IMG/VR virus record: IMGVR_UViG_3300025598_000079
Location: 1-39,776 of that record
Length of the DNA: 39,776 nucleotides
Source: a virus
Reading direction: 5' to 3' (one strand)
The translations under genes were made by a program, and so were the position numbers. Each line of letters opens with the position of its first letter. The first letter of the stretch is position 1. Under the pieces are notes generated by a model that ran no database searches, was not told where the DNA came from, and worked only from the letters and a program-made list of their open reading frames with translations. This document shows, piece by piece, positions 1-39,776 of this stretch.

Positions 1-294
1 TAAATTTTGATCATTGTGCGCCTTGGAGAGGTAGCCAAAGCAGCCTAATGTAGTTATCAGCATAAGTATGGCAACTGCCACTACTCCGTAAGTTTTCATT
101 AGCAAAGGTGCTCGTTCCCAATATGCTTTGATCCAGCTCGCTATTACTAGTTTCCCTACACCTAAACTGATTCCCATTACTGCTACAGGAATAGGCGAGG
201 CTGAAAATATAGCCATTAGCCCCATTATAGAATAAAATTCCGCTACTGCGGATATTGATAATCCTGATATTAATAGTAAAATTGCTAATATCAT
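1..294 (-). CDS. Phage multi-pass membrane protein, partial (C-terminus beyond window)
   Basis: An open frame of 98 codons starts at the ATG at 294-292 and runs off the left edge. The product is very hydrophobic. It begins MILAILLLISGL and continues through AIFSASPIPVAVMGISLGVG and a third hydrophobic stretch, VVAVAILMLITTLGCFGYLS, ending KAHNDQNL at the edge. That suggests at least three membrane segments with a short soluble segment (SWIKAYWERAPLLMKTYG) between the last two. From memory this pattern (GKL.(I/T)ASW...W..AP.L(L/M)KTY) recurs in a large virion-associated protein of T4-like phages of aquatic bacteria. No enzymatic motif is visible in this part. The start overlaps the stop of the preceding small frame as ATGA, which suggests translational coupling. 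Confidence 0.7.
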   Translation of the reverse strand, partial: MILAILLLISGLSISAVAEFYSIMGLMAIFSASPIPVAVMGISLGVGKLVIASWIKAYWERAPLLMKTYGVVAVAILMLITTLGCFGYLSKAHNDQNL

Positions 295-515
295 TTTTTG
301 TGCCTACAATTAACGAAGTGCCATCTATTCATTGCCCCAGAAGGTCCGTGCAAATTACAATGCGGACAAATAACTATGGGATTATTACAAGGTTTTACTA
401 TTTTGCTAGAACAAATATATCCATCGTCGGGATGGCAATTTTTGCGGGTCCTAGAACCAATATACCAATTCAGCGTTGGAATGTGTGTCCATTTATAAAT
501 ATATCCGGTTGTCAT
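291..515 (-). pseudogene. Collapsed GIY-YIG homing endonuclease remnant
   Basis: This 74-codon frame joins two ends of a homing endonuclease. Residues 1-42 (GYIYKWTHIPTLNWYIGSRT, then DDGYICSSKIVKP) look like the start of a GIY-YIG domain. Residues about 48-74 (CPHC near 50-53, then NRWHF..C) look like the C-terminal zinc finger typical of such phage endonucleases. The catalytic middle (the usual Arg and Glu helices) is absent, so an internal in-frame deletion is the simplest reading. The frame is open and coupled by ATGA to the next gene, so a short zinc-finger peptide may still be made. A late-promoter-like CTAAATAA (521-528) lies five bases before the ATG, and there is no ribosome binding site. 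Confidence 0.6.
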
Positions 516-520
516 ATCAA

Positions 521-528
521 TTATTTAG
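521..528 (-). promoter_or_regulatory. Possible T4-type late promoter (CTAAATAA)
   Basis: CTAAATAA reads on the minus strand five bases before the ATG at 515. Transcription would begin at or next to the ATG, giving a leaderless message. The element is short and AT-rich, so it could occur by chance. Confidence 0.3.
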
Positions 529-572
529 TCCAAAGTACACTACTTTTAATCTACTTTAGTATAACATAAATT

Positions 573-767
573 TCAGTTGGGTCTTTGTAGATTTGCCCAC
601 GCTAACCATTGTTTGAACGCATGATACACAGCTTCTGCTTCTTTGGCATCTGCTGGTACTTTTTCGCCACGAACATAAAATCCATCCGGTTTGATGGCTA
701 ACATTTCGCTTGAATCAGCGGCAGTCCACCTTATAGTATTGGGTTCAATTTCGTTATTTGGCATCAT
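573..767 (-). CDS. Small conserved phage protein of unknown function
   Basis: The product has 64 residues starting MMPNNEIEPN. A longer frame opens upstream with a non-ATG start, but it would overlap the upstream gene deeply, so I chose the ATG at 767-765, which overlaps that gene by 14 bases. The core LAIKPDGFYVRGEKVPADAK and the end FKQWLAWANL match, from memory, a short protein common in T4-like phages of freshwater and marine bacteria. No catalytic motif is visible. It is co-transcribed with the two small genes upstream. Confidence 0.65.
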   Translation of the reverse strand: MMPNNEIEPNTIRWTAADSSEMLAIKPDGFYVRGEKVPADAKEAEAVYHAFKQWLAWANLQRPN

Positions 768-1047
768 GTTTAGCTGATTTAGGTTTTTTTGGTTTGCTGA
801 GTTTTGCCGCAGGCGCAATTTTTTCTTTGATAATCAGCGCCCCTTTGTAGGTCCAATCTCCGCCAACTTCGTCATTGACTCTGCCGGTAATGCGCTTAAA
901 ACTGGCACGACCGTTTTCTGTTAGTCTAAACTCGTGAAATTCTTCTTCGTCGAGGACAAATTCAATCACTGGCCCTTTTTCGGAATTCTTGGCAAGTTCT
1001 AAATCCATTTTTTCAAAAATAGAAAAATTTCTGCGTGTTACTTTCAT
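754..1047 (-). CDS. Hypothetical protein with basic C-terminal tail
   Basis: A 97-residue protein, MKVTRRNFSIFEKMDLE..., not recognised. The first 75 residues look globular. The last 20 or so are rich in Lys, Pro and Ala (KLSKPKKPKSAKHDAK), which suggests a flexible tail that may bind nucleic acid. The start lies one base past the upstream stop and the end overlaps the next gene by 14 bases, so it is part of a small operon. Confidence 0.6.
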   Translation of the reverse strand: MKVTRRNFSIFEKMDLELAKNSEKGPVIEFVLDEEEFHEFRLTENGRASFKRITGRVNDEVGGDWTYKGALIIKEKIAPAAKLSKPKKPKSAKHDAK

Positions 1048-1048
1048 G

Positions 1049-1330
1049 TTATGCTTGTCTAATGTTAGTTTGTAGCTGTGATATAAAAAGTGCTAATTCT
1101 GTTTGAGTCAGAATAAAATTAAGTATCGAATATGTATTACCGCTGGTGCTTATTGATCCGAGATGCTGTCCGTGCTTTAATTCAATTTCGATATTTACGT
1201 TATTGTTATCTGCTGGCTTTATCGTATAAATCATAATATCACTGACATCCAATGATAATGTTCCGCTTGCCGCAGGTGACTTTGGTGTTAAATATGTTTT
1301 TATTTTTGCTATTATTGATGTAATACTCAT
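1049..1330 (-). CDS. Hypothetical protein, first gene of a late-type operon
   Basis: A 93-residue protein, not recognised. It contains alternating beta-like stretches (GTLSLDVSDIMIYTI, NVNIEIELKHGQHLG) and a C-terminal helix. The ATG at 1330 follows a GAGGAAAATTTAA ribosome binding site, and a late-promoter-like CTAAATAT lies at 1359-1366. This is probably where transcription of the three-gene group starts. Confidence 0.6.
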   Translation of the reverse strand: MSITSIIAKIKTYLTPKSPAASGTLSLDVSDIMIYTIKPADNNNVNIEIELKHGQHLGSISTSGNTYSILNFILTQTELALFISQLQTNIRQA

Positions 1331-1358
1331 TTAAATTTTCCTCTATATACATGAATAT

Positions 1359-1366
1359 ATATTTAG
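1359..1366 (-). promoter_or_regulatory. Probable T4-type late promoter (CTAAATAT)
   Basis: TCAGCTAAATATA on the minus strand matches the tail-fibre upstream element (14850-14857) base for base over 13 positions. A start about six bases downstream gives a leader of roughly 23 bases containing GAGG before the ATG at 1330. The element overlaps the stop codon of the upstream gene. Confidence 0.5.
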
Positions 1367-1926
1367 CTGATTTCAGCCTTGAATTTATCTGCGTCTTCTT
1401 TGGTGAGTTCGCCGTTTTGTACACGGTGAGCAAGTGTTGCCAAGGCTTTGTTGATGTAGTCATTGAGCGTGACATTATCTTTGTGTGCAGCTAACGCGGC
1501 TTGTAAGATTACGTCATCAGGTAAATCCAAACTCATCATAACACTGGTATCATATTCTTTACCTTCTTTGATAGCTTGTGCCTTTTCCAAGAAATCTTCT
1601 ACAACATCTAAATCCACGTACTCAACATAGTCCCACGCATACTTAGAATCTGTCCCACGACGCTTGCTTTCTTTCTTTTGCTTTTTGATATAGTCAGGGT
1701 TGATCATGCGATAAGCACGATCATTGGTATAGTCGCAGACTTCTACTTCATATACCTTTTGTGTCTTGGTGCTAAACACAATGTTAAAATTGTATCCACC
1801 GGAACCGTGAACACCATTCCAACTGCTTAACATATAGCTGTTAGGTCCGTAACATTGCCAACCATAAACACCACCTTCAGTGATTTTATAGTCTATCAAT
1901 TCCATAAATTCTTTTATTGTAAGCAT
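1363..1926 (-). CDS. Conserved phage protein with possible ribbon-helix-helix-like C-terminus
   Basis: A 187-residue product starting MLTIKEFMELIDYK. I chose the ATG at 1926 because AAAGGAAATATC precedes it; the longer frame to 1968 would overlap the upstream gene. The middle (SYMLSSWNGVHGSGGYN, VYEVEVCDY) appears to be a beta-rich domain. The C-terminal section, LPDDVILQAALAAHKDNVTL followed by NDYINKALATLAHR, has the strand-helix-helix pattern of ribbon-helix-helix or HicB-like proteins, so DNA binding is possible. I do not know its role. It lies directly downstream of the ligase operon. Confidence 0.6.
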   Translation of the reverse strand: MLTIKEFMELIDYKITEGGVYGWQCYGPNSYMLSSWNGVHGSGGYNFNIVFSTKTQKVYEVEVCDYTNDRAYRMINPDYIKKQKKESKRRGTDSKYAWDYVEYVDLDVVEDFLEKAQAIKEGKEYDTSVMMSLDLPDDVILQAALAAHKDNVTLNDYINKALATLAHRVQNGELTKEDADKFKAEIS

Positions 1927-1939
1927 GATATTTCCTTTG

Positions 1940-2494
1940 TTAATCTGTACAGTCTTGAGTTTTTTCAATCCAACCTAGTTTAAATAAATCCTCGCGGATT
2001 TCGTCAGTGACAACACTTTCTCCTACATAAGTTCTATGATCTTCGTCTGAGTTTGGGATTCTTCCGTCTAACCCCCATCCTTTTTCTTTGCTACCGATAC
2101 CACTACAGTACCATTCAATATAATCACCTTTTTCTTGCATGTCGGCAACAATACCGCCAGCGTGTCTCCAACTACAGCTCCACTTGGTGTCGGTGAGTAT
2201 TGGCCATACGTCATTTTTCATCCAATCTGTATTACACATTGCGGCATACAAATTTTGAGCATAATTGTCTGACTTTTTAACTTTGTCGCACATTTCTTTT
2301 GAGCTACGGAGATCATACTCCATGTTGTTCTTTTGCCAAGCAGGATCTTTAAGATTTTCTTCATCCTGCTCACGCCAAGTCTTGTACATGGCAACATAGT
2401 TGGGATTGGGCTCTTTGCCTTCTTCCTCACAGTGTTTGATATATCTTTCTTTTTGGAAAGTATGTCTATCAGGGCTGGAATTTATCTTTGTCAT
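1940..2494 (-). CDS. Conserved phage protein, unknown function
   Basis: A 184-residue protein rich in Asp, Glu, Lys and Trp. The C-terminal half (KWSCSWRHAGGIVADMQEKG, DYIEWYCSGI, then ESVVTDEIREDLFKLGW) resembles a conserved protein of T4-like phages with no known function. The N-terminal 100 residues look helical and charged. Its ATG overlaps the ligase stop as TAATG, so the two are probably translationally coupled. No catalytic motif is evident. Confidence 0.65.
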   Translation of the reverse strand: MTKINSSPDRHTFQKERYIKHCEEEGKEPNPNYVAMYKTWREQDEENLKDPAWQKNNMEYDLRSSKEMCDKVKKSDNYAQNLYAAMCNTDWMKNDVWPILTDTKWSCSWRHAGGIVADMQEKGDYIEWYCSGIGSKEKGWGLDGRIPNSDEDHRTYVGESVVTDEIREDLFKLGWIEKTQDCTD

Positions 2495-3879
2495 TATAAT
2501 TTTTCACCTACTTCAAATCCGCGGAAACGAGAGAATCTAGGAAACCGCAAACTATAAGAGCCATCTTGGTTTTGTGTAACGGCATCTGCCAATACCTCAA
2601 CCACCATGCCCAACAACTCATCACGGTTATTCCAGTATTCATCTCTATCAGCATCGCTAAATCCACTGCCAACATTTACTTGTACAGTTCTGTTATCGTC
2701 AACACCTTCACATATTATAGCACCTAACCTACCTTGATTCCTACCGGTACCTTCTTCAAAACCTACGATATTGAGATCTAAACTGATTACAGGTTTCCAT
2801 TTTAGCCATGCACTTGATCGCTTAGACTCATAAGGAGCGGCGATGTTTTTAATCATGATGCCTTCTAGACCTGCGGTAACGGCATCGTTGGCATACCTAC
2901 GCAATTGGTCATGTCCTTCTGCGGTATCTAAATCTACTTCAATACCTTGGGTAACCTTTAGGCATGATTTGCTTTCCAACACTGGGCGGAATTCTTCAAG
3001 AATTTTGGTACGATTTCCTTGAGTGGTTTTCCAAATTCCTTCTTCAAAGGCATCCAAAGGCACAAGATCAAAAATATTGTAAACCATTTCTTTGGTTTCA
3101 ACATCGCGTTTTCGTTGAGCTTGCTTCATTAAGGATTGGAAGCTTTCTCCTATGACTTCTCCATCAAACACCCACCCAGTACGATTAAACCCATCAAAGG
3201 TCTTTAGTTGTGCCGCTACTTCAAGTATGGCTTGTTCAATGGCTGGGAAATTTTCAAACAATTTACCATTTCTGCTGAATAGTTGAACAACTTCTGCGTT
3301 AGGCTTTATCAGCGCTATCACACGAACTCCATCAAGTTTACCTTCAAGGCGTTTGATACCTCGCATTTTAGCCGGTTGATCATTTGAATCTTGAGCCAGT
3401 TGGCAACTGAATACCGGAACTTCCCACTGCGTTCCTTTCAATACTTTATTTAAAGTACGTTCAGTGATACCACATCGCAGATCCTTGATTAATACACGAC
3501 GTGCTAGATTATTCCATTCTTCGCTGTCAAACAATTCACTGACTTCCGCAATAGCATCACGTGCGGCATGTCCGGTAATACTTCGAGTTTGTAACGAACC
3601 ACACAATGACCAAAATGTCCGCCAAGGATTTGGTCTGTTGACTAATCCTGTAGTTTCCGGTACTTTTTTAACACCGAATACAAAAAATGGATTGTACGTT
3701 AAAAAACAATTAAACAAAAAACACTGAGCTTGCGCGGAGCCTACCTGCGCGGCAACCAGTGCCTTTTCAATCACTGATTCTTTGTGTAGTCTGCTGTCAG
3801 AACTTTCTAAGTCTCGAATCCATTCAGCAACAACTGTTACCCCGGAAAAATTCGTTTCATCATTGTAATTAATTTTCAT
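2494..3879 (-). CDS. ATP-dependent DNA ligase (T4 gp30 type)
   Basis: This 461-residue enzyme seals DNA nicks through a lysyl-AMP intermediate. The nucleotidyltransferase motifs are in order: motif I KLDGVR with Lys181 as adenylated residue, motif III VFDGE (237-241), motif IV EGIMIKN (339-345) and motif V AWLKWKP (357-363). An OB-fold domain follows (about 365-461). The N-terminal 160 residues form the DNA-binding domain of this family. Length and order fit T4 gp30. The start is supported by TAGGAAAAT just before the ATG. It probably acts in joining replication fragments together with the helicase and primase at the other end of the window. Confidence 0.93.
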   Translation of the reverse strand: MKINYNDETNFSGVTVVAEWIRDLESSDSRLHKESVIEKALVAAQVGSAQAQCFLFNCFLTYNPFFVFGVKKVPETTGLVNRPNPWRTFWSLCGSLQTRSITGHAARDAIAEVSELFDSEEWNNLARRVLIKDLRCGITERTLNKVLKGTQWEVPVFSCQLAQDSNDQPAKMRGIKRLEGKLDGVRVIALIKPNAEVVQLFSRNGKLFENFPAIEQAILEVAAQLKTFDGFNRTGWVFDGEVIGESFQSLMKQAQRKRDVETKEMVYNIFDLVPLDAFEEGIWKTTQGNRTKILEEFRPVLESKSCLKVTQGIEVDLDTAEGHDQLRRYANDAVTAGLEGIMIKNIAAPYESKRSSAWLKWKPVISLDLNIVGFEEGTGRNQGRLGAIICEGVDDNRTVQVNVGSGFSDADRDEYWNNRDELLGMVVEVLADAVTQNQDGSYSLRFPRFSRFRGFEVGEKL

Positions 3880-3888
3880 ATTTTCCTA

Positions 3889-4266
3889 TTACCAAGAACT
3901 GTTATAAAAAACTTTCAGACCTAAAAATAATTCTGCTCGCGCCGCTTGTATAAAATCCAAGTCACGCTGTTTATAAAATACATCTGCGTCATCACCGAAA
4001 AAGAATCCAGATGTAGCAGGCAAAGAACCTTCATTGACTGCTTGTTCTAGTTTGTCTAAATCTTCCCAAGTGAGTTCAAGTTCAACACCATTGAAATTCA
4101 TGGCCTGCGCAGAGTCTGCGTTGGAGCCACCTTTGCTGAGCCACAACTGTTCAAACCATCCATGTAAATTTGGATGCTTGCGCCAATAAGCCAACTCGCG
4201 AGGTTCTGTGTCTTTACTTCGAGATTCTGCTTTGGTAGCGACATAAGCATACATATCTAAGCCCAT
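3889..4266 (-). CDS. Conserved MGLDMY-type hypothetical protein
   Basis: A 125-residue protein that starts MGLDMYAYVATKA and continues ELAYWRKHPNLHGWFEQLW. That signature belongs to a widespread family of unknown function found in phages and bacteria. The conserved YWRKH.NLHGW segment and the acidic FGDDADVFYKQRDLDF near the end suggest a compact single domain. No catalytic role can be assigned from sequence. It lies ten bases upstream of the ligase gene and is probably co-transcribed with it from the promoter near 4523-4551. Confidence 0.75.
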   Translation of the reverse strand: MGLDMYAYVATKAESRSKDTEPRELAYWRKHPNLHGWFEQLWLSKGGSNADSAQAMNFNGVELELTWEDLDKLEQAVNEGSLPATSGFFFGDDADVFYKQRDLDFIQAARAELFLGLKVFYNSSW

Positions 4267-4276
4267 TGCTTACTCC

Positions 4277-4498
4277 TCAATTGTGCTTAATTTGATTAAT
4301 GATGATGTTAGCTTCAGGAAAACCCTGCGCTTCTTTATCTGCCAATTCTTTTTCAACAATCATTTCATGTGCTTGTTCTAGATTTGATTCAAAATCACTG
4401 AGTGCTAATCGCTGAACTGCGATGATGAGATTCATTGGTGCGTTGACTGGAACTGTATTGTACTTGCGAATCATATACTGCCAATTGGGTGTTGTCAT
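4277..4498 (-). CDS. Small hypothetical protein, first gene of the ligase transcription unit
   Basis: 73 residues starting MTTPNWQYMIRKYNTVPVNA. A longer frame opens at 4537, but it begins upstream of the -10 element of the promoter at 4523-4551. The transcript cannot contain that start, so the ATG at 4498, preceded by AAGGAAG, is used. The product is helical and charged in its second half. Not recognised. Confidence 0.6.
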   Translation of the reverse strand: MTTPNWQYMIRKYNTVPVNAPMNLIIAVQRLALSDFESNLEQAHEMIVEKELADKEAQGFPEANIIINQIKHN

Positions 4499-4522
4499 GT
4501 GACGTGCTTCCTTTATGTCACT

Positions 4523-4551
4523 ATTATATGCTCGCAAAGATTATTTGTCAA
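4523..4551 (-). promoter_or_regulatory. Early sigma70-type promoter TTGACA-17-TATAAT
   Basis: The -35 TTGACA is at 4546-4551 and the -10 TATAAT at 4523-4528, with a 17-bp spacer: both hexamers are consensus. It drives the unit 4498 to about 1940, including DNA ligase. A TGTTG-N8-CAACA dyad lies a few bases upstream (4557-4574). Confidence 0.85.
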
Positions 4552-4578
4552 CCCAGTGTTGTTTTTCCGCAACAAACG

Positions 4579-4606
4579 AAAAAGTCCACAGACTTAACTG
4601 TGGACT
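4579..4606 (-). terminator. Rho-independent terminator
   Basis: A perfect 9-bp stem (4583-4591 with 4598-4606, AGTCCACAG/CTGTGGACT) has a six-base loop and is followed on the minus strand by a T-tract (4579-4583). The TAA of a reading frame through 4597-4757 falls exactly in the loop. It ends the unit that begins with the exported protein at 4963. Confidence 0.8.
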
Positions 4607-4757
4607 TCTCGATGCTTTTTAAGCGCCAGTTGCCTAGCTAGAAATAACCTAAATCGAACATGATCTGAAAGTGATTCTTCTTTGACATCTTCGAGAATTA
4701 GTTTATTGTGGTTACGTCCTAATACCAAAACATCATTTATTAAAATGACGTCATTGG
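4594..4757 (-). other. Possible coding segment in a second frame downstream of the exported protein
   Basis: After the stop of the small exported protein, a different frame stays open to the terminator and reads NDVILINDVLVLGRNHNKLI, then EDVKEESLSDHVRFRLFLAR and QLALKKHREVHS. The composition looks like a real folded phage protein, not random sequence. The stop codon sits in the terminator loop, as expected for a genuine gene end. However, there is no ATG or GTG with a ribosome binding site, only an in-frame TTG inside the segment. Options are re-initiation, a frameshift from the preceding gene, or a recently broken gene. Confidence 0.4.
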
Positions 4758-4759
4758 AA

Positions 4760-4963
4760 TTACTTTGTGGTAGCAGATACAGGTGCTTTGACAGCCGGTG
4801 TAGCGAGTACTTTTTTGTGCTCCTTTGTTGGAGCCGGACTTTTGTTGTTGGCAGTTTGCGCTCCGGGTGCCGCAACTGGGGCTGTGGTAACAACTGGTGC
4901 TGTGGTAGCGGCAATTGAAGAAATAGCAAAAACGGTTAACAAAGATAAGACTAGTGATTTCAT
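4760..4963 (-). CDS. Small exported Ala/Pro/Thr-rich protein
   Basis: 67 residues. The N-terminus MKSLVLSLLTVFAISSIAAT is a typical signal peptide with a likely cleavage after about residue 19. The mature part is a low-complexity chain of Ala, Pro, Thr, Val and Lys (TTAPVVTTAPVAAP...PTKEHKK), so it is probably an extended periplasmic or surface peptide. AAGGAAATTACC precedes the ATG. A perfect 11-bp inverted repeat (4984-5008) lies in its leader. No family recognised. Confidence 0.7.
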   Translation of the reverse strand: MKSLVLSLLTVFAISSIAATTAPVVTTAPVAAPGAQTANNKSPAPTKEHKKVLATPAVKAPVSATTK

Positions 4964-4983
4964 GGTAATTTCCTTTTTTTAAG

Positions 4984-5008
4984 ATATACAAGAACTATTC
5001 TTGTATAT
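4984..5008. promoter_or_regulatory. Perfect 11-bp inverted repeat in leader of the exported protein gene
   Basis: ATATACAAGAA (4984-4994) and TTCTTGTATAT (4998-5008) pair perfectly around a three-base gap. No T-run follows on the minus strand, so it is not a standard terminator. It may be a dimeric repressor operator or an mRNA-stabilising hairpin about 20 bases before the start codon. Confidence 0.6.
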
Positions 5009-5050
5009 ACATATAACGCGGTAGATTCGCAAAAGGTTTACACGTTTTGG

Positions 5051-5899
5051 TTAAGTTGAAGGAATATTAGAACTTACACCAATGCCCATACTGGATAAAT
5101 TGGTTTGTGATTGACGCAGACTTGCGATGATAGATTGACCAGACAAACTGCTCATATCTGCCAATGCTTGTATGTAACTGCCCAATTCTCCCGCGTTCAT
5201 TTTTTGCCCCAACACAGGTAATCCCAGCACAAAACTATAGACGGAATTGGTATTATTGGCCGTAAAGGCTGAGAAATTTATACCTGCTTGATTTTGAAGA
5301 TTTACTTCGCTTTTCAACTGAGCGATGATGCTGGACCACAGGCTGTTTAATTCCGCTGTTTGCTGGGGATACGCTGATGCCAAAGTGGCAATTATTGTCT
5401 TGGCGGCAGGAATCAACGCTGTGGTAAATGCTACATCAGCATTGGCATATACTCCTGCGGCAACACCTACAGGTACGGTAACGGACCCAGTGGGGTTACC
5501 ATAAACTCCAGTGACGGTGTTGTACATTCTTTGGTAAACATCACTTAACTGAGTGAGATCCATGGTGGCAAAAATCTTTATCGTGTTAGTCAGCACCTGC
5601 GAACTCACCGCGCCTGTCGCCGCCCCTAAAATGTCAGTGATTAACACCGTACCATTTACGCCGGTGCCTTTGCTTACTTTGGCAGTGATGGCAGTCACAG
5701 CATCAGCATGAACTGGTGCCGTTAGGCTATTGATTAAATCAAGCCCTGCTGTGGTTTGAACCTGTGCTACTGCTTGTGCGAATTTAGGTAATGTTATGGT
5801 GTTGATGTTGGTAATACCCAACAAGGACACTGACAATGCTTTATTTGCGATTGCCATATCTACAGGAATCATTTGATTAAGTTTATCTAGTGCGCTCAT
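5051..5899 (-). CDS. Probable virion or baseplate-associated protein
   Basis: A 282-residue protein with low charge and abundant Ala, Thr, Ser, Asn and Gln, e.g. VTAITAKVSKGTGVNGTVLI. That composition is common in structural phage proteins. It contains a run of predicted helices with few charged residues and ends with a Ser/Asn-rich tail. The start overlaps the stop of the 317-residue gene by ATGA. Both lie directly downstream of the PAAR gene, so a role at the spike or baseplate tip is plausible but inferred from position. No family recognised. Confidence 0.7.
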   Translation of the reverse strand: MSALDKLNQMIPVDMAIANKALSVSLLGITNINTITLPKFAQAVAQVQTTAGLDLINSLTAPVHADAVTAITAKVSKGTGVNGTVLITDILGAATGAVSSQVLTNTIKIFATMDLTQLSDVYQRMYNTVTGVYGNPTGSVTVPVGVAAGVYANADVAFTTALIPAAKTIIATLASAYPQQTAELNSLWSSIIAQLKSEVNLQNQAGINFSAFTANNTNSVYSFVLGLPVLGQKMNAGELGSYIQALADMSSLSGQSIIASLRQSQTNLSSMGIGVSSNIPST

Positions 5900-6849
5900 A
5901 CCAGTGTCTTCAAAGTAACGTCAGGCATAACCAAAGTCAAATTTGTATTGACAGTGCCGCCAGAATCTTTATAAATGTTTTGCTTGACATTATCCACGCC
6001 AATCATGGTAAGTGTTTGAAAACTATCGGGGAATATTTTAGCAGGATTTAATAAATCAGCCATGCTGGTGATGTTTGCAGTAGTGACACCGAAGATAGTC
6101 AAGATGGGCGTCAACATATCGCCAGTGATGGATAACATTGCCGCATACATGGCTTTTTGTTCACTTATACCTGCGGTGGAATTGGGTTCAGTAAGTTTCA
6201 ACACGGTATCCAAACTTACTCCGTAAGCAGTAAAAGCCAAGGATATTTCCGGAGTAACGCCTCCTAGCTTTGCCAATTGTTGTATCAATGCCAAGGGTGT
6301 GCCTAATTCATTTAAATTACTTAAGTCAATTAAAGATCCCAAATTAGCCAAGTCTTGTGCCAATGCTGTAGTGTCACTAGCAACATCACTGATGCCACCG
6401 GTAATCATGCTGTTCATATCAGTAAAGGTATTGGCGAGATAATCTTGGCTGTTTGTTGAACTGTTTATAACAGAATTGGTAGTGTCACAGTAAATGCCTG
6501 CTTGACTTACCGCTTGTAAGAATTTAGTAACATCGCCAGCGCCCAAGTAAGCAATCGCGGTATTTTTTAATAACTCACTCATAGACTCTACTGGATAATC
6601 TACAGCATTGGCTGATGGTATGCTATCACTTAGCGCTGGACATATACCACTTGCCAAGGTTTTTAATTGGTTAACTGTAGATGTTGTCAAAGAATTATTG
6701 ACGGCGTTGATGGTATTGGTTAGCAAGCCCACTGGCGTTTGACTAGCGTATGATGATATGACAGCAACAAAATCTTGACTAGGTACTAGACCCTGGTTGT
6801 GTAGTAATCCAGCAGTGACGTTGATTTGTAATGGGGTTAGATTTGACAC
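5896..6849 (-). CDS. Probable virion or baseplate-associated protein
   Basis: A 317-residue protein, MSNLTPLQINVTAGLLHNQG..., similar in composition to the next gene: Leu, Thr, Asn and Ser rich with very few charges. The two may be distant relatives or parts of one complex, since they are coupled by ATGA and follow the PAAR tip protein. A helical Ala/Leu-rich pattern recurs (LAQDLANLGSLIDLSNLNEL). No catalytic motif or signal peptide is seen. Assignment as structural rests on composition and neighbours only. Confidence 0.7.
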   Translation of the reverse strand: MSNLTPLQINVTAGLLHNQGLVPSQDFVAVISSYASQTPVGLLTNTINAVNNSLTTSTVNQLKTLASGICPALSDSIPSANAVDYPVESMSELLKNTAIAYLGAGDVTKFLQAVSQAGIYCDTTNSVINSSTNSQDYLANTFTDMNSMITGGISDVASDTTALAQDLANLGSLIDLSNLNELGTPLALIQQLAKLGGVTPEISLAFTAYGVSLDTVLKLTEPNSTAGISEQKAMYAAMLSITGDMLTPILTIFGVTTANITSMADLLNPAKIFPDSFQTLTMIGVDNVKQNIYKDSGGTVNTNLTLVMPDVTLKTLV

Positions 6850-6851
6850 CG

Positions 6852-7121
6852 TTATCCGCCGACTCTAACATTGGGACTGCCGCCGACTCTTGAGTCACCG
6901 CAGGTATCAGCATCTCCGGTTTTAATCACAGGAATGTTGGCAGCTCTTACAGAAGATTGAGTATTGCGGGTTTTTGGGCCGCCATGTTCGCCCAAGCCAT
7001 GACCGGATACTGGATTGCCATTTACAGAAATAGGTATTCCGTTGACTCGCACTGAATTAACCCCTTGAAGTATACTTCCACCGCCTGAGTCTGAATCGCC
7101 TACTCTCTGTACTGCTGACAT
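6852..7121 (-). CDS. PAAR-repeat spike-tip protein (T4 gp5.4 type)
   Basis: An 89-residue protein that would form the sharp, metal-bound tip of the central tail spike that pierces the outer membrane. It has the alternating short-strand pattern of PAAR proteins: GGGSILQGVNSVRVNGIPIS, then VNGNPVSGHGLGEHGG, then ANIPVIKTGDADTCG and NVRVGG. The His residues around 42 and 46 and the Cys near 74 are candidate metal ligands. Length fits stand-alone phage PAAR proteins. It lies just upstream of the two large low-charge proteins and downstream of a small LSm-like protein. Confidence 0.88.
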   Translation of the reverse strand: MSAVQRVGDSDSGGGSILQGVNSVRVNGIPISVNGNPVSGHGLGEHGGPKTRNTQSSVRAANIPVIKTGDADTCGDSRVGGSPNVRVGG

Positions 7122-7125
7122 GTTT

Positions 7126-7428
7126 TTATCCTAATAAGATTTTACTACTACGCACTGCCTTAATACCGGTCGTAGCCTCTAAGTAATGATCGCAGATTTC
7201 TAATCTTGTCTTGCTAATCATAGCCACTGCTGATTTATTTATCGTAATATCTTCACTGGGATCTGCGGTAAAAATAGCAAAAATCAACTGGATACCTTTT
7301 TCTGTTGGTACCGCTGACAATGGATTAGATACGGTATACGAATCTTCGGAAATTCCAACTACCTTAGCCACCAATTCATTGGCGTTGGTTAGTGTAAATG
7401 TATAAACTGAATTTAATTCTACTTGCAT
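7126..7428 (-). CDS. Conserved phage protein, LSm-like beta-barrel pattern
   Basis: 100 residues starting MQVELNSVYTFTLTNANELV. The first 70 residues show the strand pattern of a small Sm-like barrel (VYTFTLTNANELVAKVVGIS, YTVSNPLSAV, KGIQLIFAIF). The tail HYLEATTGIKAVRSSKILLG resembles a conserved protein of T4-like cyanophages and relatives. Function unknown. It sits between glutaredoxin and PAAR in a close-packed run (two- to five-base gaps), which suggests polycistronic expression. Confidence 0.65.
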   Translation of the reverse strand: MQVELNSVYTFTLTNANELVAKVVGISEDSYTVSNPLSAVPTEKGIQLIFAIFTADPSEDITINKSAVAMISKTRLEICDHYLEATTGIKAVRSSKILLG

Positions 7429-7429
7429 A

Positions 7430-7654
7430 TTAATCCTTTAAATATTTTTTTAATTCTGTATAACCACCGATTAGTGTGTCATCGATGAAAATTTGTGGTA
7501 CAGTTCTTGCGTTAGGCACTGCTGTTAATAAGTCTTCTTTGGTATATCCATCTCCAATTTTTCTTTCTTCGTAAGGTATACCTTTCATCTCCATCAACGC
7601 TTTTGCTTGATCACAAAAACTACAAAAGTATTTGCTGTATATAACTGCTTTCAT
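7430..7654 (-). CDS. Glutaredoxin
   Basis: A 74-residue glutaredoxin with the redox pair Cys11 and Cys14 (CSFC), the cis-proline motif TVPQIF (51-56) and the glutathione-site GGYTEL (63-68). It would reduce the C-terminal disulfide of ribonucleotide reductase during deoxynucleotide synthesis. The nearby nrdB and nrdA genes support that role. Length is at the short end for the family but all core elements are present. The ATG is one base from the upstream stop. Confidence 0.93.
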   Translation of the reverse strand: MKAVIYSKYFCSFCDQAKALMEMKGIPYEERKIGDGYTKEDLLTAVPNARTVPQIFIDDTLIGGYTELKKYLKD

Positions 7655-8203
7655 TTATTTTTCCTTTCTAACTATTTTATATGTATCTTCAACACAATCA
7701 TATATCAATGATTCTTTAATAGACTGTGATATATCAAAACTTTTTGGCATTCCTGTACCATCGTCACCAGGATTATTTCGAGCTCTAGCCCCAGTTCCTC
7801 GAGTAGATGATGATATTTTTTTAATATCATAACCTTGTGTTTTAGAAAAATCTCTGATTTTACGTTGAATCCATTTCATTGCCACGTAGCCCATATCTGC
7901 TCCGCCTACATAAGATCCCAATGATGTATGAACTAAATTTTGGTGTTTAACATCATCAAACGGTTCAATGGTTCCGATAACTAAATCAGAGTTTTTTGAT
8001 GACAGAGAAAACGTTATTTGAATAATTTTTTTATTCGACGATTTTTCACTGACAGTAGCAGTATAAAATTTTTTATCGTATTCTCTGGCGGTGGTAGTAA
8101 ATGATATTGCTAATTCTTCTTCAGGATTAACGTATGATTCAAGTACAAGTACCGCCCCATTGTGCGCAAAAAAATATTTATTTTCTATCTCAAAAATCTT
8201 CAT
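7655..8203 (-). CDS. Hypothetical protein between nrdB and glutaredoxin
   Basis: A 182-residue protein starting MKIFEIENKYFF. That beginning resembles the M(K/R)(I/L)(F/H)E(I/L) start of two other products in this window (MKLFELATPK and MRIHEITKP). The first 100 residues are beta-rich and the end is charged (TRGTGARARNNPGDDG). It sits inside the nrd cluster but shows no reductase or redox motif. Not recognised. Confidence 0.6.
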   Translation of the reverse strand: MKIFEIENKYFFAHNGAVLVLESYVNPEEELAISFTTTAREYDKKFYTATVSEKSSNKKIIQITFSLSSKNSDLVIGTIEPFDDVKHQNLVHTSLGSYVGGADMGYVAMKWIQRKIRDFSKTQGYDIKKISSSTRGTGARARNNPGDDGTGMPKSFDISQSIKESLIYDCVEDTYKIVRKEK

Positions 8204-8240
8204 TGTACATTATATATCGTCGACAACAATGCTGGCAAAA

Positions 8241-9341
8241 TTATAAGTCAGGTAATTCTTCGTAGGCAATTGAATCTGACATCGCCCCAATAACATAATT
8301 GGTTGATTCTTGTTCTTGTAGTGCTACTTGTTTGTTGGCAATATTGGTATGCTTGGTAAACCAAGGAATAGGAGTGGCCTTTGGAGCAGGAAGTTGATAC
8401 TTGAGGCCAATATGCTTAAGCGCATCTGCGGCTGTGTAGTCAACAAAATCTTTAAGTATGTTGGCATTTAATCCAATCACTGGTCCACGTTTGAACAAGT
8501 AATCCGCCCAGTCTTTTTCTTCTCGTATAACTTCTGCGTACATGGCATAAACTTCGTGCTCGCATTCTCGTTTAGCTTGGGCAAATCTAACGTCTTCTTT
8601 TACCACTTGGTTAATCATCCAAGCTGTCCATTCTTTGTGTAACAGTTCGTCTTGTAGAATCAAACTAATGATGGCACCATTGCCAATGAAGATACGATTT
8701 TCCACCATTGCTAAACTGGTGGCAAATGACACCATAAAGCGCAATGCTTCTAATGCGTAACTGGCATTAAGTGCTAGCCATATGGCTTTGATATGCTCTG
8801 CTTCGTCAACTGTACCGTCCATTTCTTTCATACAATTAATTCTATGTAGTTTGTCGTAGTAACTGCCAACACTAGAAGCCATGCCAATGATTTCTTTAGT
8901 GTCGTGTATGGTATTAAATACATCCTTTGGAATGTTATAAATGTTACGAATAATATGACTATAGCTACGACTGTGAACATTTGTTTCGAAAAAACTCCAA
9001 TTGTACATCAGTGCTTCTAGCTCAGGGATACTACAGACTGGTGTAAAAATTTGACTGGGTCCACGCCCTTGAATACTGTCTAAAGCCGTTTGTCTCAATA
9101 GATTACTGGTGAAAATATGTCGAACAGTATCGCTTGATTCTTTAAAATCGTTGGCGTCTTTGGTAAGCGAAATTTCTTCTGGTACCCAAAAGAATCCTCT
9201 GGCTTCAGCTTCAAACTTGGTGAGTTTTTGATATTTTGCTTCTTCAAATCTTTGTACTGTTACTGGACCAGCAGGATCCAAAAACATCTTGCGATTTAAA
9301 TAATCTGTTTTTGTTGATAAATCATATTGTGCTTTACTCAT
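8241..9341 (-). CDS. nrdB: Ribonucleotide reductase class I, small (beta) subunit
   Basis: A 366-residue subunit that holds the di-iron centre and radical tyrosine. Candidate ligands are Asp88 (ALDSIQGR), Glu119 and His123 (FFETNVHSRSYSH), Glu198 (ALEAL), Glu232 and His235 (QDELLHKEW). The radical tyrosine is probably Tyr127. The Glu-His spacing in the first pair is ExxxH, one residue longer than the usual ExxH; I believe relatives in marine phages share this. The gene overlaps the 225-residue gene by eight bases and is transcribed with nrdA. Confidence 0.95.
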   Translation of the reverse strand: MSKAQYDLSTKTDYLNRKMFLDPAGPVTVQRFEEAKYQKLTKFEAEARGFFWVPEEISLTKDANDFKESSDTVRHIFTSNLLRQTALDSIQGRGPSQIFTPVCSIPELEALMYNWSFFETNVHSRSYSHIIRNIYNIPKDVFNTIHDTKEIIGMASSVGSYYDKLHRINCMKEMDGTVDEAEHIKAIWLALNASYALEALRFMVSFATSLAMVENRIFIGNGAIISLILQDELLHKEWTAWMINQVVKEDVRFAQAKRECEHEVYAMYAEVIREEKDWADYLFKRGPVIGLNANILKDFVDYTAADALKHIGLKYQLPAPKATPIPWFTKHTNIANKQVALQEQESTNYVIGAMSDSIAYEELPDL

Positions 9342-10011
9342 TTGTTTCCTTAATAATACTCAGAGAATCTAAAAATAATATTTGTCTTGTTGACATATTA
9401 TGACATAAACTTTTAATTCGTAAAAGTTCAAAATCATTCCACAATCCCATGCTTTCTTTTAACGTTTCTGATAAAACAAATCTTGTATTCTTGTTATTGT
9501 ATTTTTTATCATCTATTTCATTTGGATCTGTTAATCTATGACTCATTGCGGTGTGAGCGTCATATGCTTGTATTTGATAATTGTTGGCAATGAGTTTTTT
9601 CCAAATACCTGCTCCTTGATCACTAATTATGTCACCGCTAAAAATTAATGTTTTAAATATTTTTAACAAGTCTGAATAAAAATCAACAGCATTTATATTT
9701 ACTCCTTGCTTTTTTCCCACTAACTCAACTGAATATCCTTTATTGTATTTTTTTAGCTCTATGATAAATTCAGGGTTACCATTAATTTCTTGCCAGACAA
9801 TAACTTGACCGTCACTTATTGGCATGATAAATTTATTGGTATCATTTCCTAATTGTGTAATTTTATGTCCGGCTTTTTGATTTAATTGCAACACCATTAA
9901 CAAGTTTGAGTAAACATCAGGGCTTTTACCCGTTCTAACAGGCATTTCAAATAACCAATTTTCCACAAAACCCTGAGAAAATGACTTATCATTATTTTGT
10001 TTTTCGTTCAT
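9334..10011 (-). CDS. EMP-motif hypothetical protein between nrdA and nrdB
   Basis: A 225-residue protein of unknown function. Near the N-terminus is NWLFEMPVRTGKSP, followed by AGHKITQLGNDTNKF and later SGDIISDQGAGIWKKL. The same landmarks occur in the same order in the 218-residue protein between iscU and iscA (YLMEMPRQVSGG, AGKKPIDLGDNTFKI, SNDGFKIWSKI), so I infer distant paralogy. There is no HNH, GIY-YIG or other catalytic motif. The last residues overlap nrdB by eight bases. Confidence 0.65.
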   Translation of the reverse strand: MNEKQNNDKSFSQGFVENWLFEMPVRTGKSPDVYSNLLMVLQLNQKAGHKITQLGNDTNKFIMPISDGQVIVWQEINGNPEFIIELKKYNKGYSVELVGKKQGVNINAVDFYSDLLKIFKTLIFSGDIISDQGAGIWKKLIANNYQIQAYDAHTAMSHRLTDPNEIDDKKYNNKNTRFVLSETLKESMGLWNDFELLRIKSLCHNMSTRQILFLDSLSIIKETNE

Positions 10012-10019
10012 GTAATTCC

Positions 10020-12332
10020 TCAGAGTTTACACGACTCGCATGACTCTTCGTCATCGAAATCAATTGCCTCTAGCGGAGCTTCATCTTGTTGTTGCTTGCT
10101 ACCTGCTTTATTTAAAAGTGAATAATAAAAAGTCTTGATACCTAATTTGTGTGCTGTCATTAAATTCTTGGCAATCAATGTAACTGGCACTTTGCGGTCT
10201 GGGAAATGCTTGGGGTTATAAAAAGTGTTTACCGAAATGGCTTGGTCAACATAAGCGGCCAAAACTGCGGCGGTTTTTAAATAGCCTTCACAGTCTGTTT
10301 GATCCCACATAAGCTGGTATTTTGATTTTAACTTGTTGTATTCTGGTACCACTTGGATCAAGCTACCAGCCTTTGATTCTTTTACCGTAATCAAACTCAT
10401 TGGCATTTCAATTCCGTTGGTGGAATTGATTACCACGCTGGAACTTTCAACCGGAGCAATGGCCATCAGTGTGGCATTGCGAACTCCATAAGCTCGCATG
10501 TTGGCCCGCAGAGTTGTCCAATCAAGTTCTGGAGCAAAGTTTACCAAAGCATCGACACCTTTGGCTCGTAGTTCCCAAGGAAAAACGCCTTGTCCATATC
10601 GTGTTTTATCGCTGTCAACGCAACGTCCACGTTCTCGTGCTAGTTCAACATTGGCTTCTGTGAGATAATACGCTTGGTGCTCGATAAATGATTTTACTTC
10701 AGCAAGTGCTTCTGGCGAACCATACTTGAGACCTCGCTTGGCTAAAAAATAAGCAAGGTTGGTTACGCCGATACCCAAAGGGCGAATTTCATCGTTGGAC
10801 AATTTTGATTGTACTGATAAAAAATCTTGATAGTCAAGAATATTATTCAAGCTACGGTGCAGTATTCTACAAGCACGGCGCATGTCTTCAGGATTCCTAA
10901 AGCTTCCCCAATTTATCGAGCCCAAAGTACATAAAGCGATCCTCCCCTCTTCGTCGTCTAGACGTTTGAAAGATTTAGTTGGTAAAAGAATTTCGCAACA
11001 GAGATTGCTTTGATAAATGGTGTGATACTCGGTGTCAAACGGCCCTTGACGTTGTACATTGTCAATGTATACTAGGTAAATTCTACCAGTGTCTGTGCGT
11101 TCTTTTAGTATGCCACCTTTGAAGACTTCTTCGGCAGGCATTGTTTTTTTACGTAGGTCATTGCGGAGTTCGTATTTTATATACAGCTTTTCGAATTCGT
11201 CGCTGTTGCGGTAAAACGCTTCGTACAATTCAGGCACTTGATTTGGATCAAAGAAAGTGATGTTTTCTCGATTTTTAAATCTCTTCCAAAAGAATGCCGA
11301 CAACACCACCCCATAGTCCATGTGACGTACTCGTGTTTCGTCAGTACCTTGATTGTTTTTAAGTACTATTAAATCATCGAACTGATAATGCCATATTGGA
11401 TAAAACACAGTAGCAGAGGCATTGCGAATACCGCCTTGGCTACAACTGCGCAAATCGCCAAACCATTTTTTTAGGAATGGAATCATGCCAGTGTGCATGA
11501 CTTCGCCACCCCGTATAGGACTACCCAAGGGTCGCAGTCTACCTATTTCCAAACCAATGCCGGCTCTCTTGGCGGCATATTTTGCCATCATTTCACCAGA
11601 GGCAAATATACTATCGAGATCATCGTCTGACCTAATAAGAACACAACTGCTAAACTGACGAGTAGGAGTGCCAAGGCCAGCCAACACAGGTGTCGCAAGA
11701 GTGAATAATCCGTCACTGGCTGCTTGATAATACTCTTTGATAAAGCGGAGTCTTGCTTGATTAGGTTCTTCACGGTGGAAGATGGTGGCAGCAGCCACCA
11801 TGTAGCGTATTTGGGGAGTTTCATATATTTCCTTGGTAGCGCGATTACGCACTAAATATTTTTCGATTAACTGTTCAATGGCAGAATAAGAGTAAGTTTC
11901 ATCTTTTTCATGGTCCAGCATGGCATTCATGCGATTCCAATCGTCTTCCGAATACCACTCTAGCAATTCTGGTGTGTACAAGCCAACCGCTACATTTTTC
12001 TTGACGATTTCATAAATGTGCGGCACGGCGTAGGAACCATATACTGATTTACGAAGCATTGACAAGCGTTGCTTGCCAGCCACGTATTGGTAATTGATAT
12101 TGCCTACATCTGGATTGGCTTCAACGTCAATTAGGTCTACTATGGCTCGTAGTGTAATGCCATCAATTTCTTCAGTAGTAATTCCATCGTAAAAATTTAA
12201 TTGTGCGCTGATCTCAATCATCGATTGACTTACATCCGCTATTCCTTTACATATCTTTGCTACTTGTGCTTGCCATTTCTCGATTTGCAACGGTTCTTTT
12301 TTGCCGTTTCGTTTAACGATACTGATATTCAT
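10020..12332 (-). CDS. nrdA: Ribonucleotide reductase class I, large (alpha) subunit
   Basis: A 770-residue enzyme that reduces ribonucleoside diphosphates. An ATP-cone occupies about residues 1-90 (ISIVKRNGKKEPLQIEKW). Active-site cysteines are Cys230 (FSSCVL) and Cys468 (ALCTLGSIN). The radical loop is Asn443, Cys445, Glu447 (SNLCCEI). The C-terminal shuttle pair is Cys765/Cys768 (ESCESCKL). Length and motifs are complete, so it should be active. With nrdB and glutaredoxin it forms a deoxynucleotide supply operon. The 31-base gap to the upstream gene shows no strong promoter. Confidence 0.97.
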   Translation of the reverse strand: MNISIVKRNGKKEPLQIEKWQAQVAKICKGIADVSQSMIEISAQLNFYDGITTEEIDGITLRAIVDLIDVEANPDVGNINYQYVAGKQRLSMLRKSVYGSYAVPHIYEIVKKNVAVGLYTPELLEWYSEDDWNRMNAMLDHEKDETYSYSAIEQLIEKYLVRNRATKEIYETPQIRYMVAAATIFHREEPNQARLRFIKEYYQAASDGLFTLATPVLAGLGTPTRQFSSCVLIRSDDDLDSIFASGEMMAKYAAKRAGIGLEIGRLRPLGSPIRGGEVMHTGMIPFLKKWFGDLRSCSQGGIRNASATVFYPIWHYQFDDLIVLKNNQGTDETRVRHMDYGVVLSAFFWKRFKNRENITFFDPNQVPELYEAFYRNSDEFEKLYIKYELRNDLRKKTMPAEEVFKGGILKERTDTGRIYLVYIDNVQRQGPFDTEYHTIYQSNLCCEILLPTKSFKRLDDEEGRIALCTLGSINWGSFRNPEDMRRACRILHRSLNNILDYQDFLSVQSKLSNDEIRPLGIGVTNLAYFLAKRGLKYGSPEALAEVKSFIEHQAYYLTEANVELARERGRCVDSDKTRYGQGVFPWELRAKGVDALVNFAPELDWTTLRANMRAYGVRNATLMAIAPVESSSVVINSTNGIEMPMSLITVKESKAGSLIQVVPEYNKLKSKYQLMWDQTDCEGYLKTAAVLAAYVDQAISVNTFYNPKHFPDRKVPVTLIAKNLMTAHKLGIKTFYYSLLNKAGSKQQQDEAPLEAIDFDDEESCESCKL

Positions 12333-12363
12333 TTACTGCCTTTTTTATACTTATACTGCGAAT

Positions 12364-12789
12364 TTAATTATAACGTTGGTTTACTTCCGCTAGAGTAAAT
12401 TGACGTTGGATTTTTTCAATTTGTAGATTATTTACTATATTGTTATTTTCCCAATTCAATGTATATATTCCTTGATTGACTAATACTAAATTATATCCTT
12501 CTTCAGTCAAAACCAGCTCGGCCGACGTCAAATCTTTATGTTCCATCATACTTATAGTATACAGGATTCCGAGGCCGCGAGCAAGTTCACAATAAGTGTC
12601 ATCATTCAATAATTCCCAAGGATCTGGCCAAGTTTCGGCATCGTCCCAGTGTAGGTAGTACTGGCACCACGGGGCGGAAAACCACCAAGCATTGATGTCT
12701 GCTAGGGCTTGTTCTAATGGTAAATCTTTGCTTTGTATACGCAGGTTGGAAAAAGCCGCCAACCTATCGGTAAAATTACTGGGCCACAT
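12364..12789 (-). CDS. Conserved phage protein, WPDPW type
   Basis: A 141-residue product starting MWPSNFTDRLAAFSNLR. A TTG start seven codons upstream is also possible; neither has a clear ribosome binding site. The aromatic core INAWWFSAPWCQYYLHWDDA then TWPDPWELL, followed by CELARGLGILYT, matches from memory a family in T4-like phages with unknown function. It lies between tail fibre and nrdA on the same strand. Confidence 0.65.
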   Translation of the reverse strand: MWPSNFTDRLAAFSNLRIQSKDLPLEQALADINAWWFSAPWCQYYLHWDDAETWPDPWELLNDDTYCELARGLGILYTISMMEHKDLTSAELVLTEEGYNLVLVNQGIYTLNWENNNIVNNLQIEKIQRQFTLAEVNQRYN

Positions 12790-12822
12790 TATTTTTGATT
12801 TATTCTTCAATAGGAAAAGGCA

Positions 12823-14826
12823 TTATATACCGCCATCACCAGGATCAACGTAGCCGCACTGGGTACTATTTTCTTCTAGTAGCGTTTCAATCGGTGGTCC
12901 ATAACTCATGGTTTGTACTTGCCACAACTCGTAACCTGGTCTACATTCGGTGTATATACTAACTGGTTGCGGATAACATTGTGAACTATTTGTTTCTACC
13001 AATCTCTCTTGGGTTGAGTTATCACTCATATCGTCTGTTGCCCACAGGTCAGGTCCTACACAATGAGTGGTTGTTCTAATCACCGTCAGAGGTGGCGGAG
13101 TGTAACCACACTGGGCACTATTTGCTTCTATCAATCTCTCTTGCGTTGAGCCATCATTCATGTGATCTGTTGCCCACAAATCAGTTCCTACACAATGAGT
13201 GGTTGTACTAACCACTGTCGGAGCAGGTGGTGGTACATCACTTGGACCACCAGCGAAGTAGCTAACAGAATAATTCAGCACCGCATTGACTCCGGTACTG
13301 GGTGTGGTTGTGTAAGCGATGTCAGTGGCTGCGGTGTTGTTGACGGCGGGTGCGGCGGATAAGACAATTTTTAAATTAGCTGTTTCGCTGTAATCATCCA
13401 TGAAGTCAATAACAACACCATTGCTGGCTATCCAAAGAGTTCCGGTTCGGCAATCACTGCCTCTGTCTATACTGTAGTCTATTTTACATCTTTTGTTGGC
13501 AACTGTAAATAGTGACTGGCGAGTTTTGTTGTCAACCAACACAGCATGTACACCAGATGCTGATGTTTTGGTACCCATGCTTAGTTCTACACCGTTGGTA
13601 ATGGCAATGCTGGTGGTGCCTTGTAGATTTATTCTAGGAGCAGTTGCCGCTAGGTTATCTGGACGCTGAAACATGTCGCCAATGCTGACGTTGTTGTTGC
13701 CACCAATGCTGATGATGTTGGTTCCAGTTGAATTGGTAATACCTGCGAATAAATTACCCACGTCATAAAATACATTGTGTCCGCTGGCGTTGAGACTAAC
13801 AGCACCCATTAAAATGGCTTCGGCATAAATAACGTCAAACACATTGTTGGTGATGCGAACTCCAGTGGGTCCGCCGGCAATAGGAGCAGTTTGTCCTAAC
13901 GCTATACCACGAAATAGTGTGTGGAATTTTGAATTGTTTATGACAACACCACGAATATTTTGGTCAGTGTTGATGGCATACGCTAGATTTAAAAAACTAC
14001 AAGAATCAAACACAATGTCCTGCGTAGTGAGTGACAGTGCGGCACCAAAGTCAACCCCAACACAAGTAGCGGCTTCACTGGTAATGCTGGATGTGGTTTC
14101 TACCCCTTGAAATGTCACACCAACAAATCTACAAGTGTTGGCAGATTGAATCACAAACACCGGTTTAGTGCTATCTAAAGTCTGAAATGCCAAGTTCATC
14201 ACCGTGATGTTCACAGGCGGGTGAGCAGAATTGGCACCAATGTTGCCTTGAGTTTGCTGTAAGCTGTCAGCAGTTTCTGCCACACATGTGGCAGTAGTAC
14301 CATGATCCAGTTGAATAATTGAACTAATCTTGCCTTCACCGTAGAGCGTGGCATACGCAGGAATTTTAATGCTAGAAGTCACGCGATAAACACCCGCAGG
14401 AAAATACAGTGCCTTGCGTGTTTGAACGTTTGCCGCGCGACAGTAAATTTGGTATAACGCTAGATTAATGGCAACGGTGTCATCAGTTAGTCCATCACCT
14501 CGGGCTCCAAAGTCCTTTACGCTAACCCATTGATCTAGGCGATCTTGTAATCTCTCAGTGGTAGTGGTTCCGTTGACTCCGGTTTGTGGCGTATAACCAG
14601 CTGCCGCGCCTTTGTAGTTGTAGCCTTTGGCTAGGTTGAGAATGTCGCTGAATTCTGTTAAAACTTCAGTATTTCCTACAACTGGCGCACCTTCTGATAA
14701 TGCCCCGTTGCCAATGTAAAGCTGTCTTGTATCTGTACTCCAGCCTAATTCCGCACCGGCTAATTGGGGTAAATCTGTGTTTAAGCCTAATCGGTGGGTA
14801 ATCTGGGATATTTGTGTAATCGCCAC
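12823..14826 (-). CDS. Tail fibre / tailspike with beta-helix and three C-terminal Cys-paired repeats
   Basis: A 667-residue receptor-binding candidate. Residues 10-45 (LGLNTDLPQLAGAELGWSTD, then QLYIGNG) match the short fibre-attachment module also seen at the N-terminus of Mtd-type proteins. From about 100 (VSVKDFGARGDGLTDDT) to about 430 it is a right-handed parallel beta-helix of the pectate-lyase type. Residues 541-667 hold three repeats of 40-44 residues, each starting T(T/E)xC and ending with NS(A/S/T)QC. The start is GTG at 14826, preceded by AAGGAACGC. A late-promoter-like CTAAATAT is at 14850-14857. Confidence 0.85.
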   Translation of the reverse strand: MAITQISQITHRLGLNTDLPQLAGAELGWSTDTRQLYIGNGALSEGAPVVGNTEVLTEFSDILNLAKGYNYKGAAAGYTPQTGVNGTTTTERLQDRLDQWVSVKDFGARGDGLTDDTVAINLALYQIYCRAANVQTRKALYFPAGVYRVTSSIKIPAYATLYGEGKISSIIQLDHGTTATCVAETADSLQQTQGNIGANSAHPPVNITVMNLAFQTLDSTKPVFVIQSANTCRFVGVTFQGVETTSSITSEAATCVGVDFGAALSLTTQDIVFDSCSFLNLAYAINTDQNIRGVVINNSKFHTLFRGIALGQTAPIAGGPTGVRITNNVFDVIYAEAILMGAVSLNASGHNVFYDVGNLFAGITNSTGTNIISIGGNNNVSIGDMFQRPDNLAATAPRINLQGTTSIAITNGVELSMGTKTSASGVHAVLVDNKTRQSLFTVANKRCKIDYSIDRGSDCRTGTLWIASNGVVIDFMDDYSETANLKIVLSAAPAVNNTAATDIAYTTTPSTGVNAVLNYSVSYFAGGPSDVPPPAPTVVSTTTHCVGTDLWATDHMNDGSTQERLIEANSAQCGYTPPPLTVIRTTTHCVGPDLWATDDMSDNSTQERLVETNSSQCYPQPVSIYTECRPGYELWQVQTMSYGPPIETLLEENSTQCGYVDPGDGGI
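12838..13206 (-). repeat. Three tandem repeats in tail-fibre C-terminus
   Basis: Protein repeats begin near residues 541, 585 and 625. Copies 1 and 2 are close: TTTHCVG(T/P)DLWATD, then STQERL(I/V)E.NS.QC. Copy 3 has diverged (YTECRPGYELWQVQ...EENSTQCGY). Each repeat has two Cys about 28 residues apart, plausibly a disulfide or a metal site. Proline-rich linkers separate copies. Confidence 0.75.
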
Positions 14827-14849
14827 GTTGCGTTCCTTATAATTATACT

Positions 14850-14857
14850 ATATTTAG
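14850..14857 (-). promoter_or_regulatory. Probable T4-type late promoter for tail fibre
   Basis: CTAAATAT lies inside TCAGCTAAATATA, identical to the element at 1359-1366. Start of transcription about six bases downstream leaves an 18-base leader with AAGGAA before the GTG at 14826. Confidence 0.55.
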
Positions 14858-14876
14858 CTGAACCGTGACAGTGACT

Positions 14877-15257
14877 TTATACTTTTGATATTTTGGCTAA
14901 AAAATCTTCGGTATCTATTATGTTTCCCATTTCATAATTATACAGTAAATCTTGATTTAGCTTGATCCATGTTAAAATTTTACTCATGATTTTAGGGGTG
15001 ATCCAATCGGCTACTTGAGCAGGATCATAATCTAAACTGGGCATCATTATAGTAAAACTATCTTCTATCCTCATTTTATTTGGAATATTTGACACTTTAA
15101 CTCGTAGCCCGTGTGTCTTTGGAGCTTCGCCAACCCAAATAACGACATTTTCTATACCATGTCGGTTAGGGCCAACTCTTGCCATTTCATATAGTTGATC
15201 TTGCTGCCATTCTTCGTCAACCATGTTAATATATCGTCTAAGTTCTTCTGTGATCAT
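14877..15257 (-). CDS. Hypothetical protein
   Basis: A 126-residue protein. It includes LYEMARVGPNRHGIEN near the N-terminus and then NVVIWVGEAPKTHGLRVKVS, which resembles a small beta-sheet module followed by helices. The EMARVGP stretch resembles the EMP stretch in two other products here, but no further similarity is clear. The gap to the PD-(D/E)XK gene is four bases, so they are probably co-translated. Function unknown. Confidence 0.6.
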   Translation of the reverse strand: MITEELRRYINMVDEEWQQDQLYEMARVGPNRHGIENVVIWVGEAPKTHGLRVKVSNIPNKMRIEDSFTIMMPSLDYDPAQVADWITPKIMSKILTWIKLNQDLLYNYEMGNIIDTEDFLAKISKV

Positions 15258-15261
15258 AATG

Positions 15262-15975
15262 TTATGTCATCAAATAATATTCTTCAACTCTTTTCCACCA
15301 TTTTATTCTATACTGCTCGTATTCGTCACCTTCTAGAATAAATTCTTGATAAACTGGCGCGTCTAGTAAATTGCCCATGTCATCAGTTTTGGGTTTGACG
15401 CATATCAATATCACACCTTTACGAATATTTGTTCCGTACAATTCATTATGAGCTTCACTGTATGCGCATAGTTGTAAAAAGTAATCTTCGATGTATTCCC
15501 GCTTTTTTGTCTTGTTTGATTGTTTGTAATCTAATATTGCTTCCGCACCTAAATGTATACCAGCACCGTCTGTTGTGCCAGCATATATACCTGGATAATA
15601 TAATGGGCATTCGACTCCCCAAAATTCATCTACATTCTTGAGACCTTGTTCAATAACCACCTCTGCCATTTTGTGACTGGCCCAAGTGTAAGGGTTGGTG
15701 CCAGCAGGTTTTAGCTCACCGGTTAGTACATAATGCTCGAGGTAGCTGTGCATCCTCGTGCCCCTATTAGCCGCCTCTGTGGTGATTTTTTGTGCTTGCT
15801 CTACACCAACAGCTTGGCGCCATTTTTCTAGTGCGGCGCGTTTTTCTTCAGGTTGTGTAGCTGTCAGTATGGTTGTCACACTTGGCAATTTTTTGCCATC
15901 TGGTGTGTTATAAACTCTTTTACCGTTTAGAGTGGTTCTTGACAGGGGTTGATAGGGGAATTTTGGGTTGTACAT
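15262..15975 (-). CDS. PD-(D/E)XK nuclease, RecB/MGME1-like
   Basis: A 237-residue nuclease-fold protein. Motifs in order: RGTRMH (71-76), the Glu of GVECPLYY (122), Asp136 in YAGTTDGAG, DYK at 149-151 in AILDYKQS, and the Gln motif YFLQLCAY (165-172). These are the metal-binding and catalytic elements of RecB-like and MGME1-like exonucleases. Similar genes occur in many T4-like phages, where DNA processing or degradation is presumed. Its start overlaps the stop of the methyltransferase-like gene, so it is translated together with the methyltransferase genes. Confidence 0.85.
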   Translation of the reverse strand: MYNPKFPYQPLSRTTLNGKRVYNTPDGKKLPSVTTILTATQPEEKRAALEKWRQAVGVEQAQKITTEAANRGTRMHSYLEHYVLTGELKPAGTNPYTWASHKMAEVVIEQGLKNVDEFWGVECPLYYPGIYAGTTDGAGIHLGAEAILDYKQSNKTKKREYIEDYFLQLCAYSEAHNELYGTNIRKGVILICVKPKTDDMGNLLDAPVYQEFILEGDEYEQYRIKWWKRVEEYYLMT

Positions 15976-16514
15976 TATTCAATATCTATTAACCCGTTGG
16001 CTATCGTCTCAGTAAATTTGACTAAGGCTGGCTGTTTTTTCTTGATTTTTTTAGATTTTTTAACTGTAGCAGATCCTAAATTATCTAAACCAAAGGATTC
16101 TAATTTAATTTTTTCTTCTTGTTGTCTCAATTCTTCATCTGTAAAATCAGTTCCGTTAAAACTATAATCGTATGTTAAAGCATCATGACATACGATGTTG
16201 CGCTTTACTATATGTCTTAGGTCTTCCCTGCCACAAAGTAATCTGTTCTGACATTCAATCACATTATCAGGCATTATATCAACACCGTATGTAGTTGATA
16301 ATGCTTGTTCAAGCGTTGAGCCATTTTCCAATTTACGTATTACTACTTCCGATAAGAATTGTCCATCACCGCAACTTGGATCTAAAAAAGTTTTTGTTGG
16401 ATCTGTAAATTGTTCAATGGGTATTTGTTCTAGTATTTCTTGTACTAATTTAGTTGGTGTAAATACTTCGCCTGTTGCTTTGATACGATTCTTATCTCGT
16501 TCAACACCGCTCAT
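15975..16514 (-). CDS. Methyltransferase-like protein lacking the catalytic motif IV
   Basis: A 179-residue protein starting MSGVERDKNRIKATGEVFTP. The frame opens 14 codons earlier (16556), but the MSGVERD start fits the family better from memory. It has motif X (GEVFTPTKL) and motif I (TFLDPSCGDGQFL, 42-54), then a motif II/III region (YGVDIMPDN, NIVCHDAL). No NPPY/DPPY motif IV follows, and the end is Lys-rich. It should bind S-adenosylmethionine but may not methylate by itself. It may be a partner of the adjacent NPPY enzyme. From memory, similar short forms occur in other phages. Confidence 0.75.
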   Translation of the reverse strand: MSGVERDKNRIKATGEVFTPTKLVQEILEQIPIEQFTDPTKTFLDPSCGDGQFLSEVVIRKLENGSTLEQALSTTYGVDIMPDNVIECQNRLLCGREDLRHIVKRNIVCHDALTYDYSFNGTDFTDEELRQQEEKIKLESFGLDNLGSATVKKSKKIKKKQPALVKFTETIANGLIDIE

Positions 16515-16536
16515 ATATTCGCGATGTCTAAGGTGA

Positions 16537-17640
16537 TTAATATAAGTGTTTAACATGAGATTCGATATGAGTGATTTCTGCGTTAGATAAGTTATAAATT
16601 TGATACAATTCAGTATCTGTAAATATTCGATCTATGAATAGATTCGGAACATACTCAATTTGAGGATTATCTAAAGTAGTTGAGGTACGAGTTCTTAGTA
16701 AAATATAGGTTACTAATTTACTTCTCCAAAAACTACTGTATTTTTCTTTATTCGATACAGCTTCATTTTCTGTGTCAAAGGTAGCAAACAATTTATATCC
16801 AGTTTTATTTGGAGGAATTATTTTTAATGTGTTTAACGGATCAATATCAAACCCTTCTTTTTTATAACTAGTTCCAATTCCCCATTTATCACTTATTCCC
16901 TTTAGGTTATGTTTTTTCTCTTTCGATGGTTTTAATTTATTTAATAACATAAGCTCTGTTGCGTCAGCTATTAATAATATTTTTTCATCAAAATTAGATA
17001 TAACTACACTTTTATTTCTATCAGATAAAGTAATTGATCCAGTATATCCTTTTTTACAAAAAACTGTGCACGTTCTTACTTTTGCATGTTCAAAAGCGTC
17101 CCATCCGTTGATAGTAATATTATATACCCCTGCTTTCTTTAAAGCATCTCTCATAACTTTACCAACGCCTCGAGTTTGTGTTAGCCAATTGGCTTGAATA
17201 ACAAAACAAAAATATTCCGGCATCATTTTCTCTGCCACTTTTTTTGTAAAAAGTTGATATATAGGATTATTTGCTGATGTTCCGTCGTTGTACGGAGGAT
17301 TACCAATCACTAAATCAAAATTCATGTCTGTTTTCCATTCTAAAAAATCTTCTGTAATAGTATTTTCAAATCCATAAACAGTTTTTGCATGATTAGTAAA
17401 TACTCGATATTTATCAAGCAGGAATAAAGAATTATTAACTTTTTCTTTACTTATTCCTAAGGATAGCATTCTTTTTGCTAATAGTACTGCTTCTGTTCCA
17501 TGCCCGCAAGCAATATTTAAAATACGAAGATTAGGTTTAAGCAGAAGTTCATCGGGAATATGAGATATAATATCTTCCCACATTTCTGTACTATCTGGCC
17601 CACCTAAAATTCCTTTGTTTAAATCAACAGCAAATCTCAT
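16537..17640 (-). CDS. Adenine-specific DNA methyltransferase (NPPY, Eco57I/TaqI-like)
   Basis: A 367-residue N6-adenine methyltransferase. Motif I is NIACGHG (42-48), motif IV is NPPY (114-117, in LVIGNPPYNDG). The C-terminal 150 residues resemble the target-recognition region of TaqI/Eco57I enzymes and end with IYNLSNAEITHIESHVK. It would methylate phage DNA at a specific site. TTAGGAGTTAGCG precedes the ATG. Its promoter and leader are identical over 57 bp to those of the helicase C-half gene, which suggests coordinated expression. A nuclease-helicase lies directly upstream, so a restriction-modification role is possible. Confidence 0.9.
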   Translation of the reverse strand: MRFAVDLNKGILGGPDSTEMWEDIISHIPDELLLKPNLRILNIACGHGTEAVLLAKRMLSLGISKEKVNNSLFLLDKYRVFTNHAKTVYGFENTITEDFLEWKTDMNFDLVIGNPPYNDGTSANNPIYQLFTKKVAEKMMPEYFCFVIQANWLTQTRGVGKVMRDALKKAGVYNITINGWDAFEHAKVRTCTVFCKKGYTGSITLSDRNKSVVISNFDEKILLIADATELMLLNKLKPSKEKKHNLKGISDKWGIGTSYKKEGFDIDPLNTLKIIPPNKTGYKLFATFDTENEAVSNKEKYSSFWRSKLVTYILLRTRTSTTLDNPQIEYVPNLFIDRIFTDTELYQIYNLSNAEITHIESHVKHLY

Positions 17641-17644
17641 CGCT

Positions 17645-17701
17645 AACTCCTAATTTCTTACTATATGCATATTATAATACCAAAACGAATTATTGTCAAC
17701 C
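17645..17701. repeat. 57-bp perfect direct repeat, copy 1 (promoter and leader of methyltransferase)
   Basis: Identical base for base to 19141-19197. It contains the -35, the -10, the leader and the AGGAGTT ribosome binding site. The two copies precede the methyltransferase and the helicase C-half. Confidence 0.95.
17671..17699 (-). promoter_or_regulatory. Early promoter TTGACA-17-TATAAT for methyltransferase
   Basis: -35 TTGACA at 17694-17699 and -10 TATAAT at 17671-17676, 17-bp spacer. Both hexamers are consensus. A TGTTGT-N6-ACAACA dyad lies 20 bases upstream. Confidence 0.85.
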
Positions 17702-17719
17702 AAAATTTAGCAATTGATT

Positions 17720-17737
17720 TGTTGTAATTATACAACA
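17720..17737. promoter_or_regulatory. Dyad TGTTGT-N6-ACAACA, copy 1
   Basis: Perfect 6-bp arms with a 6-base gap (AATTAT), between the stop of the helicase C-half and the -35 of the methyltransferase promoter. One of five exact copies in the window. Confidence 0.65.
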
Positions 17738-17748
17738 TTAGTATAACA

Positions 17749-19137
17749 TTAGATAAACAAATTGTCAACTATTTTAGGTTTACTATTTTGTACAATAACA
17801 TCTAAAATTGATTCATTCAAAGTTTTGTTATCTAACAAAATACTTATAGATGATGCGGGAATTCCAAACAAATCAATAAACTCTTTATCTAAATTATTAT
17901 CATTAGCAATGATATTGATACATTCTCTATAACTTTCGCCTTCGAGATTAGCTAAATGATAAACCGAAGTGGCGCTCATATTTAACGCACGAATAGCTTC
18001 ATTGATTGTTTTTTCTATATTCTTTTTCTCTGAATCACTTAACTCATGTTTGCCTGATGCCCCACCTTCTTTGACAAAGTTTTTAGCATCAGCCCCTAAT
18101 ATATCTTTTTTGTCACTCTTTGATTTACCGTCAGCTTTTACACTTGAAAGAATATCAAACACTCCCGATTCTAATGCCGCACTAATGTCAACACTAACAT
18201 CGGCAACTTTGAGTAGATTCTCATTATCACCAAAAATACCAAACATTTCTTCTTCGCTGATCTCGGCTAATACCATAGATCCTTTTACCTCCTTAAATTT
18301 AAATAAATTAATCGAAGATAATACATATTTTACCGCACTTGTAAAGTCATCGGCAAGCCCAGAACGTTGTATGCTAATTGCCTCGTCTAAAATTAACTTT
18401 TCGATATTTTCTGAACGGTTAGGATCAAACGATAAGTCAACAATGATTCCGTATTCTTTATCAGACACCCTGTCATATAATTTATGTTTGTCAGTAGTAG
18501 GTGTCAAACAGCGACTAACTTTTTGAGCAGTGGCGTCAACACTACCGCGATCATAAGCAATCACGGTTGCTTGAATTTCAGGAATAGAATAAGATCTACT
18601 GCCCATTTGATTAGCAATAATTAATACGCCTTTTTTACGCTCAATCTTAGCTTTGTTAATTTCACGAATAGTTTCGTATTGGGCATCTCTGTTGGTTGTA
18701 AAATCGCCATTTAGAACTTTAACATGCCAATCAGGTATAACACGTTCTGCTATGTCAGCGATTTGCGACATTTCTTTTTTGTTGGCAGATACTAATAACA
18801 TAAAACAGTCTACAGATGTATTTGCCAAAGCGGATAAATTTAATTCTGTACGCAAATTATCTTCGCCTATCAAAGATTTTAGTAATTGTCCTACAAATTC
18901 CTTATTACCTAAAGGATTGGCCCAAATTTTAGTCCAACTTGGTTGCACTTTTTCATCTAATTCTTCTACTTGCTGTTTCAAAGAATCAACTTCGGAACAA
19001 TAAAATTTTCGTTTTACAATTCCAGGTTCTTCTTTCTCTAATTGAGAATAAGATGTGTACAAGACACCATCAATATTTTTAGAGATTTTTGCCAATCTTT
19101 GTACGTTTGTACCCGAAGCAAATACTGAAATAAACAT
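17749..19137 (-). CDS. SF2 helicase, C-terminal half (split gene)
   Basis: A 462-residue protein that begins abruptly at helicase motif III: ISVFASGTNVQRL, with SGT at residues 8-10 in place of SAT. The second RecA-like domain follows: a motif IV region (CFMLLVSANKKEM), motif V-like QMGSRSYSIPEIQA (177-190) and motif VI QKVSR (205-209). There is no Walker A or DExx box; those lie in the upstream gene. The C-terminal 200 residues are of unknown function. AGGAGTTGAC precedes the ATG. Expected to act only in complex with the N-half. Confidence 0.85.
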   Translation of the reverse strand: MFISVFASGTNVQRLAKISKNIDGVLYTSYSQLEKEEPGIVKRKFYCSEVDSLKQQVEELDEKVQPSWTKIWANPLGNKEFVGQLLKSLIGEDNLRTELNLSALANTSVDCFMLLVSANKKEMSQIADIAERVIPDWHVKVLNGDFTTNRDAQYETIREINKAKIERKKGVLIIANQMGSRSYSIPEIQATVIAYDRGSVDATAQKVSRCLTPTTDKHKLYDRVSDKEYGIIVDLSFDPNRSENIEKLILDEAISIQRSGLADDFTSAVKYVLSSINLFKFKEVKGSMVLAEISEEEMFGIFGDNENLLKVADVSVDISAALESGVFDILSSVKADGKSKSDKKDILGADAKNFVKEGGASGKHELSDSEKKNIEKTINEAIRALNMSATSVYHLANLEGESYRECINIIANDNNLDKEFIDLFGIPASSISILLDNKTLNESILDVIVQNSKPKIVDNLFI

Positions 19138-19140
19138 GTC

Positions 19141-19197
19141 AACTCCTAATTTCTTACTATATGCATATTATAATACCAAAACGAATTATTGTCAACC
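19141..19197. repeat. 57-bp perfect direct repeat, copy 2 (inside the split helicase)
   Basis: Identical to 17645-17701. It lies between the two helicase halves, supplying promoter and ribosome binding site to the C-half. A likely mechanism is duplication of the methyltransferase promoter into the helicase gene. Confidence 0.95.
19167..19195 (-). promoter_or_regulatory. Early promoter TTGACA-17-TATAAT for helicase C-half
   Basis: -35 at 19190-19195, -10 at 19167-19172, 17-bp spacer. Sequence identical to the methyltransferase promoter. Confidence 0.85.
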
Positions 19198-19215
19198 GTT
19201 TTCAGCTCTTTTGAG

Positions 19216-19233
19216 TGTTGTTTTTATACAACA
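19216..19233. promoter_or_regulatory. Dyad TGTTGT-N6-ACAACA, copy 2
   Basis: Arms at 19216-19221 and 19228-19233 with gap TTTTAT. It overlaps the last codons and stop of the helicase N-half and lies 20 bases upstream of the C-half promoter, the same distance as copy 1. Confidence 0.65.
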
Positions 19234-20063
19234 TTAAATAAAAAGTCCAATTTAGCCACTTGATTTTCTGTGTGTGTACCAAAATCACCTTCATCAGCAA
19301 ATACAAAGATATCATCATTTGGAATATCTGCTATCCATTGGTGTTTGGCGATAAATTCTGTTAAATCACCGTGTAGACTAATGGGAACGATGATTCGCAA
19401 ACCTTGATCTAAATAAGATTGCGCGGTTTCTTCAGCGTTTGGATCATTAATGTCAATGTAACGAATATCTGCAAAATCTTTATATCTATTTAATTCTTCT
19501 GTAAATGAAGAATGAACTGATAACCAATAAGCTGGAAGTAACATTACCTTATTGCCATATTCTGCCGTAATTCGATTAAACAACATCAATGCCCAAATTG
19601 TTTTACCAAACCTGGGACATAAGTTGGCGATTATAGACGATTTATTAGTGCCTTTGGCAAAAATATCCATTGCCTTATCTAAATTCTGTTCTTGAATTTT
19701 GCGTAAAATTACATTAGGGCGCACTCGCTCACCTTCTAGTTCAGTCACAATATTATCAATATAGGCAAATACTTCTGCGGCATTTTTTGCGGGGATTTTA
19801 AACCATTCTGTGCCGGCATTATCTTTTTTATGCCAAAGACCTTTACCACGTAAAATTTCATGTACATCAAAATCACGGGCTATTTTTTTAAGTCCAACCC
19901 ATTCGCCAATTTTTACTTTACCTTCCCATTCTGCTGATCCACCTTGTTCGGCAATACGTATATCTGTGTCGCGATGACTATCACCAATTTTAGTAAGTAT
20001 ATATCCGTCTTCAGCAAATTCTTTCATTGCTGAAGGGTATGAATAAGCATATAAATTGATCAT
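19224..20063 (-). CDS. GIY-YIG-like (T5orf172/MUG113) domain fused to SF2 helicase N-terminal half
   Basis: A 279-residue protein. Residues 5-90 fit the GIY-YIG relatives T5orf172/MUG113: GYILTKIGDSHRDTDIR (20-36), VHE at 67-69 and EWF at 86-88. From 110 on it is the first RecA domain of an SF2 helicase: Walker A-like CPRFGKT (149-155) and motif II DEGD (257-260). It stops 19 residues after DEGD, before motif III, which opens the next gene. A consensus-like promoter (20118-20146) precedes it. The two halves together would make a nuclease-ATPase similar to the motor of restriction or defence systems. Confidence 0.8.
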   Translation of the reverse strand: MINLYAYSYPSAMKEFAEDGYILTKIGDSHRDTDIRIAEQGGSAEWEGKVKIGEWVGLKKIARDFDVHEILRGKGLWHKKDNAGTEWFKIPAKNAAEVFAYIDNIVTELEGERVRPNVILRKIQEQNLDKAMDIFAKGTNKSSIIANLCPRFGKTIWALMLFNRITAEYGNKVMLLPAYWLSVHSSFTEELNRYKDFADIRYIDINDPNAEETAQSYLDQGLRIIVPISLHGDLTEFIAKHQWIADIPNDDIFVFADEGDFGTHTENQVAKLDFLFNVV

Positions 20064-20117
20064 AATTATTTTTCCCAGTTAGCAGTTAAGTACCATTACT
20101 TAATTGTCTATGTGTAT

Positions 20118-20146
20118 ATTGTAATGTCAAATTAAATTATTGTCAA
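20118..20146 (-). promoter_or_regulatory. Early promoter TTGACA-17-TACAAT for nuclease-helicase N-half
   Basis: -35 TTGACA at 20141-20146, -10 TACAAT at 20118-20123, 17-bp spacer. The hairpin terminator at 20158-20182 is immediately upstream, so the cassette is an independent transcription unit. Confidence 0.75.
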
Positions 20147-20157
20147 CCAAAATTCAC

Positions 20158-20182
20158 AAAAATACCCCGAATCAACGGGGTA
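20158..20182 (-). terminator. Rho-independent terminator
   Basis: A 7-bp stem TACCCCG/CGGGGTA (20163-20169 with 20176-20182), six-base loop, followed on the minus strand by a short T-tract (20158-20162). It closes the four-gene early unit that begins at 21254. Confidence 0.75.
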
Positions 20183-20238
20183 AATTTATGTTGTTTTTTA
20201 ACAATATTTTAAGCAGAACTTGTTAGAATCTCTAGAAT

Positions 20239-20424
20239 TTAGTCTTCATTAATGGCATCTATACTGTCTAGACTGATGTCTACCATATCCCAATTTTCTT
20301 CAAAGTCTAGCTCATTATTGTTCAGTTGTTCTTGAATCATTGCCAGTGCTTCCTCTTCAGTTTCTGCGTCAACTGAAGTGTTTGTATACATGGGTATTGA
20401 TATCGAATAATAAAAAGTTTTCAT
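20239..20424 (-). CDS. Small acidic early protein
   Basis: 61 residues, MKTFYYSISIPMYTNTSVDA..., strongly acidic (EETEEEALAMIQEQLNNNEL-type helix, then ENWDMVDISLDSIDAINED). A beta-alpha-beta outline is likely. CAGGAATAACAA precedes the ATG. Last gene before the terminator at 20158-20182. Not recognised. Confidence 0.6.
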   Translation of the reverse strand: MKTFYYSISIPMYTNTSVDAETEEEALAMIQEQLNNNELDFEENWDMVDISLDSIDAINED

Positions 20425-20471
20425 TTGTTATTCCTGTTCATTTGATTAAATGGCACGATATTAATTGTAAA

Positions 20472-20684
20472 CTAGCGCCTAATAATATTAAAAATTGATT
20501 GCTGAAGATCAGCCACTTCATCATTAGGTACGAACCAATCAGTAGCCGGATCCCAATATTCGCCATCTTTAGGAGAATAATAGAGAACACGACCATTAGG
20601 GTATTTAAATGGACCTTCCAAACCCTCACGTGGGCCGTAAGCATCACGCATGACATCAACAGCATCTTTTACACGATATCCCAT
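20472..20684 (-). CDS. Small early protein, unknown
   Basis: 70 residues starting MGYRVKDAVDVMRDAYGPRE. The ATG at 20684 follows the stop of the upstream gene by one base and has TTGGGAGAGTAAT before it, so I prefer it over the start at 20705. Aromatic and charged segments (VLYYSPKDGEYWDPATDWF) suggest a folded domain. Not recognised. Confidence 0.6.
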   Translation of the reverse strand: MGYRVKDAVDVMRDAYGPREGLEGPFKYPNGRVLYYSPKDGEYWDPATDWFVPNDEVADLQQSIFNIIRR

Positions 20685-20685
20685 A

Positions 20686-20979
20686 TTACTCTCCCAAGTT
20701 TTCAACAGTAGACTTATAAAAGTAATTACGATAACTGCGGATCTTACTTTGACGATTGGTATGTGTGTCGTTTATTTTAACAGTATAACCCCTAGCCTCT
20801 AATGCGTCAATCAGTATTGACAAATCACAGTCTTCTTCCAAAAACACATTGCCATTTTTAACATAACTAAAGTAACTGATTTTGTCAGCAATACCCAAAC
20901 GCTCTAACCGAGCCAAGGGAAAACGAACCCAGCCATGACCAGGATCATCAAATTTTCTAAGTACGATTGATTTTGTCAT
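20686..20979 (-). CDS. Conserved DPGHGW-type early protein
   Basis: 97 residues. DDPGHGWVRFPLARLERLGI, ADKISYFSY, FLEEDCDLSI and TNRQSKIRSYRNYFY fit a conserved family of unknown function found in phages and some bacteria. The conserved acidic and basic patches suggest interaction with nucleic acid or a host protein, but no activity is known to me. Middle gene of the unit driven by the promoter at 21286-21314. Confidence 0.75.
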   Translation of the reverse strand: MTKSIVLRKFDDPGHGWVRFPLARLERLGIADKISYFSYVKNGNVFLEEDCDLSILIDALEARGYTVKINDTHTNRQSKIRSYRNYFYKSTVENLGE

Positions 20980-20990
20980 TGCTAGTCTCC

Positions 20991-21254
20991 TTAATTGTAT
21001 TCGTAAAATTTAACACTGGTGTCCAATGCTGTCAATTGCGCCGCCGCTTCACGCAGAGCTTTGTATCGACGAGCAACTTCTGCGCGGGGCAACTCGCCAT
21101 CGCAAGTCAAGTTCTCAGGGCTCAAGTCCGAGTCAATGCTATTAGCAATCTTCTGTCTATCTTCGGCATTTTGGATGCTCAATTGCTTGCCTCCAAAGAT
21201 AGCGTTCCAACGGTTTTTTTGATCTACATACGCGGTTAGTGCTGATACTTTCAT
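20991..21254 (-). CDS. Small early protein, unknown
   Basis: 87 residues, mostly helical and charged (MKVSALTAYVDQKNRWNAIF, then RAEVARRYKALREAAAQLTA). AAAGGAGCAGTAA precedes the ATG, and the promoter lies 32 bases upstream. First gene of the four-gene early unit. Not recognised. Confidence 0.6.
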   Translation of the reverse strand: MKVSALTAYVDQKNRWNAIFGGKQLSIQNAEDRQKIANSIDSDLSPENLTCDGELPRAEVARRYKALREAAAQLTALDTSVKFYEYN

Positions 21255-21285
21255 TTACTGCTCCTTTTTTAACTACAATACAAGT

Positions 21286-21314
21286 ATTATACAACCAAAA
21301 TTAATATTCGTCAA
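21286..21314 (-). promoter_or_regulatory. Early promoter TTGACG-17-TATAAT
   Basis: -35 at 21309-21314, -10 at 21286-21291. The -35 lies inside the last codons of the upstream gene (Val-Asp-Glu-Tyr-stop). A hairpin GTTGCG-TTCA-CGCAAC (21324-21339) lies just upstream. Core sequence is nearly identical to the promoters at 21855, 22463 and 24830. Confidence 0.85.
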
Positions 21315-21522
21315 CCAAAACACCGTTGCGTTCACGCAACAAAAGTATAATGTCACGTGTCATTTCGCGGTCAAAACTGTCACCCAAAAACTCTACAGTG
21401 GCAAAATCTGGATGATTTTTAAGCAGGTCTGTGGCTTGTTCAACTTCAGCTTGGCTGGCACCAATGTCGTAAATACCATCATCGCCATAAAAACTCAAAA
21501 CATATTGGGTAAAATCATTCAT
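21301..21522 (-). CDS. Small early protein, unknown
   Basis: 73 residues starting MNDFTQYVLSFYGDDGIYDI. The ATG at 21522 has AAAGGAGAACGCA before it; the longer frame to 21561 overlaps the upstream gene. Acidic, with a helix-turn-helix-like spacing (GASQAEVEQATDLLKNHPDF) that is not diagnostic. Its 3' end carries the -35 of the next promoter. Not recognised. Confidence 0.6.
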   Translation of the reverse strand: MNDFTQYVLSFYGDDGIYDIGASQAEVEQATDLLKNHPDFATVEFLGDSFDREMTRDIILLLRERNGVLVDEY

Positions 21523-21548
21523 TGCGTTCTCCTTTGTTATGAGGAAAA

Positions 21549-21821
21549 TCAAGCAGACCAATATGACTCACTAGCGGGTGAGCAATAATACGGAGTGTCA
21601 TAACGCTCACTAAATTCCTTACCACCCATTAGGTTTGTCTTGGTAACATAAGTTTCAAACACTTCAACTACAAAGCCCAACTTACGTTTGGCTTCGGCAA
21701 CGGTGTTGATGTAGTCTTGAGTCACTGGCTCAAAGTCCTGTTTGGCAACCAATCGTTTACCTTTTTTAACACGGCGGTCGGCTTTGTAAATTTCGATTGT
21801 GTATTCTGTAAGTTTTGACAT
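21549..21821 (-). CDS. Small early protein, unknown
   Basis: 90 residues starting MSKLTEYTIEIYKADRRVKK. CAGGAGTTAAAA precedes the ATG at 21821; the apparent earlier start lies in the promoter. Basic first half, aromatic end (RYDTPYYCSPASESYWSA). Not recognised. Promoter at 21855-21883. Confidence 0.6.
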   Translation of the reverse strand: MSKLTEYTIEIYKADRRVKKGKRLVAKQDFEPVTQDYINTVAEAKRKLGFVVEVFETYVTKTNLMGGKEFSERYDTPYYCSPASESYWSA

Positions 21822-21854
21822 TTTTAACTCCTGTTTGTTGTTGTCTATGTAGTT

Positions 21855-21883
21855 ATTATACAACCAAAATCAATATTCGTCAA
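21855..21883 (-). promoter_or_regulatory. Early promoter TTGACG-17-TATAAT
   Basis: -35 TTGACG at 21878-21883, -10 TATAAT at 21855-21860, 17-bp spacer. The terminator and dyad at 21886-21915 abut it upstream. Confidence 0.85.
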
Positions 21884-21885
21884 CC

Positions 21886-21915
21886 AAAAAAACTGTTGTA
21901 ATAAAACAACAGTTT
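21886..21915 (-). terminator. Terminator containing dyad TGTTGT-N6-ACAACA, copy 3
   Basis: The dyad (21894-21911) is extended to a 10-bp stem AAACTGTTGT/ACAACAGTTT (21890-21899 with 21906-21915), followed by seven T on the minus strand. It ends the two-gene unit from 22435. Confidence 0.8.
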
Positions 21916-22106
21916 TAAGGCCATTGATTCCAACGAGCGTCATGCTCTATTTGAGCACAAGCCATTACATCGTCGAACATGCGCATGAATTCTTCACTCA
22001 TGTGGTTTTCCCGACGCATAAATTCGGACAACATTGACATTTCATGTACCACTCGACTTGAGTGTGTCACGGTGTCTTGCCATTCTTCTTTTGTGAAACT
22101 TGTCAT
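21915..22106 (-). CDS. Small early protein, unknown
   Basis: 63 residues starting MTSFTKEEWQDTVTHSSRVV. AGGAGAAGACA precedes the ATG at 22106. Met-rich helical (MSMLSEFMRRENHMSEEFMR), ending with Trp residues. Stop codon overlaps the terminator stem. Not recognised. Confidence 0.6.
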   Translation of the reverse strand: MTSFTKEEWQDTVTHSSRVVHEMSMLSEFMRRENHMSEEFMRMFDDVMACAQIEHDARWNQWP

Positions 22107-22123
22107 TGTCTTCTCCTGGTTTA

Positions 22124-22435
22124 TCACCAAGCCAAGACCTTTGTGGGGCTGGTGATTTTACCTATATATTCCAACTGGTCTTGTTCGAATTCGGTTTTAA
22201 AATCGTTTGATACCAAATCCCAACCGATGATGTGTTCTTTGTAGAACTCGCTGTTTTCTTCGATTTGTGAGCGTAGAGCCATTACGGCTGTGGTAGCTTC
22301 GTCGTTGTTTTTAATGTTCTTGACAAAGTAGTCATTGCCACCTTTGAATTTCCAATACTGAGGACACACACCTTTACCGTCCCAATCGTGCGCACTATAA
22401 TTTTCTTGTGTTTGGGTTTGGATATGTAATTTCAT
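22124..22435 (-). CDS. Early protein whose first 22 codons are duplicated
   Basis: 103 residues starting MKLHIQTQTQENYSAHDWDG. CAGGAGCAAGC precedes the ATG. The promoter, leader and first 22 codons are repeated exactly at 24738-24862. After residue 22 this copy continues as an intact protein (VCPQYWKFKGGNDYFVKNIK...). I take this one as the original gene and the other as a truncated copy. Not recognised. A CPQYWKFKGG stretch suggests a folded beta-rich domain. Confidence 0.65.
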   Translation of the reverse strand: MKLHIQTQTQENYSAHDWDGKGVCPQYWKFKGGNDYFVKNIKNNDEATTAVMALRSQIEENSEFYKEHIIGWDLVSNDFKTEFEQDQLEYIGKITSPTKVLAW

Positions 22436-22495
22436 GCTTGCTCCTGTTTGTTGTATGTAGTTATTATACAACCAAAATCATTATTCGTCAACCAA
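22371..22495. repeat. 125-bp perfect direct repeat, copy A
   Basis: Identical to 24738-24862 over all 125 bases. It includes promoter, leader, ribosome binding site and 22 codons of the MKLHIQ gene. Together the copies flank 2.24 kb with two lipoprotein genes. Confidence 0.97.
22463..22491 (-). promoter_or_regulatory. Early promoter TTGACG-17-TATAAT (repeat copy A)
   Basis: -35 at 22486-22491, -10 at 22463-22468, 17-bp spacer. An imperfect inverted pair GTTGTAT/ATACAAC (22451-22457 and 22466-22472) spans the -10 and start region. Confidence 0.85.
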
Positions 22496-22510
22496 AACAC
22501 CGTTGACCGA

Positions 22511-23482
22511 TCACCTGCCCCAAACCATGTTAGCGTCAGCCAACATGACATCACCCACCGTGACTGTGAGATTGTGACTGACAACACCGTCTTTGACAAC
22601 ACCCTGAGAAACTGTGAAATTGTGAACACGCGTTGAGCCTAACTCCGATTGAAGTGTCGCGACAAAGGGCTCGATCGTGGCGGGTATTGCCAGTGTGTCA
22701 TTCAAGTTGGTGTAAAAGTAAAAGTTGAGAGCGCTGGCTTGAACACTTGAGTGCCATCTGCCGGGGTTGGCATTGGTGCCATACTGCCACCTAGGGCTGG
22801 CTAACTTCATTGCGTCTTCATTATTTGTTGAGCCAACCAGATTGTCAATCCACCCACGGGCAAAAGATGATAGTGTTGAGTCACTGGCTAACTCTGCGTC
22901 CAAGTAGTCTAGATCCATGGGCCCCACAATACTTGCCACGCCCTTGATGGGGTAAAGACCTGTTTGCGCTTGATAAGCCATAACCGAATACACTGCCATG
23001 TGCCCGCCAGCGCTGACCCCGCCCACACACAGGCCCTTTGCGGTTACCGTGGCGTTGACCTGTTGCCATTGCGCATTGTTGAATTTGTTGCCATTGCCCT
23101 GATTCATCAACAAGTCTAAAACTGTCATGGCATCTGCCAACACATCCGCATCGCTGATCACGGGCACCAACCTGTAGTTCATGTTGACCACCGTGTAGCC
23201 CGCTTGAGAGATTTCGAGCGCATCGGCTGAGTTATCGGACTTGTCGCCACCATTCCACCCTCCACCGTGTATCCAAAGAACAACACCCTGTGAGGCACCT
23301 GGGGGAGTGTAGATGTCGGCGGTTTCCAGCGGATCGTTGCCGTATGTTGTTGTAGCCACTGTGACCTGAGCCACCTGAGCAGATGCCAGAGCCGATTGAG
23401 GAGCCTGGGTCGAACCTCCACCACCACAGGCTGTGAGAGCGACGGTTGATAAAAAAGAGAGTGTGATCAGTAGTTGTTTCAT
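22511..23482 (-). CDS. Lipoprotein alpha/beta hydrolase (carboxylesterase, BD-FAE/HSL-like)
   Basis: A 323-residue lipid-anchored esterase candidate. The signal peptide ends in the lipobox LTAC with Cys19, followed by GGGG. The catalytic fold shows the oxyanion motif IHGGGW (71-76) and nucleophile elbow GVSAGG (Ser157). Asp262 (TNLNDTLAIP) and His303 (VVSHNL) are candidates for the rest of the triad. The substrate is unknown; relatives cleave acyl or feruloyl esters. It has its own promoter (23520-23548). Third-position G/C use looks higher than in neighbouring early genes. Unusual phage cargo. Confidence 0.85.
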   Translation of the reverse strand: MKQLLITLSFLSTVALTACGGGGSTQAPQSALASAQVAQVTVATTTYGNDPLETADIYTPPGASQGVVLWIHGGGWNGGDKSDNSADALEISQAGYTVVNMNYRLVPVISDADVLADAMTVLDLLMNQGNGNKFNNAQWQQVNATVTAKGLCVGGVSAGGHMAVYSVMAYQAQTGLYPIKGVASIVGPMDLDYLDAELASDSTLSSFARGWIDNLVGSTNNEDAMKLASPRWQYGTNANPGRWHSSVQASALNFYFYTNLNDTLAIPATIEPFVATLQSELGSTRVHNFTVSQGVVKDGVVSHNLTVTVGDVMLADANMVWGR

Positions 23483-23519
23483 TTACATTCCTCTGTGTGT
23501 ATCTCGTTAAGATGAGTCT

Positions 23520-23548
23520 ATTATACTATAACTTATGTGATTTGTCAA
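23520..23548 (-). promoter_or_regulatory. Early-type promoter TTGACA-17-TATAAT for hydrolase lipoprotein
   Basis: -35 at 23543-23548, -10 at 23520-23525, 17-bp spacer, both consensus. Spacer sequence is unlike the repeated TTTGGTTG-type early promoters, consistent with separate origin. Confidence 0.8.
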
Positions 23549-23601
23549 GCGTTTTTTGAAAATATTTGAGAATTTGGGCATCTTTACATTTCTTTACAAA
23601 G

Positions 23602-23619
23602 TGTTGTATTCCTACAACA
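23602..23619. promoter_or_regulatory. Dyad TGTTGT-N6-ACAACA, copy 4
   Basis: Arms 23602-23607 and 23614-23619, gap ATTCCT, extended by one G-C pair. It lies between the two lipoprotein genes and is followed on the minus strand by TTTG, so it may act as a weak terminator or an operator. Confidence 0.6.
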
Positions 23620-23654
23620 CCTTGTACCGTGATGTTAGTCTTGATTAGTCCGGA

Positions 23655-24599
23655 TCAATTGTGATTGACAATCGACAAGCCCGCTTGAGTATAAGCCGCC
23701 TTTTGATCGGGGTAACTGCGAATGCCTTTTGTAACGGCTGTGGGGTTTTCTGTGTAACTGTTGTCATCAGCCCAAGTCCACGCAATGATACCTGCCACTT
23801 GAGGAGTAGCCTCAGCGTAGTCTACAAAGGGCTTGGGATCTTGACCATAGTTACCCCCTGGCAACAGCAACAACTGTTGACGGGCAGAGATTCGTTGTAA
23901 CAAGGCGCTGTAGATGTCGCCGGGCTTTAAGATGTCGGCACCACGACCATAACTGTCTATGCCGATGTAGTCGTATTCATCAATGCCAATCAAGTTGTTG
24001 ACATCAGCCACAGTCTTGCCTACCATGGTTGGGTCGGCATAGACAACACCCAACTTTACACCCGTTAACTCAGCGAACTCGGCTGATACACGACGTACCA
24101 CGGCGATACCTGAAAATAAGTCTTGAGGATTTACCATGGTGATGTTTGGTTCATCGGCTGGGTAAAGCATGTGAACATACTGTAAGGCATTGGCGTTGTG
24201 TAGCAATGTAAAAAAGCTTCGCAATTCGCTCTCAGCCGTGGGCTTTAAGGTCAGCCCAGTGACGTAAGGCTTGACTGATATCACAGCAGTGGCGTACAAT
24301 TGAGGACTAATGTCCAGCGCTGTGTATCTGTGTGCCGCCAAGATTGCCTGAACCGCGGCTTGTTCGCCACCGTATTGACATTCAGCCCATAGATTGATTT
24401 GATCGCCGGTTTCCGCCAGTTGTTGAGCCTGACTTCCATAGTTAGTGGCACACGCGTAAGTGTAGCCCAGGTCAGTTCTTTTTGGAGCCTGAGCGGGCGT
24501 TTGCGGGGCCTGGGGTGAACCAGCGCCACCTCCGCAAGCCGTGAGTAAAACGGCTGTTGATAAAGATAAGATTGATAAAAGTTGTTTCATTGCGCTCAT
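23655..24599 (-). CDS. Lipoprotein, probable TIM-barrel glycoside-hydrolase-like protein
   Basis: A 314-residue lipoprotein. Lipobox LLTAC (Cys22) with GGGAG after it. The remainder looks like an alpha/beta barrel: SVKPYVTGLTLKPTAES, MLYPADEPNITM (acidic pair at a strand end), DYIGIDSYGRGAD, LLLPGGNYGQDPK and AGIIAWTWADDNS. The DEP and late Trp-rich strand are typical of glycosidases, but I cannot name a family. AGAGGAGATAACAGT precedes the ATG at 24599, which overlaps the upstream stop as ATGA. Its leader closely resembles that of the hydrolase lipoprotein. Confidence 0.75.
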   Translation of the reverse strand: MSAMKQLLSILSLSTAVLLTACGGGAGSPQAPQTPAQAPKRTDLGYTYACATNYGSQAQQLAETGDQINLWAECQYGGEQAAVQAILAAHRYTALDISPQLYATAVISVKPYVTGLTLKPTAESELRSFFTLLHNANALQYVHMLYPADEPNITMVNPQDLFSGIAVVRRVSAEFAELTGVKLGVVYADPTMVGKTVADVNNLIGIDEYDYIGIDSYGRGADILKPGDIYSALLQRISARQQLLLLPGGNYGQDPKPFVDYAEATPQVAGIIAWTWADDNSYTENPTAVTKGIRSYPDQKAAYTQAGLSIVNHN

Positions 24600-24730
24600 A
24601 CTGTTATCTCCTCTAAAATGACGTCATCGTAGTTTTGTTCAATCCACTCATTGTAGACCGCTTTGGCTTGATTTAAACTGTTGCCTTCATAATCGGCCAC
24701 ACCGCCTACCCAAACAATGAATCGCTTCAT
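24596..24730 (-). CDS. Small 44-residue protein at the head of the cargo
   Basis: MKRFIVWVGGVADYEGNSLN... The ATG at 24730 has AAAGGAGACAGT before it. The frame is also open upstream, in frame with the duplicated MKLHIQ start (24802), so a 68-residue fusion (22 residues of the early gene, Asp-Ser, then this protein) could also be made. Coupled to the glycosidase-like lipoprotein by ATGA. Unrecognised; VWVGGV.DYEGNSL.QAK.VY.EW resembles small conserved phage proteins. Confidence 0.6.
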   Translation of the reverse strand: MKRFIVWVGGVADYEGNSLNQAKAVYNEWIEQNYDDVILEEITV

Positions 24731-24737
24731 ACTGTCT

Positions 24738-24862
24738 CCTTTACCGTCCCAATCGTGCGCACTATAATTTTCTTGTGTTTGGGTTTGGATATGTAATTTC
24801 ATGCTTGCTCCTGTTTGTTGTATGTAGTTATTATACAACCAAAATCATTATTCGTCAACCAA
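24738..24862. repeat. 125-bp perfect direct repeat, copy B
   Basis: Identical to 22371-22495. Here the 22 codons of the MKLHIQ gene run on into the small cargo protein, so this copy is truncated and marks one boundary of the insertion. Confidence 0.97.
24830..24858 (-). promoter_or_regulatory. Early promoter TTGACG-17-TATAAT (repeat copy B)
   Basis: -35 at 24853-24858, -10 at 24830-24835; drives the small cargo protein and the glycosidase-like lipoprotein. The -35 lies in the last codons of the upstream gene. Confidence 0.85.
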
Positions 24863-25315
24863 GGCTGTCAAAGCCTCACTCAAATCACGTGGGGTTTTAT
24901 CTGCGAGGTCAAAGTAATACCAAACACCATCACGCATGATGTAAGCAAACTCAGCACCCACGTTATCAAAGTATTCTAGGAAGTGATTAAAGTCCGTCAA
25001 TGTTTTAAAATCTACACCTGTTTCACCGCGATCACGACCGTAGAATGTAGTCATGTCGCCATACAGTGATTCCCATTCTTCGACACTTATTGTATTACTA
25101 TTTTCATCACGATCAAAAGGACTAAAAGGGTGCTTTTCACCGATTACGGAACCCAGTGAGCTGACGTCACCTAAACTAATCAAGTGGTTGGCTTTGACGG
25201 AGTCGTAGTGTTTTAACAACACCGCACCAACTCCCTCTAAATAACCATCCCAATGTACGGAAACAGCCTTGGCATTATCACCATGCATCACTGCGATTAC
25301 TGAACGTGTGCCCAT
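24848..25315 (-). CDS. Conserved MGTRS-type early protein
   Basis: 155 residues starting MGTRSVIAVMHGDNAKAVSV. The start HWDGYLEGVGAVLLKHYDS, then ISLGDVSSLGSVIGEKHPFS, is a recognisable conserved family in phages and some bacteria; function unknown. CAGGAGTTAAAA precedes the ATG at 25315. The frame open to 25378 lies across the promoter and is not used. The final codons contain the -35 of repeat copy B. Confidence 0.75.
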   Translation of the reverse strand: MGTRSVIAVMHGDNAKAVSVHWDGYLEGVGAVLLKHYDSVKANHLISLGDVSSLGSVIGEKHPFSPFDRDENSNTISVEEWESLYGDMTTFYGRDRGETGVDFKTLTDFNHFLEYFDNVGAEFAYIMRDGVWYYFDLADKTPRDLSEALTALVDE

Positions 25316-25349
25316 TTTTAACTCCTGATGTCTAAGTGTTGATGTAGTT

Positions 25350-25378
25350 ATTATACTGTCAAATGTCGCCCAAGTCAA
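25350..25378 (-). promoter_or_regulatory. Early promoter TTGACT-17-TATAAT
   Basis: -35 at 25373-25378, -10 at 25350-25355, 17-bp spacer. Overlaps the 3' end of the upstream small gene. Confidence 0.8.
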
Positions 25379-25550
25379 CCGTTTCTTCTACAACTCCCAG
25401 GTCTTCGATTGTAAAGACACCGTCTGTTACGCCCTGAAATGCTGTACGGAAACTTTCATGTTCTGCTAAGAAGTCCAGGATCTCTTCTTTGCTGGTGCCT
25501 TCGGGTGCAGTGATCTCTTGTGTTAGGATTGTGGTTACTGTGATCTTCAT
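25359..25550 (-). CDS. Small acidic early protein
   Basis: 63 residues, MKITVTTILTQEITAPEGTS..., strongly acidic. One strand then helix (KEEILDFLAEHESFRTAF) and a final strand pair. AAGGAGCACAAG precedes the ATG. Overlaps the next promoter. Not recognised. Confidence 0.6.
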   Translation of the reverse strand: MKITVTTILTQEITAPEGTSKEEILDFLAEHESFRTAFQGVTDGVFTIEDLGVVEETVDLGDI

Positions 25551-25576
25551 CTTGTGCTCCTTGTTGCTATGTCATA

Positions 25577-25605
25577 ATTATAGCCCCAAAGGGCTATCTT
25601 GTCAA
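25577..25605 (-). promoter_or_regulatory. Early promoter TTGACA-17-TATAAT with internal palindrome
   Basis: -35 at 25600-25605, -10 at 25577-25582. The spacer holds a perfect inverted repeat TAGCCC-CAAA-GGGCTA (25581-25596) that overlaps the -10, a good position for a repressor. Confidence 0.85.
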
Positions 25606-25793
25606 GCACCTAGTGTATCGCTGATCACTAGATAGTCAACACCGCTGTAGGTTTCTACCCCCACTTCGGCCGACGAAACTTCCATACCATACTCCATGTT
25701 CATGCTCATGTACACGGGCAGGGTTGGATCTACTTTTGACAAGATGCGGATCAAGTCTGCTACTCTTAGGGTGTCTGGTCTAATTTCTATCAT
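25602..25793 (-). CDS. Small early protein, unknown
   Basis: 63 residues: MIEIRPDTLRVADLIRILSK, VDPTLPVYMS, then SGVDYLVISD. The pattern (helix, then LPVY...strand, later YLVI) resembles short conserved phage proteins. CAGGAGAGAAC precedes the ATG. Its end overlaps the -35 of the next promoter. Confidence 0.6.
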   Translation of the reverse strand: MIEIRPDTLRVADLIRILSKVDPTLPVYMSMNMEYGMEVSSAEVGVETYSGVDYLVISDTLGA

Positions 25794-25822
25794 GTTCTCT
25801 CCTGTTTTTTAATTTATGCCTA

Positions 25823-25851
25823 ATTATAGCAATTTTGGATATATTAGTCAA
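25823..25851 (-). promoter_or_regulatory. Early promoter TTGACT-17-TATAAT
   Basis: -35 at 25846-25851, -10 at 25823-25828, 17-bp spacer. A degenerate dyad TGTTG-N8-CAACA (25876-25893) lies 24 bases upstream, within a longer imperfect hairpin 25861-25900 that may terminate the unit to the right. Confidence 0.8.
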
Positions 25852-25952
25852 CCAAAATACCCTATTTCTAAGATTTGTTGCTAAAACACAACAAAATAGG
25901 ATATTTTAGTGAATACGGGATTAGAAAGGAATTTAATTATGTATATGTTAAC

Positions 25953-26237
25953 TTACTTTTTGGTACTTTCAAGTAATTTTTGTTTTAATTCAGTATTACC
26001 CCAAATATCATAAGTTGTTTTACCATCTTCTCGACGACATTTTAATAAATTCTTAAATTGGAAATGATAAAGAAATCTATTTCCGGCAAAAGAATTTTTA
26101 TTAGTATCACCTGTGAATTTATCCAGACTTTTTAAGTCAGCATCTAATTCTTTATTGGTAATTAATTTATGATTTTCAATATCTTGTATAGTAACAATAT
26201 CTAAATTATCATTAACTGTTCGAATTTTTGTGGACAT
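25953..26237 (-). CDS. Small protein downstream of ParB-like/HNH pair, possibly leaderless
   Basis: 94 residues, MSTKIRTVNDNLDIVTIQDI..., charged and helical with an aromatic middle (FAGNRFLYHFQFKNLLKCRR). The only Met is the first. There is no ribosome binding site. A TTGATT-17-TATAAT promoter puts the transcription start at about the ATG. The coding sequence is AT-rich like the two upstream genes, so the three probably arrived together. Not recognised. Confidence 0.6.
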   Translation of the reverse strand: MSTKIRTVNDNLDIVTIQDIENHKLITNKELDADLKSLDKFTGDTNKNSFAGNRFLYHFQFKNLLKCRREDGKTTYDIWGNTELKQKLLESTKK

Positions 26238-26260
26238 ACTTAATTATATATTAATTAAGT
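26238..26260. promoter_or_regulatory. Perfect 9-bp inverted repeat overlapping a -10
   Basis: ACTTAATTA (26238-26246) and TAATTAAGT (26252-26260) pair perfectly around TATAT. The repeat overlaps the stop codon of the HNH gene and the -10 of the next promoter; possible operator or bidirectional stem-loop. Confidence 0.5.
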
Positions 26261-26271
26261 CTTTAAATCAA
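26243..26271 (-). promoter_or_regulatory. Promoter TTGATT-17-TATAAT, start at the ATG
   Basis: -35 TTGATT at 26266-26271, -10 TATAAT at 26243-26248, 17-bp spacer. The ATG at 26237 is six bases past the -10, where transcription would start. Confidence 0.6.
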
Positions 26272-26680
26272 TCATATCTGCTAATCCACGCAATCTTTCC
26301 GCATCTTCAGCTCCATACATGGCATTCTTGGCAGTATTACAACGATTACAAAGAATTTGATAATTTTCTATGCTGTCTGCTCCGCCGCGGGTTGTGGGAA
26401 CAATATGATCTAGGCTGGGCATATTATCACTGGCTTTTTTGCCCTTAATATTTCCCCCTAAACTATAATCTAATATATTCCCACATCGCAGATTAGCACA
26501 TTTTCCCCCGCATATTGCTCGCATGGCGTCATGTCCCGCACGACGTGTTCTATGATTTTTACCTACCCATACATGTCGCATGGCTGTAGCGGCATCTTCA
26601 CCTGCATCTAATGCCTCTACAAATCTTTTAAATGTAGCGGCATTACCATAAGTCTTTTTATTATATCCTAATTGTACCAT
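26255..26680 (-). CDS. HNH endonuclease paired with ParB-like protein
   Basis: 141 residues starting MVQLGYNKKTYGNAATFKRF. I chose the ATG at 26680 because GGAGCACGAA precedes it. The HNH core is SLDHIVPTTRGGADSIENYQ (89-108) with zinc cysteines CANLRC (61-66) and CNRC (111-114). It would cut DNA as a metal-dependent nuclease. The N-terminal 50 residues are basic. The pairing with the ParB-like gene (gap 12 bases) and the shared AT-rich codon use suggest a functional unit, not a wandering homing gene. Confidence 0.85.
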   Translation of the reverse strand: MVQLGYNKKTYGNAATFKRFVEALDAGEDAATAMRHVWVGKNHRTRRAGHDAMRAICGGKCANLRCGNILDYSLGGNIKGKKASDNMPSLDHIVPTTRGGADSIENYQILCNRCNTAKNAMYGAEDAERLRGLADMIDLKT

Positions 26681-26692
26681 TTCGTGCTCCAA

Positions 26693-27685
26693 TTAAGATT
26701 TAATTACTGGCATTTTGAGATCTTTAAAAGGTCTACGCCCATTTACAACATCAACACCTTTAACTTGTTCATAAATGCTTAAAATACCCGAAGCCATTTT
26801 ACTTTCGGCATCAATACTTGTAGTTTCTAAATCCACACGGCATTGTTCTTGTACAGCATTAAACAATACTTTAGCATCTACCACCCCAGATTCGTCAATA
26901 TAACGCACTTTTACTGTACGAATAATATCATCAAATAAATCATCTTTATATGATTTAATTTCTTGTAATAATTTACGAATTTGTAATAGCCCGCGAAGTG
27001 TATCTGTTTGAATATATTTTGTGGGCCAGTGTTGTTTCATTTTAATTAATCCAAATTTTAATTCAGATAATTTAAATGAATCACGAATAATATATAAATG
27101 TCCAATATTAGTGATACAACCAGCACTACGTTTACGATAACTAATTTGACAATTAGCATCATTTACAGTATTTTCTAAATCTACCGCTTCTTGAACGCCC
27201 ATAATTACTTCTTGTTTATGAATAAAATATGGCTTCATTGGCTCATTATCATTATTAAGAGCCAGTAACATTGTGCTTTCTATATTTTCATCTTCGGATT
27301 CAATATAACAAATGGGCACATGACTACCTGGACCATATTTTAACACCCAAGCAATTCCGTGCTGTTGTCCATCGGCAATATAATAACGGTCTTCCACAGC
27401 ACTATATCGTGCCTGTAAGGGAGTGGCACAGACAATATTCCATTTAGACAATAATTTTTTAATATGCGGGGGTTCGGGCCAGCGTTGACGCTGATAATTA
27501 ATAAAACATTTTTGTACAGGAGCCCAGATAAATTGTAATATATCTTGGTATTCTGTGTTAGTGTTTAAGGGAAATTCGCCGCCAGTAGCATCATTAACCG
27601 CATGGGCCACTGATATTAAACTTACTTTATGGCTTGATGAACCTGCTGATGGGTCAAAGGCTTCTGTCTTGCGTTGCTTACTCAT
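26693..27685 (-). CDS. ParB/DUF6551-like protein
   Basis: A 330-residue protein. Residues 83-130 show the ParB-N/sulfiredoxin-like fold: NIVCATPLQARYSAVEDRYY, then IADGQQH (103-109) in place of the common (I/V)DGQHR, followed by VPICYIESED and LALNNDNEPMKP. Members of this fold bind or hydrolyse CTP, bind DNA or act as nucleases; the role here is unknown. The C-terminal half is helical. Own promoter TTGATT-17-TATAAT (27738-27766), GGAGGATCTAA before the ATG. Transcribed together with the HNH gene. Confidence 0.75.
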   Translation of the reverse strand: MSKQRKTEAFDPSAGSSSHKVSLISVAHAVNDATGGEFPLNTNTEYQDILQFIWAPVQKCFINYQRQRWPEPPHIKKLLSKWNIVCATPLQARYSAVEDRYYIADGQQHGIAWVLKYGPGSHVPICYIESEDENIESTMLLALNNDNEPMKPYFIHKQEVIMGVQEAVDLENTVNDANCQISYRKRSAGCITNIGHLYIIRDSFKLSELKFGLIKMKQHWPTKYIQTDTLRGLLQIRKLLQEIKSYKDDLFDDIIRTVKVRYIDESGVVDAKVLFNAVQEQCRVDLETTSIDAESKMASGILSIYEQVKGVDVVNGRRPFKDLKMPVIKS

Positions 27686-27737
27686 TTAGATCCTCCATTT
27701 GGCAATATGAGTGTAATTAATTATCAATTACAAGACT

Positions 27738-27766
27738 ATTATAGTTTCAAACTGGAATTAAATCAA
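27738..27766 (-). promoter_or_regulatory. Promoter TTGATT-17-TATAAT for ParB-like/HNH unit
   Basis: -35 TTGATT at 27761-27766, -10 TATAAT at 27738-27743. The -35 overlaps the stop region of the oxygenase remnant. Confidence 0.7.
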
Positions 27767-27859
27767 GATATTTGACGCCATATTTACTGTGATAAAATTA
27801 AATGATATTGAAATTCTTGTTTCTTCGTCAGTTGACGGTTCTACATCATGCAAAATTGG
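27758..27859 (-). pseudogene. C-terminal remnant of a 2OG-Fe(II) oxygenase
   Basis: Directly behind the tRNA CCA end, an in-frame stretch of 33 codons reads ILHDVEPSTDEETRISISFN, then FITVNMASNILI and stop. The LHDVEP...RISISFNF pattern is the classic end of phage 2OG-Fe(II) dioxygenases: the third iron ligand His (residue 4) and the 2-oxoglutarate Arg eleven residues later. All of the N-terminal part is missing. It appears that a recombination event replaced the gene body with the tRNA/iscA side. Confidence 0.55.
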
Positions 27860-27933
27860 TGCGCATGGCAGGATTTGAACCTGCTGTCTCAGGTTGTAAA
27901 CCAACCTTTGCTATCCCACTTAGCCTCACACGC
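27857..27933 (-). tRNA. tRNA with encoded CCA, isotype uncertain
   Basis: Cloverleaf on the minus strand: acceptor GCGTGTG/CATGCGC (with two G-T pairs), D-arm GCTA-AGTGGGA-TAGC, T-arm GCAGG-TTCAAAT-CCTGC, discriminator A and CCA. The anticodon arm is odd: the best 5-bp stem is AGGTT/AACCT with loop GGTTTAC (anticodon TTT, G at position 33), leaving two bases before the stem and six in the variable region. An alternative loop, TTTACAA, would give anticodon TAC (Val) with two mismatched pairs. Confidence 0.8.
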
Positions 27934-27941
27934 GATAATTT

Positions 27942-28262
27942 TTAAATTCGAAAACTTTCGCCACAACCGCAACGATCTCGCTCATTAGGATTGCTAAATT
28001 CAAAACCTTCGTTGAGTCCGTTGCGTACAAAATCCACGGTGACGCCTGTTAAATACACTAGGCTTTTTTTGTCGACAAAGATTTTACAGTCTTCGCAGAC
28101 TATGACTTCGTCAGCGGCAGTGGCTTCGTCAACGTATTCTAACACATAAGCCAGGCCAGAGCAACCTGTGGTTTTAACACCCAGTCGAATGCCTAAACCT
28201 CGGCCACGTCGTGACAGCGTTTGTTTAATTTTATTCGCGGCTTTTTCTGTTAGCGTGATCAT
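27942..28262 (-). CDS. iscA: Iron-sulfur assembly protein IscA (A-type carrier)
   Basis: A 106-residue A-type carrier that delivers Fe-S clusters to target proteins. The three conserved cysteines are present: Cys34 (KTTGCSGLAY), Cys98 and Cys100 (RCGCGESF). Length and motifs match the family fully. It is adjacent to iscU through one unrelated gene. Fe-S proteins of the host or of the phage (for example a RecB-like nuclease) could be the client. An Isc pair in a phage is unusual but known for single carriers. Confidence 0.95.
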   Translation of the reverse strand: MITLTEKAANKIKQTLSRRGRGLGIRLGVKTTGCSGLAYVLEYVDEATAADEVIVCEDCKIFVDKKSLVYLTGVTVDFVRNGLNEGFEFSNPNERDRCGCGESFRI

Positions 28263-28263
28263 G

Positions 28264-28920
28264 TTAAATTTCTCGTAGCGCTGAACTTGTATGAAATGAT
28301 TCTTGTAAAGGATAACCAGCTAGTCGTTTAAACTCCATTATATGGAACTGTCCTCGCATTTCACTTATATAATCCGACTCTCCTAACACGTACTGATAAT
28401 TTTCAAAGTCTGGATGTTCTTTGAAATATTTATCAAGTTCTGCCATTGATGTTATTTTATCAACTTGATATTTTTCTGATTGATTGTTGTAAACCCCAAC
28501 GGTATAATTGAGTTGGAATATTTTACTCCAAATCTTAAATCCGTCATTACTTAATGTTGTATCACTGGCAAATCGAACTCCTGCTGGCATATCGTTGGCT
28601 ATTTTTAAATATAGATCGATGGCATAAGGTGGCTTACTTATAAGTGTAGGATTTTTGCCGGTTGAGTTAACTTTAGCAAATTTTCCTAAGGGAGACACAT
28701 TCGAACACAACAATATATCTTTGCCATCAAGTGATGCTATCCAATAAAAAGATGAATCACCAATAGATATTTTGAAAGTATTATCACCTAAATCAATTGG
28801 TTTTTTACCTGCCGATAACTCAGTTTCGATTTCACGTTTAATATACTCATAAGGATTACCTCCACTAACTTGGCGAGGCATTTCCATTAAATAGCGTTTG
28901 TAAAATCTACCGTAGGCCAT
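28264..28920 (-). CDS. EMP-motif hypothetical protein between iscU and iscA
   Basis: A 218-residue protein. YLMEMPRQVSGGNPYEYIK, AGKKPIDLGDNTFKIS and LSNDGFKIWSKIFQL follow the same order as in the protein between nrdA and nrdB (see 9334-10011). The middle holds YVLGES, against FVLSET in the other. I infer distant paralogy. No known domain. It sits one base upstream of iscA, so it is translated with it. Confidence 0.65.
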   Translation of the reverse strand: MAYGRFYKRYLMEMPRQVSGGNPYEYIKREIETELSAGKKPIDLGDNTFKISIGDSSFYWIASLDGKDILLCSNVSPLGKFAKVNSTGKNPTLISKPPYAIDLYLKIANDMPAGVRFASDTTLSNDGFKIWSKIFQLNYTVGVYNNQSEKYQVDKITSMAELDKYFKEHPDFENYQYVLGESDYISEMRGQFHIMEFKRLAGYPLQESFHTSSALREI

Positions 28921-28946
28921 GTTATGCTAATGTTTGTTTGATTTTT

Positions 28947-29334
28947 TTACTGGCTGTGTCTTTTACGATAATCTTCTACCGCGGCTTTCACACAATCTTC
29001 CGCAAGGATTGAGCAGTGGATCTTAACTGGTGGAAGAGCAAGCTCTTGAGCAATCTCGCTATTCTTAATCTGTGCCGCGGCGTCAAGTGTTTTACCTTTA
29101 ACCCATTCTGTGACCAACGAGCTTGAAGCAATCGCACTACCGCAACCATATGTCTTGAATCTCGCATCTGTGATGATACCATCTTGCACCTTTATTTGGA
29201 GTCTCATTACATCTCCGTTAACCGCAAGCTGGGGCACCGACTAAGCCGGTCCCAACTTGCGCATCTCCTTTATCAAAAGTTCCCACATTTCGGGGATTTT
29301 CAAAATGATCTATTACATCTTTACTGTAAGCCAT
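28947..29334 (-). pseudogene. iscU: Iron-sulfur scaffold iscU, interrupted by a 7-bp insertion
   Basis: The ATG at 29334 follows a CAGGAGATAGTT site and begins MAYSKDVIDHFENPRNVGTF. It reaches GLVGAPACG and then TAA at 29220-29218. The rest continues in another frame, GDVMRLQIKVQDGIITDARF ... YGCGSA ... VKIHCSILAED, to 28947. Removing seven bases (29215-29221, TTAACGG) restores ACGDVMRL exactly. All three cysteines and the Asp of the family are present if the frames are joined. The break is in the metal-binding ACGD loop. It could be a recent mutation, a sequencing error or a programmed +1 shift at GGT-TAA-C. Confidence 0.9.
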
Positions 29335-29920
29335 AACTATCTCCTGTTATTGATTCTACTGTCTCTTTAGACTGATAACTATCCCATTTTTTTCTATTCT
29401 CTTCACCTAATATATATCTTAGATTTTTCCTACTACCAATTACTACCGGAGGTATTCCTAATTCAAATCCTTGTTTATATGGTATAATGTGATCCAATTG
29501 ATAATCTGTTTTATGTTTACCAGTTATTTTAGATATGCCTTCTTTTTTCATAGCATAAACTGTTCTATATGTTGCTTTCCTACATTCTCTTTTATATGCC
29601 TCAAATTCATTATCTGTATAGTTTTTTGGGCGAAGGTTGTTTAATTTACCATCTTTGTTGGGATTATTTTCTAACCATTTTTTTCTTTGGTGTTCATTAG
29701 GTAATCCTTTATTCCAACCCCATCCTTTTTTAAGACCATCTCTATTTTGTTTTTCCTTTTGTTCTTCACTAAGTGTTATTCCTTTGTTCCAAGGAGTATG
29801 CCCGGGGCGGTTATTAGGGTTTTTACAGGCCTGAGAACAATAATCCAAAAATCGTGGTTTAGTAATAAATGTATCGTTGCAAAAAAGGCACGCCTTTGAT
29901 ATGCCATACTTGTTTTTCAT
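29321..29920 (-). CDS. HNH homing endonuclease
   Basis: A 199-residue free-standing endonuclease. An N-terminal zinc module (KACLFCNDTF...DYCSQACKNP) is followed by NUMOD-like repeats HTPWNKGITLSEEQKEKQ and GWGWNKGLPNEHQRKKW. The HNH core is YQLDHIIPYKQGFELGIPPV, then SRKNLRYILGEENRKKW. It overlaps the iscU start by 14 bases. A CATAAATA late-type element lies five bases before the ATG with no ribosome binding site. Inserted next to iscU, whose active-site codons are disrupted. Confidence 0.9.
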   Translation of the reverse strand: MKNKYGISKACLFCNDTFITKPRFLDYCSQACKNPNNRPGHTPWNKGITLSEEQKEKQNRDGLKKGWGWNKGLPNEHQRKKWLENNPNKDGKLNNLRPKNYTDNEFEAYKRECRKATYRTVYAMKKEGISKITGKHKTDYQLDHIIPYKQGFELGIPPVVIGSRKNLRYILGEENRKKWDSYQSKETVESITGDSYGLQ

Positions 29921-29925
29921 ACAAG

Positions 29926-29933
29926 TATTTATG
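29926..29933 (-). promoter_or_regulatory. T4-type late promoter candidate (CATAAATA) for HNH gene
   Basis: CATAAATA, seven of eight matches to TATAAATA, ends five bases before the ATG at 29920, so the transcript would be leaderless or nearly so. Confidence 0.45.
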
Positions 29934-29956
29934 ATTGGCGTGCCCGTTTGTGAGTA

Positions 29957-30088
29957 TTATCTGACTGCCTCAGTATGTTTATGTCTAATACTCTTTTTAA
30001 GAATCTTGAACCAGTATTTTTTCTCGGCATCTTTGTCGTGATTAAAAATAGCTTGATACATTTTTTTGATTAACTTTTGAACTTTCAT
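29957..30088 (-). CDS. Small basic 43-residue protein
   Basis: MKVQKLIKKMYQAIFNHDKD, then AEKKYWFKILKKSIRHKHTE and AVR. The ATG at 30088 has TTAGGATAATAAA before it. The frame is open for 43 codons and the product is highly basic with regular helical spacing; I believe similar short proteins ending RHKHTE occur in related phages. A membrane or nucleic-acid-binding role is possible. It overlaps none of its neighbours. Confidence 0.6.
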   Translation of the reverse strand: MKVQKLIKKMYQAIFNHDKDAEKKYWFKILKKSIRHKHTEAVR

Positions 30089-30092
30089 TTTA

Positions 30093-30281
30093 TTATCCTA
30101 AAATCCATTTATACATTAACATTGGAATACCGGTAACTATAGCCGAAAAGACTGCTACTGCCACTGATCCAAAAAATATTCTACAAAGAGCCTGCCCCCA
30201 ATATGTTTTACATAGTGAGCAACTATCAACTACTTTCAAAAATATTGTACTAAAAAAATCATATTTTGTAGTTTCTGACAT
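30093..30281 (-). CDS. Small membrane protein
   Basis: 62 residues, with a Cys pair SCSLC and one clear membrane segment (RIFFGSVAVAVFSAIVTGIP) near the C-terminus. Five bases from the next small gene. Could be a holin-like or envelope peptide; there is nothing to decide. Not recognised. Confidence 0.55.
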   Translation of the reverse strand: MSETTKYDFFSTIFLKVVDSCSLCKTYWGQALCRIFFGSVAVAVFSAIVTGIPMLMYKWILG

Positions 30282-30296
30282 ATAAATTCTCTTAAA

Positions 30297-30632
30297 TCAG
30301 TTAGGAACCAAAACTAATTGTTGAGTGTTGGTTTGTGGATTAATCATTTCTTGCCAATGATAACCAATAGGTGCTGGTTGTACTCCAGGCTGGGTGTAAA
30401 CCACTGGAGGTTGTACGTATACAGGTTCAGGTTGAATATAAACCGGAGCTGGGGCATAATAAGGGCGAGCCATTCCGTAACCAATAGCGCCACCGATTAA
30501 AGCAGGTGCTACCCAACCAATGCCACCACCGCCATGCCATCCGCCGTAACCACCACGATAATATCCGTGTGCTTCTGCGGTACTGATGGATAACCCAGTG
30601 ATTAATGCTAATGCTACTGCTAATTTTTTCAT
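30297..30632 (-). CDS. Exported Gly/Tyr/Pro-rich protein
   Basis: 111 residues starting MKKLAVALALITGLSISTAEA, a typical signal peptide with cleavage after AEA. The mature protein opens with HGYYRGGYGGWHGGGGIGWV, has a glycine-zipper-like stretch ALIGGAIGYGMARP and then a run of PVY.QP repeats (APVYIQPEPVYVQPPVVYTQ). Such proteins sit in the periplasm or outer membrane. AAGGAGTCAAAC precedes the ATG at 30632. Coupled to the glycine-zipper protein upstream. Confidence 0.75.
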   Translation of the reverse strand: MKKLAVALALITGLSISTAEAHGYYRGGYGGWHGGGGIGWVAPALIGGAIGYGMARPYYAPAPVYIQPEPVYVQPPVVYTQPGVQPAPIGYHWQEMINPQTNTQQLVLVPN

Positions 30633-30642
30633 GTTTGACTCC

Positions 30643-31047
30643 TTATTGAGCAAATTGTTGTGTAAATAACACACCGTGATAGCTAAAGGTAACTATCGAC
30701 CCTTGTTGCATACTTATTGGAACTATGCGACAAACTTCACGTACTTCAGTATGGGCTGATTGTTGACCAACATTGTTGCCAACTACTCCGCCGATCAATG
30801 CGCCAACTACTCCGCCAGCTAGGCGATCACGATTGTTGCCACCTACTGTACTACCCAGGGCCGCTCCGGCTAACGCACCAATGGCACCATCACTTGAACT
30901 GTTGTTGACCCCGACTTCTTGTTGTTGACATTGTCGCTGATTAACTGTTACAATTCTTGGTTGTACATTTATCACTTGAGCAACATCGCCGGTCTGTGCC
31001 ATTGCTGATGCGGCGGCGAGGAATAACATTGGTAGAATCTGTTTCAT
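30643..31047 (-). CDS. Glycine-zipper 2TM (SlyB/17-kDa antigen-like) exported protein
   Basis: 134 residues: signal peptide MKQILPMLFLAAASAMAQ, then a double glycine zipper GAIGALAGAALGSTVGGNNR and LAGGVVGALIGGVVGNNVGQ, then EVCRIVPI. The pattern fits the glycine-zipper 2TM family of outer-membrane-associated proteins, some of which are lipoproteins; there is no lipobox here. Transcribed from its own consensus promoter (31099-31127). Perhaps it alters the host envelope after infection. Confidence 0.8.
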   Translation of the reverse strand: MKQILPMLFLAAASAMAQTGDVAQVINVQPRIVTVNQRQCQQQEVGVNNSSSDGAIGALAGAALGSTVGGNNRDRLAGGVVGALIGGVVGNNVGQQSAHTEVREVCRIVPISMQQGSIVTFSYHGVLFTQQFAQ

Positions 31048-31098
31048 AATTTCTCCTGTATACTTATATAACGCTTATCTGCGCTGTTTAGTTTACAT

Positions 31099-31127
31099 AT
31101 TATAATAGATTTAAGAGTATTTGTCAA
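31099..31127 (-). promoter_or_regulatory. Early promoter TTGACA-17-TATAAT for envelope proteins
   Basis: -35 at 31122-31127, -10 at 31099-31104, both consensus, 17-bp spacer. Confidence 0.85.
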
Positions 31128-31132
31128 CCATT

Positions 31133-31150
31133 AAAAAAGTAATACTTTTT
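31133..31150 (-). terminator. Possible rho-independent terminator
   Basis: AAAAAGT-AAT-ACTTTTT arms (31134-31150) give a short AT-rich hairpin with T residues following on the minus strand. It separates the virion operon to the right from the envelope-protein promoter. Confidence 0.45.
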
Positions 31151-31499
31151 ATTTACTTAGTCCGCGTTTCATAGCGGATTTGGCATTTTGATTCACCACT
31201 TGCTCGGCTTGATCTACTGACATTTCGGCACCGCTGACATCAGTGTTGCCTTTAAATTTAATTAGGTTGGAATTAGGTTCATAAGGTTCTAGCACATCAC
31301 TTAAAGGCGGTTGAGCGATTAAATCGCCCAAGCTGTCAGCGTTGACTTCTACTCCTAAATTTTGGGCTAGAGCAATAAATGCTGGCGTAGATATTTGTTT
31401 TTGAGCATTGGTATCTTGAGCTCGTCCGGCTAAAAACTGGGTTAAGGCCACCAGTTTTTTTGTATCGACACCGGTATTTTCAACTTCGAATATCAGCAT
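31149..31499 (-). CDS. Conserved phage protein, unknown
   Basis: 116 residues, MLIFEVENTGVDTKKLVALT..., ending with a helical segment (SVDQAEQVVNQNAKSAMKRG). A beginning of the same kind (M(K/L)IFE(I/V)EN) is found in the 182-residue protein at 7655-8203, but the rest differs. It follows the structural gene upstream by ten bases. Function unknown; possibly virion-associated by position. Confidence 0.6.
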   Translation of the reverse strand: MLIFEVENTGVDTKKLVALTQFLAGRAQDTNAQKQISTPAFIALAQNLGVEVNADSLGDLIAQPPLSDVLEPYEPNSNLIKFKGNTDVSGAEMSVDQAEQVVNQNAKSAMKRGLSK

Positions 31500-31509
31500 T
31501 TATTACTTT

Positions 31510-32472
31510 TTATTTGCGTTTACCACGACCTAAGTCGGGAGACATTTCAGGTTCGTCGGCATCAGGAAATGGATTTCCTTCATCAGGCATTTCTTCACCG
31601 CCCATGTCATCAGGCATGTCTTCTTCTGGAGGTACCTCGCCCGCCATACCAGCACCCATGTCAGCGCCGGGCATAGCACCTGGCATTTCTTGACCAGTAA
31701 CTACATTCAATGATTGATCTAGTTGTAGTTTGGTTGCTTGTAAATTCTGTACCAGTCCACTTAATGCGGCAGTGACTTCTGTGTTAAACTGCATGGCTTG
31801 GTCAACACCTACTTGGTTTTTAATTTGATCAACTAATGCTGGCAAGTCTTTGAACTGGGCAGTGCCAACGTCTTCTAACATCTTTTGAATCTTGTCAACC
31901 ATGTCCTGAGCAGCCAACACTACTTGCGCTTGTTGTACTTCGCTTTCACGTAAAATGTGATACAAGCTACGTCTAAAATTAATACTTTCAGTTTGTAAAG
32001 CGGCTTGAGCAACCAACTGTTGATCTTGTGGGTTAAGAGTTTGTCCACTGGCGGCTTTTTGCATCGCTGTTTTCAACTGTGGATTTTGAATCTTGCTTAA
32101 TTGAGCTTGCTGTTGCTGTTTGGCCATTTGCTGTTGTTGTGGAGTTTGGGTAGTAGTGCCAGGTTTTTGAGCATTGTTTACATTTTGCTGGGCACCTGCT
32201 ACACCGCCAACTGGCACTGTGGGATCTTCTTTGATTTTGGCTATGAGCACACGTTCCATCATCATTAGCTTGTTATAAGCTGGGTTTTGTTCTCTGTGAT
32301 GCGCGGCTTTGGTTTGCTTGTGTTCGCTGATTAGTTTACGCACTTTACCCAACATGGTGCGAGCTTGGCGTGTTGACATAATGTCAACGTTGATAGAGTC
32401 TCCGAAATAACTTTCAAAGACCTTGGCCGCTTGTTTTGATGGCTTTGGTGTAGCCAATTCGAAAAGTTTCAT
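31510..32472 (-). CDS. Probable virion or scaffold protein, Gln-rich with acidic tail
   Basis: 320 residues. Starts MKLFELATPKPSKQ, then a basic helix (STRQARTMLGKVRKLISEHK), a Gln/Thr/Pro linker (near 105-145, TTTQTPQQQQMAKQQQQAQL), a helical domain (QAQVVLAAQDMVDKIQKMLE...) and an acidic Met/Pro/Asp tail (EEDMPDDMGGEEMPDEGNPF). Helical core plus acidic tail recalls prohead scaffold-like proteins, but I cannot confirm it. AAAAAGGATTTAAA precedes the ATG; a late-promoter-like CTAAATAC lies 23 bases upstream. Confidence 0.65.
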   Translation of the reverse strand: MKLFELATPKPSKQAAKVFESYFGDSINVDIMSTRQARTMLGKVRKLISEHKQTKAAHHREQNPAYNKLMMMERVLIAKIKEDPTVPVGGVAGAQQNVNNAQKPGTTTQTPQQQQMAKQQQQAQLSKIQNPQLKTAMQKAASGQTLNPQDQQLVAQAALQTESINFRRSLYHILRESEVQQAQVVLAAQDMVDKIQKMLEDVGTAQFKDLPALVDQIKNQVGVDQAMQFNTEVTAALSGLVQNLQATKLQLDQSLNVVTGQEMPGAMPGADMGAGMAGEVPPEEDMPDDMGGEEMPDEGNPFPDADEPEMSPDLGRGKRK

Positions 32473-32474
32473 TT

Positions 32475-32921
32475 TTAAATCCTTTTTACTTGATAGTATT
32501 TAGCCCAATTTACACATTTGGTTAATTGTTCTTCAATAAGATTTTTGTTGATAATCTTATTTTCTAATTTAGTTTTGATTAATTCGCGATTTAATGGGCT
32601 CGCGCTTTTGGCAGCTATCTTAGTTCTAACGTCAATATCTAAAATCAACGCTGTTAGTTTTTTGTCTAAAAATTGTATTTCCAATGACATTTTGTGTTGG
32701 CTGTAGTTATCAGCTATACACCAACTTACCGCGCTTCTACTACTGGAAAACAAGCCGATTTCTGAAGTGTGGCAAAATACACGATACAGGGGTTTTTCCG
32801 GCACAATGCGATACTTACCAAACGCTATGTAATCACCGTCTTCTTGTTGCCAAAAAAAGCTGGTGTGATTCATTTTAAATTCGTCGGCAAATATTTTATG
32901 TAGTAAATTTTCGTTTTTCAT
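32475..32921 (-). CDS. Hypothetical phage protein
   Basis: 148 residues. The first 75 are aromatic and charged (SFFWQQEDGDYIAFGKYRIV), the remainder helical and basic with KTKLENKIINKNLIEEQLTK. Its 3' end contains the CTAAATAC element for the next gene. Not recognised. Confidence 0.6.
   Translation of the reverse strand: MKNENLLHKIFADEFKMNHTSFFWQQEDGDYIAFGKYRIVPEKPLYRVFCHTSEIGLFSSSRSAVSWCIADNYSQHKMSLEIQFLDKKLTALILDIDVRTKIAAKSASPLNRELIKTKLENKIINKNLIEEQLTKCVNWAKYYQVKRI
32496..32503 (-). promoter_or_regulatory. Probable T4-type late promoter (CTAAATAC)
   Basis: CTAAATAC embedded in the upstream coding end. A start six bases downstream gives an 18-base leader with AAAAAGGA before the ATG at 32472, the same geometry as the tail-fibre and 37797 genes. 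Confidence 0.5.
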
Positions 32922-32978
32922 TTTATTAAAAATAATTGAGTGTCAATAGTACTGCTCTTAACATCCAACATTATATAT

Positions 32979-32985
32979 TATTTAT
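32979..32985 (-). promoter_or_regulatory. Late-promoter-like ATAAATA
   Basis: ATAAATA in the 60-base gap before the gene at 32921; leader of about 50 bases. AT-rich surroundings lower confidence. Confidence 0.35.
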
Positions 32986-33395
32986 GTTAAAAGACTAAAC
33001 CAGATGTTTTGATATTCACCGCTGACAATTAGTGTTTGAGAAGAAGTTAAAATATTTTCTAACCCTACCATCATAGGCACCCCAGCGGCGTCTGCTATCA
33101 GCATTTGCACCGGGTCTTCGCTGGGTCCAAAAACCGCCGGTGTTTCAACTTCGAACTCAAATTCCCAAGCATCATTGTTTTTTATTGGGGTTTTCAACTG
33201 AAAAATCTGTGTTCTCATACTAAGCAATTGCGTTATGGTTTCCCAATTTCGTTGTTGGTTGCGTGAACGATTCCAATCACGTTCATTGAGAATTTGCTGA
33301 TTAGCGCGGTCTTGAAATGGTACTCGCGTTGATTTATAGTGCCCTGTAACTCCAGTGGCAGTGATATCAAATAATGTTCGGCAGTGAAATCTCAT
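32982..33395 (-). CDS. Conserved phage virion-type protein
   Basis: 137 residues. MRFHCRTLFDITATGVTGHY, then RVPFQDRANQQI and WNRSRNQQRNWETITQLLSM match, from memory, a conserved protein of T4-like aquatic phages with unknown function. The end is a beta-rich module (WEFEFEVETPAVFG...). It overlaps the upstream gene by four bases. Confidence 0.7.
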   Translation of the reverse strand: MRFHCRTLFDITATGVTGHYKSTRVPFQDRANQQILNERDWNRSRNQQRNWETITQLLSMRTQIFQLKTPIKNNDAWEFEFEVETPAVFGPSEDPVQMLIADAAGVPMMVGLENILTSSQTLIVSGEYQNIWFSLLT

Positions 33396-33646
33396 AATTC
33401 AGTGTTTGACAATTCATAAAAAATTTCAACTTGCTCGCATAAGCGATTTAATTCCTCGTTCTTATTGCGTTTTGCGAATATTTCTACCCATTTTTTTTGT
33501 TTTTCTAATTCAATTTCTTCTTTTATCAGCGCAGGATCGCGATGATGAAGCCATTTATCTTTAGAACCTGGGTTTCTTGCGTAGACCGTTTGTCCACCAT
33601 CTGGTGTTTCGTAAATGATTATTTCTGTAACTTTGTTGACAAGCAT
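33392..33646 (-). CDS. Hypothetical protein, possibly leaderless
   Basis: 84 residues starting MLVNKVTEIIIYETPDGGQT. The longer frame to 33691 would cross the terminator at 33681-33705, so the ATG at 33646 is used. A TTAAATAC element (33653-33660) ends six bases before it, with no ribosome binding site. Basic helical second half. Not recognised. Confidence 0.55.
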   Translation of the reverse strand: MLVNKVTEIIIYETPDGGQTVYARNPGSKDKWLHHRDPALIKEEIELEKQKKWVEIFAKRNKNEELNRLCEQVEIFYELSNTEL

Positions 33647-33652
33647 GATGCT

Positions 33653-33660
33653 GTATTTAA
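33653..33660 (-). promoter_or_regulatory. Late-promoter-like TTAAATAC immediately before an ATG
   Basis: It lies between a strong terminator and a gene that lacks a ribosome binding site; start would be at the ATG. Confidence 0.3.
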
Positions 33661-33680
33661 CTATTAAATTACTAGTCAAC

Positions 33681-33705
33681 AAAAAACCCACCTAAGTGGG
33701 TTTTT
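33681..33705 (-). terminator. Strong rho-independent terminator
   Basis: AAAAACCCAC/GTGGGTTTTT (33682-33691 with 33696-33705), four-base loop, T-tract on the minus strand (33681-33686). It ends the single-gene unit 34161-33730. The A/T tracts on both sides could make it work in both directions. Confidence 0.9.
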
Positions 33706-33729
33706 GATATTTTAAAATCTCTTTTAAAA

Positions 33730-34161
33730 TTAACTTGCGCTTGTAGCTGTAGAAGCTAGTCTAAAACCAACGTTTGTAACTGCCGCACCACTTACGTCGT
33801 AGCCGTTAACTGTACCTAAACCAGCAATAGTAGCTTGTAAAGTACTAGCAGAATAAGCTCCTGTTGGGAATAAAGCGATACTCAAATTGTTTTTGTTAGT
33901 TGTAGCGTCAACTTGATAAAAAGCAATAGTGCTAGTTTGTTGAACTGCCATCAAAATCAATTGAATTGCGCCGTTTACACCAGCTTGTCCGCTAGGATCA
34001 GCACCTAAATCGATACCAAAAAAGTCCAGTTTTGGACCTTGGATCATTACTGGCGTACCAGCAGGTGTGTATGTTCCTGTAGAGGAAAGTTGGGGACCAT
34101 TGAGTGTATCAATAGCAAATACGGGTTGTGAACCACCGTGTACTAATGGGATCTGTGCCAT
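33730..34161 (-). CDS. Small virion-type protein in its own transcription unit
   Basis: 143 residues, MAQIPLVHGGSQPVFAIDTL..., low in charge and rich in Gly, Ala, Thr, Ser and Asn, with beta-like alternation (STLQATIAGLGTVNGYDVSG). It suggests a decoration or fibre-like surface protein. AAGGAGAATTTTAAC precedes the ATG. The gene is isolated between a late-type promoter with a leader hairpin and a strong terminator, as expected of an abundant product. No family recognised. Confidence 0.7.
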   Translation of the reverse strand: MAQIPLVHGGSQPVFAIDTLNGPQLSSTGTYTPAGTPVMIQGPKLDFFGIDLGADPSGQAGVNGAIQLILMAVQQTSTIAFYQVDATTNKNNLSIALFPTGAYSASTLQATIAGLGTVNGYDVSGAAVTNVGFRLASTATSAS

Positions 34162-34183
34162 GTTAAAATTCTCCTTAATGTAT

Positions 34184-34197
34184 GAACCTTTTGGTTC
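34184..34197 (-). promoter_or_regulatory. Leader hairpin GAACC-TTTT-GGTTC
   Basis: A 5-bp stem in the 5' leader of the 143-residue protein, starting near the predicted transcript 5' end. Such 5' hairpins can stabilise phage late messages. Confidence 0.5.
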
Positions 34198-34200
34198 TAC

Positions 34201-34208
34201 ACTTATTT
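34201..34208 (-). promoter_or_regulatory. Probable T4-type late promoter (CTAAATAA)
   Basis: CTAAATAA with a start about six bases downstream; leader of about 34 bases with a hairpin and AAGGAG. Confidence 0.5.
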
Positions 34209-34239
34209 AGTTAAATGGCAAAAAATCACGGTTTATCTG

Positions 34240-36183
34240 TTATTTTCTGGCAAGATTTTGTTGCTGATTTGCTCGACTAAATTCAAATCTATTGACAAAC
34301 TTGACTGGGCCACCGGGTATTGACACTACCCAACCTTCTTGGCCTGGCTGTTGTTGGTCTAGCTGACGAAGCAAGTCGGTTTTGATATCGTGTAGCAGGA
34401 CAAAAGCTGTAAATGCCGCGGTAATTCCATCACTGTTACTGCGCGGGCTTTGTAGATACTCGATGATGTTGTTGAATTTCTTTGGTGTGGTCTTGGTTTT
34501 TAACCACTCGGCAAATCCTGGCATTAGTTTAGCAACCGCAAAATCCGACACACTTGGGTCTTTTACCAAACTGTTGATGTAATCTACACATAGTTTAGGC
34601 AAGTCAGTAATTTGTAGTGTTCTAAGTTCAGCAGGGTTGAACAAGTGATTAATCGCAGAACCTTGACTAGCTACCAGAGACTTAAGTTCTTTGACTTTAG
34701 CAGTATCTTGTGGTTGTACATTTGCCGTTGGATGTATTGGTTCAATCAGTAATAAACCCGGAACTGGGTTTAATTTAACTTTACCCAATGCTTGTTTTGG
34801 TGCTCCTGGTTCCGCATACTGAGTGTGAATGGCAATACCAATTTGGCTTTGTTCTATGCGTTTTCCTAAATCACTGGCTACCGGAATTGCGTACTGTACT
34901 GTGTTGGGTTTAAAGATTAGTGCTCCGGCTTTTTCAGGTGGCGTACTGGTATACAGTAAATCGCCTTGAATAAATCCTTTGAAATTTTGCGGAGTTGCGG
35001 CTTCTAACAAAGGCCATAATGTCTTGTAAATCGGATATAGGTTTGCTACTCTATTTGCTGACTTGCCTTTTTCTTGGGCTTCAGCATCACGTTTAGCCAT
35101 GTGCCCGCGGATTGCATCTGGACTTGTAAATAACCCATTATAGCCCACTGCCGTGAATCCTGCGGTGTCTGTAAGTACAAATTCACCGTTGGGTTTGCGC
35201 CCAAATACTACAGCGGGCGATCCGTCCCACTTCAAACTTACACTAGTTGTAGTGTTGTCTTTTAAATGAGCAATAACCGCCAACGCTTCTTTAATGCCAG
35301 CAGTACCGCGCCTAAATACCAAGTCTTCGATGTGTTCAATACCCTTGGCTTGTCCGCCTTGAACTTGTGGTTCTTCTGCTTCAACTAGCTTGCTCATGCC
35401 TTGATTAACAATTCGATCACGTAGCCTTGCTAGGAAGTTTATGTCACTTTCACCACGTGATTCATCTAGTGCGATGCCATTTTTGGCAAAGGTTGCTTTG
35501 GCATCGGCTATTTTTGCTTCGCGGTTAGGATCACCTTGAAGTGCTTGTAACATGGTTTCAACGCTGTACAAGTCTGCCTTACTGGCTTTTTTGTTCAGCA
35601 TTATTTTTGCTATTTCATCTGGATCAGCTGACACTAGGTTATTGGTAGCACGATCTACTAAGCCCTTGCGAGTAATGATTTTATATCCTGACGCTTTGGC
35701 AATACTGTTGAGCATTATGTGCCTATCAACTGCGCTGTACTCACTTCGTGTGGGATTTGATATAAAAAACTGACCAATTTTTAAATTTTCCATAAACATG
35801 AAATCAGTTTGGACATAGCCTTTTTCCGGATTTCCTGCTATTGGCGTTTTAAAATGAATTTGGTCCCCACCTTTTTTAACGTATTCTTGTGGCTTAAGTT
35901 GATGACTGGTACACCATTGGCTAAGCTCTGCTATCAACTGGTCCGGAGAGATTTCTGTGGAATTAACTGCTAAATCTAAATCTCCGGAACTGGATTTTTT
36001 ACCTGTTGATCCTAACCAACGCTCAGGATAACCAGTGTCAGGATCTATTTCCCCACGTAGGTCTAAGTCCGTTAACTGCTGTAGCCAATCGACAGTGGCG
36101 GGAATGTCAGTTTGATTAATGCGTTGCGTTAATGACTGACCTTCTTTATTTTTGAATACATTCCCGCCTTCTTTTAATATCAT
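34240..36183 (-). CDS. Fusion of nucleotidyltransferase-like and ligase-like domains
   Basis: A 647-residue protein. Domain 1 (about 30-200) has pol-beta-type nucleotidyltransferase motifs: LGSTGKKSSSGDLDLAV (57-73; Asp68 and Asp70) and third acid Asp127 (YVQTDFMF). Domain 2 (about 280-480) resembles covalent nucleotidyltransferases (RNA/DNA ligase type, DUF6267-like from memory): KWDGSPAVVFG with candidate Lys318, then GFIQGDLLYT (403-412) and IFKPNTVQYAIP (423-434). The C-terminal 170 residues are helical. Transferring and sealing activities in one chain would suit nucleic-acid end repair; the substrate is not known. It lies among virion-type genes. Confidence 0.75.
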   Translation of the reverse strand: MILKEGGNVFKNKEGQSLTQRINQTDIPATVDWLQQLTDLDLRGEIDPDTGYPERWLGSTGKKSSSGDLDLAVNSTEISPDQLIAELSQWCTSHQLKPQEYVKKGGDQIHFKTPIAGNPEKGYVQTDFMFMENLKIGQFFISNPTRSEYSAVDRHIMLNSIAKASGYKIITRKGLVDRATNNLVSADPDEIAKIMLNKKASKADLYSVETMLQALQGDPNREAKIADAKATFAKNGIALDESRGESDINFLARLRDRIVNQGMSKLVEAEEPQVQGGQAKGIEHIEDLVFRRGTAGIKEALAVIAHLKDNTTTSVSLKWDGSPAVVFGRKPNGEFVLTDTAGFTAVGYNGLFTSPDAIRGHMAKRDAEAQEKGKSANRVANLYPIYKTLWPLLEAATPQNFKGFIQGDLLYTSTPPEKAGALIFKPNTVQYAIPVASDLGKRIEQSQIGIAIHTQYAEPGAPKQALGKVKLNPVPGLLLIEPIHPTANVQPQDTAKVKELKSLVASQGSAINHLFNPAELRTLQITDLPKLCVDYINSLVKDPSVSDFAVAKLMPGFAEWLKTKTTPKKFNNIIEYLQSPRSNSDGITAAFTAFVLLHDIKTDLLRQLDQQQPGQEGWVVSIPGGPVKFVNRFEFSRANQQQNLARK

Positions 36184-36194
36184 ATGTAAGTCTC

Positions 36195-36833
36195 TTAGTA
36201 GGGTTTTTGCGCTGTCAATCTTGCCAACTCTTCTTCGTATATTTTAATCATACTGGCCGAAGTTCCGGGCAATGTTCTCTCACTTCTAATTTGTGAGATC
36301 ACGTGATCTACTTTTGCGTTGTGAGCACTGGTTAAACGATTGCGTCTTGCTACTTCGATGAGTCGAGATTTTTCGGCTTCTTCGGCAATATACGCTTCTC
36401 GGTAATCAGCATCTTCTATCATTAAACGATTGTGCTCAGCCTTACGTTGTCGTTCAGCTTCTCGCTCGGCTAACTTTTGTTTTTCTGCATTTTTCGCGGC
36501 GATTTTTTGTTGCTCGCTAAAATAAGCTTGTAATTCCGCGGACCGTGGTATAGTGTCTTCATCTGCTTTTCCAAAAAAGCCTATGAAAAAATTTATAATA
36601 AATTTACAAATAAACCACGCAGGAATACCAAGAAGTAAACTATAAAATCCCACAGAAAAAATAACGCCCGCGATGCTAGAATCATGTGGTAACATAGACC
36701 CAGTAAAATAAAACCACATAGCCAAAAATACCAAGAAGCCAACCACTTGACCTTTGTCTGTAGCGACTTCGTTGTTCTTTTTCAACTCGGCCAATGATTT
36801 ATTATACTGTGCTAGTTCTTCTTTAATGCTCAT
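36195..36833 (-). CDS. Membrane protein with long coiled coil
   Basis: 212 residues starting MSIKEELAQYNKSLAELKKN. Two or three membrane segments (GFLVFLAMWFYFTGSM; GVIFSVGFYSLLLGIPAWFI; KFIINFFIGFF) are followed by a charged coiled coil (EKQKLAEREAERQRKAEHNR). The start at 36833 is used because the earlier ATG at 36872 falls in the promoter. It has its own consensus promoter. Unknown function; could act at the host membrane. Confidence 0.65.
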   Translation of the reverse strand: MSIKEELAQYNKSLAELKKNNEVATDKGQVVGFLVFLAMWFYFTGSMLPHDSSIAGVIFSVGFYSLLLGIPAWFICKFIINFFIGFFGKADEDTIPRSAELQAYFSEQQKIAAKNAEKQKLAEREAERQRKAEHNRLMIEDADYREAYIAEEAEKSRLIEVARRNRLTSAHNAKVDHVISQIRSERTLPGTSASMIKIYEEELARLTAQKPY

Positions 36834-36863
36834 TTGGATCTCGTTTAGTGTTAATATGTGTAT

Positions 36864-36892
36864 ATTATACAATATTTTGGTATTTTTGTCAA
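36864..36892 (-). promoter_or_regulatory. Early promoter TTGACA-17-TATAAT
   Basis: -35 at 36887-36892, -10 at 36864-36869. Dyad copy 5 is immediately upstream (one base from the -35). Confidence 0.85.
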
Positions 36893-36893
36893 C

Positions 36894-36911
36894 TGTTGTA
36901 ACAAAACAACA
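36894..36911. promoter_or_regulatory. Dyad TGTTGT-N6-ACAACA, copy 5
   Basis: Arms 36894-36899 and 36906-36911, gap AACAAA, adjacent to the -35 of the promoter at 36864-36892. Confidence 0.65.
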
Positions 36912-36933
36912 AAAAGTAGTACTTTTTACTACT
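36910..36933 (-). terminator. Rho-independent terminator
   Basis: Stem AGTAGTA/TACTACT (36915-36921 with 36927-36933), five-base loop, then five T on the minus strand. It overlaps the stop of the Ala/Lys-rich gene. Confidence 0.75.
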
Positions 36934-37562
36934 TATTTAAACCCCAATGCTTTATTCACTACATCTTTGTTGATTTTACCCGAGGCTGCCGCTTGGATTA
37001 GATCATTGATTGTATTGACATTTAACCCAGCTTGTTTCAACTGTTGGACAGCACCTTGCTGTGTGTAAGCACTGGTAGAACGTTGTCCTGCTTTAGCCGC
37101 TGTCATGGCTTGTTTATAAGTAACCGGTTGAGTTTTTGTATCAATTTTATAGCCTAGTTTACTCAACTTTTGTGCTTGCGCTTGTGCTTGTTTATTAATC
37201 AAATCCTGTTGTGATGATGCTGCCGCTTGTGGACTTGACAGTGCTTTGACTGCTTGCTTTACTCCGCGCATTACCCCGCCTTGACCTTGCCCACGGTTAA
37301 CACCGGCATTGTATGCCCGTGTGGCTGTTGCTCTGGTAACAGGAGCTATTTTTTGAGCCGCACCTTTGATAGCAGAGCCTGTGGCCGCAAGAGCTTTGTT
37401 GCCAAGTTTTTTAGCTTGTGCCGCACCTGCCATCGCAGACGCTTGTTGTCCAATTTTTTTAGCTTTTGGAACAGCAGATCCTAAAGCATTTTTAACTCCG
37501 TTTTTAACGGAATCTAATATTCCCTCGCTTAAATCAGGCTTGGTTATTTCATGAATTCGCAT
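36933..37562 (-). CDS. Ala/Lys/Gln-rich basic protein, possibly head-internal
   Basis: 209 residues starting MRIHEITKPDLSEGILDSVK. It is strongly basic and Ala-rich with repetitive helices (AMAGAAQAKKLGNKALAATG, AAQKIAPVTRATATRAYNAG). The composition recalls DNA-binding internal head proteins. The N-terminal MRIHEITK is similar to MKLFELATPK in the 320-residue virion candidate, perhaps a head-targeting signal cleaved by a gp21-like protease (inference). Overlaps the upstream gene by 14 bases. Confidence 0.65.
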   Translation of the reverse strand: MRIHEITKPDLSEGILDSVKNGVKNALGSAVPKAKKIGQQASAMAGAAQAKKLGNKALAATGSAIKGAAQKIAPVTRATATRAYNAGVNRGQGQGGVMRGVKQAVKALSSPQAAASSQQDLINKQAQAQAQKLSKLGYKIDTKTQPVTYKQAMTAAKAGQRSTSAYTQQGAVQQLKQAGLNVNTINDLIQAAASGKINKDVVNKALGFK

Positions 37563-37797
37563 CGCTTTTTCTCACTGTTCTTGTAAATTTCTCCGGGTCT
37601 CTCATTTTAATAGCATTTAATAATTTGCGATTTAAATTTTCTGCTTGGTCAGGTGGATATAACGTGTCAATTTGTTCTAACAATCTTATGGCACTAGATA
37701 TTATATTAGATGCGCGATTCTCAATAATATATTGATTGTCACGCTCTAGATATAAATTATCTAATTCTTCAAAAATTGACTTTGTTTTCTTTTGCAT
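37549..37797 (-). CDS. Small hypothetical protein behind a consensus late promoter
   Basis: 82 residues starting MQKKTKSIFEELDNLYLERD. The frame opens at 37833, but the late promoter TATAAATA at 37815-37822 lies inside that extension, and AAGGTCTAAG precedes the ATG at 37797, so the shorter form is preferred. Helical, acidic then basic. Not recognised. Confidence 0.6.
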   Translation of the reverse strand: MQKKTKSIFEELDNLYLERDNQYIIENRASNIISSAIRLLEQIDTLYPPDQAENLNRKLLNAIKMRDPEKFTRTVRKSDANS

Positions 37798-37814
37798 TTT
37801 CTTAGACCTTAAAG

Positions 37815-37822
37815 TATTTATA
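37815..37822 (-). promoter_or_regulatory. T4-type late promoter (TATAAATA, exact consensus)
   Basis: Exact TATAAATA. A start six bases downstream gives a 12-base leader with AAGG before ATG 37797. Confidence 0.65.
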
Positions 37823-37836
37823 GCTATTACCATAAA

Positions 37837-39237
37837 TCATTTTGGTTTAATCTGTGATAGTAATTGTTTTAATTTTGTTCCCTCAACATCTGCTGTAATT
37901 TTGCCGGTTTCTGCGGGGGTGATTGAAGATTCAGCGGTAACACGACTTGGTGCTCTTATATTTTCATATATATTTGTAGGTTTACTAAACGAACTTACTG
38001 GACTAGCATCTTCAGGTAAGTCAGTGATACGCATGGTTTCGATATTGTATTCTAATTCAATCTTTTGCCCGGTTCCATTAGATGTTCGAGTCTTCATACA
38101 CTGAAGTTGATAACGTCCACGCTCTTTCATCGCTCGACTTGTAAAGATACCAAATACATTATCTGCTGTGTTAATTTTACTGATACCTCCTGAAATATGA
38201 CTGTGATCAAACTCAGCTTCTTCTACGGCTGATCTATTCAACTGACTGGCAGTAACAAACAGTATGTTAAGTTCTTTGGCTAAATTTCTCAGTTCTTCCG
38301 ATACGTATTTGTCCTTGATAAACAAATCATTGGGGCTAACCTTAGCACTGACTGGCATTAACAAGTCCAAGTAATCTACCATGACAAAATCAATTTTGAT
38401 ATTGGTTTGAACTTGTACTTCTTTGAGATAACTTCTAACGTCATTAACTGTACTTTGAGCTGGCAATGCTTTGATTCTATACTGTCCAGCTTTTCTACCG
38501 AACATTTTAACTTTTAATTCAGCAGTATCTAAGTCCTTGCGAATTTCTTTTGTCGACATGCCTGACAACATGGCATCAGTTCTAAGTCCACATAATTCTT
38601 CGCCTAGTTCTAAACTGATATAAGCACCGCTGAGACCTTGTTCAAGCCAACTGATGGCAATATTCATCATTACCAAGCTCTTACCGGATCCTGAACCGCC
38701 GGCAAAAATATTCAACTCTCCGCGACTAAATCCGCCGTAAAGTATTCGATCTAGGCTAGGCCAACCTGTGCTTACTTGGCCGCCACTGTTAAAGTATCGA
38801 TTATTTCTATCCACTGGGCTTTCAAAGTAATCAATACCCATGTCTTTTTGCAAGCTGATTTGCACTGCATCTTTGATTAATTTCTCTACTGGCCCAAATT
38901 CTCCTTTTTCCAACAAATCATATGACTTGAGAATTGCCCGCGACAACTCTTCTTTTTTTGTAAAGGCTTCGAATTCTTCCATGAACCATTCGGTATTGCC
39001 CTCAGGTAGTTCAGGTAGTTGATTTAGTTTGACACCTGATGCCGCCACTACTTGCTCTAAAATAGGCAGTGACCCATGATTTTCATAGTGTTCCTTAATG
39101 AAGGTTGCGGCGCTTCGTACTCCTCGATCAAAATTTTCATCGTTGAAAATGTTTTGTACTCTTAAAAATGATTCAGCATCGTTTAACATCATTTCTAAAA
39201 AAAGCTTCTGTACTTCTACATTATATTCGTTTAGCAA
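37837..39237 (-). CDS. Replicative DNA helicase, DnaB/T4 gp41-like
   Basis: A 466-residue hexameric helicase. The N-terminal domain (1-135) is the primase-interaction part. The RecA core starts at about 155: Walker A GGSGSGKS (180-187), Walker B FVMVDYLDLL (284-293), and the H3 region VTASQLNRSA (328-337). A catalytic Glu is likely near 210 (SLELGEE). Length matches T4 gp41. The start overlaps the upstream primase by 17 bases, a typical coupled pair at the replication fork. The C-terminal 60 residues are a flexible tail. Confidence 0.95.
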   Translation of the reverse strand: MLNEYNVEVQKLFLEMMLNDAESFLRVQNIFNDENFDRGVRSAATFIKEHYENHGSLPILEQVVAASGVKLNQLPELPEGNTEWFMEEFEAFTKKEELSRAILKSYDLLEKGEFGPVEKLIKDAVQISLQKDMGIDYFESPVDRNNRYFNSGGQVSTGWPSLDRILYGGFSRGELNIFAGGSGSGKSLVMMNIAISWLEQGLSGAYISLELGEELCGLRTDAMLSGMSTKEIRKDLDTAELKVKMFGRKAGQYRIKALPAQSTVNDVRSYLKEVQVQTNIKIDFVMVDYLDLLMPVSAKVSPNDLFIKDKYVSEELRNLAKELNILFVTASQLNRSAVEEAEFDHSHISGGISKINTADNVFGIFTSRAMKERGRYQLQCMKTRTSNGTGQKIELEYNIETMRITDLPEDASPVSSFSKPTNIYENIRAPSRVTAESSITPAETGKITADVEGTKLKQLLSQIKPK

Positions 39238-39776
39238 GTTCTCGTCCTTTTATAATTATTTTGCCTTTAATAGTTTCTCTTGATTGTAATATAGTTAGCA
39301 CCGTTGCCAGTCTACCCATAATTTTTACAGCATCATTCACATCCTTAACACCGTCAGGCCATTCAGGAAAACTAACTGGCCATCCTAGCTCCACTGCCTT
39401 GGCGATTAATGCCAATCCAGCTTGGTCATAGTCTGGTATTACCGTGATTTGCTTACCGCTGGCACGGATTATCTGTGCTTGGACATCGTTTATATCGTTG
39501 TGTAGCACTGCCACGGCATTGATAGACAACGCATCAAACACTCCTTCGACAACAAATAAATGTTGCCACGAAGTTTGTTGTAGGTCTAACCCAAAGACAT
39601 ATCCTGGTTGTGAATCTGATATGTACTTAGGGGCTCGAGCATCCATAAATCTAATGGTATTACCAACTACAACTCCCTTGTGAGTAAATGGTATCAATAT
39701 CGATTTACCTTGCCTATCTTCGCTGTCAGGCGATACTCGGTAAGGATAACCATCAGGATTAACACTACGACTACAC
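39221..39776 (-). CDS. DNA primase, TOPRIM (T4 gp61-like), N-terminus beyond window
   Basis: An open frame of 184 codons enters from the right edge (SRSVNPDGYPYRVSP...). The TOPRIM domain is clear: FVVEGVFDALSI (the Glu of motif I) and TVIPDYDQAGLAL (the DxD). RFMDARAPKYISDSQPG is typical of gp61-like primases before the TOPRIM. The zinc-binding N-terminal domain should lie outside. It makes RNA primers and works with the adjacent helicase, with which it overlaps by 17 bases. Confidence 0.9.
   Translation of the reverse strand, partial: CSRSVNPDGYPYRVSPDSEDRQGKSILIPFTHKGVVVGNTIRFMDARAPKYISDSQPGYVFGLDLQQTSWQHLFVVEGVFDALSINAVAVLHNDINDVQAQIIRASGKQITVIPDYDQAGLALIAKAVELGWPVSFPEWPDGVKDVNDAVKIMGRLATVLTILQSRETIKGKIIIKGRELAKRI

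What the first reader, a model, noticed from the sequence alone, without database searches (positions are those of the whole stretch)
15262..20146. Nuclease-helicase-methyltransferase cassette in a phage, with the helicase split in two
An independent unit (terminator 20158-20182 upstream, own promoters) encodes a GIY-YIG-like domain joined to an SF2 helicase N-half, the helicase C-half, an NPPY adenine methyltransferase, a methyltransferase-like protein without motif IV and a PD-(D/E)XK nuclease. Nuclease, ATP motor and modifying enzyme are the ingredients of restriction-like systems, here possibly used against competing phages or to mark self DNA. Seen: motifs and order. Known: MUG113/T5orf172 GIY-YIG domains, SF2 motors and Eco57I-type enzymes occur in defence loci. 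Inferred: that they act together. The PD-(D/E)XK gene may be a core phage gene that only happens to be adjacent.
Basis: partly seen in the sequence, partly recalled or inferred. Interest (0 to 1): 0.85.

Follow-up and report, generated by a model that had tools for sequence, protein, structure and literature searches.

The report
Phage restriction-modification module with split motor
A lytic-type phage carries a four-gene DNA-marking and DNA-cutting machine, related to bacterial restriction enzymes but broken into separate genes whose parts phages repeatedly split, swap and multiply, which suggests that viruses use their own restriction systems against unmarked DNA.

Summary
Four of the five genes form a recurrent phage module: HN (19224-20063, GIY-YIG domain plus first half of an SF2 motor), HC (17749-19137, second half), M2 (16537-17640, NPPY adenine methyltransferase with a C-terminal target-recognition region) and M1 (15975-16556, a methyltransferase half ending before motif IV). 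The PD-(D/E)XK exonuclease (15262-15975) is only a neighbour.

About 50 viral contigs keep the order motor-M2-M1. An independent scan started from M1 found the same, or M2-M1 behind a ResIII motor and an Mrr-type nuclease. In one clade, active M2 and M1 give way to Mom or D12-Dam modification enzymes. The helicase changes between split and fused at least 11 times on a tree; the window's nearest relatives are fused. Some phages carry four or five M2 copies with near-identical N-halves and unrelated C-halves. M1 keeps the SAM-binding residues that many M2 proteins lost.

Best explanation: an ATP-dependent, Type ISP-like restriction-modification machine, distributed over four polypeptides, that marks phage DNA and cuts unmarked DNA (host, plasmid or competing phage). 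Activity, specificity and target are inferred. New variant of a known kind. I found no description of it in the papers searched.

The parts
19224..20063 (-). HN: GIY-YIG (T5orf172-like) nuclease domain (res. 1-110) plus RecA1 of an SF2 motor (Walker A CPRFGKT, motif II DEGDFG); ends between motifs II and III
   Evidence: relatives reach T5orf172/MUG113/ResIII in Pfam; AF2 model of the fused sister L008 and fold matches
17749..19137 (-). HC: motif III (ASGT) and RecA2 of the motor plus C-terminal part
   Evidence: second-half homologue directly follows or is fused to HN in nearly all relatives; dN/dS about 0.05-0.1 in split pairs
16537..17640 (-). M2: gamma-type adenine methyltransferase (NPPY, Eco57I family) with C-terminal target-recognition region
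   Evidence: Pfam Eco57I E 3.7e-12; arrays with constant N-half and unrelated C-half in L045 and L073
15975..16556 (-). M1: methyltransferase half with motifs X, I, II, III (EVFTP, DPSCGDG, YGVD, HDAL), ending before motif IV
   Evidence: AF2 model superposes on CamA residues 2-157, Z 12.3
19141..19197 (-). promoter plus RBS block before HC (TTGACA-17-TATAAT, AGGAGT), inside the helicase
   Evidence: 12/12 consensus; identical to the block before M2
17645..17701 (-). promoter plus RBS block before M2, 57/57 identical to the HC block
20118..20146 (-). promoter before HN (TTGACA-17-TACAAT)
   Evidence: 11/12 consensus
20163..20182 (-). intrinsic terminator-like stem separating the module from the upstream genes
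   Evidence: 7-bp stem, 5 GC pairs, T run

Best explanation
The four genes HN-HC-M2-M1 encode a phage-borne, ATP-dependent restriction-modification machine of Type ISP-like design, distributed over several polypeptides. M1 (SAM-binding half) and M2 (catalytic NPPY half plus target-recognition region) together methylate adenine in a short target on the phage's DNA. HN and HC assemble into one SF2 motor carrying a GIY-YIG nuclease; recruited by M2 to an unmethylated target, it moves along the DNA and cuts. The phage marks itself and destroys unmarked DNA: host chromosome, plasmids or competing phages. Extra M2 copies add specificities to one shared motor. Shown: gene content, order, catalytic residues, recurrent co-occurrence, module swapping, M2 arrays, repeated helicase splitting. 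Inferred: complex formation, methylation, ATP-driven cleavage, and which DNA is the target.
For: Conserved order motor-M2-M1 in HN-anchored contigs. Independent M1-anchored scan: M2 lies directly upstream in nearly all loci and an SF2 motor before it in 67 of about 72 with enough DNA: 44 HN type, about 9 single-chain motor-M2 proteins, 1 motor-like, 13 ResIII-type motor plus separate small nuclease. Two of those nucleases pass Pfam's cut-off as Mrr_cat_2 restriction endonucleases. In one clade M1 and active M2 are replaced by Mom (E to 2e-39) or D12 Dam. Motor model: top Foldseek hit is the Type ISP enzyme LlaBIII (E 6.7e-10), then HsdR and ZorD; LlaBIII Z 20.2 over 405 residues. Bacterial plasmid cousins have M1-M2-GIY-YIG motor operons or M1 plus a 1445-aa fusion and match PADLOC's Type IIG REase-MTase model. 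Catalytic residues conserved. M2 arrays vary mainly in the C-half.
Against: No activity has been measured. The window's GIY-YIG domain is below Pfam's gathering cut-off on its own (E 0.03), and the GIY-YIG fold was not searched separately. The GIY-YIG Arg is missing in about 21% of relatives. Three M2 proteins have altered motif IV (L034 NPAH, L072 APPF, L085 NYPY). A few contigs with active M2 seem to lack M1 (L009, L052, L070).
Confidence: 0.75

Rival explanations
1. Protection only: M2 and M1 are a (multi-specific) phage methyltransferase that shields phage DNA from host restriction, and the GIY-YIG motor is an independent recombination or repair enzyme kept nearby, as proposed for T5orf172 proteins.
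For: Phage methyltransferases commonly serve anti-restriction; a review of jumbo phages proposes a recombination (Holliday-junction-resolvase-like) role for the T5orf172 family. M2 arrays would also suit broad protection.
Against: Motor and M2 are fused into one protein in many phages (L030, L057, L070, L099, L113, L125, L138, L170). The motor and nuclease are replaced by another motor plus an Mrr-type restriction nuclease next to the same M2-M1.
Confidence: 0.13
2. Host-genome degrader: the machine works as in the best explanation, but its main target is the unmethylated host chromosome (nucleotide scavenging, host shut-off), like T4 endonuclease II with modified phage DNA, not rival phages. 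This is a sub-case of the best explanation, not exclusive of it.
For: The phage also encodes NrdA, NrdB and a DNA ligase; T4 EndoII is a GIY-YIG enzyme that degrades bacterial DNA while modified phage DNA is spared (PMC1564403).
Against: Target-recognition diversification (arrays) fits an arms race with varied DNA better than a fixed host target; no direct evidence either way.
Confidence: 0.35
3. The split helicase is decaying: the window copy is a broken, non-functional gene.
For: The helicase frame is interrupted in the window while sisters L008 and L009 are continuous.
Against: The junction is clean, with no residues lost and with a consensus promoter, RBS and ATG. Both halves stay open at 61-67% identity to L008, and dN/dS is about 0.05-0.1 in closely related split pairs. 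Splits recur at two sites.
Confidence: 0.06
4. Homing or marker-exclusion device: the GIY-YIG domain drives spread of the module itself.
For: GIY-YIG domains are common in phage homing enzymes; genes downstream of the module differ between phages.
Against: No freestanding small GIY-YIG/NUMOD architecture; constant association with motor and modification enzymes.
Confidence: 0.04

Closest known systems
Type ISP restriction-modification enzymes (LlaBIII, LlaGI)
   Same: SF2 motor plus gamma adenine methyltransferase (NPPY) plus C-terminal recognition region; LlaBIII is the best Foldseek match of the motor; sister phage modules use an Mrr-type nuclease; natural single-chain motor-M2 fusions exist
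   Different: Nuclease is GIY-YIG, not Mrr; the machine is spread over four genes; an additional SAM-binding half M1 is separate; M2 can be multiplied; phage-borne
Plasmid M1-M2-GIY-YIG helicase operons and M1 plus GIY-helicase-Eco57I fusions (PADLOC PDLC03626, 'Type IIG REase-MTase')
   Same: Same three kinds of protein, including the separate M1
   Different: Reverse gene order, bacterial plasmids, motor not split, M2 of about 530 aa; the phage-type motor L008 finds no match among plasmids or in PADLOC
Type I R-M (HsdR/HsdM/HsdS) with variable S subunits
   Same: Separate motor and methyltransferase genes, exchangeable specificity
   Different: No separate S subunit; recognition region is inside M2; GIY-YIG instead of PD-(D/E)XK
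T4 endonuclease II / modified-DNA logic
   Same: Phage GIY-YIG nuclease that would spare modified phage DNA
   Different: Has an ATP motor and its own sequence-specific methyltransferase
Mom modification (phage Mu)
   Same: Mom sits in the place of the methyltransferase in one clade
   Different: In the window the modification enzyme is a methyltransferase pair

Membership tests
Type ISP R-M | single polypeptide nuclease-motor-methyltransferase-recognition domain | tested here: not met
   Four separate ORFs in the window; fusions of motor and M2 exist in relatives L030, L099, L113, but M1 stays separate
Type ISP R-M | Mrr-family PD-(D/E)XK nuclease domain | tested here: not met
   GIY-YIG-type N-terminus in the window; Mrr_cat_2 found only in sister modules L114 and L151
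Type ISP R-M | SF2 translocase motor | tested here: met
   Walker A 97-99%, DE[AG]D 96% in relatives; AF2 model matches LlaBIII, HsdR, RadD
Type ISP R-M | gamma-class N6-adenine methyltransferase with NPPY and C-terminal recognition region | tested here: met
   C-half varies among tandem copies
Type ISP R-M | ATP-dependent cleavage after convergence of translocating enzymes | not testable with these tools
   needs biochemistry
GIY-YIG (T5orf172/MUG113) nucleases | GIY/KIG motif, catalytic Arg and Glu | tested here: met
   Y5/Y7, K25-G27, R36, E86 (window residues LYAY, TKIGD, DIRI, TEWF); 9 of 42 relatives match T5orf172 at E<0.01, best 2.6e-6
GIY-YIG (T5orf172/MUG113) nucleases | passes Pfam gathering score in the window protein itself | tested here: not met
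   15.3 bits against cut-off 20
Type I R-M | separate HsdS specificity subunit | tested here: not met
   no such gene in the module
BREX, DISARM, MADS | system-specific partner genes beside the methyltransferase | tested here: not met
   PADLOC finds only methyltransferase-type hits (including mad2 and PglX as distant methyltransferases) among the five genes
Split methyltransferase (SAM half and catalytic half on two chains) | one chain with SAM motifs I-III and no motif IV, the other with motif IV | tested here: met
   86 of 88 M1 keep motif I and none has NPPY; only 47 of 101 M2 keep a motif I-like GxG (pattern counts); M1 model ends where CamA's NPPY begins
Split methyltransferase (SAM half and catalytic half on two chains) | physical complex and activity of M1 with M2 | not testable with these tools
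   no complex prediction or assay available

The most novel reading that the evidence does not exclude
Large phages carry a modular restriction-modification machine divided three ways: an SF2/GIY-YIG motor that works as two polypeptides and toggles between split and fused, a shared SAM-binding half-methyltransferase (M1), and a multipliable catalytic/specificity half (M2) that forms arrays by tandem duplication with recognition-region replacement. One motor thus serves several sequence specificities, and the modification chemistry can be swapped (methylation, momylation).
Probability: 0.5. Interest if true: 0.85.

Novelty: new variant of a known kind. Interest (0 to 1): 0.74.

Why it matters
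It would show that lytic-type phages carry complete self/non-self DNA discrimination, a weapon usually assigned to hosts. M1/M2 would be a natural SAM-half/catalytic-half adenine methyltransferase, the repeatedly split motor a natural experiment on how RecA1 and RecA2 can be separated, and the M2 arrays with duplication scars a direct record of how new DNA specificities arise. The swap between methylation and Mom makes a long-standing question (what Mom-type marks protect against) testable: the partner nuclease may be in the same operon.

Tried and rejected
Single-sequence scans of IMG/VR with HC and M2 found nothing. DNA-level search of phages: no match. A profile scan with the C-half gave one locus. 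A sequence-only PDB search of motor and GIY-YIG profiles gave no credible hit. The first comparison of the M2 remnants in the Mom clade was contaminated by three true M2 rows and was repeated without them (Prob 79%, E 1.5e-5 over 178 columns; reversed control E 0.26). A Fisher test used a mistyped table and is not used. An intron, intein or bypass reading of the helicase gap was rejected: 86 nt, with promoter, RBS and ATG. The PD-(D/E)XK exonuclease as a component was rejected. Literature searches found no description of the system; subscription papers are not held.
Full report
WHAT IS THERE. The window is a 39,776-base IMG/VR virus record of a tailed phage with DnaB-like helicase, DNA ligase, NrdA/NrdB and tail-spike genes. 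On the minus strand, behind a terminator-like stem (20163-20182), lie HN (279 aa), HC (462 aa), M2 (367 aa), M1 (193 aa) and an exonuclease (237 aa). HN, HC and M2 each have a sigma-70-like promoter. Those of HC and M2 are perfect 12/12 matches inside a 57-nt block that is identical at both places, which suggests a recent copy.

THE MOTOR. HN has a GIY-YIG-like N-terminus, Walker A RFGKT and motif II DEGDFG; HC starts with motif III ASGT. Alone, neither passes a Pfam threshold, but relatives do: ResIII 4.4e-11 and T5orf172 2.3e-9 in gut-phage homologues; Helicase_C, T5orf172, MUG113 and ResIII among 42 phage relatives. Across 73 relatives RFGKT is 97-99% and DE[AG]D 96% conserved; the GIY-YIG residues are kept in most. 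An AF2 model of the fused sister L008 (pLDDT 81.7, pTM 0.76) has the Type ISP enzyme LlaBIII as top Foldseek hit. By VIA-align, RadD scores Z 21.5 and LlaBIII Z 20.2 over the longest stretch, 405 residues.

THE SPLIT. In the window the cut lies between motifs II and III, inside RecA1, and removes no conserved residue compared with the unsplit sisters L008-L010. In other clades the cut lies after motif III, between RecA1 and RecA2. On a tree of 70 helicases the split/fused state changes 12 times, at least 11 of them forced by supported branches (quick tree, some long branches). Both halves of closely related split pairs are under purifying selection, dN/dS about 0.05-0.1. The split is therefore a recurrent state that is kept by selection, not one broken gene. 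A likely route (inference) is shown by L073, where three M2 genes with their own similar promoters sit between HN and HC; loss of such an insert would leave a promoter between the halves, as in the window.

THE MODULE. From HN, 80 IMG/VR loci were fetched; most with enough DNA show motor-M2-M1 in this order and strand, as does Synechococcus phage S-CAM7. From M1, another 80 loci were fetched without reference to the motor: 44 have the HN motor, about nine have M2 fused to a divergent motor (1140-1246 aa), and 13 have a ResIII-type motor plus a separate small nuclease (the last two classes were sorted by eye). Two of these nucleases pass Pfam as Mrr_cat_2 restriction endonucleases and the motor as ResIII (4e-17). 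The two sets overlap in part. The gene after M1 is not conserved, and the window's exonuclease adjoins the module nowhere else.

MODIFICATION IS SWAPPED. In one clade (L023, L031, L033, L035, L038, L053, L067-L069) the motor is followed by a 290-aa protein weakly related to M2's C-half without NPPY, no M1, and a Mom protein (PF25680, E to 2.2e-39). In L039 a D12 Dam takes Mom's place (2.2e-20). So motor and nuclease stay with some DNA-modifying enzyme even when the chemistry changes, as expected of restriction with self-marking.

M1 AND M2 AS TWO HALVES. M1 keeps EVFTP, D59, G63, G65, D/E93, D/N125 and never has NPPY. Its model (pLDDT 80) superposes on residues 2-157 of the adenine methyltransferase CamA (Z 12.3, 127 residues, 3.0 A), which covers CamA's three SAM-binding aspartates 60, 114 and 149 but stops before its NPPY motif, Asn165 to Tyr168 (PMC8187626). 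Of 101 distinct M2 proteins only 47 keep a motif I-like GxG, and about 20 stand-alone M2 proteins begin fewer than 80 residues before NPPY; 86 of 88 M1 proteins keep motif I (pattern counts). M1 accompanies NPPY-bearing M2 in 38 of 41 module loci (36 by pattern, plus L045 and L077) and is absent from 10 of 11 loci without it; the loci are related, so this is not a statistical test. Inference: M1 supplies SAM binding to M2. The window M2 keeps a motif I-like IACGHG, so for it M1 could be regulatory.

ARRAYS. L045 has five M2 genes in tandem, then M1. Up to NPPY they are 92-96% identical; beyond it 0-46%. Each spacer holds a scar: the first codons of M1 (HHARNREYMSG) joined to the last codons of HC (GVLPIGLASLQKAAKTLQIQA) and then a promoter; some copies are frame-shifted. 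So the array grew by tandem duplication of [HC end-promoter-M2-M1 start], with the recognition parts replaced. L073 has four M2 genes with N-parts 65-87% identical and C-parts 20-25%.

WHERE IT LIVES. The phage-type motor was found in viral contigs and a few phage records, not among plasmids, and in one short MAG contig among 85,000 species genomes (pattern-limited). More distant cousins sit on bacterial plasmids as M1-M2-GIY-YIG motor operons or as M1 plus a 1417-1445-aa fusion, where PADLOC's 'Type IIG' model recognises them.

MECHANISM. Shown: composition, residues, order, co-occurrence, swaps, splits, arrays. Inferred: M1 and M2 methylate phage DNA; HN with HC, tied to M2, translocates on unmethylated DNA and the GIY-YIG domain cuts. 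The target may be host DNA or rivals; the data do not decide.

COMPARISON. It works like a Type ISP or Type I enzyme but fails two defining Type ISP features (single chain, Mrr nuclease), so it is filed as a new variant of ATP-dependent restriction-modification, not as a Type ISP member.

Noticed in passing
window 22371-22495 and 24738-24862: Two identical 125-nt direct repeats 2.4 kb apart, flanking an esterase-like gene and a gene of unknown function.
   Followed up: no
window 12823-14826: Tail-spike-like protein with an Mtd_N (major tropism determinant) N-terminus and a pectate-lyase fold; an 82% repeat pair of 123 nt at 12976-13230 lies in its gene.
   Followed up: no
window 20092-21885: Further promoter-like blocks 61-65% similar to the 57-nt block precede neighbouring small genes, so the cassette uses the phage's common promoter type.
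   Followed up: partly
L003 9260-11113: A DNA methyltransferase of huge phage LR756508 looks interrupted by an intein (CLSEDTEILTEDGWKDL... VFITGN); judged by eye.
   Followed up: no
L170 2-1191: Adjacent ORFs look like the two halves of a split intein in a ribonucleotide reductase gene (VKPAG-C... and ...LSHN-TTSLVLGTSSG); judged by eye.
   Followed up: no
L012 10205-15823 and L134 2991-6011: Expansions of M2, including short copies that begin at the NPPY motif, possibly spare recognition cassettes.
   Followed up: partly
Synechococcus phage S-CAM7 (MT586120) 49984-51181: A second M2-M1 pair 6 kb from the four-gene module.
   Followed up: no
window 1363-1968: Weak HicB-like antitoxin match (phrog_9151, E 6e-4).
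   Followed up: no
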